Part shown: positions 1-55,952 of the stretch, one piece after another
Layout: the number at the start of each line of letters is the position of its first letter
How positions within the stretch are numbered: the first letter of the stretch is position 1
Source of the DNA: a virus
Reading direction: 5' to 3' (one strand)
Length of the DNA stretch: 55,952 nucleotides
IMG/VR virus record: IMGVR_UViG_3300020404_000088
Span: 1 to 55,952 of that record
Translations under genes and position numbers: made by a program
Notes under the pieces: generated by a model
What the model was told of the DNA's origin: nothing
The model's database searches: none
The model's input: the letters and a program-made list of their open reading frames with translations, nothing else

Positions 1-137
1 AATTTTTCAGCGTCTGCCTTATCGTTGTAAGTAGCAACAGCAATCTTTTGATTTGGGTTCATAGCATATTTTACTTTAAACGCCTCATCTTTTTTAAGAA
101 ACTTAAAAATCAAATCTTTAAAACTTTGTTTAGCCAT
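1..137 (-). CDS. Unidentified protein, 3' end cut by window edge
   Basis: An open frame starts with ATG at 137, preceded by GAGG at a suitable distance, and runs off the left edge without a stop. About 45 residues are visible, beginning MAKQSFKDLIFKFLKKDEAF and continuing through a basic stretch with the words KVKYAMNPNQKI and ATYNDKADAEK. The start overlaps the stop of the upstream gene by 8 bases, as in a translationally coupled operon. I do not recognise the family. The mix of basic and polar residues and the location among probable virion genes suggest a small phage structural or internal protein, which is inference only. Confidence 0.55.
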   Translation of the reverse strand, partial: MAKQSFKDLIFKFLKKDEAFKVKYAMNPNQKIAVATYNDKADAEK

Positions 138-687
138 TTAAATCCTCTGTCGTTAAAAATACGTTATTATATTTAAATACATCATAACCCATAATAGATT
201 GTGTGTCTTCTTTAAAATCAATTACCTCTCCACTATTTATGACTATATCACCTTCTAAATCGTAAATATCTTTATTTACTATATATTTGCCGTGAGATAT
301 AGGTTCACCATAGTTTTCGCTGATATCAAACTCAAAACCTTGTTCTTTGATATGTTTATATATTTCTTTTTCTATGATTGGATTGTAATCTTTTTCTTCT
401 CTGAAAAATGCGATTGCAGCTGCAGCCGCTGAACCTAGAGGTCCTCTTATACCTACTTTAGATAATAATCTTTTTAGATTGAATACAAAACGAATAAGCA
501 ATGTGTATGCTTTTCTCGCTTCTTGCACTTTGCCTGGGGGGAATGATTTGATAAAATCTTTTGATTTAATTAGTACCTTACCCTTATCATCAATAATACC
601 AAGTTTATATGCCTTGGTTCTCTTGAAAGGCGTAACTAATATTTTTAACACTCTATAAGCAACTAGGGCGTCTATAACTCTTCCCAT
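130..687 (-). CDS. Conserved marine T4-like phage protein, function unknown
   Basis: A 185-residue protein starting MGRVIDALVAYRVLKILVTP. The N-terminal half contains the words TPFKRTKAYKLGIIDDKGKVL and AYTLLIRFVFNLKRLLSKVG, which I recall from a protein conserved in T4-like cyanophages; no function is known to me. An alanine-rich patch (about residues 87-93) follows and could be a short hydrophobic helix. The C-terminal third is acidic and beta-rich. It has an SD-like AAAGGAT before ATG. It sits one base downstream of the next gene to the right and overlaps the gene to the left, so it is part of the left-hand virion-type operon. A structural role is a guess. Confidence 0.75.
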   Translation of the reverse strand: MGRVIDALVAYRVLKILVTPFKRTKAYKLGIIDDKGKVLIKSKDFIKSFPPGKVQEARKAYTLLIRFVFNLKRLLSKVGIRGPLGSAAAAAIAFFREEKDYNPIIEKEIYKHIKEQGFEFDISENYGEPISHGKYIVNKDIYDLEGDIVINSGEVIDFKEDTQSIMGYDVFKYNNVFLTTEDLNG

Positions 688-688
688 T

Positions 689-1054
689 TTATATCCTTTT
701 TAATTCTTCCATTACGTTTTGATCTGTTTCTATATCAATCATTTCGTTTTCTGGCATATAATTTAAAAAGATGAGAATTGTTTTAAGTAAATACCAATGC
801 TGTTTATCTATTTTAAAAAATAATAGTGTAGTTGCAGCATCAATACCGAATACATTTGCCAAGACAATAACGTGATTAATAATTAATCTTGACTTAAATT
901 CTTGAGATGTATCGTACTTTCTAAATAATCTTTTCAGATATTTAAAACGCTTCATATCATCTTCAAATTCTTCTTTACTAGCACCTCTATTATCATAATG
1001 CCTTAAAGCAAATATGTCAATAGTTTCAGGTGTTAGTATCTTAAAATCAGCCAT
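689..1054 (-). CDS. Conserved marine T4-like phage protein (DUF7207-like)
   Basis: A 121-residue protein. The central region FEDDMKRFKYLKRLFRKYD followed by RLIINHVIVLANVFGIDAA and LLFFKIDKQHWYLLKTILIF resembles a helical protein recalled from many T4-like cyanophages (I believe DUF7207; memory only). No catalytic motif or signal peptide is visible. The hydrophobic helices look like a packed core rather than membrane segments. It lies directly upstream of the 130-687 gene with one base between them, a pairing I recall from related phages, so the two probably act together. Function is unknown. Confidence 0.75.
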   Translation of the reverse strand: MADFKILTPETIDIFALRHYDNRGASKEEFEDDMKRFKYLKRLFRKYDTSQEFKSRLIINHVIVLANVFGIDAATTLLFFKIDKQHWYLLKTILIFLNYMPENEMIDIETDQNVMEELKRI

Positions 1055-1089
1055 AATTTATTCACTTGTATTGATGTAGTAGTAGTATG

Positions 1090-1527
1090 TTATTTTAAAC
1101 TCGCAAAAACTTTAAATTGATTGTTCTCTTGTTTTTCCCAGTTAAATTCCATTTTCAATCCGCCATCTTTTTTATGAGAAACTCCATCACCGTCTTCAAT
1201 TTCTTTACCTTGTGACATAGGACCGTTTGAGTTCTCAGGTGTTTTGCCGTATCTTCCACCGAATTGAGTAACCTCAACAGTTGCGTTTCCCTTATCTGAC
1301 TCTATCTTAGGTTCAGTAAAGTTTAACCCCATAACATTTAACTTATTGTTAAGTTGTTTCATAGCAGCGTCTGGTTGCATATACTCTTGTTGAGCCATTG
1401 CACCAACAAAACCATTTAATCTTTGCATTACTCTTTCGTCATGTATGTTGAAAAGACCTAGATTGTCATCTTCAGCAGAGTTAAGAGCAACAGTATGGCT
1501 CTCATCAAATTGTTTAAAGCTTTTCAT
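1090..1527 (-). CDS. Putative internal or virion protein with capsid-targeting-like N-terminus
   Basis: I place the start at 1527 (MKSFKQFDES) because AAGGAA precedes it; an in-frame ATG at 1563 would add 12 very basic residues and overlap the neighbouring gene by 50 bases. The 145-residue product is polar and acidic, with a Gly/Asn-rich middle (FGGRYGKTPENSNGPMSQGK) and a C-terminus suggesting beta strands (LKMEFNWEKQENNQFKVFAS). No enzyme motif is seen. The N-terminus resembles the capsid-targeting sequences of T4 internal proteins (MKTYQEFIAE type), so packaging into the prohead is possible. That is inference from about ten residues. Confidence 0.65.
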   Translation of the reverse strand: MKSFKQFDESHTVALNSAEDDNLGLFNIHDERVMQRLNGFVGAMAQQEYMQPDAAMKQLNNKLNVMGLNFTEPKIESDKGNATVEVTQFGGRYGKTPENSNGPMSQGKEIEDGDGVSHKKDGGLKMEFNWEKQENNQFKVFASLK

Positions 1528-1702
1528 TTTTCTTTTCCTTTTTAGTTTCTTTATCTTCGTCAAATAAGTCTATCTCAAATTCTAAGTCTTTAACTTCGTT
1601 AGGGTTTTCTGTTAAGATTTCAGAAATAACATTAGAATCCTCGTAAGCTTTTCTAGCTCTAGGAGATAGTCCATTTAATTCTTGTAATGTTAATTTTTTC
1701 AT
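1514..1702 (-). CDS. Small acidic/basic protein of unknown function
   Basis: A 62-residue protein with a good ribosome binding site (AAGGAG, 6 bases before ATG). It has a short helical N-terminus (MKKLTLQELNGLSPRARKAY), an acidic middle (LEFEIDLFDEDKE) and a lysine/glutamate tail. Its 3' end overlaps the start of the next gene by 14 bases, which indicates coupled translation. No known domain is recognised. The strong RBS and operon spacing are the main evidence that it is real. Confidence 0.6.
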   Translation of the reverse strand: MKKLTLQELNGLSPRARKAYEDSNVISEILTENPNEVKDLEFEIDLFDEDKETKKEKKNEKL

Positions 1703-1711
1703 TTTATCTCC

Positions 1712-1942
1712 TTATGAAGTTGCCATATTTAGTGCTTGTTCTTTATCTCTGGGCATTTCTTTATTATCTTCAAGTTCTTTTAAAAACAAATCACATTGTT
1801 GATTTGCCCCAGCCAAAGCATTTAAATTGTTCTTCATTTGTCTAATTTTTATCTCACCATCTTCAATTTGTGTAGCAAGCATATCAACATCTTTTTTAAT
1901 CTGTTCTTTTCTTGCAATTAATTTTTCTTTAGTAATTGACAT
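1712..1942 (-). CDS. Small coiled-coil protein
   Basis: A 76-residue, almost wholly helical protein (MSITKEKLIARKEQIKKDVD and onward) with a heptad-like pattern of hydrophobic residues through about residue 60, and one cysteine near residue 50. GGAG precedes the ATG. It is the first gene after the terminator-like hairpin at 1970-1987 and is followed within 10 bases by the next small gene. Short coiled-coil proteins like this accompany virion genes in related marine phages (general knowledge). Partner and function are unknown. Confidence 0.65.
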   Translation of the reverse strand: MSITKEKLIARKEQIKKDVDMLATQIEDGEIKIRQMKNNLNALAGANQQCDLFLKELEDNKEMPRDKEQALNMATS

Positions 1943-1969
1943 TATATATCTCCATTATTTAAATTTGTA

Positions 1970-1987
1970 GAGGGGGCGAACCCCCTC
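1970..1987 (-). terminator. Terminator-like hairpin after the 2002-2553 gene
   Basis: On the minus strand GAGGGGG-TTCG-CCCCCTC forms a perfect 7-bp GC stem with a UUCG tetraloop, 14 bases after the stop codon of the 2002-2553 gene. The following bases are A/T-rich but lack a strong T-run, so termination may be partial. Confidence 0.65.
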
Positions 1988-2001
1988 CACATTACTGATT
2001 A

Positions 2002-2553
2002 TTAGTCAGCGAAAGCAGGTGCAGTATCAGATGATACGAAACCAGTTACTCTCCATACAGTAGAAGAAACACCAATACACTCTATGTCATAGTGACCAGG
2101 TACATTGATTTGTAAAGTTTCGTTTGAGTTACCGTCTGAACCAACTACTGAATTAGCGTTACCATCGATATCCAAGAAAGTTACTTGACCTTGGAAGAAG
2201 ATAGAGTTACCAGTACCAGCAGAGATGATTAAATCATGTCCGTCTTCAGCAGCAGAAGCGATATTCGGTCCTACAAATCTGAAATGCATACCAGCGATAG
2301 GCGTTGGTAAAGTCATAGTTCTGTCAGCAGTTAAATCGTTACCAATCAAAAGTCTACCAGCGTGAGTAGCTTCTGTTAGTGTTACGTTTGAATCAGCTAA
2401 AGATACAGGCGCCATAAGAGCGTTTGCAGCTTCACCGATAGTTACTTTTTTGTTAATCGGCGTTCCAGAAGGATCATCAACTAGGTGAAGTAAATCTTCC
2501 CTTGCTGTAGCAGTTCCTAATGAAGTTAATGCCGTGATTTTTTTGTCAGCCAT
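2002..2553 (-). CDS. Virion structural protein (tail-fibre or appendage type)
   Basis: A 183-residue protein starting [20 protein letters not shown]. The opening pattern KITALTxLGTA...[23 protein letters not shown] is one I recall from the N-termini of many phage tail-fibre and appendage proteins, where it forms the attachment part. The rest is beta-rich and glycine/serine-rich with little charge, ending in a hydrophobic strand pattern ([19 protein letters not shown]). It has its own late promoter upstream (2669-2676) and a hairpin terminator downstream, so it is probably a monocistronic late transcript, as expected for an abundant virion protein. The exact structure it belongs to is not shown. 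Confidence 0.7.
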
Positions 2554-2645
2554 TTTAGTTTTTCTCCATTTAATTTAACCCCTTATGTATTTGGGGAATA
2601 TTAGCCCAGGCATTGATGCTATCTCGCCAGGGATCAAAAGTAGTA

Positions 2646-2663
2646 TAGGGCACTAATGCCCTA
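2646..2663 (-). other. Hairpin at the predicted 5' end of a late mRNA
   Basis: TAGGGCA-TTAG-TGCCCTA is a perfect 7-bp stem. It starts six bases after the late box TATAAATA (2669-2676), which is where T4-type late transcription begins, so the mRNA for the 2002-2553 gene would begin with this stem-loop. It could instead end the upstream message, but no T-run follows. Confidence 0.5.
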
Positions 2664-2668
2664 CACAA

Positions 2669-2676
2669 TATTTATA
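2669..2676 (-). promoter_or_regulatory. Late promoter for the 2002-2553 gene
   Basis: Exact T4 late box TATAAATA on the minus strand, in the gap between two virion-type genes and about 115 bases upstream of the 2002-2553 start codon. Predicted start near 2663. Confidence 0.65.
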
Positions 2677-2685
2677 ATCTTTTTA

Positions 2686-3369
2686 TTACGCAGTTACAGT
2701 AATTGTACCAGCGTCAGTTCCAATAGAAGCAGCACTTGTAATCGTAGAAGCAGTGTTTGCCTCTTGGTTTAAGTGACCACCTTGAGCGCCTTCTAGTCTT
2801 ATGAACTCACCAATGTCTCCAGAGTTTGTTCCTTCTTCTAAAACAACGTGTTCAGTAGATTTCTCATTGATTGTACCACTATTTAAAGCGAGTGCGTTTG
2901 CACCTATTGAAAGTACATCATCTGCATTTGTAGCGGCATTAGCAGCTGCAATTGCAAGTTCGAATGTAAGTCTGTTTGTACCAGAACCACTAGCGTATAA
3001 TAGGTTGTGTGGACCACGACCTGAACCTGAACCAGCGTTACTGTTTGTGACAGCAAGATGTGGCGTACCACCATCTGTAGCAACTTCAACTTCCTCGTTG
3101 AAAGTAACTGTAGCACTTAAAGTACCACCATCAGACTTATCAAAACTATCTATATTCCAATCGATTGCTGTGATGTCTGCAAGATTCAGAGAAGTGCCCA
3201 AGTCACCAATTGCCACGATAACTTCTTCTTGTGTTCGATTAGCTCGACCACCAGTTCCAGTTACCTTTTTTACCCAACCTTTTTCGGTAGCGTAAACGTT
3301 TAATTTCTCAGCGGCTGTGAAGTGTTTTGGTTTATCTTCAACTGCGTCTGAATTTCCCCATAAAGGCAT
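2686..3369 (-). CDS. Virion protein with Ig-like domain
   Basis: A 227-residue protein beginning MPLWGNSDAVEDKPKHF. The MPLWG opening is one I recall from a virion protein of marine T4-like phages. Residues about 65-165 (SATVTFNEEVEVATDGGTPHL, SGTNRLTFELAIAAA, ALALNSGTI) match the pattern of bacterial Ig-like repeats found in large surface adhesins, with strands separated by Gly/Ser/Asn loops. Such domains usually decorate capsids or tails and bind weakly to surface sugars (family knowledge). A late-like box GATAAATA lies about 45 bases upstream. Location on head or tail cannot be told from sequence. Confidence 0.7.
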   Translation of the reverse strand: MPLWGNSDAVEDKPKHFTAAEKLNVYATEKGWVKKVTGTGGRANRTQEEVIVAIGDLGTSLNLADITAIDWNIDSFDKSDGGTLSATVTFNEEVEVATDGGTPHLAVTNSNAGSGSGRGPHNLLYASGSGTNRLTFELAIAAANAATNADDVLSIGANALALNSGTINEKSTEHVVLEEGTNSGDIGEFIRLEGAQGGHLNQEANTASTITSAASIGTDAGTITVTA

Positions 3370-3420
3370 ATTATCTCTCCTTATTAATAAGATTTATTTG
3401 TTATATAACGTTACTATTTA

Positions 3421-3942
3421 TCAAAAACCTAATCTCTTAAGCTCTGAAATTGTTTTTGAAGCACTAGTATGATGTATACCAATACCCCCAGCTGCCTTAA
3501 ATTGATCTACGTTTCTTTTGAAATCATCAATCAATAATGCAGGCCTTCTCTTCCCACCACTTTTCATTGCAAACTTTTGCTTATCTCTACGTCTTACCAA
3601 GTTAATATTACTTGTAGATATATTAACATTTTTTCTTAACCAAGTTCTTTTACCTGGTATGCAGTTAGGGTCTTCAGTTGTATAAGCAGATAATATATGT
3701 GGTTTATATTTGTCAATATAATTCCATAGTTGTTGTCCTCCAGGCATCCAAGGCATATTTGACCAGAAATTACGATACTTCTTGATCACTTCCCAATGTT
3801 CATCTGACTTATCTTGTGTGAAGATAACTCCTGTCGCCTTCTTCGCCTGCACTATAAAGTCACAAAGCACACCATCCATATCACAATAGATACGAGGTAG
3901 ATCGCCTTTTGCTTCTCTATAAAACTCTTTATAATCTCTCAC
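3421..3942 (-). CDS. HAD-family hydrolase, 5'-nucleotidase-like
   Basis: A 173-residue protein. Residues about 18-25 (IYCDMDGVL) are the HAD motif I with nucleophile and acid/base aspartates (DxDGVL). A C-terminal LLIDDFKRNV supplies the motif IV acidic pair. The layout resembles the small 5'(3')-deoxyribonucleotidase and phage HAD phosphatases that act on nucleotides or similar phosphate esters. It begins MRDYKEFYREAK, slightly resembling the targeting-type N-termini of neighbours. It sits 14 bases downstream of the coiled-coil virion-type gene. The phosphatase fold is confident; the substrate is not. Confidence 0.75.
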   Translation of the reverse strand: MRDYKEFYREAKGDLPRIYCDMDGVLCDFIVQAKKATGVIFTQDKSDEHWEVIKKYRNFWSNMPWMPGGQQLWNYIDKYKPHILSAYTTEDPNCIPGKRTWLRKNVNISTSNINLVRRRDKQKFAMKSGGKRRPALLIDDFKRNVDQFKAAGGIGIHHTSASKTISELKRLGF

Positions 3943-3956
3943 TAGAGATTTCCTCC

Positions 3957-4574
3957 CTAATGTAAATTACCTGTGTTAGTTCTCATACCGCCAGAGAAAT
4001 TACCAATGTCTTTGTCTGGATTAACTTCTATTTTAGTTTTACCACCAACTTTGATTTCATCTTTTTTCTTTGATTTTACAAGTTCTTTAGTATCAACTTT
4101 CTTATCTAATATTGCGTTTGCTATTCCTGTTCTTAATGGCACCTCTCCTGTTTCAGGATTAGCCTCAGGTTTAACAACTTTATTCTTTTCGTTTTCTAAC
4201 TTTTGTTTTACTAAAGCTAATTGACCTGTTAGATTTGTTATTGTTCTTTCTAAAGCATCTGTATCTTTTTTAGGTTCTGCTTTTTTAACTTCCGACTCTT
4301 CTTCTTTTGCTTCGTTTGTTATCTCTGGATTGTTAGTCACATAGTTAGCGACAGAATTTAACTTATCCTCTGCACTAGTTATCTTAGATTGTAACCATGC
4401 CTCCATATTATAGTCATCACCTTTACCAGAAAGAAAGTCCATTATCTTACCTACTCTATCTTGTATAGTTTTTAACTGACCGACTGCCATAGAAACTTCG
4501 TAGTCTTCTTTAACTACTTTAGGTTCTCTAACTTCTTTTAGTGAGTCAGCAAATGATTTAGTATATTTTGTCAT
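3957..4574 (-). CDS. Coiled-coil virion-type protein
   Basis: A 205-residue protein. Residues about 25-85 carry a segment recalled from marine T4-like phage virion proteins (GKIMDFLSGKGDDYNMEAW then LQSKITSAEDKLNSVANYV). A Glu/Lys-rich linker and a coiled-coil stretch (DALERTITNLTGQLALVKQK) follow, and the C-terminus has a Gly-rich end (NFSGGMRTNTGNLH). No catalytic motif is visible. It is preceded by AGGATC before ATG and by the large Met-rich protein gene eight bases upstream, so the two are co-transcribed. Probably structural or an internal head component; the assignment is by resemblance only. Confidence 0.65.
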   Translation of the reverse strand: MTKYTKSFADSLKEVREPKVVKEDYEVSMAVGQLKTIQDRVGKIMDFLSGKGDDYNMEAWLQSKITSAEDKLNSVANYVTNNPEITNEAKEEESEVKKAEPKKDTDALERTITNLTGQLALVKQKLENEKNKVVKPEANPETGEVPLRTGIANAILDKKVDTKELVKSKKKDEIKVGGKTKIEVNPDKDIGNFSGGMRTNTGNLH

Positions 4575-4582
4575 TATGATCC

Positions 4583-7144
4583 TTACTTAACTAGACCTCT
4601 TGATTTTAAAACTGCTTCCTCTAGTGAACCAGGTTTTGTATCTAGGTATCTTTTTGCTTTTTCTCTTGACTCACCATACATAGCTTTCATATTAACCATT
4701 TTCTTTTCTTTTGAAATTTTCATCATAGCATTCATCATCTCAGGTGTGTCTTTAACTTTTGCCATATCAGCGCCACCGTTATCTTTGACAGATGCTTTTA
4801 CATCTGATTTCATGTACATAGCATTCATGTCTTTCATAGCGTTCATAGGTTTAGCTTTCATAGCATTCATTTGCATTGCGTTAAGAGCTTTAACTTTTGG
4901 TTCTGAGTCTGTTTCTTTAGTCTTTTCTTCTTTCTTCATGTCTTTCATGGCATTCATCTTCTTCATAGCATTCATAGAACCGTATTCTTTTTTCATAGAC
5001 TTCATTTCTTTTTTATCTTTTCTTAACATTGCGAAGTCTTTAGCATCGAGATCACCATCTTTATCTTTATCTAATTTTTTTTGACCACCTACTAAATCTT
5101 CTTTCACTTCTTTTTTATCTTTCTTCATGTCATGCATTTCTTTTTTATCTTTTTTCATGTCGTGCATTTCATCTTTAGAGTCGTCTTTCTTACCTTGTTT
5201 AGCAAGAATAGCTTTCTGCAATGCAGGTGGTAATTTCTTTTGTCCTGCAGTTAATCCCTCTGTTAAACTATCAACATAACTGAAAAATTCTTTTTGATCT
5301 TCATCTTTTAATTCTCCTAGGGAACTGATTTTGTAATGCTCCATAGCAGAGGTTAGTCTTTGTTTGTATGATTCATTCATTTTAAGTTCTCCTTTTTTGA
5401 TGAATTGCTTGTCTTCGCCTAGACCTAATTTCTTCTTGACCATATTAGTTGCTGTCGCATAACGAACAGCGTCACCATCTTTTCCATATCTTTTAATAAA
5501 GTCTTTCTTAGGTAGATCATCAGCTTTCTTATGTACTTGTTTAATTTGTGATTTAGATAAATCTGCTTCTTCTAAATCTTTCTCATCTGAAATATCTTTT
5601 GCTAATTGTTTAGCTTGTTTGTCGTGTGATTTAACAGATTTTTGAAGTTGTTTGATGATAGGTTTGATAGTCTTCTCATCATCTTTATTTAAATCTTCTT
5701 TAACAACTTTAGCACCTGAGCCGTATTGATCAACATATCTTTGTGCCTCATGTGGAGTGTTGTATCTTCCTAAAGTCATTTTGCTACCATCTTTTTTAGT
5801 GATCTGTACAGTATATGTTTCTGTCACTGGTATTTTTCTTTGTATCATTTTTGATAATGCAAGACCTGATATGAAAGGTATCTTTTTCTTTCTCACATCA
5901 TTTAAGGCATGATCTGGAAGTCTTCCTATCATGTCACTTAATTTCTTAGCGTTAGAAACTGATATAGTTTTATCTTTCATAACACCATATGCTTTTGCAA
6001 GTTTATTAAGTTGATCTGCACTAAAATAATTTTGATTTTCAATTATATTAGTTAGAGTATCTACTAATTCATTTTCCTCATCTTCTGGAAAAACAACTTG
6101 CCAATCTTCAAGTATGTCAGATATGTATTTAATCTTTGCATTTTTAATATCCATTTGAGTAAATTGATCAAGACTTTTAACAAAGTTTTTTATATTTGGT
6201 GTTAAATCTGAAGCCTTTTTAGTTGACCAAGTCTTTTTCATTCTAGCAAGTTGATCTTTTGAAAATGAACCTTTGTACATATCAGCAATACTTTCACTCA
6301 CCTCGTAGATGTAATCTTTACCAAATAGATCATCAACTATGTCTTCTTGGACACAATTAGGAACCATTTTGTCACCTTTTTTCTTTAGGCCAACTTGTTT
6401 ATATCCTACCCAACAAGCTTCTTCTAGGTCAGTTTCTTTATCTTCCTTTATCTCTACTTCGTCATTTAAAGCTAAAGGTCTATCTAAACCTCTAAAGTTA
6501 ATGTGATTATTAAAATTTAAAGTGTGTGTAGTAATTGATATGTCTTTTAATCCATCTCTCTTTAATTGAGCAGCTTTATCATCAGCAGCTTTTTGTGTTT
6601 TGTATGCAGCCGCAAATCTTTTCTTGTTTGCAGGATCAAAAAATCTAACAACAAAACCTTTTTGTATTTTTTCTTGAATTGTATTGTCTTTTTGTTCCTC
6701 AAGTGAAGGACATTGACATTCTTCACCCTCACATTTAGGGCAAGTTTCTTCTAATTTAAGAGTGCCTTTATTTTTTTGTAAGATTTTCAAATCTCTCATA
6801 GTCATGCCTGGTGCTCTTGTAGCTATAACTCTTGCTAAATCCATAGCTCTAATTTTACCAGCCTCAGTATTTCTTTCACTAGCAGGCATATCTTTTAGAA
6901 TCATTTTATATTGTTTCTCTAATTCAAACTTTCTCATATCAGGACTAATTTCATTTAAGTCTTCTTCATATTTAGGACTCACTTTTTTAGTGCCATCTGC
7001 TCTAGGTATTAAACCTTTTGCTTTTAAATGTGCCTTGTCTGTAAAACCAGCGTTGCCAGACTTAAATCTTTTCATAGCGTCAGCCGTATCAGGAGCTTTC
7101 TCTCTAACTTGTTTTAACGCTTCTGTCATGTCTATGTGCTTCAT
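4583..7144 (-). CDS. Large Met-rich virion-type protein with EF-hand loop
   Basis: An 853-residue, highly charged protein. N-terminal words (NAGFTDKAHLKAKGLIPRAD) and CWVGYKQVGLKKKGDKMVPN near residue 240 recall marine T4-like virion proteins. Four cysteines cluster at 135-145 (CPKC, then CQC), a possible small metal site. A duplicated MHDMKKDKKE unit precedes a perfect 12-residue EF-hand loop, DKDKDGDLDAKD, at about 692-703. Residues about 714-825 are dominated by MNAMK-type repeats. The start shares a base with the upstream stop (TAATG), so translation is coupled. Several linked modules suggest a processed internal or scaffold-like component; enzyme motifs are absent. Confidence 0.65.
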   Translation of the reverse strand: MKHIDMTEALKQVREKAPDTADAMKRFKSGNAGFTDKAHLKAKGLIPRADGTKKVSPKYEEDLNEISPDMRKFELEKQYKMILKDMPASERNTEAGKIRAMDLARVIATRAPGMTMRDLKILQKNKGTLKLEETCPKCEGEECQCPSLEEQKDNTIQEKIQKGFVVRFFDPANKKRFAAAYKTQKAADDKAAQLKRDGLKDISITTHTLNFNNHINFRGLDRPLALNDEVEIKEDKETDLEEACWVGYKQVGLKKKGDKMVPNCVQEDIVDDLFGKDYIYEVSESIADMYKGSFSKDQLARMKKTWSTKKASDLTPNIKNFVKSLDQFTQMDIKNAKIKYISDILEDWQVVFPEDEENELVDTLTNIIENQNYFSADQLNKLAKAYGVMKDKTISVSNAKKLSDMIGRLPDHALNDVRKKKIPFISGLALSKMIQRKIPVTETYTVQITKKDGSKMTLGRYNTPHEAQRYVDQYGSGAKVVKEDLNKDDEKTIKPIIKQLQKSVKSHDKQAKQLAKDISDEKDLEEADLSKSQIKQVHKKADDLPKKDFIKRYGKDGDAVRYATATNMVKKKLGLGEDKQFIKKGELKMNESYKQRLTSAMEHYKISSLGELKDEDQKEFFSYVDSLTEGLTAGQKKLPPALQKAILAKQGKKDDSKDEMHDMKKDKKEMHDMKKDKKEVKEDLVGGQKKLDKDKDGDLDAKDFAMLRKDKKEMKSMKKEYGSMNAMKKMNAMKDMKKEEKTKETDSEPKVKALNAMQMNAMKAKPMNAMKDMNAMYMKSDVKASVKDNGGADMAKVKDTPEMMNAMMKISKEKKMVNMKAMYGESREKAKRYLDTKPGSLEEAVLKSRGLVK

Positions 7145-10014
7145 TATAGTTCCTTTTTCATACGTTCAACGGCCTTTTCTAGTTCTTCCTTGTACCGTTC
7201 TTTGTATCGTTTCTTATATTTATCTATTGTTTCTTCTTCATTTCTAAATTTTTCTATATCTGCCATCTTGATAGTTTCACTATATTTTCTGAAGTTTTGT
7301 ATAGGTTGACCTGGGGTCATACTCATTGTATGCCTAGCAGAATGATCTGTGCCTAATAAGTAATATTCATCTATTTTCATCTCTTTTTCAAGTTTATCTA
7401 TCAGACTTTCTTTCTGCATTTCTTTTGTCTTTTTCTTCATCTGTTCAATATATCTTCTATATACTGCCGCTTCTGAAGTTTTACCCATCTCTTTTGCTCG
7501 TTGTTCCATTGCAACAGCAGCTTGAATCTTGTGTGCATGAGTCTTACCAGAATTCTTAATCTTATTCACACTTGCTCTCGCAGTTTCAACATCTTTGAAA
7601 CCTAGACCTTTGATAGTGCCTTTTGGATTTTCATCTGTATATAGATCACTATGTTTATCTGAACCTGCAGGTTGACCTTTCTTTCTAGGTATTCTAGGTG
7701 CTTCGTCTAAAGGTTGTAGATCATATAACCATGCCTTCTTAATCAGACCGTCATTCTCATATGATACATAATTAGAACCTCGCCTAACAACCATACCTTG
7801 TGTGCCGTCTGTATGTTCTACCATATCACCCACGTTGAATATTTTTTCTTGATGATATTCTTCTCTTAAATCATTGTTCACAAAGTCAGTAAAATTACCT
7901 ACATAACTTTCTCTAATGTCCATACCTTTCTTGACAGCGGCAAATAATGCCTTTGTATCACTATCAGAAAGATTAACAACACCTCTTTTAAAATTTCTAT
8001 AATCATTATTCTTTGCCATCTCTCTCATTTTAGAGGCAGACATTCCTGTTACACCTTCAGCATCAGGATCTCTCTCGCCAGATGAAGCAACTTTGATTGA
8101 TTTGTAATTGTATTCTTTACCATTATACTTGTCAGCGAGTGATTGAAACTCTCTTATCCTATCACTACCAGCTACCATGATTATCTCACCATACATCTTG
8201 TCGTAGAATTTTAATATCTCCATAAATGTTCTTTGTGTGCCACCTGCTGCCATAATCTTATTTCTAGGAAACATTTTTCTCATAAACTTAACTTTGGTGT
8301 TTACATCTAATGGATTCTTTCTTTTGTCTTGTGAGGCGCTAGCATAGACAACGTGATTAGCGCTGTTCTTTCTAGCTTGATTTATCACTTCTCTCATAAG
8401 TTTATCATGCCCACTAGTAGGAGGGTTGAACCTACCAAAGGCAAATATTAGTTTCTTGCTATTATCTAACGCCTCTTTAACAGCCCTCGTTTTACTTTGG
8501 GCTAATTCTTTTCTGTAAGGTCCATGACCTTTATCTTTCCAGTTTTTATCTTGAATATTTTTAGCACCGACAGATTCTACATAACCACCTTTAAGTGAAT
8601 CTATCTCATCATCATCAACTTCACCATCTGCTAATATATTTTTTAGATATTTAAAGAAAGTTATATAGTGATATTTTTCTAACATCTTATATATTACATT
8701 TTTAGGTAATCTATTTTTGATACCATATGCTCTAATCTCGTCTGGTGTCATGTCTTTATCAAACGCCGCTCTTCTTTCAGCGTCAACTGTATCACCGATG
8801 TCAACAATATCTTGTATATCTTTTTCTATTTCTTCTAACTTATTCTTAATTCTTTTTTCTAAATCTTTAATATCGCCTGATTTTAATTCTTTTAATTCAT
8901 CATAGTCGATTATATCTCTTTTTAATTCGCCTTTAATTACGTCTATCTCTTGTACTTTTTTATCAAAATCTTTAATATATAAATTAACATCAAAGGTAAA
9001 ATCTTCTGGTCTTTTTACAAACTTATTATTCGTTATATCAAATACTGCGTCTGCTTTATTATTTTGATCATCATAAGTTTTTTCATCTGTAATTAAATAA
9101 TAATTAACAGGATGTTTTGTACCTGGTATTAACTTGCCTTGTATGTTGTCTGGATTTTTAGAAGATAAAAATTGTTTTGATAATCTTAATCTCTCGTCTT
9201 CTTGTTTTTCCTCTGGCACATCAAATAAAATATTAATATCTAAATCAGCATCATTTCTATATCTCTTTGTAAGTATAGAGCCAATCAAAGTTATCTTTAA
9301 AACAGGATATTCTTTTTCAAATTCTTCAACCTGTTTATCAATCATAGATAAAACACTAGACTTAATCTTTGGATTATCTGTATCTTCATCATCAAAAACA
9401 CCAGGTGCATAAGTTCTTCTAGGTATATCGATAATGGATTCTACAAATGTTTTAAATGTTTTCATTTCTTTTACATAGTTCCCTTTATTCATAAGGGCAT
9501 ACATTTTTTCACCTAATAAATTACCAGCATCATAATCTGAAACATAATGAAATCCTGCCAATACTCTTCCATAACCACACTCATTACCTGCCTCGATTAA
9601 GTTAGCCTCGTGTTCAGGAAATTTACCTGCAACATATCTCGCAACTATTCTTGATTGAACCGCATGGCCACTAGGGTATGATGGTGTCTTGTTTGTTTTA
9701 CTTGGTGATGTATCAATCGTCTTATCTATTTCGATAGGTCTCTTTCTATCAAACTTATCTTTAAAATAATTAATAGTATCTGTTGCTCCATAAATTATGT
9801 CTTTAAATTCATCTTTGTGAAACATCATTTTATTATCGTCACAATATTTTTTAATAGCATAGAAAGGAACTTCATCATGGTCTGCGATTGATTTCTCTTG
9901 CTCTGCCGTTCTATTAGATACAATTTTCTTCACCTCTTTTGCTTCACCTATATCATCTTTAGGTGGTGCAGGTATTGTTATATCTTTATACAACTTATCT
10001 TTAAAAAATTTCAT
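7144..10014 (-). CDS. Multi-enzyme fusion: PAP2 phosphatase, two nucleotidyltransferases, KOW-like
   Basis: A 956-residue protein with several recognisable parts. Residues about 85-165 carry PAP2 acid-phosphatase motifs: K...RKRP, PSYPSGH, and GRVLAGFHYVSD. Residues 236-330 resemble a pol-beta-type nucleotidyltransferase (GS at 245-246, DLD at 257-259). Residues 521-665 form an NMN-adenylyltransferase-like domain: GRFNPPTSGH (the HxGH site) and a C-terminal GMSASKMR. Residues 725-770 look like a KOW/SH3 barrel, followed by a basic module ending near 865. An internal MKTFKTFVES at 184-193 resembles a capsid-targeting start, suggesting fusion of once separate internal proteins. Substrates are unknown; nucleotide or NAD chemistry is plausible. 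Confidence 0.75.
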   Translation of the reverse strand: MKFFKDKLYKDITIPAPPKDDIGEAKEVKKIVSNRTAEQEKSIADHDEVPFYAIKKYCDDNKMMFHKDEFKDIIYGATDTINYFKDKFDRKRPIEIDKTIDTSPSKTNKTPSYPSGHAVQSRIVARYVAGKFPEHEANLIEAGNECGYGRVLAGFHYVSDYDAGNLLGEKMYALMNKGNYVKEMKTFKTFVESIIDIPRRTYAPGVFDDEDTDNPKIKSSVLSMIDKQVEEFEKEYPVLKITLIGSILTKRYRNDADLDINILFDVPEEKQEDERLRLSKQFLSSKNPDNIQGKLIPGTKHPVNYYLITDEKTYDDQNNKADAVFDITNNKFVKRPEDFTFDVNLYIKDFDKKVQEIDVIKGELKRDIIDYDELKELKSGDIKDLEKRIKNKLEEIEKDIQDIVDIGDTVDAERRAAFDKDMTPDEIRAYGIKNRLPKNVIYKMLEKYHYITFFKYLKNILADGEVDDDEIDSLKGGYVESVGAKNIQDKNWKDKGHGPYRKELAQSKTRAVKEALDNSKKLIFAFGRFNPPTSGHDKLMREVINQARKNSANHVVYASASQDKRKNPLDVNTKVKFMRKMFPRNKIMAAGGTQRTFMEILKFYDKMYGEIIMVAGSDRIREFQSLADKYNGKEYNYKSIKVASSGERDPDAEGVTGMSASKMREMAKNNDYRNFKRGVVNLSDSDTKALFAAVKKGMDIRESYVGNFTDFVNNDLREEYHQEKIFNVGDMVEHTDGTQGMVVRRGSNYVSYENDGLIKKAWLYDLQPLDEAPRIPRKKGQPAGSDKHSDLYTDENPKGTIKGLGFKDVETARASVNKIKNSGKTHAHKIQAAVAMEQRAKEMGKTSEAAVYRRYIEQMKKKTKEMQKESLIDKLEKEMKIDEYYLLGTDHSARHTMSMTPGQPIQNFRKYSETIKMADIEKFRNEEETIDKYKKRYKERYKEELEKAVERMKKEL

Positions 10015-10268
10015 TATTCTCCACCTCCATTACCATTTGATCCATTACCATTAGTGCCATTACCATTGCCGTTAGTACCATTATCGTTTGTATTGTTATC
10101 ACTTGATTGTTGATCATTTTGTCCGTTGCCATTTCTACCACCAAAGTAAGGATAATATCTAGTCACGCCAGTAGGCACACAGACTTGTAACTTATTATCA
10201 AATCTATATCCTGGTGGACACTTTTTCTGTTTTTGTGCCTGCAACATAAACTGTTTAAATTTATACAT
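10014..10268 (-). CDS. Small protein with CPPGYRFD motif and Asn/Gly repeat tail
   Basis: An 84-residue protein in two parts. Residues 1-35 contain MYKFKQFMLQAQKQKKCPPG and YRFDNKLQVCVPTG, a two-cysteine motif I recall from small proteins of marine phages. The second half is low-complexity (NGNGTNGNGSNGNGGGE type) from near-tandem repeats on DNA. The first residues resemble the capsid-targeting pattern seen in nearby genes. Stop and start overlap with the gene to the left (TAATG). The repeat tail is probably disordered and may vary in length between relatives. Function is unknown. Confidence 0.6.
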   Translation of the reverse strand: MYKFKQFMLQAQKQKKCPPGYRFDNKLQVCVPTGVTRYYPYFGGRNGNGQNDQQSSDNNTNDNGTNGNGNGTNGNGSNGNGGGE

Positions 10269-10269
10269 C

Positions 10270-11502
10270 TTATCCTTTTACCCAATCTTTTGCTACATTA
10301 AAGTTTGCCTGACTAAAGACTAATCTATCAACTAGTTTGACAGCGTTACCTTTATTTATTGCAACATAACCCTCAGGATTTGTTACCTTGTAGCCATTTT
10401 TAGTTCTCATAAAAGAACCTATACTTTGTATCTTATTTAATTTACTTAACAACATACTCTTTGCTGTCTGTAACGTGATGTAAGAAGCAATAGTAAAATA
10501 AAGACCTTGTCTGTTAGGTCTTAATATCTTCATACCTGCTTCTAGTATCTCTTTGTATTTTTGTTTTGCTTTATCAGTTTTCTTACTGTCTATCTCTTTC
10601 TTTATTTTCTCTATGAAATATACCTCAAAGTTATTTGTTAATGCTTTTGCATTACCAATCTTTGATCCTGCTCTAATATATGTATTGAAAAATGTTTTAA
10701 GTTGAACACCTAGAGATAAAGGACCTTTATCTTTTTTAATTTTATCTATGAAAGCACCTGCCTTATAGATAGAACCCTCTGCCATATTTAATATAGCGTC
10801 AAATCTTTTTTCTTCTCCTGAATTAAAACCAGGATCTTCTGCCTGTTTGTATCTTGCGTCATCAAAGAATACGTTTTTGTTTTGCCTTAATCCACCAACA
10901 CTTGCACCAAAACTTGCTTTCATAGTTTTGATCGTTTTACCTGAATATGATGTGTGGAAAATTATACCGATCTTTGCCTTGTTTATTCTATCATACATAG
11001 AACTGCCAAAGAATCCACTCTTGACAACTGGCACAGCATAAGTTATTGTGTTAGGTGTAAATACAATCGACTTCTCTCCATTAACATTAGCCATCTTCTT
11101 ATCATCACTTGTAAACAATAAGTCACCTTGTATTACGCCTTTGATACCTAACGAAGGCAAATACTTTAATGCAACAGCAAGTTTATCCGCTAATGCGCCG
11201 CCGTGGTTTCTGGATATATCCGACACGGTGTAGTTTATTTTAGGCGTTGCATTAAATATTGATTTCGTTCCTACGAAAAATCTACCATTCTCTGGATTGA
11301 TACCACAGAATATAGCAGGTGCACCGTCCCATTTCACTGAAACAGTTGAACCTCCCTTGCCTCCCTGAAGCATTTTTTTGATAGACTTTAAAAACTCAAT
11401 CGAAGTTTTTGCACCGCTTGTCCCATTATTAATAATTTCGTCTTCTAAATGTTCAAGGTGTGTATTTCGGTCTTCATTTAAGACTTTTTTAAACCCTTGC
11501 AT
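10270..11502 (-). CDS. Ligase-superfamily-like protein (DUF6267-like)
   Basis: A 410-residue protein starting MQGFKKVLNEDRNTHLEHLE. The segment VSVKWDGAPAIFCGI (about residues 57-71) has the KxDG pattern of the lysine nucleophile in DNA/RNA ligases and capping enzymes, followed by RFFVGTKS and later GVIQGDLLFT, placed like motifs III and IV. I recall this family from cyanophages as DUF6267. Whether it ligates nucleic acid is unproven. The N-terminus resembles a capsid-targeting sequence with a possible cut after LNE. Overlapping early and late promoters precede it, so it may be made throughout infection. Confidence 0.7.
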   Translation of the reverse strand: MQGFKKVLNEDRNTHLEHLEDEIINNGTSGAKTSIEFLKSIKKMLQGGKGGSTVSVKWDGAPAIFCGINPENGRFFVGTKSIFNATPKINYTVSDISRNHGGALADKLAVALKYLPSLGIKGVIQGDLLFTSDDKKMANVNGEKSIVFTPNTITYAVPVVKSGFFGSSMYDRINKAKIGIIFHTSYSGKTIKTMKASFGASVGGLRQNKNVFFDDARYKQAEDPGFNSGEEKRFDAILNMAEGSIYKAGAFIDKIKKDKGPLSLGVQLKTFFNTYIRAGSKIGNAKALTNNFEVYFIEKIKKEIDSKKTDKAKQKYKEILEAGMKILRPNRQGLYFTIASYITLQTAKSMLLSKLNKIQSIGSFMRTKNGYKVTNPEGYVAINKGNAVKLVDRLVFSQANFNVAKDWVKG

Positions 11503-11533
11503 TATGCACTTTCTCCATTTAATATTATATGAT

Positions 11534-11569
11534 TATTTATATTATAACACACTTTAGACAGGCTGTCAA
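11534..11569 (-). promoter_or_regulatory. Overlapping early and late promoters
   Basis: TTGACA (11564-11569) is followed after 17 bases by TATAAT (11541-11546), a perfect sigma70 consensus. The last T of this -10 is also the first T of a late box TATAAATA (11534-11541). They drive the 10270-11502 gene, which has GGAG upstream of its ATG. Confidence 0.75.
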
Positions 11570-11575
11570 GTGATA

Positions 11576-12835
11576 TTATTTGGCAATTACAAATTTACCA
11601 GATTTTGGTGCTCTAGAGGTTACATAAGTAAATATACTTCTAACAAATTCAGTTTTTACTTCTTGTTTTTCTTTTGCTAGCCAACCTGATATGACAGGCA
11701 TAACTCTATTAATAATAGTTGTAGCACTTAATTCACCTCTTCTTTTATCGTAAGCTTCTTTACCATACTTATTTCTAAATTCTGCTTTTGTTTTCTCGTG
11801 TATCTTATTTTGTGCTTTAAATAGATCATTTCCTATCTTATATTGTTTTAAAAATTCTTCACCAACTTTTGAATTATGTTGACCCACTAACCTAGAAAAT
11901 GCGTCAAATGATGTAAGAGAACCACCTCTTGCTTGAGCACCTTTATATGTAAAGTCAACTTTCCATTGACCTGCTGAGGGTTCATGTCTTATCTGTATCT
12001 TACCTTTATCACCACCTTTATCGTCAACTATTCCTAATAACATATCTCTTTGTGGATCTTTTTCTGTGTACCAGACTTTACCTGCTTTCATTTCAACTTT
12101 ATATATATCTTTATATTTTACATTTTTTAATAATTCTGTTTTTGATTTTTCATCAAAGTTTACTGGTTGAAGTTGAACCTCTTTAATTTGTTTTTTTAAA
12201 GATAAAGGAAATAAATCACCTGATTTCATATTTTCAGTAATTAGTATGTTTAATCTATCTATATTATATGAGCCTTGATTTGATTGTGCAAATGATAACT
12301 CTTTATTAACATTTCTTTTTGCAACTTCACTAGCAAAATACATATCAGCAGGACTCCATTTATTAATATCACCAAACGATGGTTGTCCTAGAGTAGTCCA
12401 GTATTTTGTATTCTTATTTGCTATCTTAAATAACTTCTCTATATTACCCATGATAGGACCATCACCTCTTTTGTATAGTAAGTTATTAATTCCTGGTGTC
12501 TGTATTCTATTAAATTTTGTATATCCTAACTTTGACATTAAAGTTGTAATATCTTGAATTAATTTCAAAGCAATTAAAACAGAGGATCGATACCAACCAT
12601 TTTTATCACTAGGTCTTTTTAAAAAATCTTCTATACCTATTAATGAAGCACCTGGAGTATCAATAGCTTTATATGCTTGATCTATTAATTTTCTATTATC
12701 AGATTCAAATTCATTATAGTTAGTATATTTTGATAAATCTAAAACTGATTTTGCCTTTGATACACCTGCAATGTCGGCTATAGCACAAAATAGTGCTTGT
12801 GCTGATTCTCCGAATTTTGTATCTATTGCTGACAT
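11576..12835 (-). CDS. Unrecognised 419-residue protein
   Basis: Start placed at 12835 (MSAIDTKFGESAQALFCAIA); the 16 residues that could be added upstream are a translation of the tRNA gene. The protein is lysine-rich and mixed alpha/beta, with the words FLKRPSDKNGWYRSSVLIAL in the first third, a charged middle (YKVEMKAGKVWYTEKDPQRD) and IRHEPSAGQWKVDFTYKG followed by an Arg/Gly loop later. The C-terminal third has GKEAYDKRRGELSATTIINR. The E/K pattern in the middle could fit a nuclease-like fold, but I cannot show it. A late box ends five bases before ATG, so its mRNA may be leaderless. Function is unknown. Confidence 0.7.
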   Translation of the reverse strand: MSAIDTKFGESAQALFCAIADIAGVSKAKSVLDLSKYTNYNEFESDNRKLIDQAYKAIDTPGASLIGIEDFLKRPSDKNGWYRSSVLIALKLIQDITTLMSKLGYTKFNRIQTPGINNLLYKRGDGPIMGNIEKLFKIANKNTKYWTTLGQPSFGDINKWSPADMYFASEVAKRNVNKELSFAQSNQGSYNIDRLNILITENMKSGDLFPLSLKKQIKEVQLQPVNFDEKSKTELLKNVKYKDIYKVEMKAGKVWYTEKDPQRDMLLGIVDDKGGDKGKIQIRHEPSAGQWKVDFTYKGAQARGGSLTSFDAFSRLVGQHNSKVGEEFLKQYKIGNDLFKAQNKIHEKTKAEFRNKYGKEAYDKRRGELSATTIINRVMPVISGWLAKEKQEVKTEFVRSIFTYVTSRAPKSGKFVIAK

Positions 12836-12840
12836 ATCAT

Positions 12841-12848
12841 TATTTATA
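12841..12848 (-). promoter_or_regulatory. Late box just downstream of the tRNA
   Basis: Exact TATAAATA on the minus strand beginning two bases after the tRNA CCA end. Five bases separate it from the ATG at 12835, so by T4 rules transcription would begin at the A of that ATG. Functional use is inferred. Confidence 0.5.
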
Positions 12849-12850
12849 TA

Positions 12851-12927
<77 letters not shown>

Positions 12928-12931
12928 CTAA

Positions 12932-13633
12932 TTAATCTTTTTTAGATTCTTCTTTTTTCATACCATCTGTTGTGCCTTTGAACACTAATGATACTCTAAA
13001 CTTATCTGTTTCAACTGATCTCGCAACATGAGGTATTCTACCATCAAACAATACGACACGACCTGCTCTTGGCCAGTATGACTTCACAATGTTTTTTGCG
13101 TCACTACCATTAAGACCATATGGTGTTTTTATCGCCATCGCTCTTTGTTCATCATTTAGATTAGGTGTCCAGAATTCAATCGATCCACCATCTTCAGGTT
13201 GCCAATCAGGTGTTAGATATACAATTGCTGTATATTGATTAGCAGTCCAACCGTCAATGTGTATGCCGCCCGATTGATGTTTACCATGACCATTAAGATA
13301 ATGCCTTAATAGTTTCATACCAGGATTAACTTTATCCCATATCTCTTTAACCCAATCTTGTTCTATCTCGTATTCTTCTCTCTTGGTATCATGGCCACCA
13401 AGATGAATATGTTTATAACCAGATGTCTTTGCCTCTGCTTTCATCTCTTCCGATGAATACCAACCTTCTTGCCAGTCTAACTTCATAGCAATATCATAAT
13501 ATCTTTTAATATCTTCTTCAGGTATTGTGCCGTCTGAAGCATTGATTGTTCTATGATAATCACCACCAAGCATATTACTACCATCGGTAGTTGAGTATTT
13601 GCCGTCTGGTTGTTTCATTATTACTTCACCCAT
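12932..13633 (-). CDS. 2OG-Fe(II) oxygenase, prolyl-4-hydroxylase type
   Basis: A 233-residue protein. The Fe(II) ligands are visible as HIDGW (H and D, near residue 124) and the distal H in GRIPHVARSV (near 204), with the 2-oxoglutarate-binding arginine in FRVSLVFK. GGSIEFWTP and GRVVLFDGRIPH match the strand pattern of the P4H family. Such enzymes hydroxylate side chains, sugars or bases with O2 and 2-oxoglutarate; the substrate here is unknown. The start overlaps the previous stop (TAATG). It is one of three oxygenase genes in the window, each from a different subfamily. Confidence 0.85.
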   Translation of the reverse strand: MGEVIMKQPDGKYSTTDGSNMLGGDYHRTINASDGTIPEEDIKRYYDIAMKLDWQEGWYSSEEMKAEAKTSGYKHIHLGGHDTKREEYEIEQDWVKEIWDKVNPGMKLLRHYLNGHGKHQSGGIHIDGWTANQYTAIVYLTPDWQPEDGGSIEFWTPNLNDEQRAMAIKTPYGLNGSDAKNIVKSYWPRAGRVVLFDGRIPHVARSVETDKFRVSLVFKGTTDGMKKEESKKD

Positions 13634-13908
13634 TATATTTTCCCTTCCGTCAAGAACTTGACAATGCCACCACTATGAATCCATTGTTTATGTTTATTAT
13701 GAAAAGCAGCAAGCTTCTTAGCATCATCTTCAAAGTGACTTGATTGAATAATACTTCCTGTTGGTCTTTCTATAACCAACCATCGCATTTTATTTTTATG
13801 CTTACTCAATTTAGTTTCATAGAATAGTTTATTTTTATGCATAGTCTTTGGTGGTCTTTTGTCACCAGGAAAATGCCTAGTTCTATTGCTGCTTTTCTTT
13901 TTTTTCAT
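13633..13908 (-). CDS. Small basic protein of unknown function
   Basis: The start at 13908 (MKKKKSSNRTRHFPGDKRPP) is preferred; extending to 13977 would overlap the upstream gene in another frame for about 70 bases. The 91-residue product is strongly basic at the N-terminus, then has a compact module (MRWLVIERPTGSIIQSSHFE, AAFHNKHKQW) resembling a small nucleic-acid-binding or beta-sheet domain. No cysteine motifs or membrane segments. It is coupled to the oxygenase gene by a TAATG overlap. A role in binding nucleic acid is a guess from charge. Confidence 0.6.
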   Translation of the reverse strand: MKKKKSSNRTRHFPGDKRPPKTMHKNKLFYETKLSKHKNKMRWLVIERPTGSIIQSSHFEDDAKKLAAFHNKHKQWIHSGGIVKFLTEGKI

Positions 13909-13909
13909 A

Positions 13910-14185
13910 TTATGATTGTGGTTGATCTGCGTTATCCTCTGCAGGTTCCTCAGCAGAGTTAGCGGCAGGCTCACCATCTTTAGCAGTTTCTTCTACTAAA
14001 GCACTTTCAGGTAGATTATTTGTTAAATAATCGCTGTACCAATTAATTATAATTTTAACATTATCAAACTCAGATGTTAATTGTCTTAATTTAGCTTGTG
14101 CCTGTGAAACCTGTACGACAGCGTTCTTACACTTATCGTCTATTTTAGTTTCGTCATATGTTTTACCATTTATTGTTATTGCCAT
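13910..14185 (-). CDS. Conserved small phage protein with acidic tail
   Basis: A 91-residue protein with AAGGAG before the ATG. The N-terminal two-thirds (MAITINGKTYDETKIDDKCK, VSQAQAKLRQLTSEFDNVKI) is a beta hairpin followed by a long helix, a pattern I recall from small proteins of marine T4-like phages. The last third is a disordered Glu/Ala/Asp-rich tail. It lies between the cold-shock gene (10 bases) and the basic protein gene (1 base). Function is unknown. Confidence 0.65.
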   Translation of the reverse strand: MAITINGKTYDETKIDDKCKNAVVQVSQAQAKLRQLTSEFDNVKIIINWYSDYLTNNLPESALVEETAKDGEPAANSAEEPAEDNADQPQS

Positions 14186-14195
14186 TTTGTTCTCC

Positions 14196-14399
14196 TTATA
14201 TTAATGCAATGTCAGAAGCAGCCTGTTTACCACGTTGCTCTGTTAGTTCGTAAGATACTGCTTGTCCATCTGAAACAGATTGTACATTTGCAGCTTGTAA
14301 TGCTGATACATGAAGGAATGCATCTTTACCACCATCATCTGGTGTTATAAATCCGAATCCTTTTTTAGCATCAAACCATTTTACTTTTCCTGTAGCCAT
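14196..14399 (-). CDS. csp: Cold-shock protein (CspA family)
   Basis: A 67-residue cold-shock domain, the normal full length. RNP1 (KKGFGFI, residues 13-19) and RNP2-like DAFLHVSAL (26-34) are intact, as is the opening MATGKVKWFD. These proteins bind single-stranded RNA and DNA, acting as RNA chaperones. AAGGAAAA precedes the ATG. It follows the replicative helicase gene by 24 bases, so it is probably co-transcribed with replication genes. The gene looks acquired from a bacterium; the identity is very secure, the role in infection is not. Confidence 0.95.
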   Translation of the reverse strand: MATGKVKWFDAKKGFGFITPDDGGKDAFLHVSALQAANVQSVSDGQAVSYELTEQRGKQAASDIALI

Positions 14400-14423
14400 T
14401 TATTTTCCTTTTTAGTTTAGGTC

Positions 14424-15800
14424 TTATATTTTAAAGTCCGAGAATTGACCTACTTTTTTCCCGAATTTATTATCAGTTGTTAATGTTTGACCACTATCAA
14501 CTAAATCTGTTTGTGCTGATTGTTCTACATCATAGAATCTCATCTTTGATCTATCAACACCTAGAATAAATTTTCTATTGATCGTTGGATCATTATATCT
14601 ATTCTTTAATTGTTTAACCATTATCTGATTCTTTTCTTCTAGTTCTTCACTTGATATCAAGGCGAACATGAAGTCTGCCGTTGCAGGCAAACCAAAACTT
14701 TCAGATGTATCTTCTAAACCTACATCACTACTTACAAAACCACCTCTTGTAGTTTGTGTGGCAGAGAATATAGGTACATCAATCTCAACTGCAAGACCTC
14801 TTAGTTCTTCAGCGATTGATTTGATGTAAGTATAACTATTCACATTTGCACCTGATTTAAATCTTGCACTAGCACATATATTCAGATAATCAATAAATAC
14901 AATATCTGGTTTAAAAGATTTCTTCATTGCAAGTTCACTCAATAGATTCTTGAAATGACCTGTATGAGCAGACGCAGTAGGATATTCTTTGATGATTAAC
15001 TTACCTGTCGTCTTACTTTGTAATTTGTTTATCTTCGTTTCATACATTGTATATGGCAATTCTTCAAGATCACTCATACCCACATTCAATAGATTAGCAT
15101 CTATTCTCTCGGCAATTCTTTCTTCAGCCATCTCCATAGTAATATACAATACGTTCTTACCTTGTAATAATACAGATGAAGCAAGGTGTGTCATAAACAT
15201 TGTCTTACCAACACCTGTACCTGCAAGACAAATATTCAAAGTCTTGCTTGGTATACCACCTCTTGTAATTTTATTGAAGAAATCTAAATCTAATTCTAAT
15301 CTTTCTTCTTTCTTTTTATAGAAGTCATATCTTTCCTGTGACTCTAGTAAATAATCATGCCCAACTTTTTGATCAAACGATACACTCAAAGCACCTGATA
15401 ATAATTCAGGTAGATATTCTGGTGTGTGTTGTTTATCTTTACCATCTAGTATCTGAATACCACCTAGTATTGCATTATGTATGGCACGATCTTTACAAAA
15501 CTTTTCTGTTGTTTCTAATAACCATTCTGTATTCACTGGTTCTTTATCTAATGTAGATAATATATCTGTTATCTTTTTGTATTCATCTTCATTAATATTC
15601 TTATTAGAGTTAATCTCAATAGATAATGCTTCTTTTGTAGGAAGACTATTATACTTGTCAACAAATTTATAGATTTCTAAAAATAATAATCCTTCTAATC
15701 TGTCAGCAAAGTATTCTTGTTTGATGAAAGGTAAAACTTTTCTAGTATATTCTTCGTTGTGAATTAAATTACTTAAAGCTGTTTGTTCAATTCTTGGCAT
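14424..15800 (-). CDS. gp41: Replicative DNA helicase (T4 gp41-like)
   Basis: A 458-residue DnaB/gp41-type hexameric helicase that unwinds DNA 5'-3' at the fork and partners with primase. The C-terminal RecA fold is clear: Walker A GTGVGKT at about 194-200, ITMEMAEERIAERID after it, Walker B DIVFIDYLNI near 285, and a conserved GLPATADFMFAL region. The N-terminal 150 residues match the helical domain of the family. It lies three genes after polymerase in the T4 order (43-uvsX-x-41), overlapping the preceding small gene by 14 bases. Confidence 0.95.
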   Translation of the reverse strand: MPRIEQTALSNLIHNEEYTRKVLPFIKQEYFADRLEGLLFLEIYKFVDKYNSLPTKEALSIEINSNKNINEDEYKKITDILSTLDKEPVNTEWLLETTEKFCKDRAIHNAILGGIQILDGKDKQHTPEYLPELLSGALSVSFDQKVGHDYLLESQERYDFYKKKEERLELDLDFFNKITRGGIPSKTLNICLAGTGVGKTMFMTHLASSVLLQGKNVLYITMEMAEERIAERIDANLLNVGMSDLEELPYTMYETKINKLQSKTTGKLIIKEYPTASAHTGHFKNLLSELAMKKSFKPDIVFIDYLNICASARFKSGANVNSYTYIKSIAEELRGLAVEIDVPIFSATQTTRGGFVSSDVGLEDTSESFGLPATADFMFALISSEELEEKNQIMVKQLKNRYNDPTINRKFILGVDRSKMRFYDVEQSAQTDLVDSGQTLTTDNKFGKKVGQFSDFKI

Positions 15801-16074
15801 TTAGTTTATCTTCTTTTAGTTTTTCATCAAGTAACACAACTAGTATGTCACCGATATGGTTAATAAATTCTTGACTATCAATATCTGCGTCAATCTTATT
15901 CTCTATTATATCATAATCGAACTGCATAGGCAAGGTGCCATCGGGTCTTTTTTCAGATTCAGGTCTGAACCCAACAGCACCGTACTTATAAACTATTGAT
16001 GAAAATGGACCACTAATCAACTTCAATGCCGTAAAGTCCTCTCCAGGCTTCTCTACGAACACATAGTCTTCCAT
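15787..16074 (-). CDS. Conserved protein between uvsX and gene 41
   Basis: A 95-residue protein when started at 16074 (MEDYVFVEKPGEDFTALKL), 10 bases after the uvsX stop. An in-frame ATG at 16161 would overlap uvsX by 77 bases and is less likely. The pattern IVYKYGAVGFRPE, then MQFDYDIIENKIDAD and EFINHIGDILVVLLDE, is one I recall from this same position in marine T4-like phages. In T4 the slot between uvsX and 41 is held by gene 40, but I see no clear similarity to gp40. Its place suggests a role with the recombinase or helicase. Function is unknown. Confidence 0.7.
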   Translation of the reverse strand: MEDYVFVEKPGEDFTALKLISGPFSSIVYKYGAVGFRPESEKRPDGTLPMQFDYDIIENKIDADIDSQEFINHIGDILVVLLDEKLKEDKLNAKN

Positions 16075-16084
16075 ATGTTTAGGA

Positions 16085-17137
16085 TTAGTCGTCTTGTGAG
16101 GTTTCGGTATCGGCTTCTTCAAATCCATCTCCATATTTAAACTCTTTACTACATACTCCATCTAATTGTTCTAGTATCTCTTTTGTGAAGTATTTTGTCG
16201 GGTCGTTATTAATTGTCTTACCAAATGTTTTTGATCCGTCTGGTAATTCAATTCTAGTAGAAACTTGTTTAAATATTTTATGTTTTAAAGCCAAGTCTAG
16301 TAGACCGTAGTATCTATCCAAACCTTTGTCGTAGGTTAATCTAACATCTACAACTTTGTTTTCTTTGGTTAATCTTGATTTATAGTTCTTACAATGTATT
16401 ATATTACCTATAATTTCTGTGCCATCTTTCTCTTTCCTTTTAGATAGATATACGATTGATGACGCTGCATATTTTAATCCTGATCCACCACCCATTTCTT
16501 TCTGTGGGAACATTGAACCAATAACATCATAAGTGTGATTAGTAATTATCAAAGGCACTTTTGCCTTACCTAGTTTTAGTGTCAATACTCTAAAGGCAGC
16601 CTTGACTATCTGTGCCCTTGTCATATCTTTAGTTTCTTTACCTGCTTGTGTATCTTCCATCTCTTTAGTAGTTGATAACATACCTAAACTATCTAATACT
16701 AATAACAATGGTTTTCTATCAGAGGGGTCTTGCTCTATGTACTTATCAAGCACAGTGAGTGATTGATGTCTAAATTCTTGTACAGTAGTCACTGGCATAA
16801 TAACTATTCTACTGCTATCTATACCACGTTCTTCAATTATATCTTTTGTAATTGCTGATTCTGATTCAAAGAATATAACACCACCGTCAGGATTTTTATC
16901 AAGAAAGTTTTTACACATCCCTAATACAAAGAAAGTTTTACCTGTAGCACTTTCACCTGCGATTGCTGTTATCTTATTTGATGGTAGGCCTCTATGAATT
17001 GAGCCGCCTAATAGTGCATTGAATATATATGATCCTGTATCTATGAAAGAATCAACATCACCTGAAGCACCGTCTGATACTATACTGGCATATTCATTAC
17101 CAGTTTCTTTTATTATATCTTTTAAAAAATCACTCAT
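16085..17137 (-). CDS. uvsX: UvsX RecA-like recombinase
   Basis: A 350-residue recombinase that forms filaments on ssDNA and drives strand exchange in recombination-dependent replication. Walker A GESATGKT lies at 61-68 and Walker [12 protein letters not shown] near 146-156. The segment [17 protein letters not shown] matches the L2 region of the family. The acidic C-terminus ([16 protein letters not shown]) is typical. AAGGAT precedes ATG. It has its own early promoter at 17165-17192 whose -35 overlaps the stop of the upstream methyltransferase. Loading partner UvsY is encoded at 43140-43568. Confidence 0.95.
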
Positions 17138-17164
17138 TAATTATCCTTGTTAGTTTCATTATCT

Positions 17165-17192
17165 ATTATACTATATTTATATTCAATGTCAA
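17165..17192 (-). promoter_or_regulatory. Early promoter for uvsX
   Basis: TTGACA (17187-17192), 16-base spacer, TATAAT (17165-17170). The -35 sits in GCTTGACA and includes the TGA stop of the upstream gene. A TATAAATA (17174-17181) lies within the spacer and could act as a late box. Confidence 0.8.
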
Positions 17193-18505
17193 GCAAAGAA
17201 TTCATCTAAATTTGCCTTTCTGGAATGTTTAAACAAATCAAAATTTTTATCACCAAAACACCAAACATTTTCTATAAAGAGTTTATTCATAAAATCCGCT
17301 TTGGCTTTATCATCTGTAAATAGTTTATCCGATTTAGGTCTTTGCATAATTCTCATTCCTATCTGGCCTAGAAACTTATCTCTTAATCTATTTACCAATT
17401 CATCACTTGATCTATAGCGAGTACCTTTAATCTTTGGATCCATAATATTAACAAATAAAAACTTTGATACTGCCATTGACTTTTCGGCAACAGGTAAATA
17501 GAAGTCATCACGCCATTTCTCATACTCATTAAATTTAGACCACGATTGATCTTCTTGAAACTCACCACCCTTATTATATTCCTCTGTTGAGAAATAAGGT
17601 GGAGAAGTAAATGCAACATCTATCGGTGGCAACTTATGATATGGTAGGTCTTCAGCACCACAACGCCATATTGTAACTTTCTTAGGTTTAGATAGTAACT
17701 TATTATATTTTGATATCTGTTCGGTATATCTAGCGTATGTGTTAGGATTAGGATCACAACCATAGTATTCTTCGGCATCACTAGCAAAGAAACCTGCAAG
17801 TCTATCGCCCCAACCACAACTTGTGTCTAATACTCTTTTAGCATTTGTCATCTGATAAATTGCTTTTGCAACGACAGGTTTAAATTGTGTTGCAATATAT
17901 GTGCCTAATCTAAATGCACTTATATAACTTTTAGAATCTAGTTTACCACCTAGTAATTGTTCAGACTCATTGCCATCTAAATCTTTTACTTTAGTTAGTT
18001 TAACATCATTGATACCACGCCATATAGGACCTAAACATTTCCATATGGCATATGCGTCACCATTTTCCCATACTTCTTTAGGTGCCCTAAAGCCATAACT
18101 ACCACATTCTAATCTCAAATCTTGCATAAAATAATTTGACACATCATTGTAGGTACTTGGCCCATTGATTAAACCTAAACCATACTTTTCATAACTATAT
18201 TCATAATCATCATACTTTTCAAATACTTCTTTATCAACTTGATCTTTAGGTGTACAAATAGAATTAGTATTGAAGTTTTTTAAACTATTAAAACTATTTC
18301 TCATATCATCCTCTGTTATTTCTTTTAGAGGAAATACAGGTCGTTCAGTTGCGATATAATCAGCAAGATTCTTTCTCATTTCTTCTTTGCCGTATTCTGC
18401 GTTCATTGATTCAAATGTCTTATTATCTAACACAGGTAACTTATCGTCTCCTGCGGCGGCTAATAGACGGCTATATAGTGTATTGTTTCTGATATAATCT
18501 TTCAT
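17189..18505 (-). CDS. DNA methyltransferase (SPPY type) with polymerase-like C-terminal tail
   Basis: A 438-residue S-adenosylmethionine-dependent methyltransferase. The SAM pocket reads RVLDTSCGWGDRLAGFF (about 222-238) with GCDPNPNTY after it, and the catalytic motif is TSPPYF (about 299), the N4-cytosine/N6-adenine class. It is long for the family, with about 200 unplaced N-terminal residues. The end, RKANLDEFFA, is nearly identical to the end of the DNA polymerase encoded four bases upstream (RKANLDDFF). A similar catalytic domain occurs at 33294-34382. No restriction enzyme is nearby, so it probably marks or protects phage DNA. The target sequence is unknown. Confidence 0.85.
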   Translation of the reverse strand: MKDYIRNNTLYSRLLAAAGDDKLPVLDNKTFESMNAEYGKEEMRKNLADYIATERPVFPLKEITEDDMRNSFNSLKNFNTNSICTPKDQVDKEVFEKYDDYEYSYEKYGLGLINGPSTYNDVSNYFMQDLRLECGSYGFRAPKEVWENGDAYAIWKCLGPIWRGINDVKLTKVKDLDGNESEQLLGGKLDSKSYISAFRLGTYIATQFKPVVAKAIYQMTNAKRVLDTSCGWGDRLAGFFASDAEEYYGCDPNPNTYARYTEQISKYNKLLSKPKKVTIWRCGAEDLPYHKLPPIDVAFTSPPYFSTEEYNKGGEFQEDQSWSKFNEYEKWRDDFYLPVAEKSMAVSKFLFVNIMDPKIKGTRYRSSDELVNRLRDKFLGQIGMRIMQRPKSDKLFTDDKAKADFMNKLFIENVWCFGDKNFDLFKHSRKANLDEFFA

Positions 18506-18509
18506 AATT

Positions 18510-21005
18510 TTAAAAAAAATCGTCTAAGTTTGCCTTTCTTTCAAAATTCCATCCGATTGCATTGACAATAAATCTTAATGGTTCTAAAAACGATTTAGTA
18601 AACATTTCATCATGGTTAATATATTGATGTAGTTTAAATTCTTTTGGTAACTTACTAGTAAAAGATATGACATTTTCTCTTATAGGATTTGGTTCTTTTA
18701 ATGTGATAAATTTAATCTTATCGCCATCTTGTATTGTTTCATATTTTCTTAATTTGTTTTGTTTCAATAAGTTATTATAAAGTAAAGCACCTCTTACATG
18801 AATAGGAGTTGACTTTTGATATATGTCTTTTGTTGAAGAATACTTTTTAAGATTATTACAACTTCTAGGATATGCAATATCTTCAGGTGGCAACTTCTTA
18901 AAATGTTTTCTAAAATCTTCTATAAACTGAATTAATGCTGATTCATCTTTTGTCATAATCACTTTTAATGCTTCTTTAATCTTTATACGACAAGGTGCAG
19001 GAGTTGAAGATTTAACAGCTTCAATACCCATGATCTTTAGTTTAGGTTCTTTCAGATCAAGACCTTCTTCATTAAACACATTTAGGATATATCTTTTCTT
19101 TGCAGTCCATATGCCTTTGTTGGCGATTACTTCTCGTTTCATAATCATTTTCTGATCATAAGCATTTACATACTTTGCTAGTTTAGCAAAACTAGAATCA
19201 ATAAATGGTTGTAGTTTTTCTTCACAAAACTTATCTAATACTTTTACGATCTTTCTATGATCAGATTTATCTTTAAATATCTTGTTAACCATTTCACCTA
19301 GTTTGATGTAGATAGAATCTGTATCAGACGCAACAACATAGGTAACATTTTTAGTACTTAGTAGTTTGTTTAGATAATCATTTACATCACGTTCAATCCA
19401 TCTGATAGTCAATTGACCAGCCATAGTAATACCTTCAGCGTGTCTTACATCAAAGTATCTAAAGTATTGATTACCGATAGCACCATAGGCACTATTCAAG
19501 GCAATCTTTCTTGCAAGTTGAATATTATAATTAGAAGATATCTCATTCTTTAATCTTTCATCACCAGTTTCTTGATACAACGCCTTTGCTTTTGCCATCT
19601 TGTTCTTATACATGACACGTTCTTTGTAAAACTTATCCATAAGTTCAGGTAAGAAACCCTGCTTGTCTGTCCTAAATTGAGCACCATTGGGAGTGATAGT
19701 TCTCGTATCTAGGTCAGACAAATCAGATTTTTGATTTAACATATTCTCAACACTCACACGATTAGGATCATGACCAATCATAGTTTCAGGAGAGATATTG
19801 TATTGCATAATTAAATGCGGATACAAACTGTTTAAATCGAAACTCACTATCCAGTCGTGAAAACCTACAACAGGATCTTTTACATAGGCACCTTCATAAC
19901 CTCTTGATTGTTTAGACTCTACAACGGCAGGTGCAACAATATTTTTAGATTTTAAATGATTGAATATAATTGTATCCCACATTCTTACTTGACCAAAACA
20001 ATCTTGATAATTAACTTTTGCTTCATAGGCCATTGTCAAATGCAACTCAATCAGTTTCATCTTGTCTTCTAGTTTATCAACAAGTTCTACATCTTGGATA
20101 TTATATTCTATAAACTGTTGATAATCTTTTGTATAAAATTCTTTAAATGTATCATAAGGATTTTCATTTTTGTTTTCACCTAGTTCTACTTCACCTATAT
20201 AATCTAGTTTATAGCTCTCTCGTCTAACAAATGTATGTTTACGATATAGATCAAGATAATCCAATACAGTAACGCCCATGATATCCCAATAGTTTTGTTC
20301 TTTGTTAAAACCTTTTGCTGTTATTCTAGCACTTTGTTGTGACACTACGTTCCAAGGACTAAATTGTAAAATAAATTCATCACCCATTAATCTTCTAAAT
20401 CTATTCATCAAGAAAGGCATATCGAAAAATTTAACATTCCAACCTGTAACAATATCAGGATTATATTCTAACCAAAATTCTAAAAATTTTTGAATCAATT
20501 CTCTTTCAGTAGGACATTTAATATATCTAACATCTGGCCTATCATTCACAAAGTCATTCATACCGAAGACTATGATCTTCTTTGTTGTATGTTCTTTTAC
20601 TGTTATTGATATAAGAGGTTCAATTGCCTCATCTGAATTAGGAAAACCATTCTCACTTTCACACTCTATATCGATTGTAAGTATTCTTATTTGTTTGATA
20701 TCCCAATCTATCTTGCCAGGAAATTCATCTGCAATAAAAGGATATTGATATCTCGTATTACCATAATATTGAAAACCACTTACATCTTTATATTGATCAA
20801 TCCATTTCTTAGCCTCAGGCATACTTTCGAAAGTAACCTTGCCAACATTAGTGCCGTCAAGTGTTTTGTACTTTGATTCTTTACCAGATGGAATAAACAA
20901 AGATGGTTTATAATTAATTCTAAACTTCTTATGACTACCATCGTGGTTCACACCACGAACTAATAGCCTGCCACGATACGGCAATACCGAAGTATAGAAT
21001 TTCAT
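18510..21005 (-). CDS. gp43: DNA polymerase, family B (T4 gp43-like)
   Basis: An 831-residue replicative polymerase with proofreading. The exonuclease site begins LTIDIECESENG (D112, E114). Polymerase motif A is SFDLNSLYPHL near 387, motif B includes KIALNSAYGAIGNQYFRYF, and motif C is ASDTDSIY near 559. Length is close to T4 gp43 (898). The extreme C-terminus RKANLDDFF holds the place of the T4 clamp-binding tail. It follows a small gene by three bases and is preceded, further upstream, by regA, the T4 translational repressor of this operon. Identity is secure. Confidence 0.97.
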   Translation of the reverse strand: MKFYTSVLPYRGRLLVRGVNHDGSHKKFRINYKPSLFIPSGKESKYKTLDGTNVGKVTFESMPEAKKWIDQYKDVSGFQYYGNTRYQYPFIADEFPGKIDWDIKQIRILTIDIECESENGFPNSDEAIEPLISITVKEHTTKKIIVFGMNDFVNDRPDVRYIKCPTERELIQKFLEFWLEYNPDIVTGWNVKFFDMPFLMNRFRRLMGDEFILQFSPWNVVSQQSARITAKGFNKEQNYWDIMGVTVLDYLDLYRKHTFVRRESYKLDYIGEVELGENKNENPYDTFKEFYTKDYQQFIEYNIQDVELVDKLEDKMKLIELHLTMAYEAKVNYQDCFGQVRMWDTIIFNHLKSKNIVAPAVVESKQSRGYEGAYVKDPVVGFHDWIVSFDLNSLYPHLIMQYNISPETMIGHDPNRVSVENMLNQKSDLSDLDTRTITPNGAQFRTDKQGFLPELMDKFYKERVMYKNKMAKAKALYQETGDERLKNEISSNYNIQLARKIALNSAYGAIGNQYFRYFDVRHAEGITMAGQLTIRWIERDVNDYLNKLLSTKNVTYVVASDTDSIYIKLGEMVNKIFKDKSDHRKIVKVLDKFCEEKLQPFIDSSFAKLAKYVNAYDQKMIMKREVIANKGIWTAKKRYILNVFNEEGLDLKEPKLKIMGIEAVKSSTPAPCRIKIKEALKVIMTKDESALIQFIEDFRKHFKKLPPEDIAYPRSCNNLKKYSSTKDIYQKSTPIHVRGALLYNNLLKQNKLRKYETIQDGDKIKFITLKEPNPIRENVISFTSKLPKEFKLHQYINHDEMFTKSFLEPLRFIVNAIGWNFERKANLDDFF

Positions 21006-21008
21006 TAA

Positions 21009-21239
21009 TTATATTTGTGTATTATTAAAATGTTTTTTAAGACTAGCAAGTTTTTCTTCCGCATTTGCAAGTTGATCATTCAACTTATCTAATTCTGATA
21101 GATGTTGAGGGTGTTCACCTATTGCGACAGGATTGTCAAAATAGATTATCATAGTTGCTTTCGCTGCTTCTATATCAGCGATATATTTTTTCTCTAGTGC
21201 TTTGTATAGGGGATTGTTTGTTTGATGATTTTGTGCCAT
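21009..21239 (-). CDS. Small helical protein upstream of DNA polymerase
   Basis: A 76-residue protein with AAGGAG well placed before ATG. It opens MAQNHQTNNPLYKALEKKYI and ends with a coiled-coil stretch (ELDKLNDQLANAEEKLASLK). No enzymatic motif. It is the first gene behind the early promoter at 21264-21292 and lies three bases before the polymerase gene, so it is expressed with replication proteins. I have an impression of similar small proteins at this position in relatives, without a function. Confidence 0.75.
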   Translation of the reverse strand: MAQNHQTNNPLYKALEKKYIADIEAAKATMIIYFDNPVAIGEHPQHLSELDKLNDQLANAEEKLASLKKHFNNTQI

Positions 21240-21263
21240 TGTTCACTCCTTTGATTATATAAC

Positions 21264-21292
21264 ATTATAACATATTTAGAATAGATTGTAAA
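21264..21292 (-). promoter_or_regulatory. Early promoter for the polymerase unit
   Basis: TTTACA (21287-21292), 17-base spacer, TATAAT (21264-21269), in the extended context GCTTTACA. Twenty-five bases separate the -10 from the ATG of the small gene upstream of gp43. Confidence 0.8.
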
Positions 21293-21296
21293 GCGT

Positions 21297-22760
21297 CTAT
21301 TCATCTTTTTGTAATGGTAAATTAACACCTCGTGTATCATTGCCATCGCTTCTTTCAATCCAAGAAGAAAGAACAAACTTTCTATTTGGATTTACATTGA
21401 CTTTAAATCTAGTCAATAAATCTCTATTGATTAAAAATGTACTTCTTGAATCTTTTGTCGTCAAGCCAATTGGCACATCTGTATAAAATTTATTATTGAA
21501 AGTTATATCTACAAGAACAATCGGTCTCTCATCTACTTGATCCATTCGAGTTGCCTCAGAGATACCTTCTAGTTTACTTGTAAATTTCTTACCATCTTTT
21601 TCCCATTTGACAGTTTTACCTGATACATCTATTTTGTCAACACAAAACATTGACGCCTGAGTACCGTTACCTGTATCAAACTTTGCTCTGACAGGTCCAT
21701 AACCATCGATAACAAGTCTTTCGTGAAACCCTGCCTCTTTTGTGAAAGAGTGTTTTCTATGTACGTCTTGTGTAAGATAGTTAAATAATTCTTTTACTAC
21801 ATTTTCAGGTGTAGTTTTTCCCACATATGATCTATCCTTTAAATCAGTATTATATAATGAGAAGTTTGAACCAATCCCAGGTGATCCATTACACTCTAAC
21901 ACATAATAGTTGCCATTCACTATCGCATGGTCGACACCTACCATAAACGCACCAGTTGATCTGGCAGCGTCTAATACTACTTTACGTTCATCATCTGAAA
22001 GTTTATAAGGTTCAGTAGTTGCCTCTCTATGTCTATTAGACCTAAAATCTTTCTTAGCACTTATTCTTTTTGTTGAAGCTAATACTCTACCATCAACAAC
22101 TATTGTACGAACATCAAAGTCAAACTTCATAAATTCTTGTAATAGTAAAGCAGCACCAAACTTCCATAATGATTGTGCAACTGAGACCATACTTTTTTCA
22201 GACTCGACAACTGATACACCAATACCTTGTGTACCTGTTAGTGTTTTTATAATGACAGGATACTTGCCACCTAGTTTTTCGTGGGCATGAATTAATCCTT
22301 TTTCATTTGAAATTAAAGCAGTTCTTGGTGTAGGTATATTATCTCTCTCAAAAGAAATGTATGCTGACATCTTGTTATCACAAGTAAGCATACCGTTTCT
22401 AGTGTTTATCATAAATGCACCAGCATTTTCGAATGTAGATAATAACGCTAAACCAGTTTCGTCTTCAAGAACACCTGCTCTTGTAAAACAGATTGTCTTT
22501 GAAAGATCAAATTCTATTTCAGTATCTTCGCCATCAATATTTGATACAAGCAAAGTACCTTTCTCTAAATCATTTTTTGATACCCATGCCTCAGACGTAT
22601 TAATAATATGACAAGGAATATTTCGACTTTTACATTCCTTAGCTATCATATTACTAACAACAGACTTACTGTCAGCATTGATTTTAGTTAAGATAGCAAC
22701 TTGTATATTACTTCTCTCAACTTTCTCAGATATGAATTCTTTAAACTTGGGCGCCTTCAT
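21297..22760 (-). CDS. RimK-like ATP-grasp ligase fused to RimB-like aspartic protease domain
   Basis: A 487-residue two-domain protein. Residues about 20-320 are an ATP-grasp ligase of the RimK type, which adds amino acids to peptide or protein C-termini: words include YPVIIKTLTGTQGIGVSVVE, LLQEFMKFDFDVRTIVVDGR and YVLECNGSPGIG. Residues about 345-485 (VRAKFDTGNGTQAS, then STFLINRDLLTRF and NPNRKFVLS) match the RimB/Zn-protease family with a retropepsin-like fold and an active DTG. The start MKAPKFKEFISE resembles a capsid-targeting peptide. The start overlaps regA by 20 bases. Its target protein is unknown. Confidence 0.8.
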   Translation of the reverse strand: MKAPKFKEFISEKVERSNIQVAILTKINADSKSVVSNMIAKECKSRNIPCHIINTSEAWVSKNDLEKGTLLVSNIDGEDTEIEFDLSKTICFTRAGVLEDETGLALLSTFENAGAFMINTRNGMLTCDNKMSAYISFERDNIPTPRTALISNEKGLIHAHEKLGGKYPVIIKTLTGTQGIGVSVVESEKSMVSVAQSLWKFGAALLLQEFMKFDFDVRTIVVDGRVLASTKRISAKKDFRSNRHREATTEPYKLSDDERKVVLDAARSTGAFMVGVDHAIVNGNYYVLECNGSPGIGSNFSLYNTDLKDRSYVGKTTPENVVKELFNYLTQDVHRKHSFTKEAGFHERLVIDGYGPVRAKFDTGNGTQASMFCVDKIDVSGKTVKWEKDGKKFTSKLEGISEATRMDQVDERPIVLVDITFNNKFYTDVPIGLTTKDSRSTFLINRDLLTRFKVNVNPNRKFVLSSWIERSDGNDTRGVNLPLQKDE

Positions 22761-23172
22761 CTTCTATTTTTTTACCTATATTATATTTTGCTTGAAGATC
22801 CCACTCGTTCTTTTCTTTAAAACTTAATACTTTAATTTGTGATAGAGGTGCTTTCTTCTCGGCGATTTCTTTATTTAATATAGCGATTAAACCCCAATCG
22901 CTTAACAGTTGAGCAATTGTGTTTCGTCTTTCAGCGTCATTGTCAGAGAAGTTTGCTGTCTTACCATCTAAGGCAAATAACTCTTTGAAATGCACTATGA
23001 AATATCTTCCTTGTTTGTGTAGTATGTGACAAGATTGAAATAACTTTTTATCTTTTCTTGATGCCACACCTATTCTAGTTAGAGTCTCCCTGACTTTTAG
23101 AAAATCATCAGGCTCTTTTAACTGTACTTCTAACATCTTCTCAGGATGCCAGAGATTATCTAATTCATTCAT
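22741..23172 (-). CDS. regA: RegA translational repressor
   Basis: A 143-residue protein closely resembling T4 RegA, which binds start regions of early mRNAs and shuts off their translation. Matching stretches include LKEPDDFLKVRETLTRIGVA, SCHILHKQGRYFIVHFKELF and the DWGLIAI segment. About 20 residues longer at the N-terminus than T4 RegA (122 residues). It keeps the T4 operon order 45-44-62-regA, overlapping gene 62 by 4 bases. It probably regulates clamp, clamp-loader and polymerase messages. Confidence 0.95.
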   Translation of the reverse strand: MNELDNLWHPEKMLEVQLKEPDDFLKVRETLTRIGVASRKDKKLFQSCHILHKQGRYFIVHFKELFALDGKTANFSDNDAERRNTIAQLLSDWGLIAILNKEIAEKKAPLSQIKVLSFKEKNEWDLQAKYNIGKKIEDEGAQV

Positions 23173-23558
23173 TTTGTCCCACCTTTATATAATTTCTCTT
23201 TAATCAATTTTAGTTGATCTTTAGTGAGTATATCAAGTACAGTTTTTGCTTTTTCATTACTATATCCATAATACTCTTTTACCAAATCAATATCTTTTAA
23301 TTTATTAGCTCTTAAAAAAGGACTAAACCTTTTCTTTGATCTAATACTATTTAGTAGAAACGAGTATTGCATATCCTTATCTAGGAAGTGATTACGATTT
23401 ACTTCATTTACAAGCATTATGGTGTCTGAAAAGCCAGACAGTATCTTGTTAATTATAAATGCAGGATACTTCTTGACCCAATCCTTATCATCGGATTTCA
23501 TCAAATCTTTTTTAGTGAAGTTTATAGAGTTAAGATAGTCTTTAAGTTCATAGCTCAT
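23169..23558 (-). CDS. gp62: Clamp loader small subunit (T4 gp62-like)
   Basis: A 129-residue protein, shorter than T4 gp62 (187). The opening LKDYLNSINFTKKDLM and the KYPAFIINKILSG segment match gp62, which forms a 4:1 complex with gp44 to load the sliding clamp. The remainder is helical. It overlaps regA by 4 bases and the glycosylase gene by 11 bases. In T4 it directly follows gene 44; here two extra genes are inserted between. The reduced size suggests a minimal version of the subunit. Confidence 0.88.
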   Translation of the reverse strand: MSYELKDYLNSINFTKKDLMKSDDKDWVKKYPAFIINKILSGFSDTIMLVNEVNRNHFLDKDMQYSFLLNSIRSKKRFSPFLRANKLKDIDLVKEYYGYSNEKAKTVLDILTKDQLKLIKEKLYKGGTK

Positions 23559-23931
23559 TTATATACCTCTTCAATTCTTTGTCTTGTACATCTTTTGGTA
23601 TCTCATTCTTATAGAATATTCTATAACTATCATTACCATATTTACCTATGCCATGTAGAGCCCTGGCGTCTTTACGATTCCATGACAGGAAATCTATACT
23701 CATCAACCTTATTCTCTTTGCCCTAACAGTTGACATACCTAAAGGTCTTAACATCTTCTCCTGTGTCTTATATCTGCCTCGTATATAAGCAGCTGCATTA
23801 GGATATCTCTTGAACAATTTAGGTAATAACTTCTTGACTTGTTTTCTATATGTAAGATTAAGACATATGACACCTACCATATGTTGCCATACGCTCTTGA
23901 CCTGTTGTTGTACCATTAATTCATCTATCAT
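23548..23931 (-). CDS. MBD4-like HhH DNA glycosylase
   Basis: A 127-residue helix-hairpin-helix glycosylase-type domain. Residues 92-106 (LHGIGKYGNDSYRIF) are nearly the same as the catalytic core of vertebrate MBD4, including the HhH turn GIG and the catalytic aspartate (D101 here, D560 in human MBD4). Upstream the pattern of LLPKLFKRYPNAAAY and LRPLGMSTVRAKRI follows MBD4 as well. MBD4 removes T or U opposite G arising from deamination. The protein is only the catalytic domain, without a methyl-CpG-binding domain. It is coupled by overlaps to an adenine methyltransferase and gene 62. The true substrate is unknown. Confidence 0.82.
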   Translation of the reverse strand: MIDELMVQQQVKSVWQHMVGVICLNLTYRKQVKKLLPKLFKRYPNAAAYIRGRYKTQEKMLRPLGMSTVRAKRIRLMSIDFLSWNRKDARALHGIGKYGNDSYRIFYKNEIPKDVQDKELKRYINEL

Positions 23932-24467
23932 ACTTCATTACCCCATGCATCCCAGCCATCAAATTTTTGTCTAGCAAATAATTCTATTCTAGGTAGATCA
24001 CCACATAACTTGATTATATCGTTTCTGATTCTATCTGGTTTTCTACTATGTTCTCTACGCTGATCTATGACTAATTGTGCCACAGATTTACTAACTCTTT
24101 TAGGTTTACCTTTTGTTGCAAGTAAACACATTTCTGGATTACATCTAGTCCAATATCCTAATCCTGTAAACATACCCATATTAGTTTTGTTTGATTTCGC
24201 CCAGGTAAATCCTACTGTCTTGTAAGTGAACCCCCAGGCGTCAATAACTTTAAATGCTTTTTCTAATAATGGATCAGTAACCCACATTAATAATACACAA
24301 TCTTTATCTGCTATTTTTTCAACAGGCATATCGCATATATCTTTTAGTGACATACAATCATAATGTTGAGTAGCATTTCTACCTTCTCCTTTTTCACTTC
24401 TTGATTTAAAGTGCCAAGGTGGGTCAGCATAGATTATGTTATATTTTTTATCTGGTAATGATATCAC
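23928..24467 (-). CDS. MT-A70 family adenine methyltransferase
   Basis: A 179-residue methyltransferase of the MT-A70 class (N6-adenine in DNA or RNA). The catalytic DPPW is at 15-18 within YNIIYADPPWHFKSR. Later words VLLMWVTDPLLEKAFKVIDA and TKGKPKRVSKS and the ending ELFARQKFDGWDAWGNE are standard for the family. It is about the length of phage members. The start overlaps the gene 44 stop by 4 bases, so it is made together with the clamp loader. It may mark new phage DNA to avoid host restriction. The recognition sequence is unknown. Confidence 0.9.
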   Translation of the reverse strand: MISLPDKKYNIIYADPPWHFKSRSEKGEGRNATQHYDCMSLKDICDMPVEKIADKDCVLLMWVTDPLLEKAFKVIDAWGFTYKTVGFTWAKSNKTNMGMFTGLGYWTRCNPEMCLLATKGKPKRVSKSVAQLVIDQRREHSRKPDRIRNDIIKLCGDLPRIELFARQKFDGWDAWGNEV

Positions 24468-25402
24468 TTGAATTTGACCTGTGACATTAGTTCAGTTAAA
24501 CAAGCAACTAAATTAATCTCCTGGTCAGCAACAAAGGCTGACTTGTATTGATAGTCAGCAATAATTAAAACAGCATGAGGTATAGTTGATGGTTCTAAAT
24601 TAGTATATAATGTATCATATATCTTTCTAAAAATCTTAACAGGATCGTTGTCAAGATTATTGACAACCCATTTTCTCATGTCACTAAACTCCTTATTCTT
24701 TAAATGAGTTACTAGTGTCTTTAGGTTTTCATCTGATACATTCACTAAAATGCCAGCGTCTATGGCACCACTTACTGAATATCTTTGTAGTTCATTAATT
24801 AGTTTTCTAAAATCTGGAAAGTGTTTTGTAATTAATTCAACAAGGACCTTGTCTTCATAATCTATATTTTGTTCTTTAAGAATATAAATTGCTCTCTCGA
24901 ACAATCTACTTGCCAGTTTAGGTTTATCTTTAGGGTTAACTTTAAACTCTATGTTTGAGAATCTACTATGTAGAGGTTCTATAATTCTATTCTTAAAATT
25001 ACAAGTAAGAATAAATCTACAATTCTTATGAAACTCCTCTACAAATCCTCTTAACGCAGGTTGTGTTGATTGTGGATTAAGATAATCAGCCTCATCTAAT
25101 ATCACAACTTTTTTACCACCAGATAGTGATACAGTTGAAGCAAAGTTTTTAATCTTATTTCTTAATACATCTATACCACCTTCCTCTGAACCATTTATCA
25201 TAATCCAATCACAATTCATTTGTTCACATAATGCTTTTGCAACTGTGGTCTTACCGATACCAGGAGTACCAGAGAACAACATATTAGATAATTCACCTTT
25301 CTTAACGAAAGACGAAAATAAAGATTTTAGAGAATCAGGTAATATACAATCATCAATAGTCTTTGGTCGATACTGCTCGACCCACAAAAAATCTGTATTC
25401 AT
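24464..25402 (-). CDS. gp44: Clamp loader large subunit (T4 gp44-like)
   Basis: A 312-residue AAA+ ATPase that opens the sliding clamp and places it on primed DNA. Walker A GTPGIGKTT lies at 45-53 and Walker B KKVVILDEADYL near 97-108. RFILTCNFKNRI is the sensor 1 region and PLHSRF the conserved SRF arginine finger. Length is near T4 gp44 (319). It lies seven bases after the clamp gene, in T4 order. It ends in an ATGA overlap with the inserted methyltransferase. Confidence 0.96.
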   Translation of the reverse strand: MNTDFLWVEQYRPKTIDDCILPDSLKSLFSSFVKKGELSNMLFSGTPGIGKTTVAKALCEQMNCDWIMINGSEEGGIDVLRNKIKNFASTVSLSGGKKVVILDEADYLNPQSTQPALRGFVEEFHKNCRFILTCNFKNRIIEPLHSRFSNIEFKVNPKDKPKLASRLFERAIYILKEQNIDYEDKVLVELITKHFPDFRKLINELQRYSVSGAIDAGILVNVSDENLKTLVTHLKNKEFSDMRKWVVNNLDNDPVKIFRKIYDTLYTNLEPSTIPHAVLIIADYQYKSAFVADQEINLVACLTELMSQVKFK

Positions 25403-25409
25403 ACAGAAC

Positions 25410-26084
25410 CTACTTAGTTATAGTACTGTCTGGTTCTAAAGCGATCCAGTATTCAACAGGTAGTTTTGTGTGTTTAAAGTGTGAGATTGATTTTGAAGAT
25501 ACAGCAACATCATAGTCACCGTCTAGCATTTTCATATTCTCTACTTTGAAGTAGAAAGTATAATCTGCTGTTGCACCTTGACCTACAACGATATCAAAAG
25601 AGTTTGATGTATCGTTCTTCTTATCACAAACTTTAAGAACAATATCGCCACCTTTTGTACCGATCAATGCTAAGTCTGGTGATTTTAAAATCGCAGCCAT
25701 CTTTAACAGTTCTTTATAGTTTGATGATGATAGACTAAAGGTTACCTCTGCTTCTGGCATATTAACTTCTTTAGTAGGTGATACTATTACTGAAGGATCA
25801 GAATAGAAATATTTTACTTTTGATTTACTACCTTCAGAGGATATTGTCATATACTTATCTTGTAAAGATAATTCAGGTTTAGCAAAACCTGATACTGCTG
25901 ATAGGAATTCATTTAGATCATAGATACCAAACTCATTGGTAAATTCATCTGAAATTTTTGCCTTAGCAAAAATATTTCTCATAGTTGAGATAGTTGATAA
26001 CTCATCACCTTGTTTGATTAATATGTTAGTATTAATACCTGCAAAGTTTTTAAGTGTTTCGATTGTGTTTTGATTTAGTTTCAT
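25410..26084 (-). CDS. gp45: Sliding clamp (T4 gp45-like)
   Basis: A 224-residue processivity clamp, a trimeric ring that tethers the polymerase and, in T4, activates late transcription through gp33 and gp55. I use ATG 26084 (MKLNQNTIETLKNFAGINTN) rather than a TTG 18 bases upstream. The acidic, two-domain PCNA-like pattern and the length match T4 gp45 (228). Its early promoter (26118-26146) gives a leader of about 28 bases. It begins the block 45-44-[methyltransferase-glycosylase]-62-regA. Confidence 0.93.
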   Translation of the reverse strand: MKLNQNTIETLKNFAGINTNILIKQGDELSTISTMRNIFAKAKISDEFTNEFGIYDLNEFLSAVSGFAKPELSLQDKYMTISSEGSKSKVKYFYSDPSVIVSPTKEVNMPEAEVTFSLSSSNYKELLKMAAILKSPDLALIGTKGGDIVLKVCDKKNDTSNSFDIVVGQGATADYTFYFKVENMKMLDGDYDVAVSSKSISHFKHTKLPVEYWIALEPDSTITK

Positions 26085-26117
26085 TATATATTTTTCTTTC
26101 AATTGTTAATTTATTGT

Positions 26118-26146
26118 AGTATATCATTTTATATCAGACAAGTCAA
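26118..26146 (-). promoter_or_regulatory. Early promoter for the clamp operon
   Basis: TTGACT (26141-26146), 17-base spacer, TATACT (26118-26123) on the minus strand, in the context GCTTGACT. It drives gene 45 and the downstream loader genes. It overlaps the 3' end of the small 26124-26309 frame. Confidence 0.75.
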
Positions 26147-26309
26147 GCTTACTATTTTTTATATATCTTCCCCAAATGTATTTCATTATTTGATATATAG
26201 GAAATGGTAAAGTTATATACTTAACTCTTTTACCTATCACATACATAAGTTGTCCACGCCATGGTAATCCATGGTGACTAAAGCCTATGCAATGTTTTAT
26301 GATGTGCAT
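26124..26309 (-). CDS. Possible small hydrophobic protein, leaderless
   Basis: A 61-residue frame starting MHIIKHCIGFSHHGLPWRGQ, with a hydrophobic C-terminal half (YITLPFPIYQIMKYIWGRY) that might associate with membrane. No ribosome binding site is present. A perfect consensus promoter ends six bases before the ATG, so transcription would start at or next to the start codon. That placement is the main reason to take the frame seriously. It may instead be an untranslated spacer between two promoters. I recognise no family. Confidence 0.4.
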   Translation of the reverse strand: MHIIKHCIGFSHHGLPWRGQLMYVIGKRVKYITLPFPIYQIMKYIWGRYIKNSKLDLSDIK

Positions 26310-26315
26310 GAAATT

Positions 26316-26344
26316 ATTATAACAAAGTTATAAGGGCCTGTCAA
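26316..26344 (-). promoter_or_regulatory. Consensus early promoter inside a terminator hairpin
   Basis: TTGACA (26339-26344), 17 bases, TATAAT (26316-26321): a perfect sigma70 match. The TTGACA is formed by the loop and the 3' arm of the terminator of the upstream ParB-like gene. Confidence 0.85.
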
Positions 26345-26355
26345 GCAGGCCCCTT
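26332..26355 (-). terminator. Terminator hairpin after the ParB-like gene
   Basis: GGGCCTG-CTTGA-CAGGCCC forms a 7-bp stem extended by A-T pairs, starting nine bases after the stop of the 26361-27497 gene. Followed by CTTATAAC, a weak T-run. It overlaps the next promoter. Confidence 0.65.
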
Positions 26356-26360
26356 TATTA

Positions 26361-27497
26361 TTATATGTTTAATGGACTTGTTGATTGAAATAACTCTTCC
26401 CTCTCTCCATTTACTGTTACAGTTTGTTGTTTCTTAAATAGTCTTATCTTATCTAAGTTTTTATGTTCTTTTTTTAGAGCAGGTAAAGCACCATATAAAA
26501 CTATGTTATCAGCAAATGCAACCTTTGAATTATTTGGTGAAGCCTCAAAGAATGTTGCTCTGATATTTTCTATATCTGATTCCCAAATAGTTTTAAATTT
26601 ATCTACTAAGTCGTTATAAGAATTTAAAAGATTACCAGAGTCTAAAACACCTGTGTGTATGACAACTCTAATTTGAGCACCGATATTATCTTTTGCAAGT
26701 CTGGCTGCCTTTGTTATGGTTGAACTCACAGTTGAAGCAGATACGACTAGATACTTTATCTTATCTGTATTGATGTATTTGTTTTTATTCATCCATGTCT
26801 TGATTTGTGTTTGTGATTCCCAAGATGTTATATCTTCTTGATTAGTATCCTTTTCTTTATAAACACGAAGAATTGCAGCATCCATAGCGTTTTTAGTATA
26901 ACTGTTTTCGCAAATATCATAAAATCTTTCAGTTATTGCGTCTATTTGTTTATACATATCGTCATATTTTTTTATCCAACCTTTTTGTAAAGCAAGTATG
27001 CACTCTTGCTCTATGTCATATAACCTCGATGGTCCTGATGGATCGTTTTTTGGATTTAATTTTAAGGCAAACTTTGAAGCATCTGATTCTTCTGGTATGT
27101 CATATACTGTAGCGATACAATTCTCTAGTCCTATCTCCTCAAATATTTTATCTCTCGTATGACCTGTTAGTGGATATAAACCATCTGCTTTTCTAATCAA
27201 ACTTAAACCAGGTGATGTTAGTTTTAAACCTTGCTCATGTATTGAATTTCTAATATCTTTATGTGCAGGATTACCATTACCAAATCTACTTTGATAGGTC
27301 TGAAATCTTCCTCCACGCCATTTGATATCTTTTCTATCAACTAGTGTGGGCTCAGAAGCTGTTCCGTATGGAAATTTATCACCATACATTTGAGGCTTAA
27401 GTTCTTTATTGTGAGTTTGTTTGTGAATTGTTAAGTGGTCTTCATTTAGTCTTTTTACTTTAGATAGATCCACTATGTGGCTTGATTCTATTAGCAT
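26361..27497 (-). CDS. ParB-like domain protein
   Basis: A 378-residue protein. Residues about 85-140 (IRNSIHEQGLKLTSPGLSLI, GLYPLTGHTRDKIFEEIGLE, then IATVYDIPEES) follow the ParB/Srx fold pattern: a query loop, a GHxR motif and a helix. In bacteria this fold hydrolyses CTP or acts as a nuclease in DNA segregation and defence contexts. The remaining 240 residues are a charged mix without recognised motifs; the helical middle ends with a Rossmann-like IKYLVVSASTVSS stretch. Tandem early and late promoters (27584-27619) and its own terminator make it monocistronic. Phage role unknown. Confidence 0.6.
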   Translation of the reverse strand: MLIESSHIVDLSKVKRLNEDHLTIHKQTHNKELKPQMYGDKFPYGTASEPTLVDRKDIKWRGGRFQTYQSRFGNGNPAHKDIRNSIHEQGLKLTSPGLSLIRKADGLYPLTGHTRDKIFEEIGLENCIATVYDIPEESDASKFALKLNPKNDPSGPSRLYDIEQECILALQKGWIKKYDDMYKQIDAITERFYDICENSYTKNAMDAAILRVYKEKDTNQEDITSWESQTQIKTWMNKNKYINTDKIKYLVVSASTVSSTITKAARLAKDNIGAQIRVVIHTGVLDSGNLLNSYNDLVDKFKTIWESDIENIRATFFEASPNNSKVAFADNIVLYGALPALKKEHKNLDKIRLFKKQQTVTVNGEREELFQSTSPLNI

Positions 27498-27583
27498 TTT
27501 ATTTCTCCTTGTTTTTAGGTTGTCAATCTCTTTACTAGTGGTATTCTAGTGTATTGATTAACAATTAATTAATGTTATATTTT

Positions 27584-27619
27584 TATTTATATTATATCAT
27601 ATTTAGAGGAGAGGATCAA
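27584..27619 (-). promoter_or_regulatory. Overlapping early and late promoters for the ParB-like gene
   Basis: TTGATC (27614-27619), 17 bases, TATAAT (27591-27596), whose last T begins the late box TATAAATA (27584-27591). The -35 lies in the loop of the upstream terminator hairpin. The leader to ATG 27497 is about 85 bases. Confidence 0.7.
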
Positions 27620-27630
27620 GCCCTCTCCTC
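27606..27630 (-). terminator. Terminator hairpin after the heat-shock gene
   Basis: GAGGAGAGG-GCTTGAT-CCTCTCCTC forms a perfect 9-bp stem about 13 bases after the hsp20 stop. The T-run is absent, so it may work partly as an mRNA 3' stabiliser. Confidence 0.65.
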
Positions 27631-27643
27631 CATTTTATTTTTA

Positions 27644-28066
27644 TTATTTGATTTTGATTGTCTTCGGTTTCTTTTCCTCAGGTACAATCTTTTCAAGATC
27701 AATAACAAGCATACCGTCTTTTAATTCAGCACCTTTTACAACAACATCATCTGCCAATGTAAACGATCTAGTGAATTGTCTTTTTGATATACCTTTATGT
27801 ATTGGTTCTTTTCCCTTGTCTTCACTCGGTATAGATTTAATTGTCAATTGATTTTCAGCAGTAGATACATCAATATCTTTTTTGCCAAAACCAGCAAGTG
27901 CTATCTCAATGTTCCAATTGAAATTATCTATCTTATTAATATTGTAAGGGGGATAATTTACTGTCCTCGTATTGTCTAGGTGTAAATTAAAGTGATCGAA
28001 TATATTATCGAACCCTACTGAAAAGGGTCTTAGATCATTCCAGATCCGTAGTTCTCTATTAGTCAT
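27644..28066 (-). CDS. hsp20: Small heat-shock protein (Hsp20/IbpA family)
   Basis: A 140-residue alpha-crystallin-domain chaperone, which holds unfolding proteins in a refoldable state. The domain runs about 45-135: NWNIEIALAGFGKKDIDVST, then QLTIKSI, RSFTLADDVVVKGAELKDGM and LVIDLEKIVPEEKKP. An IKIK end corresponds to the IxI motif. A strong AAAGGAG lies before ATG. Its leader contains a late box (28167-28174) and some small stem-loops. Small heat-shock genes are common in marine T4-like phages and may help capsid assembly. Confidence 0.93.
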   Translation of the reverse strand: MTNRELRIWNDLRPFSVGFDNIFDHFNLHLDNTRTVNYPPYNINKIDNFNWNIEIALAGFGKKDIDVSTAENQLTIKSIPSEDKGKEPIHKGISKRQFTRSFTLADDVVVKGAELKDGMLVIDLEKIVPEEKKPKTIKIK

Positions 28067-28166
28067 ATTTGCTCCTTTGTAAGCGAGTTAAATTATGATA
28101 CCTCTTATGAGCGTATCGTTATTATATATAAGAATTAATTTTTAAATTACAAGTCTTATATAAAAT

Positions 28167-28174
28167 TATTTATA
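28167..28174 (-). promoter_or_regulatory. Late promoter for hsp20
   Basis: Exact TATAAATA on the minus strand, about 100 bases before the hsp20 ATG. It immediately follows the last helix strand of the structured RNA at 28175-28374. Confidence 0.65.
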
Positions 28175-28374
28175 ATCGGTAGAGGTAGGTCTCACCCTCT
28201 TTTACCCTAAAATGTCTTACCATTTTTGTCACATTTAAGTGCTACAAAGACCAATGGACCGATAAGGTAGTTTCTTTTATCACGGAGTGAAACTACCAAA
28301 CCTCACCGAATTAAGTATCTTTGCGGAAGATACTCTACCTCTTAATGTAAGGACTTACGATCAGCCTTACATTA
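28175..28374 (-). ncRNA. Candidate structured RNA with pseudoknot
   Basis: No frame of note is open here. On the minus strand: hairpin P0, TAATGTAAGG/CCTTACATTA (28374-28343, 10 bp); long helix A, AGAGGTAG (28342-28335) with CTACCTCT (28188-28181); hairpin P2, AGTATCTT/AAGATACT (28334-28314, 8 bp, 5-base loop), abutting A; hairpin P3, GGTAGTTTC/GAAACTACC (28297-28266, 9 bp); helix B, ATCGGT (28263-28258) with ACCGAT (28180-28175). A and B interleave in A-B-A'-B' order, a pseudoknot, with A' and B' adjacent. A late box lies just upstream. It matches none of tmRNA, RNase P RNA or 6S RNA. It is the candidate content of the 324-base gap. Confidence 0.65.
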
Positions 28375-28375
28375 C

Positions 28376-28383
28376 TATTTATA
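28376..28383 (-). promoter_or_regulatory. Late promoter for the structured RNA
   Basis: Exact TATAAATA on the minus strand, one base upstream of hairpin P0, giving a predicted start near 28370. No coding gene follows for 300 bases, so the RNA is the immediate product. Confidence 0.65.
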
Positions 28384-28390
28384 CGGCCAA

Positions 28391-28657
28391 TTACGCTGAA
28401 TAAGCGTATTTAAATGGACCATATAATTTTCTAATACCAGCAGCGATAATAGATTTAGTAGGAGTACCCAATCTGTATGAAGTACCTTTAGTTGATTCAT
28501 TGATATAAATCATGTGTCCCTCTGATCTTAATTGATCTACCATTGCTCTTGGTGATGTTAAATCAAATTTGCTTCTTAGTGCTTTCCAAGATACTGGTGC
28601 ACCTTTTGAAAGTAAATTTAATACTTTAGTTTTTTTATTTAATGTTTTTCTAGCCAT
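28391..28657 (-). CDS. Winged-helix DNA-binding-like protein
   Basis: An 88-residue basic protein. I start at 28657 (MARKTLNKKTKVLNLLSKGA) because AAGGAA precedes it; the frame could extend 24 residues upstream. The segment VSWKALRSKFDLTSPRAMVD followed by QLRSEGHMIYIN is the helix-turn-helix and wing of a winged-helix domain. The ending LYGPFKYAYSA is less conserved. It lies between rpsU and the structured RNA, so it might regulate either. I recall such small HTH proteins in marine T4-like phages. The DNA target is unknown. Confidence 0.75.
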   Translation of the reverse strand: MARKTLNKKTKVLNLLSKGAPVSWKALRSKFDLTSPRAMVDQLRSEGHMIYINESTKGTSYRLGTPTKSIIAAGIRKLYGPFKYAYSA

Positions 28658-28733
28658 TATATTTTTCCTTTTTTTCTCTTGTTGTTTCAAATTAAACATA
28701 CGAGATATTAACAACATAAAATATCTCATAATT

Positions 28734-28946
28734 CTATATTTCGCCTTTCAGCGCTTTAATCTTTTGCTCTTTTTTATATCTTCTAGTATTCTCTTTTTTC
28801 TTCTCTCTCTTTTTAAAAGAAGGTTTTTGATAATACTGTCGATCTCTTAATTCTTTCATAACGCCATCTTTTAATAATTTTTTCTTTAAGACTCTTAATG
28901 CCTTCTCAACGTTATTATTTCTTACTTCTATTGTATATCCAGCCAT
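28734..28946 (-). CDS. rpsU: Ribosomal protein bS21 homologue
   Basis: A 70-residue protein of normal bS21 length. VRNNNVEKALRVLKKKLLKD and then GVMKELRDRQYYQKPSFKKR, followed by a lysine/arginine tail, are clear bS21 features. In bacteria bS21 joins the 30S subunit near the anti-Shine-Dalgarno end and affects initiation. Phage copies are reported from pelagiphages and may swap into host ribosomes to favour phage mRNAs. It is one base from the upstream gene and about 75 bases from the HTH gene. Confidence 0.93.
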   Translation of the reverse strand: MAGYTIEVRNNNVEKALRVLKKKLLKDGVMKELRDRQYYQKPSFKKREKKKENTRRYKKEQKIKALKGEI

Positions 28947-28947
28947 A

Positions 28948-29265
28948 CTATTCTTTAAATGTTATCTCAGTTACATCTTGTACCCAAGCCGCAGGTATAG
29001 TTGATACATTACCTACTGTTAATGTTCCGTCTTCATCATCTACAATGTAGTCTGTGAAGATAATAATTTTATCTCTATTCTGTAATAGTTTATATCCTAA
29101 TGATACAGGTCTAGCGGGTTTAGATAACAATGCTTTATTAATATCATGCCAACCAGCATCACCAACAGCGTCATACCATTTTACTTCAACTAGAGGATAG
29201 TCAGCAATAGTACCACTTAATTTTTTTTGTTTTCTATTTCTTGGTTCTTTTTTAGATATTCTCAT
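28948..29265 (-). CDS. Conserved small phage protein, beta-rich
   Basis: A 105-residue protein with a basic start (MRISKKEPRNRKQKKL) and then EVKWYDAVGDAGWHDINKAL, RPVSLGYKLLQNRDKIIIFT and DGTLTVGNVSTIPAAWVQDV. This resembles small beta-barrel proteins found widely in phages and in host-derived regions, without an assigned role. It is the first gene behind the early promoter at 29286-29314, with a leader of about 15 bases lacking a clear SD. It is followed by rpsU, so it may be co-expressed with translation genes. Confidence 0.65.
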   Translation of the reverse strand: MRISKKEPRNRKQKKLSGTIADYPLVEVKWYDAVGDAGWHDINKALLSKPARPVSLGYKLLQNRDKIIIFTDYIVDDEDGTLTVGNVSTIPAAWVQDVTEITFKE

Positions 29266-29285
29266 AATTGAATCTTTCTATAATC

Positions 29286-29314
29286 ATTATAACACTTTTA
29301 GATTGTATAGTCAA
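29286..29314 (-). promoter_or_regulatory. Early promoter for the rpsU operon
   Basis: TTGACT (29309-29314), 17 bases, TATAAT (29286-29291), in GCTTGACT. It starts just after the terminator hairpin of the upstream gene and drives 28948-29265, rpsU and probably the HTH gene. Confidence 0.8.
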
Positions 29315-29318
29315 GCTA

Positions 29319-29344
29319 TCAAGGGCGGAATAATCCACCCTCGA
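29319..29344 (-). terminator. Terminator hairpin after the 29355 gene
   Basis: TCGAGGGTGG-ATTATT-CCGCCCTTGA on the minus strand pairs over ten positions with two mismatches, ten bases after the stop of the 29355-29585 gene. There is no strong T-run. Confidence 0.55.
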
Positions 29345-29354
29345 TATAATGTGT

Positions 29355-29585
29355 TTATTCACTATCGGTAGATTCCGATTCAACAACTTGCCCTAGTGTA
29401 GGTAAAGTATATGAAGCTCTGTTTACTCTATAAGCAGTATTCTTCATTAACCAAGCTGGTTTAGTGATACCGTGTTTACTTTGTAGAGATATGATATCTT
29501 TCCTAGTAATCTCGGTAGTAAAACCTTCCTTGTTTGCCAATTTAACAAACGATTCTTGTTTTGGTGTTAGTTTAACGTTTTGCAT
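29355..29585 (-). CDS. Stand-alone copy of the CobS-like N-terminal domain
   Basis: Start at 29585 (MQNVKLTPKQESFVKLANKE) is favoured by GGAAGGAG upstream; an ATG seven codons earlier has no SD. The 76-residue protein aligns by eye with residues 1-65 of the AAA+ protein encoded just upstream: EITRKDIISLQ/TVTRSEINDLV, KPAWLMKN/NPSWLKSD and YTLPTL/YTLNVN. Both look like small winged-helix-type adaptor domains. It is probably a duplication and might compete with or bridge partners of the ATPase. A hairpin separates the two genes. Confidence 0.75.
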   Translation of the reverse strand: MQNVKLTPKQESFVKLANKEGFTTEITRKDIISLQSKHGITKPAWLMKNTAYRVNRASYTLPTLGQVVESESTDSE

Positions 29586-29616
29586 AAGTGTATTCACTCC
29601 TTCCATTAATTAATAA

Positions 29617-29640
29617 CTGGTGGGGAACAACCCCCACCAG
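29617..29640 (-). terminator. Terminator-like hairpin after the CobS-like gene
   Basis: CTGGTGGGG-GTTGTT-CCCCACCAG on the minus strand, a perfect 9-bp stem about 28 bases after the CobS-like stop. Poor T-run, so partial termination or processing is possible. Confidence 0.65.
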
Positions 29641-29668
29641 CGGACTTACATTATGAATAGATTTTAGA

Positions 29669-30874
29669 TTAGACTTCAAATGTGTCCTCATCTTCCTCAC
29701 TATCATTGGAATCTTGTTTTTCTTCTGATAATATCTCTGCCTCTTCAGCAGCCTTCTTGTCAGCAAGAATTGATTCGGCACTCGCACCACTATCAACTTT
29801 AGTATATAAGTCAACAAATGATGTCTTGGTACTATCATCAAATCTGTTAGTACAAACTTCAATTGCCTTCATCTTACTTTTAAAGATCGCATATGCCTCA
29901 GCGATATGTACTAATCTTCTAGTACTGATAATCTCATCAACACCACCGTCTTTAAATGTTTTTCTAATTACATCTGCCCACGTCACAAGATTAGTAGCAA
30001 ACTTATCATCTGATTTACCAGCAGACTTTAATTTAGTAGCAACAATCTTTTGTTCAGTTTTAGCAGCAGGATACTGTTGTTCAAATGTAATAGGGAATCT
30101 TTCAAGAAACGCCTCATTAAGAACATTAGTACCGATAAACTTACCGTCATCTGAACCTTGACCTTTAGTATTAGCAGTAGCAACTACGTTGAAACCAAGT
30201 TTTGGTTTTACAAACTTGTTAATCTTTTTAACATAGATACCAGAACCTTCTAAGATAGGTTGTAAACACATGATCTTATTAGACGCAAGGTCAATCTCAT
30301 CAAGAAGTAAAACAGCACCTCTCTCCATCGCCTCGATTACTGGACCATTCTGCCATATAGTTTGACCGTCTTTCAATCTGTAACCGCCAAGTAAATCATC
30401 TTCATCGGTCTCAATTGTAATATTGACCCTAATCATTTCTCGTTTTGCAACAGCACAAGCCTGCGTTACAGCAAGAGTCTTACCATTACCAGACAATCCA
30501 GTAATGAATATAGGATAAAACTTTTTAGATGTTATAACATTTTTAACATCAGCAAAGTTACCAAAAGATACAAAATCTTTATCTTTATTAGGAACTACAT
30601 TATCAGTTAGCGAACTAACAATATATGCAGCCTTACTTTCATTTGAAATTTTAGTATCAACTGATTCAGTTTCAGCAACTTCACCAGACTCATCATTGAC
30701 GTTAAGAGTATAAACTCCTCTATCAACTTTGAACTTGTCAGATTTTAACCACGAAGGATTTTTAATCTTACCTTTTTTAACTAGATCATTAATCTCCGAT
30801 CTAGTAACCGTATCTTTTTTGTAAGTATCTTTTAATACTTTCAATACGGATTTTTGATTCACATTTAGTTCCAT
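29669..30874 (-). CDS. cobS: CobS/MoxR-like AAA+ ATPase
   Basis: A 401-residue ATPase. Residues 1-60 are a small adaptor-like domain duplicated in the next gene. Walker A GLSGNGKT is at 126-133, Walker B AVLLLDEIDLAS near 187-198, with sensor region NVVATANTKGQGSD and arginine finger FLERFPITFEQQ after it. The C-terminus is acidic. In bacteria CobS works with CobT to insert cobalt into cobalamin precursors, but MoxR-type ATPases generally pair with VWA proteins to remodel partners. The partner is encoded at 30997-33180. I infer remodelling of a protein complex rather than vitamin synthesis. Confidence 0.85.
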   Translation of the reverse strand: MELNVNQKSVLKVLKDTYKKDTVTRSEINDLVKKGKIKNPSWLKSDKFKVDRGVYTLNVNDESGEVAETESVDTKISNESKAAYIVSSLTDNVVPNKDKDFVSFGNFADVKNVITSKKFYPIFITGLSGNGKTLAVTQACAVAKREMIRVNITIETDEDDLLGGYRLKDGQTIWQNGPVIEAMERGAVLLLDEIDLASNKIMCLQPILEGSGIYVKKINKFVKPKLGFNVVATANTKGQGSDDGKFIGTNVLNEAFLERFPITFEQQYPAAKTEQKIVATKLKSAGKSDDKFATNLVTWADVIRKTFKDGGVDEIISTRRLVHIAEAYAIFKSKMKAIEVCTNRFDDSTKTSFVDLYTKVDSGASAESILADKKAAEEAEILSEEKQDSNDSEEDEDTFEV

Positions 30875-30929
30875 AATATATAAGTCCTTTCTTTGTTTAT
30901 ATTATTTTTTTTTCTCATAATGTACTATT

Positions 30930-30958
30930 AAGCTATCATAATTTCGGCATAAAGTCAA
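30930..30958 (-). promoter_or_regulatory. Early-type promoter for the CobS-like gene
   Basis: TTGACT (30953-30958), 17 bases, TAGCTT (30930-30935). The -10 is non-standard but matches that of the CobT-like gene, with a shared TTATGCC near the -35 and TACATTATG further on. Confidence 0.5.
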
Positions 30959-30996
30959 GCACGAATAAGTGTTGATTTTACTAGGGTTATCCATGA

Positions 30997-33180
30997 TTAT
31001 GCAACCCTCTTGATAAAGTTTTGCAATAATACCCTTGATTCTAGTCTTTTTTTCATGCCAGACATAAACATTCTTTTTAACTGACTTTTTTTAACAGTTG
31101 CCGTATCATCATAAACTTTATTGGTAACTTTAGTGTCTGATTTCACATAGTAATAAACATCATAACCTGTGCCATAGTCAGCGATAAACTTATCTCTAGT
31201 AAACATTCTCTTAGCAAGAGCTTCTTTATTATAAGGCACATGAAAATTATATCTTAAATCTTGATATTTTTTAACTAGAAAGAAACCGATAGTCTGTAAA
31301 TCATATTTCTTTTTAAGATTCTGTAATAGGTGATAAGTTAAATCTTTACCATCACCTCTATAAGAATAATCACATTTTTTGTATCTATTGTTTAGTTTAA
31401 TCATCAACTGGCCACCATCAATACTAGAGATTGAATTGGCAGAACCGTCTGTTAAGGTAACTAAAGCAACTTTATCTGTTCTATAATCCTTTCTAAACTT
31501 GGCAATCATAGGATCCATAGCAATAAAAGCCTCGTTCAACGGAGTAGATGATAGGTAATACTTGTGACTAATACTAGGTATACTATAAGAATCATATGAG
31601 TTATAACTTCTTCTACCCATATAATAACTACCGAAATACATTGCTGATCTATGTAAGTTTTCAGCACATCTTTTAAAATCTGATTTACTTTGTTTATGTG
31701 TAAACAACTGAACCAATCTAGTAGTCTGATCTGGTTGAAGTGACTTACGGTCTGTAATAAATGGCGTGTCAGGATGACTTTTAAGTTTATTTGCCTGTCG
31801 TTCTTGATAACTAAATCCTGTTGAACCGTTATTTAAAAACTTATATACTGAAAAAGGTATATTGATTTTTCTACAAAACATCACAAGGTTTAGTAATTGT
31901 TCAGTTGTAGGTATAAGGTTACGTTGCATTGAACCTGACCAATCAAGTAAGAACATCATACCGTGATTTTTCTGATTAGGTATACTAGACATCTTTTTGA
32001 AGATATCTTCAGCATATTTGTATGAGTGTAATTTTAGAGGATCAATAATACCTGTTTTTGATATCGTTGATCTAGCGTGTAGTTGAGCATTCTTCTTCAT
32101 TTCAAACTCTTTAACAAGATAATTCACAACACTAGAAGACTCATCCATAAACTTTTTAGTTTCATTTTTACATTTTTGTAAATCTTCTTTTTCACCTGTC
32201 ATTAGTTTAGCGTCTTCTCTAGCAAAATCTCTAATATATTCTTTGTAAGGTATAATTAATTTGTTTAATCTAACACCTGGCACAGTAACATATGATCTTG
32301 AAGTAGCATTATCATCAACTTGTTTTTGAACAGCGTCATCAAAAGCCTCATTAGTAACTGATATGATCTTTAAGTCACCATCAGCGCCGTTAGCAGAAGC
32401 ACCTTTTGTGTCTTCTTCTTTTTTATCTTCTTGTTTATCTTCGCCAACTTCTTTAGATAAGAAGTCTTGTAGTTTATCTTCGGTAGACTTATCTGATTTT
32501 TGATCTTCATTATCACTATCACTTGAATTGTCTGATTGTGAATCTTGATTATCACCTTCTTGTTTATCATCACCCTTGACTTTTTTAGGTGTATAAGTCT
32601 TTTTAAGCTGTGGTTGTTTTTTTAATTCTTCTTTACAATAACCTAGTATATCTTCGGCAAGTTTTTGTACATCAGCAAATGATTTACAAGCGTCAACTAG
32701 TTTTACAAAGTGTTGTTCTTTTTTATTGAAATCAAAATCTAGAGTCTTTGATGATTTGAAATACATATTGATCTTGTCAATAAGTGTATAATCTTTTTGT
32801 AAATTTTTATCTTGTGTGCCAAAGAAGTTATCTTTGTACATCTTTTTGAAACCTAATAGATAGTCATTAGTCAAACCAGGATATTTCTTTTGTATAAGTT
32901 TATCAATTCTAGCGTCTTCGATAACGTTTACAAACGATCTGAATTCTTGTGATCTATCTTTCATGTTCATCCAACCGTCGGCAGGTGTGTGTAAAGCATG
33001 AGATACCTCATGGCCAACTAACATATCATAAACGTGTTTCGATTTGTGTTCTTCTTTAAATATAGGGATTGTTAAGACTCTATCTTTTACATCAAAAGAA
33101 GCAGTCTTTACAGCGTTCTCTTGTACTTCAATATTTTCTGTTGCGAGAAGTTTAGCAAGTTGTGATTTATTTTTTTTCAT
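30997..33180 (-). CDS. cobT: CobT-like VWA protein with HEVSH metallopeptidase-like motif
   Basis: A 727-residue protein. Residues 57-61 read HEVSH, a zinc-peptidase HExxH motif, followed by NVIEDARID (E88), which could be the third ligand. A long acidic Asp/Glu/Ser/Lys linker (about 200-275) is next, as in CobT. The VWA domain begins near 412 with MMFLLDWSGSMQRN, whose DWSGS is the MIDAS metal site; TDGSA is a later MIDAS residue. It presumably partners the CobS-like ATPase encoded next. The peptidase-like motif makes proteolytic processing by the pair possible. Family members in marine phages lack known function. Confidence 0.85.
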   Translation of the reverse strand: MKKNKSQLAKLLATENIEVQENAVKTASFDVKDRVLTIPIFKEEHKSKHVYDMLVGHEVSHALHTPADGWMNMKDRSQEFRSFVNVIEDARIDKLIQKKYPGLTNDYLLGFKKMYKDNFFGTQDKNLQKDYTLIDKINMYFKSSKTLDFDFNKKEQHFVKLVDACKSFADVQKLAEDILGYCKEELKKQPQLKKTYTPKKVKGDDKQEGDNQDSQSDNSSDSDNEDQKSDKSTEDKLQDFLSKEVGEDKQEDKKEEDTKGASANGADGDLKIISVTNEAFDDAVQKQVDDNATSRSYVTVPGVRLNKLIIPYKEYIRDFAREDAKLMTGEKEDLQKCKNETKKFMDESSSVVNYLVKEFEMKKNAQLHARSTISKTGIIDPLKLHSYKYAEDIFKKMSSIPNQKNHGMMFLLDWSGSMQRNLIPTTEQLLNLVMFCRKINIPFSVYKFLNNGSTGFSYQERQANKLKSHPDTPFITDRKSLQPDQTTRLVQLFTHKQSKSDFKRCAENLHRSAMYFGSYYMGRRSYNSYDSYSIPSISHKYYLSSTPLNEAFIAMDPMIAKFRKDYRTDKVALVTLTDGSANSISSIDGGQLMIKLNNRYKKCDYSYRGDGKDLTYHLLQNLKKKYDLQTIGFFLVKKYQDLRYNFHVPYNKEALAKRMFTRDKFIADYGTGYDVYYYVKSDTKVTNKVYDDTATVKKSQLKRMFMSGMKKRLESRVLLQNFIKRVA

Positions 33181-33192
33181 AATGTATAACTT

Positions 33193-33221
33193 ATGCTACT
33201 ACGAATTGGCATAAAAGTCAA
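33193..33221 (-). promoter_or_regulatory. Early-type promoter for the CobT-like gene
   Basis: TTGACT (33216-33221), 17 bases, TAGCAT (33193-33198). Predicted start only about six bases before ATG, so the leader is very short. Closely similar to the promoter of the CobS-like gene. Confidence 0.5.
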
Positions 33222-33293
33222 GCATTAAAAAAGTCAATAAATACTAGGGTTTTTGAATATATATAAAAGAACAAAACAAGAACATTAGTAGAA

Positions 33294-34382
33294 TCAACAC
33301 TTTTTAAATATAAAAACTGGTTCAAATTTACGACCTGATATATCTGGTCTTTTGTATTCACCCATATATTGTTGTTTTTGTTTAGTTTCAGTAGTATCTC
33401 CGTCTAGTGTAGAAACGGCAGAACCTCCTTGTTGAGTTGATAATGATAACCACCATGTATCTGTATGTTCAAACCCTACCTGTTTGGCAAGTTCAACTGT
33501 ATCTTCCTCAAATGTTTTATACTGTTTTGTATTTGCAACGTTAAGTCCTAAAAACTTATTTTGTTTAAGGCCTGTATATGCATTGGCAATTGTCTGTTTA
33601 AGAAACTTCTCTTTCCACATATCACTTGTAGAAAACTTAATACTTGATTGTTCAGGTTCATCGCCATATGCTTCCCAACCAAAGTAAGGTGGACTTGTAA
33701 ATACAAAGTCTAATGAATTTTGCATTGGCACATATGTTTCGCTACCTTGTCTTAATAATTTATATGATAAATGTTTGTGACCATATTCGTCCCTAATCTT
33801 TTCTAGGCCTTCGTATGTGGGTATACAAGGATCAGTACCTATGTAATTAACGCCTGCTGATATGGCGCCTAATAAGCGACCACCATAACCCATACTAGGA
33901 TCCCATACTGTACCTGCTGTTGTGCCTTCTAGTGGACTGTCTTTATCTACAAATATATCATACATTGCAGCCGCAGCTGTAGGTCTAAAATTAGATACCA
34001 TTTGAGTACCTGTGTATCTTCTTAACATAGATCGCATATCTGATTCTGTAATTGAATGTGCTGCCTTTTTAGTGAAAAAGGTGCCTGATAATATTTTGTT
34101 TAATCCTTTTTTAAGATGTTCTTCGTCATGCCATATCTCCATAGGTGTCTTCATCTTACCACACTTAATTCCCCACGAATGATCCATATAAGACCATGCA
34201 AGATTAAGACCATGTGCAGCCTGACCTATTATCTTATTCTTTCTATCAACTAAGGTATCTCTTTTAAAATTTATTAATTGATTGAATATATTATCACGCC
34301 ATTTCTTGTCTTTAGGATAATAAGGAAAACCTCTTTGTTTCCACTCATCATGTACTTGCTGTAATGTTGTATCTTCTATCAT
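33294..34382 (-). CDS. DNA methyltransferase (SPPY type), second copy
   Basis: A 362-residue methyltransferase. SAM motif VWDPSMGYGGRLLGAI (about 160-175), then YIGTDPCIPTYEGL, and catalytic TSPPYF (about 227). Later KFLGLNVANTKQY and VGFEHTDTWWLSLS follow the family. I start at 34382 (MIEDTTLQQVHDEW), where ATGA overlaps the upstream stop, instead of a TTG four codons earlier. It resembles the 17189-18505 protein in its core but lacks the clamp-tail-like C-terminus (ends IFKKC). Likely N4-cytosine or N6-adenine; target unknown. No endonuclease partner. Confidence 0.85.
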   Translation of the reverse strand: MIEDTTLQQVHDEWKQRGFPYYPKDKKWRDNIFNQLINFKRDTLVDRKNKIIGQAAHGLNLAWSYMDHSWGIKCGKMKTPMEIWHDEEHLKKGLNKILSGTFFTKKAAHSITESDMRSMLRRYTGTQMVSNFRPTAAAAMYDIFVDKDSPLEGTTAGTVWDPSMGYGGRLLGAISAGVNYIGTDPCIPTYEGLEKIRDEYGHKHLSYKLLRQGSETYVPMQNSLDFVFTSPPYFGWEAYGDEPEQSSIKFSTSDMWKEKFLKQTIANAYTGLKQNKFLGLNVANTKQYKTFEEDTVELAKQVGFEHTDTWWLSLSTQQGGSAVSTLDGDTTETKQKQQYMGEYKRPDISGRKFEPVFIFKKC

Positions 34383-34627
34383 ATCAATAACCAATTATAT
34401 GTTGCTCTCATACTTAATACTAGATACATAAATTCCATCAATGCTCTAGGCCAATCTTTATCTTTCAAACCAAAATACACCCACATTATACAAGCGATAA
34501 CACTAAAGGTCCAACCCACCCATTGTGTAGAGATATTTGCATTAGATAATATAGATACACTTATCATCGCTAATAAGAAGCCTACCCAACGCCAACCGTT
34601 TATATGTTTGAATGATTTAATTTTCAT
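34379..34627 (-). CDS. Small integral membrane protein
   Basis: An 82-residue protein starting at 34627 (MKIKSFKHINGWRWVG); five more codons are possible. Two hydrophobic segments are clear, about 15-33 (VGFLLAMISVSILSNANIS) and 35-55 (QWVGWTFSVIACIMWVYFGL), and a third, shorter one near the C-terminus (EFMYLVLSMRATYNWLLI). The last segment slightly resembles small transporters of the PnuC type. It sits between a GNAT acetyltransferase and a methyltransferase with overlaps of 11 and 4 bases. Function unknown; holin activity cannot be excluded. Confidence 0.6.
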   Translation of the reverse strand: MKIKSFKHINGWRWVGFLLAMISVSILSNANISTQWVGWTFSVIACIMWVYFGLKDKDWPRALMEFMYLVLSMRATYNWLLI

Positions 34628-35039
34628 TATATACATAAACATCGCCAGGCAGAGTGCCTTTTGCCCAACTTGTTTTACCCACTAGTTTCATATTATTTCT
34701 TAAATAAAAATTCTTTGCCACTTCATTATCACTTCTCACACTTAAATAAACTCGTCTATTTACAAACTTAAAAAATCTTTGTAACACATCACTAGCAGTA
34801 CCTTTATTCTTGGCTGCTATTTGATGAAGAATACAATCATCTTTATATGCTTGAATGTCTCCTACTTTTTGTTTTCTTTTGTAAAAGTTATATGTGATAA
34901 CAACATCATTATCTAATATTAGATTGTTTTTAGCAATCATACGTTTCATATAGTCAGTTCTTATATGAGGAAACCATTTTTTATGTAAATAAAAGATTTC
35001 TTTTACTGTTTCAAAGTCCGATATTTGTGCGTGATACAT
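34617..35039 (-). CDS. GNAT-family acetyltransferase
   Basis: A 140-residue GNAT domain. Words IAAKNKGTASDVLQRFFKFV form the acetyl-CoA-binding region (motif A), and YLSVRSDNEVAKNFYLRNNM then KLVGKTSW form motif B. Enzymes of this family acetylate amines on proteins, antibiotics or metabolites; the substrate here is unknown. A consensus -10 ends seven bases before the ATG, so the mRNA would be leaderless or nearly so, and I see no SD. The 3' end overlaps the small membrane protein gene by 11 bases. Confidence 0.8.
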   Translation of the reverse strand: MYHAQISDFETVKEIFYLHKKWFPHIRTDYMKRMIAKNNLILDNDVVITYNFYKRKQKVGDIQAYKDDCILHQIAAKNKGTASDVLQRFFKFVNRRVYLSVRSDNEVAKNFYLRNNMKLVGKTSWAKGTLPGDVYVYNEN

Positions 35040-35046
35040 ACTTCAT

Positions 35047-35075
35047 ATTATATCATAGATGACGGTCCTCGTCAA
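35047..35075 (-). promoter_or_regulatory. Early promoter for the acetyltransferase gene
   Basis: TTGACG (35070-35075), 17 bases, TATAAT (35047-35052), in GCTTGACG. The start falls on or next to the ATG at 35039. The -35 overlaps the stop of the upstream oxygenase gene. Confidence 0.75.
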
Positions 35076-35668
35076 GCTATGAGAGTCCTGAGGGCGTTAT
35101 TTGCCTCACAATCGACTACTAAATGGATTCTGTCTTCTTTTGACGTATTTCGGACAGCGTGTGGTTTACTGACATCTGTATAGTAAAAATGACCAGTTTT
35201 AAGATTATGTTCTTGTCCTTTTTTATCTTTGGCATTTTCATATAAAGTAAATATGACATCTTTATTTGTGCGAATTGGAATGTGTACTCTAATTATTTTA
35301 CCACTATCAATATCTTTATCTATTTTATCAGAGTGCTTGCCAATGATTTTACCTTTTGATAGTTTCATAAATCTAACTCTTTCATATCTACAAGGAAGTC
35401 TGTCTAGTATTTCAAGTATAGGTTTCATTTCATCAAGATTTATTAGACTAGTGTATTGTAGTTTTGTATCTATATTAACTGAACTTTTTAAAACACCAGG
35501 TTTTAATATATCTAAAGGGTGGCTACCATAACCATGAAAAGATAAAGCAGTCCAATCGTCACCCTTTGTATATTTTGTTTTAACTTTCTTAAATTCAAAA
35601 TCATCTAAAAACGTTGATATTTTTTCTAAGGAGTTTTTATATGGTTCTATATTTAATTCTTTTATCAT
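35072..35668 (-). CDS. 2OG-Fe(II) oxygenase, aspartyl/asparaginyl hydroxylase type
   Basis: A 198-residue protein. Features of the Asp/Asn beta-hydroxylase family: GKHSDKIDK (first iron-binding H, near 115), RVHIPIRTNKDVIF, GHFYYTDVSKPHAVRN (second H in PHAVRN) and DRIHLVVDCEANN. This subfamily typically uses two histidines. Possible substrates include proteins or lipids. It overlaps by four bases with the small gene upstream. One of three unrelated oxygenases in this phage; protein modification is plausible but unproven. Confidence 0.8.
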   Translation of the reverse strand: MIKELNIEPYKNSLEKISTFLDDFEFKKVKTKYTKGDDWTALSFHGYGSHPLDILKPGVLKSSVNIDTKLQYTSLINLDEMKPILEILDRLPCRYERVRFMKLSKGKIIGKHSDKIDKDIDSGKIIRVHIPIRTNKDVIFTLYENAKDKKGQEHNLKTGHFYYTDVSKPHAVRNTSKEDRIHLVVDCEANNALRTLIA

Positions 35669-35991
35669 TTGCCTCCCATCTCATTCTTAGGTTGTTTTTC
35701 CCATCTAGGTGGATTATCACCACCCACGTCATAATCGTGATATGATCCCTTTTTATATGTATCATAATCAGGTCTAGGGGCATGGCCTGTTTTACCCTCT
35801 TTAATATCCTCTCTAGTAAAGGCAGGTTTTTTACTCTTGTCTAAACTGCCCACGTTAGTAGGATAGCCTGGTTCTAATTTTTGAATTTTTCCCCCCTTCG
35901 CTAAAAACTTTTTCATTTGCTCATCTCTTTCAGCTTGGGTTGCTTTAGGTTTGTATTCTTCTAGGCCAGAGTTATCTTTGAAACTGCTCAT
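35665..35991 (-). CDS. Small polar phage protein with FLAKGGKI motif
   Basis: A 108-residue, very polar protein starting MSSFKDNSGLEEYKPKATQA. The segment MKKFLAKGGKIQKLEPG resembles a short helix-turn found in several small proteins of marine T4-like phages. The C-terminal half is rich in Asp, Gly, Pro and Tyr and probably disordered (TYKKGSYHDYDVGGD). It overlaps neighbours on both sides by four bases (ATGA type), as part of the deformylase-led operon. Function is unknown. Confidence 0.65.
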   Translation of the reverse strand: MSSFKDNSGLEEYKPKATQAERDEQMKKFLAKGGKIQKLEPGYPTNVGSLDKSKKPAFTREDIKEGKTGHAPRPDYDTYKKGSYHDYDVGGDNPPRWEKQPKNEMGGK

Positions 35992-36215
35992 TTTTCTCCT
36001 TCTATTTTTAATTTATCATCTTTAGGCACCCAATCTTTTGGCACTTCTTGCATTTCTTCTTCTTTCATCTTACTCCATATATCATCAAAAAGTAAATCAG
36101 GTTGTTCTAGCATAACTTCTACCGCACCTCTTAACTTCTCTTTATTATATGATATCTTTCTTTGAAAATCATAGTACGCTTTTAACTCTTTATATTTTTG
36201 TTTAGGTATAGGCAT
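35988..36215 (-). CDS. Small helical protein of unknown function
   Basis: A 75-residue charged, mostly helical protein (MPIPKQKYKELKAYYDFQRK, then LRGAVEVMLEQPDLLFDDIW). No cysteines or membrane segments. It begins on the last base of the deformylase gene stop and ends in a four-base overlap with the next gene, so translation is coupled along this operon. No family recognised. Confidence 0.6.
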   Translation of the reverse strand: MPIPKQKYKELKAYYDFQRKISYNKEKLRGAVEVMLEQPDLLFDDIWSKMKEEEMQEVPKDWVPKDDKLKIEGEK

Positions 36216-36913
36216 TACTTAATTACACCACCTCTTGCATATTCTTTTAACATTTTTGATCTTGTTTTTTGTGCTCTTTCTAATTTAAACTTACTTACTA
36301 GATCGGTAAATACATAGCCATTCATATGTTCATTTTCATGTTGAAAGACCCTTGCTGACATTCCGTGTAGTGTTTCTTCTATCTCTTTGCCATGTTGATC
36401 TGTATATTTTACTGAACACCATTTAGGTCTATTGATAGTTAAGAATAGGAAAGGAAAAGATAAACAGCCCTCTTTAAAATTTATTGTTTCTTTACTAACA
36501 TCATTTATCAAAGGATTAAACACTGATCTTACTTTACCATCTTCTATCTGTGGGTGACCACCCATAACAAACATACGATATGGTAGGCCGACTTGATTAG
36601 CAGAAAGACCTAGACCACCATACTTGACCATTGTATCATACATTACTTTTGATAGATCAAGTCTATCTTTAAAATCAAATTCTTTTAGAGTATCATCTAC
36701 AAAAGGTGCCACCTGCATTAACAATCTAGGATCACTAGGTGGTATTAAAGGTAATATTCTTTTTTCTTCTTTCTTCGCTTGTAAGATTTTAGGATCTATC
36801 TTTGCTGTAACCTCTTCTTTATCACCTTTAATTATAGGAAGTTTACCTTCTTGTATCTTCTCGTAATTTTTAGCGATTTCTTCTATCTTTTCTGGTGTTA
36901 GTTTCTCTGCCAT
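36215..36913 (-). CDS. def: Peptide deformylase
   Basis: A 232-residue deformylase, removing formyl groups from nascent proteins. All three motifs are present: GLGLSANQVG (near 104, motif 1), EGCLS (near 148, motif 2, metal Cys) and QHENEHMNG (near 189, motif 3, HExxH). About 50 extra N-terminal residues, lysine/glutamate-rich, precede the catalytic domain. Phage deformylases in marine viruses are thought to sustain translation, such as for photosystem proteins in cyanophages; the target here is unknown. It overlaps the gene 46 stop by one base. Confidence 0.95.
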   Translation of the reverse strand: MAEKLTPEKIEEIAKNYEKIQEGKLPIIKGDKEEVTAKIDPKILQAKKEEKRILPLIPPSDPRLLMQVAPFVDDTLKEFDFKDRLDLSKVMYDTMVKYGGLGLSANQVGLPYRMFVMGGHPQIEDGKVRSVFNPLINDVSKETINFKEGCLSFPFLFLTINRPKWCSVKYTDQHGKEIEETLHGMSARVFQHENEHMNGYVFTDLVSKFKLERAQKTRSKMLKEYARGGVIK

Positions 36914-38625
36914 TATGCCATCCTCGTAAAGTTTTTGTACTTCTCAAATTTTAATATACTAGGGAACTTATCTAATAAGGTATCCCCTTTGTGTGAGATA
37001 ACAAAAACATTTTCTTTTGCTAGTTTGTTGGTTAGTATTCTCATAAATTCATCTGTGCCTGAAGCGTCTAGTGAACTATCAAATATTTCATCTAGTATAA
37101 GTAGATTTGTATTCATAGAGTTTTTCATCTTAGCAATCTCTCGCCAAGTAAATAATATTGACAAATCTATTCTTAACTTCTCACCCTCACTAAAAGAGTT
37201 ATAATTAAACTCATCACGGTGCCTAGATTTAATTGTTTCATTAAACTCATCATCTAAAGTAAAATTAACAAAGAAGTCCATATCTGCTAAATTTTTATTA
37301 ATAAACTGATTCATTATAGGTAAATATTGTTTGATGATCTTTGTTTTAATACCTGTGTCTTGCATAAGATATCTAGCAGTATCTAAATAAGTCTTTTGTT
37401 CTTTTTGTTTAATCTTAGCTGTTTCTGCTTCATTTAATTGTTTTTGTAATTCTTCTAATTGACCAGTGGCAACACCTGTTGTAAACTTATCATCTGATAA
37501 CTCATCAATCTCATTTTTTTTATTTGCCATATACTTTTTGATTTCTGATATAGATGTTTCGTATCTATTAATCAATAATTCTTTTTCTCTTATGGTGACC
37601 ATTGTTTGATTAATCTTTGTTAATCTAGTTTCGGTAGAACTAATATCTTTTTCTATCTGACCTAATGCAACTTCTAACTCTTGTATTTTTTCTGCCTTTT
37701 TACTCATCATTGTAGTTTTGTATGCCTCATCAATCACTTGTTGGCAAACAGGACAATCGTTATGTGTCTGAAAGAAACCTAAATCTTTTTTATGTTTACT
37801 ACAAGTATTTTCTAACTTGGCTTCTAAATTATGTAGTTGTTTATACTTATTATTTATTTTAGTTTCATCTAATATTTCACTTTGCAAAGCGGTCTTCTCA
37901 ATAACTACTCTATCTATATCTAATTGATAATTATCAATATCTGTTTGAGCCTGTTGTATCTCTATTTGTTTTTTATCAATCAGTTGTTGATTATTGCCAC
38001 TCATATCTTCTATGTGTTTCTTTTGTGATTCTATCTTACCATCAATTAGTTGACAATTGAAATCTGATTGTTTAATTACCTCATCTTGTAGTTTTTGTTT
38101 TTCTCTAAACATTAAATTCATTTTAGAAAAAATTTCAATATCAAGTATTTCTTCTACAACCTCTCGTCTATGTCTAGCTCTCAATTGCATAAAAGGTACA
38201 AACGAAGCATTACCTAATATGACAACTTGTGTGAATGATCTGAAGTTTAGTTTTAATATTGTTTGTTCTAAATGTTTCTGATAATCTCTTACAGCAGCAT
38301 CTTGATTCAACATAATGCCGTTACACCATATCTCAAATATATTAGGCTTGATACCTCTTATAATTTTATATTCATTTTGACCTATAACAAATTCTACCTC
38401 TACAACACAATCTTTCTCATTGATACTATTGACCATCTGATCTTTTTTGATATTTCTAAATGCTCTCTGAAATAAACCAAAACATAATGCGTCTAACATG
38501 GTTGACTTACCTGCACCATTCTCACCAACAACTAATGTCTTTGATGATCTATCTAGTTGTATTTCTATAAACTGTTGACCTGTTGATAGAAAGTTTTTAT
38601 ATCTTACTTTTTTGAATATTATCAT
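36913..38625 (-). CDS. gp46: Recombination exonuclease ATPase subunit (T4 gp46, Rad50/SbcC-like)
   Basis: A 570-residue SMC-like ATPase acting with gp47 to resect DNA ends in recombination and host DNA breakdown. Walker A GENGAGKST at 34-42. Central coiled coils are interrupted by a CPVC zinc hook near 291-294. The C-terminal signature SFSEGEKLRIDLSILF and Walker B NLLILDEIFDSSLD near 505 complete the ABC site. Length is near T4 gp46 (560). Separated from gene 47 by a small exported protein gene overlapping it by 4 bases. Confidence 0.95.
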   Translation of the reverse strand: MIIFKKVRYKNFLSTGQQFIEIQLDRSSKTLVVGENGAGKSTMLDALCFGLFQRAFRNIKKDQMVNSINEKDCVVEVEFVIGQNEYKIIRGIKPNIFEIWCNGIMLNQDAAVRDYQKHLEQTILKLNFRSFTQVVILGNASFVPFMQLRARHRREVVEEILDIEIFSKMNLMFREKQKLQDEVIKQSDFNCQLIDGKIESQKKHIEDMSGNNQQLIDKKQIEIQQAQTDIDNYQLDIDRVVIEKTALQSEILDETKINNKYKQLHNLEAKLENTCSKHKKDLGFFQTHNDCPVCQQVIDEAYKTTMMSKKAEKIQELEVALGQIEKDISSTETRLTKINQTMVTIREKELLINRYETSISEIKKYMANKKNEIDELSDDKFTTGVATGQLEELQKQLNEAETAKIKQKEQKTYLDTARYLMQDTGIKTKIIKQYLPIMNQFINKNLADMDFFVNFTLDDEFNETIKSRHRDEFNYNSFSEGEKLRIDLSILFTWREIAKMKNSMNTNLLILDEIFDSSLDASGTDEFMRILTNKLAKENVFVISHKGDTLLDKFPSILKFEKYKNFTRMA

Positions 38626-38834
38626 ACACTATCTATTGGTTCACATCCTATTTCTAGGCGTTCTACACTTAGAAAACCATCCTCATCACTTAAAAATTCT
38701 CTTGTCATTTTTTCTTTTATTATAGCTGCAGCTTTACACTCTTTCATTGTATCAAATGTACGAGGTGGATCTTCATACATTGTATTACATTCAAGAACTG
38801 TCACAGCACATATTATGGCAAACATTTTAAACAT
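38622..38834 (-). CDS. Small exported Cys-rich protein between genes 47 and 46
   Basis: A 70-residue protein with a signal-like N-terminus (MFKMFAIICAVTVLEC), then a polar mature part of about 55 residues. Cysteines occur at about residues 9, 16, 33 and 64, which could include a disulfide pair. It may be a lipoprotein or a periplasmic protein; the C16 context LEC is not an ideal lipobox. It lies inside the 47-46 pair, overlapping gene 46 by 4 bases and two bases from gene 47. An envelope function, such as exclusion of other phages, is a guess. Confidence 0.65.
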   Translation of the reverse strand: MFKMFAIICAVTVLECNTMYEDPPRTFDTMKECKAAAIIKEKMTREFLSDEDGFLSVERLEIGCEPIDSV

Positions 38835-38836
38835 TT

Positions 38837-39916
38837 TTATTCAGCAGATATATCACTATCTTGAGCCTCCACAAATGTTTCTTTGATCATGTTCTTTAAT
38901 TTGTCTTTATCTAAATCGACAGGTAGTTGATCAACATAATTATTTACAAGTGTCATTGTATCTTCCGTACCTTCTACAACATCATCACTTACTAGATTAG
39001 CATTAAGATCAGAATAATCTTCTAAGATTTTTAATTCATGTACTGTTATCTTATTATACAATCGATCAAGTAATCTATCAAACATTTCATTATTCTTTTT
39101 ACTAACAACAATAAGTTTTACAAATTTATTATGTAAATGATCTATATCAAATTCATCATAGTTTGTTTCGGTATCATTATACATTAACTTTTGAAATATA
39201 GTATTTGGATTAGGTATGAATTCTATATCTCTTGTTTCAGTATCAAATATATGAAAACCTTTTGTCTGACCATAATCTGACCATGTCATTTCGTATTGAG
39301 CGCCTAGATAGAATATTTGACCATCATCATTTTTTGTATGAAAGTGACCACTAAATGTTTTTTCAAATCTTTTTACAATACTCTTATCATAACCATGTGT
39401 TTGTGTTATATTCTCGTGCATATAGAAACCATTTAAATCTAAATGGGCCATACATACGTCAGCCTTTGCTGTGTTTAACATATCAAAAGATTGTTGTTGA
39501 TTTTCAGGATTTATCCATGGCAACATTAATATCTTTAGACCATCAAAGTCAACCACTTTAGGTTCTTCGTATATCCACGGTTCGTTAATGCCGTCAGGCG
39601 CTGTACATAACTGTTGTAGGGAGTTTACTTTATTTGTATTCTTAAAATAGATATCGTGATTACCTATCAACATATGGGTATCTATCTTCATATCCCATAG
39701 TTTGTTTAGAAAGCCTTTTCTAAAGTTATCTGCAACTCTAAAATTAATAAACTTTCTTCTATCGACCACATCACCTAGATGTATTAGTGTTTTGATATTA
39801 TGTTTTTCTAGGTAAGGAAAAAATACTTCTCTGTAAAATTTGTGTAAGAAATCATCAAAGATCATACTATCGTTTCTCACACCGAAGTGAGTATCATTTA
39901 ATAACGCTATTTTCAT
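38837..39916 (-). CDS. gp47: Recombination endonuclease subunit (T4 gp47, Mre11/SbcD-like)
   Basis: A 359-residue metallophosphoesterase nuclease, partner of gp46. Metal-binding motifs in order: NDTHFGVRND (7-16), GDVVDRR (48-54), GNHDIYF (near 85) and GHFHT (near 190), with HLDLN between them. Length close to T4 gp47 (339). It starts three bases after gene 55. The complex processes double-strand breaks and degrades host DNA. Identity secure. Confidence 0.95.
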   Translation of the reverse strand: MKIALLNDTHFGVRNDSMIFDDFLHKFYREVFFPYLEKHNIKTLIHLGDVVDRRKFINFRVADNFRKGFLNKLWDMKIDTHMLIGNHDIYFKNTNKVNSLQQLCTAPDGINEPWIYEEPKVVDFDGLKILMLPWINPENQQQSFDMLNTAKADVCMAHLDLNGFYMHENITQTHGYDKSIVKRFEKTFSGHFHTKNDDGQIFYLGAQYEMTWSDYGQTKGFHIFDTETRDIEFIPNPNTIFQKLMYNDTETNYDEFDIDHLHNKFVKLIVVSKKNNEMFDRLLDRLYNKITVHELKILEDYSDLNANLVSDDVVEGTEDTMTLVNNYVDQLPVDLDKDKLKNMIKETFVEAQDSDISAE

Positions 39917-39919
39917 TAT

Positions 39920-40441
39920 CTATTTTTTTTTCTTTTTCTTTACTTTTTTAGGTTCTGCTGGATCACTTTCTTTTACATTTTTTTGTAAGAACTCTAACAT
40001 CTGACTTCTATATTGAGCATCATCGCCAACTAAAGTATCTAACATCATTTCGCTACCAGAATTAGCAATTAGTTTAGCCTTAACATCTTGCTGTTTCTTT
40101 TCTTTCTGTATTCTTCTTATAAATGCATAATATATAATTTGTGTAAAATATGCAAATGGATTATTAGATTTATCTGGATTAAAATTACTCATATATTGTA
40201 AGCAGTTTTCTATACCATCTGATATCATATCATCACGATAAGTATAGTTTATAAAATTCGGTCTGTAAGATAAGTGATTAGCGATCTTCAAAAAACACTC
40301 ACCAATATAATTGGTCACTTCAGGTGCTTTCCTTTTCTTCTCTTCCGCTTTTCTAACTTTAGCACGGTGTTCGATCATAGCCTGAAGAAACTTCTTATTA
40401 TCTACATAATGAGGTTTCAATTTTGCTTTTGTTTTTTCCAT
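39920..40441 (-). CDS. gp55: Late sigma factor (T4 gp55-like)
   Basis: A 173-residue sigma-family protein that directs RNA polymerase to TATAAATA late promoters. The region YRDDMISDGIENCLQYMSNF, then NPFAYFTQIIYYAFIRRIQK, is nearly that of T4 gp55 and corresponds to sigma region 2. In T4 a C-terminal hydrophobic tail binds the sliding clamp; here the end is PKKVKKKKKK, so clamp contact must occur otherwise or be provided by another protein. It has its own early promoter, and divergent transcription starts nearby. Confidence 0.95.
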   Translation of the reverse strand: MEKTKAKLKPHYVDNKKFLQAMIEHRAKVRKAEEKKRKAPEVTNYIGECFLKIANHLSYRPNFINYTYRDDMISDGIENCLQYMSNFNPDKSNNPFAYFTQIIYYAFIRRIQKEKKQQDVKAKLIANSGSEMMLDTLVGDDAQYRSQMLEFLQKNVKESDPAEPKKVKKKKKK

Positions 40442-40468
40442 AATTTATCTTTCTGATTAATATAACTT

Positions 40469-40497
40469 ATTATATCATTTTTGCTATTAGATGTAAA
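40469..40497 (-). promoter_or_regulatory. Early promoter for gene 55
   Basis: TTTACA (40492-40497), 17 bases, TATAAT (40469-40474), in GCTTTACA. Twenty-seven bases to the gene 55 ATG. Back-to-back with the plus-strand promoter at 40524-40551. Confidence 0.8.
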
Positions 40498-40523
40498 GCC
40501 TTTTAAATATTTTTTGCTATTGC

Positions 40524-40551
40524 TTGACAGTCCTAGGAACTATGTTATAAT
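40524..40551 (+). promoter_or_regulatory. Plus-strand consensus promoter
   Basis: TTGACA (40524-40529), 16 bases, TATAAT (40546-40551), in the same GCTTGACA context as the minus-strand early promoters. It points against every gene in the window. Predicted start near 40558. Confidence 0.7.
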
Positions 40552-40557
40552 CGACTA

Positions 40558-40611
40558 TGTAGGAGTTTGGGGAGATACCTTAGCTAGTATTCCTAGTGTA
40601 TAGTTTTTTTT
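40558..40611 (+). ncRNA. Candidate small RNA from the plus strand
   Basis: The stretch after the plus promoter has no coding potential. It can form GGA-G-ATAC/GTAT-TCC (40571-40593, one bulge) or a longer stem TAGGA/TCCTA (40560-40595), and ends in eight T residues (40604-40611) where termination may occur. About 54 bases, partly antisense to the 3' end of the LSm-like gene. The terminator stem is imperfect, so readthrough into longer antisense RNA is possible. Confidence 0.45.
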
Positions 40612-41042
40612 CCAAATAAGCCAATTAAATCTTCTTCCGACCATTGTATATTTTCTTTTGGTTCGGTCTCTCTTAATCTATCCATTTGATCAGCTAACTT
40701 ATATATCTTTTCTATTTCTTCAGCAGATAAAGTAGGTTTGGCATTTGCTTTCTCTTTCTCTATCTTATTTAATATTACCTCATAGTAATGTGATATATGC
40801 TGATTTGCTTGAGTGATAACTAATATTTTATCTTTAGGAATAATAAACGTTTTATCATCTGTAAATGATATCCAAGGAGTTAAAGTAGAGTCCTCTTTAG
40901 AACCCATTTCTGTTTCTCTCTGTACCGTATGTAATTCTAATGCGTTTGTGATTCGTAGGAAATCTTTATCAACAGCTATAGTACCCATTATAGTACTACC
41001 ATCAGTAAGTTTTACCATACGATAATCTGTGTTATTATCCAT
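40593..41042 (-). CDS. LSm-like protein
   Basis: A 149-residue protein. Residues about 8-85 follow the Sm fold: MVKLTDGSTIMGTIAVDKDF (Sm1 strands), then LRITNALELHTV, and ISFTDDKTFIIPKDKILVIT (Sm2-like). Such proteins form rings that bind RNA, like Hfq. The C-terminal 60 residues are helical, ending SEEDLIGLFGKKTIH, whose acidic-hydrophobic cluster faintly resembles clamp-binding tails. I recall this LSm-type protein from other marine T4-like phages. It lies next to gene 55 and beside the candidate small RNA. RNA binding is inferred from fold. Confidence 0.7.
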   Translation of the reverse strand: MDNNTDYRMVKLTDGSTIMGTIAVDKDFLRITNALELHTVQRETEMGSKEDSTLTPWISFTDDKTFIIPKDKILVITQANQHISHYYEVILNKIEKEKANAKPTLSAEEIEKIYKLADQMDRLRETEPKENIQWSEEDLIGLFGKKTIH

Positions 41043-41044
41043 TT

Positions 41045-42544
41045 TTAATCCTTTAGGTTAATATTATGTATTTCGTAATCGAACTCTTCCTCGTTGTATA
41101 TATTTATTCTTTCCTGGAAGTGCTTTAGTGTATAATTTTCTTTAGACTTATAATTTAAATCATCCGCTATATCATATAAAGTGGCATTGACTTTATTGTC
41201 GCCTAATCTCAATCCTCTACCGATTGATTGTAGATTTCTTATTCTACTTTTTGAAGGGCTTGCAAATATTATATTATGTAAATTCTTAATATTAATACCT
41301 GTTGAAAAAGTGCCATAACTCGCTACAATAATTGCATTGGTTTCATTCTCAACTATCGCTCTCGCCTTTTCTCTCTCTTCCGTTTCGACACCGCCATAGA
41401 TATAAAAAACCTTTCGATCTTTTTCCGCTTTATCTTCTATACTTTTATATAAATCTTTACCATGTTTTTCTACCAATTGAAAAAGCACTAAAGTGTTACC
41501 TTTTATTTTAAGTGCAAGATTACGAATAAAATTATTTCTCGCTTTACTTGATACCAGATAATCAATCTCATCTTGATATTTACCTTTAGATACTATTTTA
41601 GCATTTGCCTCACTATGTTTAAGTATCAAACATCTTACAGCTAGATTACTTAACTGTTTTTTGTCCATAAGTTTTTTAGTAGATGTCACTTTATTTACGG
41701 CGCCAAACAATCCTTCTAAAACTAATTTATGTGTGTGAGCACCATCTAAAGTACCTGTAAGACCTATACGATATTTACAGTCAACTAGTTTAGTCATAAT
41801 TTCTGTCAATGATTTAGATTTAAATAGATGTGCCTCATCACCAAATACACAACCGAACTGTTTAAAATATTCTTTTGGCAACTTATATAGACTTTGCCAT
41901 GTTGATATTAGTACTTTTTTATCTGTTTGATTAGAATATCCACTATACAATCTATGACAATATTTCTTTACATTCCAACCATATGATTCAAAGTCGGTAT
42001 ACATTTGTTCTACTAATGATGTAGTTGGCACGATTAATAACACTCGATTATTAGATTCTTCTTTAATTAAATGACTATAATAACGAATCAAAGAATATAT
42101 GATGAATGACTTACCTGAGGCCGTAGGACTCAATAGCAACGCCCTATTGCGTTTTAAACTATGATATATTGCGTCTATCTGATAATCTCTTGCTTCAAAT
42201 TTCTGACCTAGACTATTAGAAAATTTAGTGACAACCTCTCTATCAACCTTGTTATCTATATCTACATCTTTGGCAGTTACTATGGTATATCCTCGTTCTT
42301 CAGCAAATGCTTTGATGTAAGGATACAGGCCAAAGTAAATCTCTTTTGTCTTTTGTGAGAACAATCTTATCTTGCCATCCCACATACGATTACGAAATGC
42401 TGGCATGAATTTATATCCTGGCACATAGAAAGTAAAAAATTCAGATATTTCTCTTTGTATATCCGACTCGCAGTCTACCGTTATGTAAACTTCGTTTTTC
42501 TTTTCTATGATGATGAGATTAGAATTGTCCTGATTGGTAATCAT
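41045..42544 (-). CDS. uvsW: UvsW helicase
   Basis: A 499-residue SF2 helicase that resolves R-loops and branched DNA and switches T4 replication to the recombination mode. Walker A TASGKS near 142-147, DEAH in GDEAHLF near 233-239, then GLTGTLDG (motif III), TGINIKNLHNIIFASP and QSIGRGLRLGD (motif VI). The N-terminal SEFFTFYVPGYKFMPAFRNR matches T4 UvsW. A late box 31 bases upstream agrees with the late expression of uvsW in T4. Confidence 0.95.
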   Translation of the reverse strand: MITNQDNSNLIIIEKKNEVYITVDCESDIQREISEFFTFYVPGYKFMPAFRNRMWDGKIRLFSQKTKEIYFGLYPYIKAFAEERGYTIVTAKDVDIDNKVDREVVTKFSNSLGQKFEARDYQIDAIYHSLKRNRALLLSPTASGKSFIIYSLIRYYSHLIKEESNNRVLLIVPTTSLVEQMYTDFESYGWNVKKYCHRLYSGYSNQTDKKVLISTWQSLYKLPKEYFKQFGCVFGDEAHLFKSKSLTEIMTKLVDCKYRIGLTGTLDGAHTHKLVLEGLFGAVNKVTSTKKLMDKKQLSNLAVRCLILKHSEANAKIVSKGKYQDEIDYLVSSKARNNFIRNLALKIKGNTLVLFQLVEKHGKDLYKSIEDKAEKDRKVFYIYGGVETEEREKARAIVENETNAIIVASYGTFSTGINIKNLHNIIFASPSKSRIRNLQSIGRGLRLGDNKVNATLYDIADDLNYKSKENYTLKHFQERINIYNEEEFDYEIHNINLKD

Positions 42545-42574
42545 ATAAATGTATGTTCAATTTTTTCATACTTA

Positions 42575-42582
42575 TATTTATA
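42575..42582 (-). promoter_or_regulatory. Late promoter for uvsW
   Basis: Exact TATAAATA, 31 bases upstream of the uvsW ATG, in the gap after the oxygenase gene. Confidence 0.75.
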
Positions 42583-42586
42583 ACGA

Positions 42587-43138
42587 TTATGTCCATGGTT
42601 TTCCTACGACCCAACCTACTAAAGATTTTCTAGTGCCTTTAGTGATCTTATCTACTTTATGCCAAACATGACTAGGAAAAATTATCATGTCGCCTTTTTT
42701 AAGTTTAAATTTTGTTGTAACCGATAGGTCTGGTTTAGGATGAGGATCACATATACTGAAATCGCCCCCCTCATATCCATCATTTAAACATAAAGTAAAA
42801 CTTAATTTTCTAATAGTATTATTTCTATACGGCTTTACATGGTTGTCTGTATGCCAATTATAATGATCGCCTTCATTATATATTGTAAACTGTAAATCTT
42901 CAAATTCTTTTAATGAGAAGTTCCAATTACTTTCATCATTTGCTGATTTAATAAAATAACTTAATGTTGTTTGTAATTCTTTATCATTTAACCACGATAT
43001 ATCAGAGCTTCTATTATCATCATTACCGTCTGCAATTTTTGCTTTTTTAATAGTCAATAATTCACCATCTTTTATTATTTGATCGCAAAAACTATCTGGT
43101 ACAATTTTTTCTTTTAAGTTATATATATTCTCAAACAT
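42587..43138 (-). CDS. 2OG-Fe(II) oxygenase, PiuC/PKHD type
   Basis: A 183-residue protein. Start at 43138 (MFENIYNLKEKIVPDSF), two bases after the uvsY stop; an upstream ATG would overlap uvsY by 41 bases. Iron ligands HTD in YNWHTDNH (near 93) and H in PSHVWHKVDK (near 158), with the 2OG arginine in RKSLVGWVVG. The RKLSFTLCLNDGYEGGDF block is characteristic of PKHD hydroxylases. These sit in many cyanophage genomes without known substrate. The third oxygenase of the window. Confidence 0.9.
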   Translation of the reverse strand: MFENIYNLKEKIVPDSFCDQIIKDGELLTIKKAKIADGNDDNRSSDISWLNDKELQTTLSYFIKSANDESNWNFSLKEFEDLQFTIYNEGDHYNWHTDNHVKPYRNNTIRKLSFTLCLNDGYEGGDFSICDPHPKPDLSVTTKFKLKKGDMIIFPSHVWHKVDKITKGTRKSLVGWVVGKPWT

Positions 43139-43139
43139 G

Positions 43140-43568
43140 CTAGATAGCTCCGCTAGTAAACTTCTTCCACTCGATAGCATTTTTAATTAAGAATGTTCTA
43201 TTGTTTACGCTTCTCAATACTTGTTCAAGATATTTAACTATCTGATTTAGATAGGCAACTTTTTGATCTGCCTTTTGTAGATCAGGATCAGAATCCATAT
43301 AGATATGTACATCTGCCTTTAATACTTTTATATCAAAAGGTTTCTCTTTATACACACTAGGGTCTGCTTTGCCAGTGTAATATTCCCACTTATCTCTTAT
43401 CATACTCTTATGATCGTATTCTGCCTTTTTTAATAGTAAAGAAAACTTATTAAAATGTATTAAATATTTGTTATGTAATAATGGTATGTTTATAGATTCA
43501 GTATCTAATTCGGTATCGTCTAGTTTAAAGTCCTTATTGACTGATTGTTGTAATTCTTCTAATGTCAT
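43140..43568 (-). CDS. uvsY: UvsY recombination mediator
   Basis: A 142-residue protein of T4 UvsY length (137), which loads UvsX onto ssDNA coated with gp32. The start MTLEELQQSVNKDFKLDDTE and the segment RDKWEYYTGKADP with a C-terminal LRSVNNRTFLIKNAIEWKKF follow the T4 pattern. It is preceded by a consensus -10 ending six bases before ATG, with no SD, so the message may be leaderless. Followed by the oxygenase and then uvsW, near the T4 order uvsY-uvsW. Confidence 0.88.
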   Translation of the reverse strand: MTLEELQQSVNKDFKLDDTELDTESINIPLLHNKYLIHFNKFSLLLKKAEYDHKSMIRDKWEYYTGKADPSVYKEKPFDIKVLKADVHIYMDSDPDLQKADQKVAYLNQIVKYLEQVLRSVNNRTFLIKNAIEWKKFTSGAI

Positions 43569-43574
43569 ACGGAT

Positions 43575-43603
43575 ATTATATCACCTTTTCGGTTAATTGT
43601 AAA
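43575..43603 (-). promoter_or_regulatory. Early promoter for uvsY
   Basis: TTTACA (43598-43603), 17 bases, TATAAT (43575-43580), in GCTTTACA. The predicted start coincides with the uvsY ATG. The -35 overlaps the 3' end of the upstream gene. Confidence 0.8.
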
Positions 43604-44384
43604 GCTGTTGCAACATTTTTTCTTGCGTTATATATTTTAGGTTAGCACATGAACTCCATTCATTTATTGGCATATCTGTTTTTGCTTCGGTACCTTTATT
43701 CACTTTATAAAATTGAACATTCGGAAACTTATTAAATGTATTCTTGTGTTGTAGTATCCAGTTAAATGTTTCGTCTGGATTATTAGGTCTGGCTGCCAAT
43801 GCGTCTTTTTCGGCATAACTATCTGTGCCAGCATATATGTTATTTACCTTATCCGTATTAGAATATAGATCGTGTCCCACTATATAAACTTCTTTAGCAT
43901 TTAGTTCACATGCCAAATGTATTGATCTACTGCCTGTCGCATATGCGAAGCCATCTACGTCTGGTTCAATATCTATTATATTATCTTCTTTAGAAACACC
44001 TGTGATATAAGTTATGCCTAGATTATGTCCCTTTGTGAGTGTAAACACGCCATCGGCACCATGATAAACAACCTCATCACTATCATTCCATACAATATCA
44101 GTTTTGTCTGCCATTGTTTTCATCATTTCTTTTGCAACAAATATCGGCACAGGTGTCCAGTAACCTAGATATATTTTCATGTCTTTGAGATTTGCTTTAC
44201 GATATATCTCGTGTGACATTCTTGAATCTAATGCCACTAATATATCAGGAGTGAAGTCACGATATATAGCATTACAACCTATTACAGTTGCATAGTCTTT
44301 CATTTTTTGTAAATCTAGGCCTTGTCTTGATTGCCCATTACCGAGGCAGACGGCCGTATCTATCCATGTTAAAGTCTTCATCAA
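43593..44384 (-). CDS. Rossmann-like protein, possible glycosyltransferase
   Basis: A 263-residue protein. The opening CLGNGQSRQGLDLQ and then YATVIGCNAIYRDFTPDILV resembles the nucleotide-sugar or DUF115-like pattern (GNGPS...IGCN) of sialyltransferase-like and motility-associated enzymes. Later words VYIVGHDLYS and FATGSRSIHLACELNA fit a Rossmann fold. No signal peptide. It lies between a tube-fold protein gene and uvsY. A role in modifying a sugar on a virion component or the host surface is speculative. Confidence 0.55.
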   Translation of the reverse strand: MMKTLTWIDTAVCLGNGQSRQGLDLQKMKDYATVIGCNAIYRDFTPDILVALDSRMSHEIYRKANLKDMKIYLGYWTPVPIFVAKEMMKTMADKTDIVWNDSDEVVYHGADGVFTLTKGHNLGITYITGVSKEDNIIDIEPDVDGFAYATGSRSIHLACELNAKEVYIVGHDLYSNTDKVNNIYAGTDSYAEKDALAARPNNPDETFNWILQHKNTFNKFPNVQFYKVNKGTEAKTDMPINEWSSCANLKYITQEKMLQQLYN

Positions 44385-44407
44385 AAATCATCCTATATTG
44401 TCTTGTA

Positions 44408-44998
44408 CTATAATTGTACTATATCATAATACATATAATTAAAACTTGCCGATACTTGTAAATAATCAATATCACTTGCTTTAATATCATAAGATAATGA
44501 ACCTAGAGATATGGGAAAAACATTCTGAAATCTTATCTCTGTTTTGGCAATGTTCTTACTATTTAAAACTGTGAGTGTTGCATCCGAATATATACCGCCC
44601 TCTGCTAGAGGCTGTGGTATACTTGTTCCTGTTGCAGCCGTGCTTGATGTTGTGCCAGGAAATCTATCAGCACCAGTCGCTTGTAAATTTTTAAATTGAT
44701 CGTGATTTTGTGCAAATCCTAAACCTGTAATCCAATCGTGTATTTCCTTATAGTTGTTGAGATTTTCATCAACAAGAAATGACACATCTAAAGTTTGATA
44801 TGTAACTTTATCGCCGACACCTGCAATGTCTTTTAGAGGTGTTTCAAAACTTGTAGACCCTAAAGAGATACCAGGTATGTTTGCTGTCTGTACAAAAAAT
44901 TCAACATTAGGTAGTTTAGTCATTTTAAATCTAAACTGTATCGGACTTGCATAGTCAAATTTACTAGGTGTTCTATCAATTATATTTGTATCTGTCAT
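44408..44998 (-). CDS. Tail tube-fold protein (gp19/gp54-like)
   Basis: A 196-residue protein. The pattern FRFKMTKLPNVEFFVQTANI-PGISLGS, then LDVSFLVDENLNNYKEIHDW, and a C-terminal QNVFPISLGSLSYDI with VSASFNYMYYDI corresponds to the tube fold of gp19 and the tube initiator gp54. A Ser/Thr-rich loop lies at about 110-130. True gp19 is encoded at 51870-52397, so this is a second tube-fold protein, probably in baseplate or tube end. A GATAAATA late-like box is five bases before ATG. Confidence 0.7.
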   Translation of the reverse strand: MTDTNIIDRTPSKFDYASPIQFRFKMTKLPNVEFFVQTANIPGISLGSTSFETPLKDIAGVGDKVTYQTLDVSFLVDENLNNYKEIHDWITGLGFAQNHDQFKNLQATGADRFPGTTSSTAATGTSIPQPLAEGGIYSDATLTVLNSKNIAKTEIRFQNVFPISLGSLSYDIKASDIDYLQVSASFNYMYYDIVQL

Positions 44999-45002
44999 AA
45001 TA

Positions 45003-45251
45003 CTATTTATCTGTTGAATTATCTACTTCTTGCCATTCTTTTTCAGTGGCTTTTTTCTCTAGTTCTTTTTCATTTTCTGTAAGAATAATCTCTTTTTGTT
45101 CTACTTTTTTAATCTTTTCTTCTAATTCTTGTAGCACATCTTGTTTAGGATTCATATGGTTAAGACAATAAGCGAGTACACCCATGATAACTATGAGTGA
45201 ACCTATACCTAAAACTATTTGTTTGAATTCTTTAATTTTACTTTTTGTCAT
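45003..45251 (-). CDS. Small membrane-anchored coiled-coil protein
   Basis: An 82-residue protein with one transmembrane segment at about 12-31 (IVLGIGSLIVIMGVLAYCLN) and a following coiled coil (LEEKIKKVEQKEIILTENEKEL) that would face the periplasm. The form resembles short inner-membrane spanin-like or tail-accessory proteins, but proof is absent and lysis genes are not seen nearby. It is made from a late promoter just upstream (45263-45270) after the gene 23 terminator. Confidence 0.6.
   Translation of the reverse strand: MTKSKIKEFKQIVLGIGSLIVIMGVLAYCLNHMNPKQDVLQELEEKIKKVEQKEIILTENEKELEKKATEKEWQEVDNSTDK
45004..45011 (-). promoter_or_regulatory. Variant late box for the tube-fold gene
   Basis: GATAAATA on the minus strand, five bases before the ATG at 44998; by T4 spacing transcription would begin at that A. 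It overlaps the end of the 45003-45251 gene. Confidence 0.4.
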
Positions 45252-45262
45252 CTTTTATGTAC

Positions 45263-45270
45263 TATTTATA
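45263..45270 (-). promoter_or_regulatory. Late promoter for the 45003-45251 gene
   Basis: Exact TATAAATA, 11 bases upstream of the ATG at 45251, placed between the gene 23 terminator and this gene. Confidence 0.7.
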
Positions 45271-45281
45271 ATCATTAAGGA

Positions 45282-45311
45282 CAAAAAAAAGGGCGCCGAA
45301 GCGCCCTTTTT
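45282..45311 (-). terminator. Terminator of gene 23, bidirectional
   Basis: GGGCGC-TTCG-GCGCCC with a UUCG loop is flanked by A-runs on one side and eight T residues on the other, a textbook intrinsic terminator for the major capsid transcript. T residues on the plus strand also make it symmetrical. Confidence 0.93.
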
Positions 45312-45332
45312 CGTAATCGGTATTAACCAATA

Positions 45333-46652
45333 TTACATAATGTTAGAAACTTTAACACGTCTGTAATATACGTTTTGGTCACCAGCTGCAGGAGACGTTA
45401 AGTCAATTGCACCAGTACCGTTAGTAGTTGCGAAAGGATTAGCAACCATACCATATCTAGTTTTGAAACCGATTTTTGGTTGGAAACTATCTTGACCAAC
45501 GGCTCTTACCATTTGTAGTGGTACGTAAGGACAATAGAATAGTCCAGAGTCGTAAGGTGAAGTACCTTTGTAACCTACAACGTAGAATTGTGAAGCAGCA
45601 ATATTTGCACTATATGGATCAATGTAAACTTTAAATTTACCATTTAATACACCAGCGAAAGTATTTCCTGTGTCATCAACGTTTAAGTTAGTAGAAAGAG
45701 CAGGAGAGTAATCTAATACACCTGACATCTGAAGTGCAGAAGCAACATCAGCTGAACAGATAATCATATTACCTTTTCCTCTTCTTGTTAATTGACCAAC
45801 AGCGTTAGCATCTCTCTCTAATTGGAATAATAGTCCTTTGAATTTCTCAACTGACCATCTACCGTTAGAGTCTGTGTCAAGATCGAAAATACCAGCAGTT
45901 GTAGTATTAACTTGAGCACCTGCTTTTGCAGTTGTGTAGATTGTTCTAACAACTTCTCTATTGATCTCCGCAAGGATTTCTGAAGATAGGATGTTAGCAA
46001 GTTCCGTTTCAGCATCTAAACCGTGGATTGCTTTTAAGTCTTGAGCAAGTTCCATAGTGTATTCTGCTTTAAGAGCTCTTGATTTCGCAGTTACAGTAAC
46101 TTTATCGATTGAGAAAGCCATTTCTGCGAACTCGTCTGTTCCGTCACCTAGTGTTTCTGCTTGTGCAACAGTCATACCGTCACCAGTTGTGTAAGTACCA
46201 GCAGGTGAATCGTTAAGAACACTTGGATTAGATCCAGAGTGAGCACTAGCTGAACCAGTGTTACCAGCAGCATCTCTAGCTGAGAAATCTGAATCTGCTT
46301 CGTTAAATAGTGCTTCAGCACCAGCTTGCGAACCAAATCTTGACTTCATAGCGAAGATTAAACCAGTTGGACCAGTCATAGGTTGAACACCACAAATGTC
46401 ATAGGCAATAAGGTTAGGCATTGCTCTTCTAACAAGTGATATTAAAACAGGATCCCAGTTGTCAACAGATGAACCAGTTGCGTTAGCTGGTGCAGCTTCT
46501 GACATAAATGATCTGTCTTCTCTAACTGCTTTCTCTTGGTTTTCCAAGATAACAGTTGTTACAGCTCTTTTGTATGCGTCACCGATTTTTGGTAAATCAG
46601 GATGCTCCAATACTGGCTGCCATTTGTCTTGTAAGTTTTCAGTAAGATACAT
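45333..46652 (-). CDS. gp23: Major capsid protein (T4 gp23-like)
   Basis: A 439-residue HK97-fold capsid protein, the main shell component. Recognisable gp23 words include DPVLISLVRRAMPNLIAYDI, CGVQPMTGPTGLIFAMKSRF, and a C-terminal GLFYCPYVPLQMVRAVG with FKTRYGMVANPFA. The N-terminal about 60 residues are presumably removed by gp21. AGGAGA precedes ATG. It follows scaffold gene 22 by 29 bases and ends in a strong terminator. No dedicated late box directly upstream was seen; transcription may come from 47791-47798. Confidence 0.97.
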   Translation of the reverse strand: MYLTENLQDKWQPVLEHPDLPKIGDAYKRAVTTVILENQEKAVREDRSFMSEAAPANATGSSVDNWDPVLISLVRRAMPNLIAYDICGVQPMTGPTGLIFAMKSRFGSQAGAEALFNEADSDFSARDAAGNTGSASAHSGSNPSVLNDSPAGTYTTGDGMTVAQAETLGDGTDEFAEMAFSIDKVTVTAKSRALKAEYTMELAQDLKAIHGLDAETELANILSSEILAEINREVVRTIYTTAKAGAQVNTTTAGIFDLDTDSNGRWSVEKFKGLLFQLERDANAVGQLTRRGKGNMIICSADVASALQMSGVLDYSPALSTNLNVDDTGNTFAGVLNGKFKVYIDPYSANIAASQFYVVGYKGTSPYDSGLFYCPYVPLQMVRAVGQDSFQPKIGFKTRYGMVANPFATTNGTGAIDLTSPAAGDQNVYYRRVKVSNIM

Positions 46653-46681
46653 TTTTATCTCTCCTAAGTTTATTAATTAAA

Positions 46682-47737
46682 TTAAATCTTTACAGATTTA
46701 ACGTTTTTAGTAATAGCGGCTGTATATGCAGCCATAGCATCGGTATTGCTCTCAATTGGAGCGTTAGCCGCAACTGAATCAACCTCATCTTTAGATGTTG
46801 TTTCTTCAATCTTTGTTTTAGGGAAGTAAGATTCTTTAATAGTTTCTAACTTTTCCTTAAACTTGTCAGCACTATCGTACTCAACATTCTCAGCCATCTT
46901 CTCGAATTTTTCTTTTTCTGTTTCTGCTAAATCTTCAGCGATTTCATCAATAGCTAATTTTTTTGCAGATTGAGAAACTTCTTTAGTTAGATCAACATTT
47001 TTTGCAATCTGTTCATTTAACTTTTCTTCAAGTTTTTTATTCTGAGTAGTTAAGTCGTCTAGCACGTTGTATTTTTCTTCTGGAACATCAATATAATGTT
47101 CTTTGAATAAATCTTTAAGACCAGTAATGAAGTCTTCAGCAATCTCAGTTCTAATTCCTCTTTCAACTGCTAATTCATTTTCTTTCATCCATTCTTCAAC
47201 AACATAGTTTAGGTATGAGTCAACTTTTTCGACCATAGCTTCTTTTACTGTTTCAGTTTCAGCTGAAAGTTTTTCTTCGTACTTTGCCTCAAGGATTTTA
47301 GTTTGTTCTTGGATTCTTGTTTTAACAGCAGCTTCAAAAATTGTTGCAGCTTTATCTTTGAATTCCTCAGATAAATCAGCGTCACTTGAAACTAATGCCT
47401 CAACATCAGCAGATAAGTCTATTTCAACTTCTTTAGATTCTTCTTTGTCTTCAGCAACAACTTCTTTGTCCTCTGAAGCTTCAACTTCTTCTTCTTTCAT
47501 AGAAGCAGGTTTTGAATCATTTTCTAAAGAACCATCTTTAGCACTTTTCTTAGCTGGATCCGAAGTATTTTGTTTTGCCTTTGAAGCAGCGTCTGGATTG
47601 CTGTCAGTTGGTTTTACAACTGGAGCGCCCATGTCAACTGCGTCATTTTTAAGGTGAGTAGTTTCAGCTGGAGCTGCGTCTTTAACCGCAACATTAACTT
47701 CTTCCAACTTCTCTACATCTTTTGTAGTATCTGACAT
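46682..47737 (-). CDS. gp22: Prohead scaffold protein (T4 gp22-like)
   Basis: A 351-residue, very acidic, largely coiled-coil protein, the main core of the prohead, later degraded by gp21. Long Glu/Lys heptads run about 110-310 (EEKLNEQIAKNVDLTKEVSQ and similar). The N-terminal 100 residues are Ala/Lys/Glu/Ser-rich and disordered, longer than in T4 (269 residues total). The C-terminal AAYTAAITKNVKSVKI is typical for the family. AAGGAG precedes ATG. In T4 order 21-22-23. Confidence 0.92.
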   Translation of the reverse strand: MSDTTKDVEKLEEVNVAVKDAAPAETTHLKNDAVDMGAPVVKPTDSNPDAASKAKQNTSDPAKKSAKDGSLENDSKPASMKEEEVEASEDKEVVAEDKEESKEVEIDLSADVEALVSSDADLSEEFKDKAATIFEAAVKTRIQEQTKILEAKYEEKLSAETETVKEAMVEKVDSYLNYVVEEWMKENELAVERGIRTEIAEDFITGLKDLFKEHYIDVPEEKYNVLDDLTTQNKKLEEKLNEQIAKNVDLTKEVSQSAKKLAIDEIAEDLAETEKEKFEKMAENVEYDSADKFKEKLETIKESYFPKTKIEETTSKDEVDSVAANAPIESNTDAMAAYTAAITKNVKSVKI

Positions 47738-47790
47738 TCGGTCTCTCCTTGATTATTAATAAAAATTTAAATTTAAATTTTAGTTATTAT

Positions 47791-47798
47791 TATTTATA
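47791..47798 (-). promoter_or_regulatory. Late promoter for genes 22-23
   Basis: Exact TATAAATA in the gap between genes 21 and 22, about 55 bases before the gene 22 ATG. Confidence 0.75.
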
Positions 47799-47844
47799 TA
47801 TTTTATCATCTTAAACTCTACGAATTATATCAAAGCTGCGTAGG

Positions 47845-48483
47845 TTATTTAAGTTTAGATAAAAAGTCGTTGAAAATAGAGGCTTTCGTTTCTGCCAATT
47901 GAGCTCGTTTCGTCTTCTCTATTTGTTCTTTGTATTCTTCAACAGATTTACTTTTCAGTATACCGTTGTCCCATACCCATTCTTTGCCTTCCATGATACC
48001 TTCTACGAAAGCGTCAGGCGCTGAAGGATCTGCAACTATATCAGCCGCAGTAGCTAGATAGAAATCTTTACCGACAGTATGTCCTTGTATTGATCCCATA
48101 CCTCTTGATGATACACCTAGTTGTGCGCCCTCGTCAATTAAATTTTTGACGATCTTGCCGTATGGCGTATCCATTATCTTAGCCTCACCTATGAAGTTTT
48201 TACCTTCTGGTTTTAGACTAGTAATCATGTGTGAAACTCTCTCTAGGTTAACTGTTGGTCCGTCAGGATGTCCTAGTTCACCGAAAGCACGTTTCTTGTT
48301 TATAAATTGTTCGTTGTATCTATTAACTTCTTTAGCAAGAGTTTGTACTGGATAGACACGACCGTTACGATTCTTGATATCCGCTTGCATGAAGACACCT
48401 CTTATCTTATATTGTTTTTCACCAGAGGCATTTGCTTCTGTCAATACTTCGATATCTTCTATTGTTTCTGTTATTAGTTTCAT
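47845..48483 (-). CDS. gp21: Prohead protease (T4 gp21-like)
   Basis: A 212-residue serine protease of the herpesvirus-assemblin-like fold. The word RGVFMQADIKNRNGRVYPVQ matches the gp21 opening. Catalytic residues lie in FGELGHPDGPTVNLERVSH and in GVSSRGMGS (Ser). It cleaves scaffold and capsid proteins, in T4 after (L/I)xE. Its own N-terminus MKLITETIEDIEVLTEAN offers such sites. T4 length 212, the same. In order between the small virion-type genes and gene 22. Confidence 0.95.
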   Translation of the reverse strand: MKLITETIEDIEVLTEANASGEKQYKIRGVFMQADIKNRNGRVYPVQTLAKEVNRYNEQFINKKRAFGELGHPDGPTVNLERVSHMITSLKPEGKNFIGEAKIMDTPYGKIVKNLIDEGAQLGVSSRGMGSIQGHTVGKDFYLATAADIVADPSAPDAFVEGIMEGKEWVWDNGILKSKSVEEYKEQIEKTKRAQLAETKASIFNDFLSKLK

Positions 48484-48513
48484 GTTCTCTCCACCTTCTC
48501 TTTTATTACTTGT

Positions 48514-48933
48514 TTACCTTACTTCAATTATAATGGTATAGTTATCGCCTGCAACAAATCCTTTTGTTGAAAACAAAATATCACCAGCAGGACTTGTGTT
48601 TGCTTCTAATGTTGCGTTATTAGGAATACTATTTCCTGCCGTATTATAATCGTGAAATCCACGACCAGAAAAGAAACCTATCGTTGCGTCAGCAGCACTT
48701 GTTCCGCTACCTGCCCACAATATTTCAACACCAGATTTACCATTAGTAGTATTAACTGCCCAATATATTTTTGAGATCGTTCTATTAGCATCTTCGGTCA
48801 TGAAAGTCAAAGCACTTGCATCCATTTTAGTTACAAGTGTTTCACCTGATCCATCACTCATATTTGTAAACTTCATCACGGTTTTTGTACCAGATGTATC
48901 TACTATCGTTTGACTTGTTACTACGTCAGCCAT
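48514..48933 (-). CDS. Virion-type small protein, paralogue 3 of 3
   Basis: A 139-residue beta-rich protein. The pattern NRTISKIYWAVNTTNGKSGV, then EILWAGSGTS and an ending DNYTIIIEVR, matches the 49287-49715 protein (TRIWWQLVQGT...GHVQIQFKG, SVIIELRK). Gly/Asn/Ser loops separate strands, as in capsid decoration proteins. It overlaps the next gene by one base and precedes gene 21. A head-decoration role is inferred from location and composition; no T4 counterpart is recognised. Confidence 0.6.
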   Translation of the reverse strand: MADVVTSQTIVDTSGTKTVMKFTNMSDGSGETLVTKMDASALTFMTEDANRTISKIYWAVNTTNGKSGVEILWAGSGTSAADATIGFFSGRGFHDYNTAGNSIPNNATLEANTSPAGDILFSTKGFVAGDNYTIIIEVR

Positions 48934-49280
48934 TAGTTGTTTCTCCTAAATTCACTTACTAACAAATAACTCTTTACATTTGAGTCAGTTGTTAATAATA
49001 TTTGTTTATCATTTCCAAACTTTAATTGATCAGGTCGTAATCCATACTTACCTTTACCAGTCAAAGTCAAATTGTTTTCTTCACTAGAAGCACTTAACGT
49101 TAATGTACCTGTGCCTTCTATTAAATAATAACATTCTATTAAACTTATTTGTGATTGATTATTACCACTTACAAGTTTTTCAGCGTCAACAAGTATTTGA
49201 TCTTCTTCACCACCAATACCTTTTGACCTTACAATATGTTTGATTGTAGAGTCCACTACTGTGGTATTAGTTATCGTCAT
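48933..49280 (-). CDS. Virion-type small protein, paralogue 2 of 3
   Basis: A 115-residue beta-rich protein. NTTVVDSTIKHIVRSKGIGG at the start and ISLIECYYLIEGTGTLTLSA in the middle correspond in position to the other two paralogues, with weaker similarity and a closing SYLLVSEFR. It has one cysteine. The three genes are adjacent (spacing of 6 bases, or 1-base overlap), suggesting tandem duplication and divergence. Likely decoration or tail-accessory proteins; function unproven. Confidence 0.6.
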   Translation of the reverse strand: MTITNTTVVDSTIKHIVRSKGIGGEEDQILVDAEKLVSGNNQSQISLIECYYLIEGTGTLTLSASSEENNLTLTGKGKYGLRPDQLKFGNDKQILLTTDSNVKSYLLVSEFRRNN

Positions 49281-49286
49281 AATAAA

Positions 49287-49715
49287 TTACGCTGTAAAGT
49301 TTTCGTCTTTTCTTAATTCTATAATAACACTACCAGAAGTACCAAAAGCACTTAACTCTAAATCACCTGAGGTTGCGCCTGTGTTGGTTGCGTTATTTGT
49401 AATTTTACCAGCAGTACCATCATAGTGACCTGTGCCAGCAAGTTGAATTGCTGTCGTGTCAGATGAAGCACCTTTGAATTGTATCTGTACATGACCCGTA
49501 TTGTCATCAGCAGTACCTTGTACTAACTGCCACCATATTCTAGTGATATCTAGTTTTGCACCATTAGCATGACCTGATAAACCACTTGCGTCTAATATGT
49601 TTGAGTTAGCAGTAGTGTTATCATCCATGTTTACTAAAATAGTAACCTTACCACCCGAGGCACCACCAGAAGCTTCTACTACTGTGTCCCTTAATGTTCT
49701 TGTTGCAATTGCCAT
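49287..49715 (-). CDS. Virion-type small protein, paralogue 1 of 3
   Basis: A 142-residue beta-rich protein: VVEASGGASGGKVTILVNMD, LDITRIWWQLVQGTADDNTG, HVQIQFKGASSDTTAIQLAG and a closing SGSVIIELRKD. Its shape is that of a small jelly-roll or barrel protein with many Gly/Ser/Asn/Thr turns. First of three related genes between the prohead core genes and gene 21, a place where T4 has none. Decoration of the capsid is a reasonable guess. Confidence 0.6.
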   Translation of the reverse strand: MAIATRTLRDTVVEASGGASGGKVTILVNMDDNTTANSNILDASGLSGHANGAKLDITRIWWQLVQGTADDNTGHVQIQFKGASSDTTAIQLAGTGHYDGTAGKITNNATNTGATSGDLELSAFGTSGSVIIELRKDENFTA

Positions 49716-49727
49716 TTTTTATTTCCT

Positions 49728-49982
49728 TTAACTTAATATTTCGTTATCAAAATAATCTTCTATTGAAGACACTTTAACGTTTCTTTTTTTTGCTACTTGT
49801 TTGATAATACCATCAACTTTACTTATGATCTCACCTTTGGTATTACCTAACAAAGTAAATACATCTTTCACCGCCTGTTTCTCTGCAGGAGATAATTTCT
49901 TAAACTCCGCAGTTTCCTTAGGACTGTCTTCCTTCAACTCTGTAAGAGTCTTCTTAAACTTCTGGAACGACAGCTGGTTCAT
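49728..49982 (-). CDS. gp68: Prohead core protein, gp68-position
   Basis: An 84-residue protein started at 49982 (MNQLSFQKFKKTLTELKEDS); four codons more are possible. It overlaps the preceding gene by 29 bases in another frame. The N-terminus has the FxKFKKTLTE pattern resembling capsid-targeting sequences. The rest is charged and helical (PAEKQAVKDVFTLLGNTKGE, ISKVDGIIKQVAKKRNVKVS). Position matches T4 gene 68 (after 67, before 21), but gp68 is larger (141). Assignment rests mainly on position. Confidence 0.55.
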   Translation of the reverse strand: MNQLSFQKFKKTLTELKEDSPKETAEFKKLSPAEKQAVKDVFTLLGNTKGEIISKVDGIIKQVAKKRNVKVSSIEDYFDNEILS

Positions 49983-50271
49983 CAACTTCTCCACCTTGAT
50001 CTATCTCAACTTCATTAGCAACAGGTTCTTCAACAGGCGTTTCTTGTCCTGGAGTAACAACACCACTTGCGCCAGCATCTAATCCACTAGCGTCTTTCAT
50101 TGCTTCTTGATCTTGAGCACTATTTAACCAGTCCGTAGCAACTGTTTGTCTTTTATCATCAAGTGCTTGTCCGATTTTGTCAGACAAAGCATTCTTAAAT
50201 GCGTCTTGAGCTTTAACATTGTCACCACTTGCAAGTGAATTGACCATGTCTTTTACATTATCATTTGGCAT
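49954..50271 (-). CDS. gp67: Prohead core protein (gp67-like)
   Basis: A 105-residue protein. MPNDNVKDMVNSLASGDNVK then AQDAFKNALSDKIGQALDDK resembles the prohead core protein gp67 as found in marine T4-like phages. The second half is disordered, acidic and Pro/Val/Glu-rich. In T4, gp67 (80 residues) follows the portal gene and is needed for isometric control of the core. A late box lies at the end of gene 20 just upstream, and TAGGAGA precedes the ATG. Confidence 0.7.
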   Translation of the reverse strand: MPNDNVKDMVNSLASGDNVKAQDAFKNALSDKIGQALDDKRQTVATDWLNSAQDQEAMKDASGLDAGASGVVTPGQETPVEEPVANEVEIDQGGEVDEPAVVPEV

Positions 50272-50273
50272 AA

Positions 50274-51824
50274 TTATTCATCTCCTATATTTATATCAGT
50301 ATTATCATCATCATTATCCATAGACTGTCCCTCAGGTGAGGCGATAATACCTTGTTTAATTTCATCAGCAATCTGATTATCAATCTCAATTATATCTTCG
50401 TCACTTTGTCTTAATACTTTCTTTCTTATGTAGTCAACAGAATAATATTTACCTACATAAGGACTTACTTCTTGTGCAAGACTTAATCTTTCTCGCATAA
50501 TCTCTGCTTCTTTTAACTCAGCAAAATATCCATCTTTTAAATAATCATATTGAATATGACTATGAATTCTTTGCCAATCTTCGATTGTGATGATACCTTT
50601 TAAAATCAATTGTGACTTTAATATATCACCAAAGACTTGTGTAAATCTTTTTCTCAATCGTTGAATGAATTTAGTAAACTTTAATTCATCTCTAGTAATT
50701 TCAGCAGCCTTACCAAGATTGAAACCTGCTTCTGATTCCATTCTTGAAATCGGTACATTCAATGCTTTATATAATTTCTTTTGAAAATATTGAACATCTG
50801 AAATCTCACCTAGATTTTGACCACCAGGTAATGTAGATACTTCAGTTCCTTTTGCACCCTCTCTACGAGGTAGCCAAAAGTCTTCAAGCATTGACATATG
50901 TTTTCTGTCATCTCTTATCTCACCAGTTGAAGCGTCATAGACAAGTTTGTTTCTATATCTTGCCATCACATCTCTAAGATATGATTCTGCTTTTACTTTC
51001 GGTAAGTTTCCTACATCAACATAGAATACTCGTCTTTCTGGTGCTCTTACTATTCTGTAAATAACAACAGCGTCTTCGATCATTCTCAATTGATTAGTAG
51101 GTTTAATTGCTTTATGCAAATGACCCATAACCATATTTCTAGTTTGATCTACAACACCAGAAGTAACATAGGTAATTGAATCAGAAGCAATCTTTATACC
51201 AGCATTAGAATTTGCTGAAGACATTCCTTTTTCATTATAAACAAACCATTCGGCAGTTTGTTCTACAACTTCAATACCTTTGCCTTTATTATCTCTTTTC
51301 TTAGTTATCTCACGAACCTTTTTAATTTTTCTAGGGTCAATGTATCTAACCTCTGTAATTCCTTTTCTAGGACTAGTGGGATCGATTACTTTGTGGAAGT
51401 AAATTCTTCCGTCAATATACCATCGTTTAAAAATATCGAAACCTTTTTCGTCAAAATTTAATAGTCGTAAGACCTCATCAAACTCTGCTCTAATTTTTGT
51501 TTTTATATTGTCTGAAATAGCAAGTTTATCTAATGATAAAGAAACAGCTGAATCTCTCTCGTTAGCTATGATGACTTCATTGATTATATCTTCTATCGCA
51601 GTATCACATTCAGGATGCTGTGCGATCTCACGATATCTTTTGATTAAATCAAAGTCGTTCTTGGCAGTAACTTCCATATCCAAGTATTGGCCAAAGTAAC
51701 CGCCAGCAGATATAGTTGTTGTACCGTCATCTGGAGAAGGTATAGTGAAAGCCTGTTTGGCTTGCGCCGGCTTCTCCAGATCATCATCTTTTCTTGTTAT
51801 CTCGAACCCAAGTAGTTTTACCAT
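50274..51824 (-). CDS. gp20: Portal protein (T4 gp20-like)
   Basis: A 516-residue portal, the dodecameric ring at the packaging vertex. Family words: HPECDTAIEDIINEVIIANE, FDIFKRWYIDGRIYFHKVID, AIKPTNQLRMIEDAVVIYRI and RAPERRVFYVDVGNLPKVKA. Length near T4 gp20 (524). Two bases before gp67. In standard T4 order after genes 17, 18 and 19. Confidence 0.97.
   Translation of the reverse strand: MVKLLGFEITRKDDDLEKPAQAKQAFTIPSPDDGTTTISAGGYFGQYLDMEVTAKNDFDLIKRYREIAQHPECDTAIEDIINEVIIANERDSAVSLSLDKLAISDNIKTKIRAEFDEVLRLLNFDEKGFDIFKRWYIDGRIYFHKVIDPTSPRKGITEVRYIDPRKIKKVREITKKRDNKGKGIEVVEQTAEWFVYNEKGMSSANSNAGIKIASDSITYVTSGVVDQTRNMVMGHLHKAIKPTNQLRMIEDAVVIYRIVRAPERRVFYVDVGNLPKVKAESYLRDVMARYRNKLVYDASTGEIRDDRKHMSMLEDFWLPRREGAKGTEVSTLPGGQNLGEISDVQYFQKKLYKALNVPISRMESEAGFNLGKAAEITRDELKFTKFIQRLRKRFTQVFGDILKSQLILKGIITIEDWQRIHSHIQYDYLKDGYFAELKEAEIMRERLSLAQEVSPYVGKYYSVDYIRKKVLRQSDEDIIEIDNQIADEIKQGIIASPEGQSMDNDDDNTDINIGDE
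50288..50295 (-). promoter_or_regulatory. Late box inside the end of gene 20
   Basis: Exact TATAAATA within the last codons of gene 20, 17 bases before the gene 67-like ATG. Confidence 0.6.
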
Positions 51825-51869
51825 ATTATAATTTTCCTTTTCGATTTAACTTATTACTTATTAAGTATA

Positions 51870-52397
51870 TTATGTAGTCGTATCTGTTTCAAAGTATTGG
51901 AATTGGAAAGTGACACCGAATTCTTCGATAGCGTCATTAGTTCCGTAGTTCAAAGCAATACTATCTAAAGCGATTGGAAACAGTCCTCTGTAAGTATATG
52001 ACTTTAGAGTTGATCCGTTTCTGTCTAAATGATCAACGAAACCATCAACTTGATAATCAGCAGGATTTGCGATACCTTCGTTGTCAGTCATGTTGTTTAT
52101 ACCATTCATCCATCTTTCAAATGCTCTGTACAATTTAAAGTCAGTATCATTTAACACCGTAATTGTCCAAGGTTCGAAAGTTCGATCCCCAGCGATATTA
52201 AGTTTTCTGCCTCTAAAATCAATAGGTACATTACCTACTGTTTGTCCAGGTATAGCAGTTGCTTTACATAAGAAAGCAAGATCAGATGTTTCACCACCTA
52301 CAGCAGCGTATCCAGGAAAAGGTAAAGTTACCTTAAACTGATTAGCTCGTGCTCCACCGCCTCTTAAACGAGATTTGAATTCATTTATATTTGGCAT
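51870..52397 (-). CDS. gp19: Tail tube protein (T4 gp19-like)
   Basis: A 175-residue tube protein, building the inner tail tube. NEFKSRLRGGGARANQFKVT, then FRGRKLNIAGDRTFEPWTIT, RAFERWMNGINNM and a C-terminal GTNDAIEEFGVTFQFQYFE are typical. T4 gp19 is 163. It follows the sheath gene by 20 bases in T4 order. Confidence 0.95.
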   Translation of the reverse strand: MPNINEFKSRLRGGGARANQFKVTLPFPGYAAVGGETSDLAFLCKATAIPGQTVGNVPIDFRGRKLNIAGDRTFEPWTITVLNDTDFKLYRAFERWMNGINNMTDNEGIANPADYQVDGFVDHLDRNGSTLKSYTYRGLFPIALDSIALNYGTNDAIEEFGVTFQFQYFETDTTT

Positions 52398-52417
52398 TTT
52401 ATTTTATCTCCTCTCTA

Positions 52418-54415
52418 TTAAGATCCTGCGACTTCAGAAAAGGCAACGCCTGATCTTGTAGCCACAAAGTTAAGTTGAATAAAATTAATAGAACGAGCAG
52501 GTTTGACAAAGATGTCAGCTCTAAATTCGTTTCTATCAATAACGTCTCCAGTGTTGTTTGAGTCGTCACAAACTACTGAGAAGTCAGTAAGACCTCTTCT
52601 ACCTTGTACATCTCTTAGGAAAGGTTCTACTAGATTTCTAAATTGTGCTCTAGTGAATTCATCATTGAATTCAAATAGTTGAAATTTAGCAGCAGTAGAG
52701 ATTGCTTTCTCTAATACGATAAACAGTCTTCTAACGTTTACTCTGTCAAAAGCACTAGGTTTAGCCTGTGCAGTCTTATCACCAAACAATACAGTACCTT
52801 GTCCAGGGAATGATACAACAGAATTTACTCTAGCCTTGTATAGTTCATCTCTCTGAGTTTGGTTTGGATTGAATGCTAATTTAACAGCACCTCTAACTTG
52901 ACCTCTATTGAATCCACCTGGTGAGAACCAAGCGTCTGCAATACTGTCAGTTCTAGCACAAAGACCAGCAATATCTCCGTTCAAAGGAACGAATCTATAA
53001 ACGTCATTGTATCTGTCGTACATATATTTGTAACCACTATCAATTACAGCATAACTTGTTGATGGTAAACCATCAGCAAATCCTACTACGTTTTGAGTTT
53101 GTGTGATTGCATTTGAAACACCAACTACGTCTGCTCTTGCAGGTGATATGAAAGCAACACAATCTTTTCTTGATGTTGCGATATCCATAACAGCAGTCGC
53201 TTTTGTATCTCCAGTAGCGTCAGCAGTTGTTTGAGAAGGTCCACATAATAGTAAACTTAAATCAACATTTTCTTTGTCGTTAAATTTTTCATATGCAGTA
53301 GCGATCTCAGCGTTAGTAGCAGCATAATCGTCTGTACCACTTGTTAGTGAGTAAGTCTTCACAACAAAAGCATCCCCTTGAGTATTATCGAAAGTTGTAC
53401 CTTTCTTAGCAGTACCTGAGTTTGCAAGTGTAGTTTCGTGATCCATTACATACACAAATTTAGATTGTGCATAGATAACATCAGCGAAGAAGTTTGAACT
53501 ACCAGTAGAAGTTTTAGCATCTGAAGCCTGTGAAACACCTTCGAAAGTTTCTAGGATTGTTCCAGCAGTTCCTGAGATTCCGCCATCTTCATCTACCACT
53601 ACGATATGCATTTCATCATTTGAACCACCAGCAGCAGATACATCATCTGAAGTTGTTGGTGCGTTAGAAAATTGAAAGTAGTATTCCCAATGTCTTAGGA
53701 CTTTAGCATTATCTTCAACAGCGTGTCTTAAACCACCAGTTTCAGTTGCTCCTGTCTGAGGATTAAATCTTGCGATTGTTAATAAGTTTGTTGATATTGC
53801 AGTTATTTTGTAAAAGAATCCAGAAGGTGCACCTGAAGTTGAAGGTACATTACTTGAGTCACCGAATTCTAAAATGTCGCCAACTTGCATTAAACTACCA
53901 TCATCAACAGATATTGATGTGTCTCCGATAGCAGCAGTTGCGTCATTAACTAGATTACCACTCATTGAGTGCGGTCCGAAAGCAGTAGAGTTAGAACATA
54001 CAGAAATTTTTAAACTGTTTCCTAATGTTCCTGCTTCTCTAGCAGCGTAAGGTCCAACAGCAGCAGCAAAACTTGCAGCTGATGAATAGTTATCTAAGTA
54101 GTCAGTTGTATTTTTTATTAAGATAGCAGTTCCAGATACACAAGCATTTACCATACCAGTGATCGGTCTTACTACCTTCAGATTGTTTCCGTAACCTAAA
54201 AAGTTTGCAGCCGTAAAGAATTCTTCAAAGTTAGATGAGTTTGGTTTTCCAAATGTTTCAACTAATTCTTGTTCAGATGAAATAGTAGTAATCTCATCAA
54301 TAGGTCCTTTTTCTGCTGTCATAACGATTCCACCAGAAGATGTTGATACTGCTGGTACGATATTCGTTAGATCCTTTTCAGTCACATTAACACCTGGTGA
54401 TACTTGAAAAGCCAT
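52418..54415 (-). CDS. gp18: Tail sheath protein (T4 gp18-like)
   Basis: A 665-residue contractile sheath subunit, close to T4 gp18 (659). Opening MAFQVSPGVNVTEKDLTNIV and the C-terminal core GLCARTDSIADAWFSPGGFN, NQTQRDELYKARVNSVVSFP, RLFIVLEKAISTAAKFQLFE belong to the sheath family. Residues about 200-400 vary most and hold Gly/Ser/Thr-rich surface domains. AAGGAG precedes ATG; a late box lies at 54477-54484. Confidence 0.97.
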   Translation of the reverse strand: MAFQVSPGVNVTEKDLTNIVPAVSTSSGGIVMTAEKGPIDEITTISSEQELVETFGKPNSSNFEEFFTAANFLGYGNNLKVVRPITGMVNACVSGTAILIKNTTDYLDNYSSAASFAAAVGPYAAREAGTLGNSLKISVCSNSTAFGPHSMSGNLVNDATAAIGDTSISVDDGSLMQVGDILEFGDSSNVPSTSGAPSGFFYKITAISTNLLTIARFNPQTGATETGGLRHAVEDNAKVLRHWEYYFQFSNAPTTSDDVSAAGGSNDEMHIVVVDEDGGISGTAGTILETFEGVSQASDAKTSTGSSNFFADVIYAQSKFVYVMDHETTLANSGTAKKGTTFDNTQGDAFVVKTYSLTSGTDDYAATNAEIATAYEKFNDKENVDLSLLLCGPSQTTADATGDTKATAVMDIATSRKDCVAFISPARADVVGVSNAITQTQNVVGFADGLPSTSYAVIDSGYKYMYDRYNDVYRFVPLNGDIAGLCARTDSIADAWFSPGGFNRGQVRGAVKLAFNPNQTQRDELYKARVNSVVSFPGQGTVLFGDKTAQAKPSAFDRVNVRRLFIVLEKAISTAAKFQLFEFNDEFTRAQFRNLVEPFLRDVQGRRGLTDFSVVCDDSNNTGDVIDRNEFRADIFVKPARSINFIQLNFVATRSGVAFSEVAGS

Positions 54416-54476
54416 GTTTAGTTCTCCTTAATATTAATATTAATCTTTGTTAGTTATGTAACCCTTTTACTTTAGA

Positions 54477-54484
54477 TATTTATA
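54477..54484 (-). promoter_or_regulatory. Late promoter for gene 18
   Basis: Exact TATAAATA, about 62 bases before the gene 18 ATG, in the gap after the terminase gene. Confidence 0.75.
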
Positions 54485-54500
54485 TGTATCAAAATCTATA

Positions 54501-55952
54501 CTATTCGCCCTTACGATAAGTGACTGGTCGCCATATCTCACCTGCGTCAACAAAATAACCGTCATTTCCTTCAGGATCATTTAAACCGTCATCTATAAAC
54601 CCAAAAGGCGCCATATCTGATTCTATTGCGTTTTGTTGTTCGGTAAACATTTGACCCCTTACATCAACATTCGTCAACTCTTTAAAATATCTTTGATTGG
54701 CAACCCAAGAAAAGATAACTAGACACATCACTAAATCATCATGAGCACCTTGTTCAGCCTCAAAAGATTTTCCTCGAGAAATAAAAGTTGATAACTCAGA
54801 CATAATATCAAAATCTTGAATCAATAACTTATCACCTTCTATCAGACTTTTCAGATTTGAAGTTCCGATTTTTTTTGTACCCTTTGTCATTCTTAAACCT
54901 AATTGATTACCTCTACCACTAAAGCCGCCACCTAATACTTGACCTGCTCTACCACGTTGTGTGACCATCATCATATTATCATACTCTAGCTCGAATTGCA
55001 TTGCGTCTGCCACCTGTTGACCTAGATCGTTTATCTCTATCAACACATACGCTTTGTTATAGTAATCGCCTATCTTCTTTATCATATTTGGAAATACAAT
55101 TGGCTTGATATTGTTGTTTCGATACTTCGCAACAATCTTGTAGGGCGCTGTTGTAGCATCTATGACTATGAAAGCTGAATAATCGTTATTGATACCTCTT
55201 GCAACATCAACAGTTATAACATAAGTATGATCTTTTTTCGGCATCTCGTAAACATCTAATCCATCGGGACTTCTTTTAGGATCAACAATGGCCATTGTCT
55301 TTAATTTTTGTGCATTGATAAGTGTATCAACACTACCTAAGAACTCACACTCGAACTCTGTCTGAAACTGTGCCTCACTCGTGTTCTTGATTGTTTGTTT
55401 CTTCCATTCATCATCACGACCAGGAACCTCTGACCAGTGTACCTCGATAGGTTTAAAAGTATTTTTCTTATTTACTGCGTCTGTCCACATCTTATAAAAC
55501 ATATTCATACCATGAGGTGTAGATACGATCATAACTTTAGATGACTTACCAGATGAGATTGTGGGATATACTGAACTAAAAAATTCTTCAGCGATATTAT
55601 TGGGTACATAGGCGAACTCATCTAAGAATATGATGTTAAAGGTACTTCCCCGAACAGCACTTGATGAAGTTGAAGCCGCAACGATTCTACTTCCGTTTTC
55701 TAGTTCTAGGGAACCTTTGTTCCAGTTAAGAACGCCTTGTTGCATCCATTTCGGCAAGTACTCGTAAGCTAATTGCAATCGCCCTAATAAATCTCTTGCC
55801 GTAGAAGATTTGTTTGCTAGTATTGCAACATTCACATTATCGTTAAATAAAACGTAATGTAAGAGGTAGGATACAATGATAGTTGACTTTCCACTCTGTC
55901 TAGGTAATTTACATATTGTAAACCTATTATCATGGAAAGTATCTACCATCTT
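54501..55952 (-). CDS. gp17: Terminase large subunit (T4 gp17-like), 5' part missing
   Basis: The frame remains open to the right edge, so the N-terminal part (about 130-160 residues in T4) lies outside. Numbering from the first visible Met: Walker A RQSGKST at 17-23, Walker B IIFLDEFAY with D110/E111, C-motif VSTPHG near 142. The RNase H-like nuclease shows D248 (TVDVARG), E305 (IEIND) and D404 (GAHDDLVM). It packages DNA into proheads with ATP and cuts headful lengths. The small subunit gene 16 is expected just upstream. Confidence 0.95.
   Translation of the reverse strand, partial: KMVDTFHDNRFTICKLPRQSGKSTIIVSYLLHYVLFNDNVNVAILANKSSTARDLLGRLQLAYEYLPKWMQQGVLNWNKGSLELENGSRIVAASTSSSAVRGSTFNIIFLDEFAYVPNNIAEEFFSSVYPTISSGKSSKVMIVSTPHGMNMFYKMWTDAVNKKNTFKPIEVHWSEVPGRDDEWKKQTIKNTSEAQFQTEFECEFLGSVDTLINAQKLKTMAIVDPKRSPDGLDVYEMPKKDHTYVITVDVARGINNDYSAFIVIDATTAPYKIVAKYRNNNIKPIVFPNMIKKIGDYYNKAYVLIEINDLGQQVADAMQFELEYDNMMMVTQRGRAGQVLGGGFSGRGNQLGLRMTKGTKKIGTSNLKSLIEGDKLLIQDFDIMSELSTFISRGKSFEAEQGAHDDLVMCLVIFSWVANQRYFKELTNVDVRGQMFTEQQNAIESDMAPFGFIDDGLNDPEGNDGYFVDAGEIWRPVTYRKGE

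Follow-up and report, generated by a model that had tools for sequence, protein, structure and literature searches.

The window analysed here is the whole 55,952-nucleotide stretch of IMG/VR virus record IMGVR_UViG_3300020404_000088. We focused on the gap between a hypothetical 112-aa ORF and hsp20, where the flanking genes all lie on the minus strand (Table 1). The hsp20 product shares 50.8% identity with its homologue in pelagiphage HTVC008M, which is annotated as a heat shock protein, and HTVC008M has the same order, S21 - hypothetical - hsp20, with the sliding clamp and clamp loader further on. From this common gene order we take the window to be a pelagimyophage fragment. Positions 28175-28374 fold at -62.5 kcal/mol compared with -43.6 in shuffles (z -4.6, beating 200 of 200 dinucleotide shuffles), and the gap as a whole gives a z of -4.5 against dinucleotide shuffles. 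A sequence-only reading had described a single structured RNA here that was no plain terminator, tmRNA, RNase P or 6S RNA. Its exclusions were borne out: no Rfam 15 family lies over the gap at the gathering cut-off, and neither ARAGORN nor Rfam places a tRNA or tmRNA over it or anything of the tmRNA kind in the window. A blastn search of the whole gap against phage records returned unrelated chance matches only. The RNA is also structured and on the minus strand, as had been proposed; as judged by comparison with relatives, however, the gap is not a single fold but two independent structured RNA modules, E1 and E2, and the paired changes described below show both to be conserved RNA structures.

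E1 recurs upstream of hsp20 across this pelagimyophage group, HTVC008M included. All of the complementary stretches noticed earlier occur on the minus strand at their stated coordinates; three of them (P0, P2 and P3) are confirmed by comparison and correspond to its hairpins, and the TATAAATA boxes reported beside P0 and B' are both in place. The window holds 12 such boxes where chance predicts 11.8, but all 12 on the minus strand; the reading of the box as a late promoter is therefore plausible. In 26 sequences, 97.8% of the cells of hairpin 1 are paired and 5 of its 11 pairs are changed on both sides, and its motif appears in 57 distinct versions across the collected loci, HTVC008M among them. 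In hairpin 2, both partners have changed in two pairs (G-C/A-U and U-A/A-U), and hairpin 3 is present in every locus examined as a stem of 6-11 bp with changing sequence. At least five T occur in the eight bases directly 3' of hairpin 3 in 19 of 33 E2-less loci. A GC stem followed by a U tract, as in a terminator, is found at hairpin 3 in many E2-less loci and not in the window, where an intrinsic-terminator scan detected none on the minus strand. In HTVC008M (L242 2801-2875), two hairpins in succession carry the same CUCGUAAA loop, a doubling that suggests the E1 hairpin loop to be a repeated binding motif.

Table 1. Features in and around the gap, in window coordinates.
Feature	Position	Strand	Basis and remarks
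hsp20	27644-28066	-	ORF; HTVC008M homologue; neighbour downstream of the RNA, outside it
Second TATAAATA box	28167-28174	-	sequence; between E2 and hsp20
E2, pseudoknotted RNA, about 90 nt	28175-28264	-	model R1 match 28176-28264, 99.8 bits; covariation
E2 P1 3' strand, ACCGAU (earlier B')	28175-28180	-	pairs with 28258-28263
E2 P4 hairpin, loop GUGAGACCUA	28181-28200	-	covariation
E2 pseudoknot 3' strand, AGACC	28188-28192	-	within P4 loop; pairs with 28248-28252
E2 P3 hairpin, loop GUAAGA	28210-28225	-	covariation
E2 P2 hairpin, variable length	28230-28241	-	covariation
E2 pseudoknot 5' strand, GGUCU	28248-28252	-	pairs with 28188-28192
E2 P1 5' strand, AUCGGU (earlier B)	28258-28263	-	pairs with 28175-28180
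E1	28266-28383	-	late-type box, two conserved hairpins, terminator-like hairpin
E1 hairpin 3, terminator-like (earlier P3, 28289-28297/28266-28274)	28266-28297	-	stem kept, sequence varies
E1 hairpin 2, AGUAUCU..UCCGCAA..AGAUACU (earlier P2, 28327-28334/28314-28321)	28314-28334	-	double changes
Unpaired conserved stretch of E1, AGAGGUAG (earlier helix A, 5' strand)	28335-28342	-	same letters in 33/33 E2-containing loci
E1 hairpin 1, stem-GG[C/U]NNNUCRUAA[G/A]NCC-stem (earlier P0, 28365-28374/28343-28352)	28343-28374	-	pairing, double changes
Putative T4-like late promoter, TATAAATA box preceding E1	28376-28383	-	sequence; invariant in E1 alignment
112-aa ORF (hypothetical)	28391-28729	-	ORF
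Small gene, homologous to phage S21	28734-28946	-	homology; precedes 112-aa ORF

Fold and covariation of E2

The fold of E2 consists of a closing helix P1, the hairpins P2-P4 and a pseudoknot in which GGYCU pairs with the P4 loop (AGRCC). Our large alignment comprises 67 model matches with 63 distinct sequences. In this alignment, which was fitted to a nested-helix model without the pseudoknot and whose nested-helix counts lean toward structure, 97.5% of pair cells are paired and 16 of 24 pairs are changed on both sides, a number equalled by 1 of 500 shuffles; the helices reach 95.9% of cells paired with 4 of 5 pairs doubly changed (P1), 97.2% with 4 of 4 (P2), 97.1% with 4 of 5 (P3) and 97.1% with 3 of 5 (P4, including A-U/U-A/C-G/G-C). 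Doubly changed cells number 304 compared with 87.6 in shuffles, and the covariation score is 0.561 compared with 0.166, with 0 of 500 shuffles as high for either. A MAFFT alignment of 25 type-a sequences, which is free of structure-fitting bias, gave P1, P2, P3, P4 and the GGYCU x AGRCC pairing with 97.5% of cells paired and 14 pairs with double changes; every shuffle stayed below this on all measures, and slid controls fell far short of it. Unconstrained RNAalifold recovers P1, P2, P3 and the GGYCU pairing. The pseudoknot is formed in all 63 sequences (100%), and its sole varying pair is U-A in 47 and C-G in 16. The other four of its five pairs never vary, so that its support consists of one covarying pair together with invariance and topology.

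Outside the helices, 27 of 38 unpaired positions of E2 are conserved at 95% or more. In P3, pair 81-98 is G-U in 48 of the 63 rows, and in P2, pair 27-72 is U-G in 31; since such frequent G-U pairs would be A-C mismatches on the opposite strand, the minus strand is the RNA strand. The size of E2 ranges from about 80 to 130 nt across relatives and varies base by base, which argues against coding. A minority of sequences, including that of Mosig, belong to a type b, in which a hairpin takes the place of P2-P3 and its loop pairs with the P3' position. All four loop pairs are formed in 13 of 13 parsed sequences, in four sequence versions, and constitute a second pseudoknot.

The sequence-only reading had placed its pseudoknot elsewhere, at a crossing of helix B with a helix A (28335-28342/28181-28188), and had set in advance that a lack of compensating changes in relatives would count against these helices. 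Helix B shows them abundantly and is the closing helix P1 of E2, whereas we found none for helix A. The eight bases of helix A are perfectly complementary in the window. Across the 33 loci that carry E2, however, its E1 strand AGAGGTAG never changes, and its E2 strand has an uncompensated change in 28 (T to A in 12, T to C in 16). Moreover, GAGGTAG of E1 is present in all 25 E2-less loci tested, and the E2 bases of helix A find local partners in P4, whose exchange of GAGG/CCTC for GTGG/CCAC compensates the T to A change. We therefore reject helix A and regard the A x B crossing as a coincidence of two modules; that the gap forms one RNA with this pseudoknot has hardly any probability left. The RNA is pseudoknotted, as had been proposed, but the crossing backed by covariation lies inside E2. 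A pseudoknot inferred from a single sequence can thus be half right, and comparison reveals the true partners.

Gain, loss and distribution of E2

Among hsp20 relatives in IMG/VR we collected 80 loci, most of them with a related gap. E1 is common to these up to about RNA position 127, after which the next 90-130 nt, corresponding to E2, are present or absent as a block; beyond it come the promoter region and leader of hsp20. In close relatives, P1 marks the edges of the block: the E2-less L020 and L021 read hairpin 3 - TTATAAATA, with the TATAAATA box immediately 3' of hairpin 3, and L011 reads hairpin 3 - TTAT - E2 - TTATAAATA. Only an apparent remnant, P1 plus P2, is found in L075. On an hsp20 tree of 62 sequences, the presence of E2 changes 11 times, at least 6 of them forced by well-supported branches; presence was scored by sequence pattern, and the count is approximate. 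These comparisons show that E2 comes and goes as a whole. In 16 of 20 E2-bearing loci, P1 is followed by a U tract; the window has no clear one. In L016 an ORF of about 600 nt (2886-3520) occupies the place of E2, with E1 hairpin 3 on one side and the promoter region of hsp20 on the other, which implies that the site takes up inserts.

The hsp20 leader of L082 (8773-8834) resembles a ROSE thermosensor at 17.8 bits, far under the cut-off of 43, with a hairpin GATACGCTCAT..AGAGGTATC followed by a TCGCTT/TTGCTT stretch opposite the AAGGAG ribosome binding site. The corresponding leader of the window (about 28067-28120, minus strand) gives no ROSE match. Members of a second hsp20 clade have a third conserved element 3' of E2, GCATTTGCGCYTRGTTT .. 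AAACTWAAGCTGCG (L082 about 8640-8740, L121, L097, L243 1690-1760), which is apparently a further structured RNA.

A pattern for the E2 core matched 114 stretches in IMG/VR, and the genuine ones nearly all adjoin hsp20 in pelagimyophage-like contigs. A few GC-rich matches are due to chance, and L114, L120, L147 and L156 were discarded as chance matches in coding DNA. A wider pseudoknot pattern returned the same 96 stretches and added nothing in IMG/VR. Relaxing the pattern added a second branch of E2 (L256-L273 except L266; 62-83 bits with the model), found in phages without hsp20 nearby and in at least four other gene contexts. In this branch P1 lies within a few bases of the upstream stop codon, often before a convergent gene. 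In L184 and L258, E2 is located 24-28 nt upstream of a start codon, just before the ribosome binding site. E2 also occurs in the isolate phages Mosig (58 bits), Kolga (63 bits) and the latter's sister Aegir, all with Pelagibacter hosts, where it is unannotated as RNA; a blastn search of phage records with E2 alone returned these three. Kolga is a siphovirus whose gene content does not cluster with other pelagiphages (PMC8163748). All E2-bearing phages with known hosts infect SAR11. A model search gave no credible E2 match in HTVC008M, Melnitz, P-SSM4 or S-SSM5, and exact patterns, which divergent or type-b copies could escape, found no E2 in either of two scans covering 84,980 bacterial and archaeal genomes. 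By its covarying fold and this spread, E2 is shown to be an RNA family of its own in unrelated phages.

We also examined the neighbours of E2. S21 does not hold as a constant partner: it adjoins E2 in pelagimyophages and is near it in Kolga, but was not found in most of the second-branch contig stretches examined. In L184, E2 lies directly 3' of a permuted tmRNA, as a separate element. The Flavobacterium-1 sRNA (RF02976) scores over its cut-off beside E2 in four contigs (L270, L256, L261 and L271; 88-98 bits) and under it in L265 and L264 (38-40 bits). It lies within about 20 nt of E2, downstream (for example at 2303-2418 of L270, with E2 at 2429-2517) or, in L264, upstream. LAGLIDADG-like homing endonuclease genes, judged by eye, occur within about 1.1 kb downstream of E2 in L264 and L272.

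Comparison with known RNA families

With E values up to 10, the window and one E2 per branch gave chance-level Rfam matches only, and neither E1 nor E2 is described in the literature that our search covered, with subscription papers and preprints mostly outside it. We file E2 as a new family among the structured phage RNAs. HDV-like ribozymes are small and pseudoknotted, like E2, and have been reported in phages; they form a nested double pseudoknot with the helix order P1-P2-P3-P1'-P4-P2'. The covariation-supported order of E2, PK-[P2]-[P3]-P4-PK'-P4' closed by P1, is different, and we do not assign E2 to this class. GOLLD, ROOL and other ornate RNAs are linked to phages and are several hundred bases long. 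They are structured bacterial or phage-associated RNAs without an established function (PMC12286853) and resemble E2 in both respects, whereas E2 is far shorter (about 80-130 nt), has a different architecture and gives no cmscan match to them.

In the same phage group, a permuted tmRNA and a glutamine riboswitch were reported for Melnitz and Mosig (Buchholz et al., 2022, PMC9004378). Unlike the permuted tmRNA, E2 lacks both a tag ORF and an acceptor stem, and it has no Rfam match to tmRNA or glutamine riboswitch; Melnitz has the tmRNA but no E2 match. At the gathering cut-off, the glutamine riboswitch (glnA RNA) matches neither L184 nor L243, the E2 stretch of Mosig, and at E up to 10 it has no match for the window or for the E2 of L184. 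The Flavobacterium-1 RNA is a structured sRNA gene in phage genomes, as E2 would be, but its sequence and its fold are different. It stands as a separate neighbour: RF02976 (cut-off 58.9 bits) matches beside E2 and not on it, and E2 occurs without it too. No RF02976 match lies in the window, nor in any of the records of HTVC008M, Mosig and Kolga.

Possible roles of E2

We propose, with about even confidence, that the gap encodes a two-module phage noncoding RNA in which E2 is a free-standing RNA. E1 would start at the late-type box and end in the terminator-like hairpin, and E2 would be an optional, self-contained module closed by P1, with P2 and P3 as side hairpins and with a compact core, pseudoknotted by the pairing of the P4 loop with GGYCU. 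Rather than serving as a switch for one neighbouring gene, E2 would probably come from late transcription at the E1 box in this locus and from other transcripts in other places, and may present its conserved unpaired core to a host or phage protein or ribonucleoprotein. We favour a free-standing RNA because the 27 of 38 conserved unpaired positions exceed the need of a protective hairpin, because E2 adjoins other RNA genes (the tmRNA in L184, RF02976 in either order), and because many pelagimyophage loci have a box before E1-E2 and a U tract after it. Against this reading, the window has no clear U tract after E2, and late boxes are no commoner than chance. The neighbours S21, permuted tmRNA and Flavobacterium-1 sRNA hint weakly at translation, weakly because most neighbours of E2 are hypothetical genes.

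The second branch points partly in another direction. With P1 right behind the stop codon, there is no room for an adjacent promoter of its own. This favours co-transcription in that branch and would suit a cis-acting element, at mRNA 3' ends or between cistrons, that protects, processes or terminates its own transcript. The frequent position ahead of a convergent gene and the U tract after P1 in many hsp20 loci agree with such an element. We consider it not very likely, though deserving real weight: 27 fixed unpaired positions are more than a hairpin would need for protection or termination, several loci including the window have no U tract, and in L184 and L258 E2 stands before a start codon. 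A compact pseudoknotted fold with a highly conserved core and an exchangeable periphery (type a, type b), promiscuous contexts and absence by pattern from bacterial genomes would also suit a self-cleaving ribozyme of a new class, with phage transcripts cut between modules or between genes. This is distinctly unlikely, given that no Rfam ribozyme family matched, that the helix order is not HDV-like and that the sequence names no cleavage site.

The position directly before the ribosome binding site in L184 and L258, together with a junction and pseudoknot typical of aptamers, might instead indicate a riboswitch or protein-responsive leader of the downstream gene, and a leader controlling hsp20 had been among the earlier suggestions for this locus. 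Such a role is very unlikely, because the contexts of E2 are too varied: downstream genes differ between phages and are convergent in several, and E2 occurs both with and without hsp20 nearby. In addition, E2 lies upstream of the hsp20-side late box, which separates it from hsp20, and many relatives keep hsp20 and its leader without E2. The bolder idea that E2 represents a novel class of RNA, catalytic or directed at the ribosome, that several unrelated SAR11-phage lineages use in infection, is a speculation that we regard as fairly unlikely.

Overall, E2 is a strongly covarying small RNA family that occurs in myophage and siphophage isolates, has no pattern match in sequenced bacterial genomes and is not in Rfam. 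This combination of covariation, spread and absence from Rfam points to an RNA function in infection that has yet to be described. E2 is present in three isolates (Mosig, Kolga and Aegir), which makes its expression, possible self-cleavage and binding partners directly testable. From the sequence comparisons presented here, SAR11 phages appear to use a dedicated RNA, E2, carried at many different places in their genomes.
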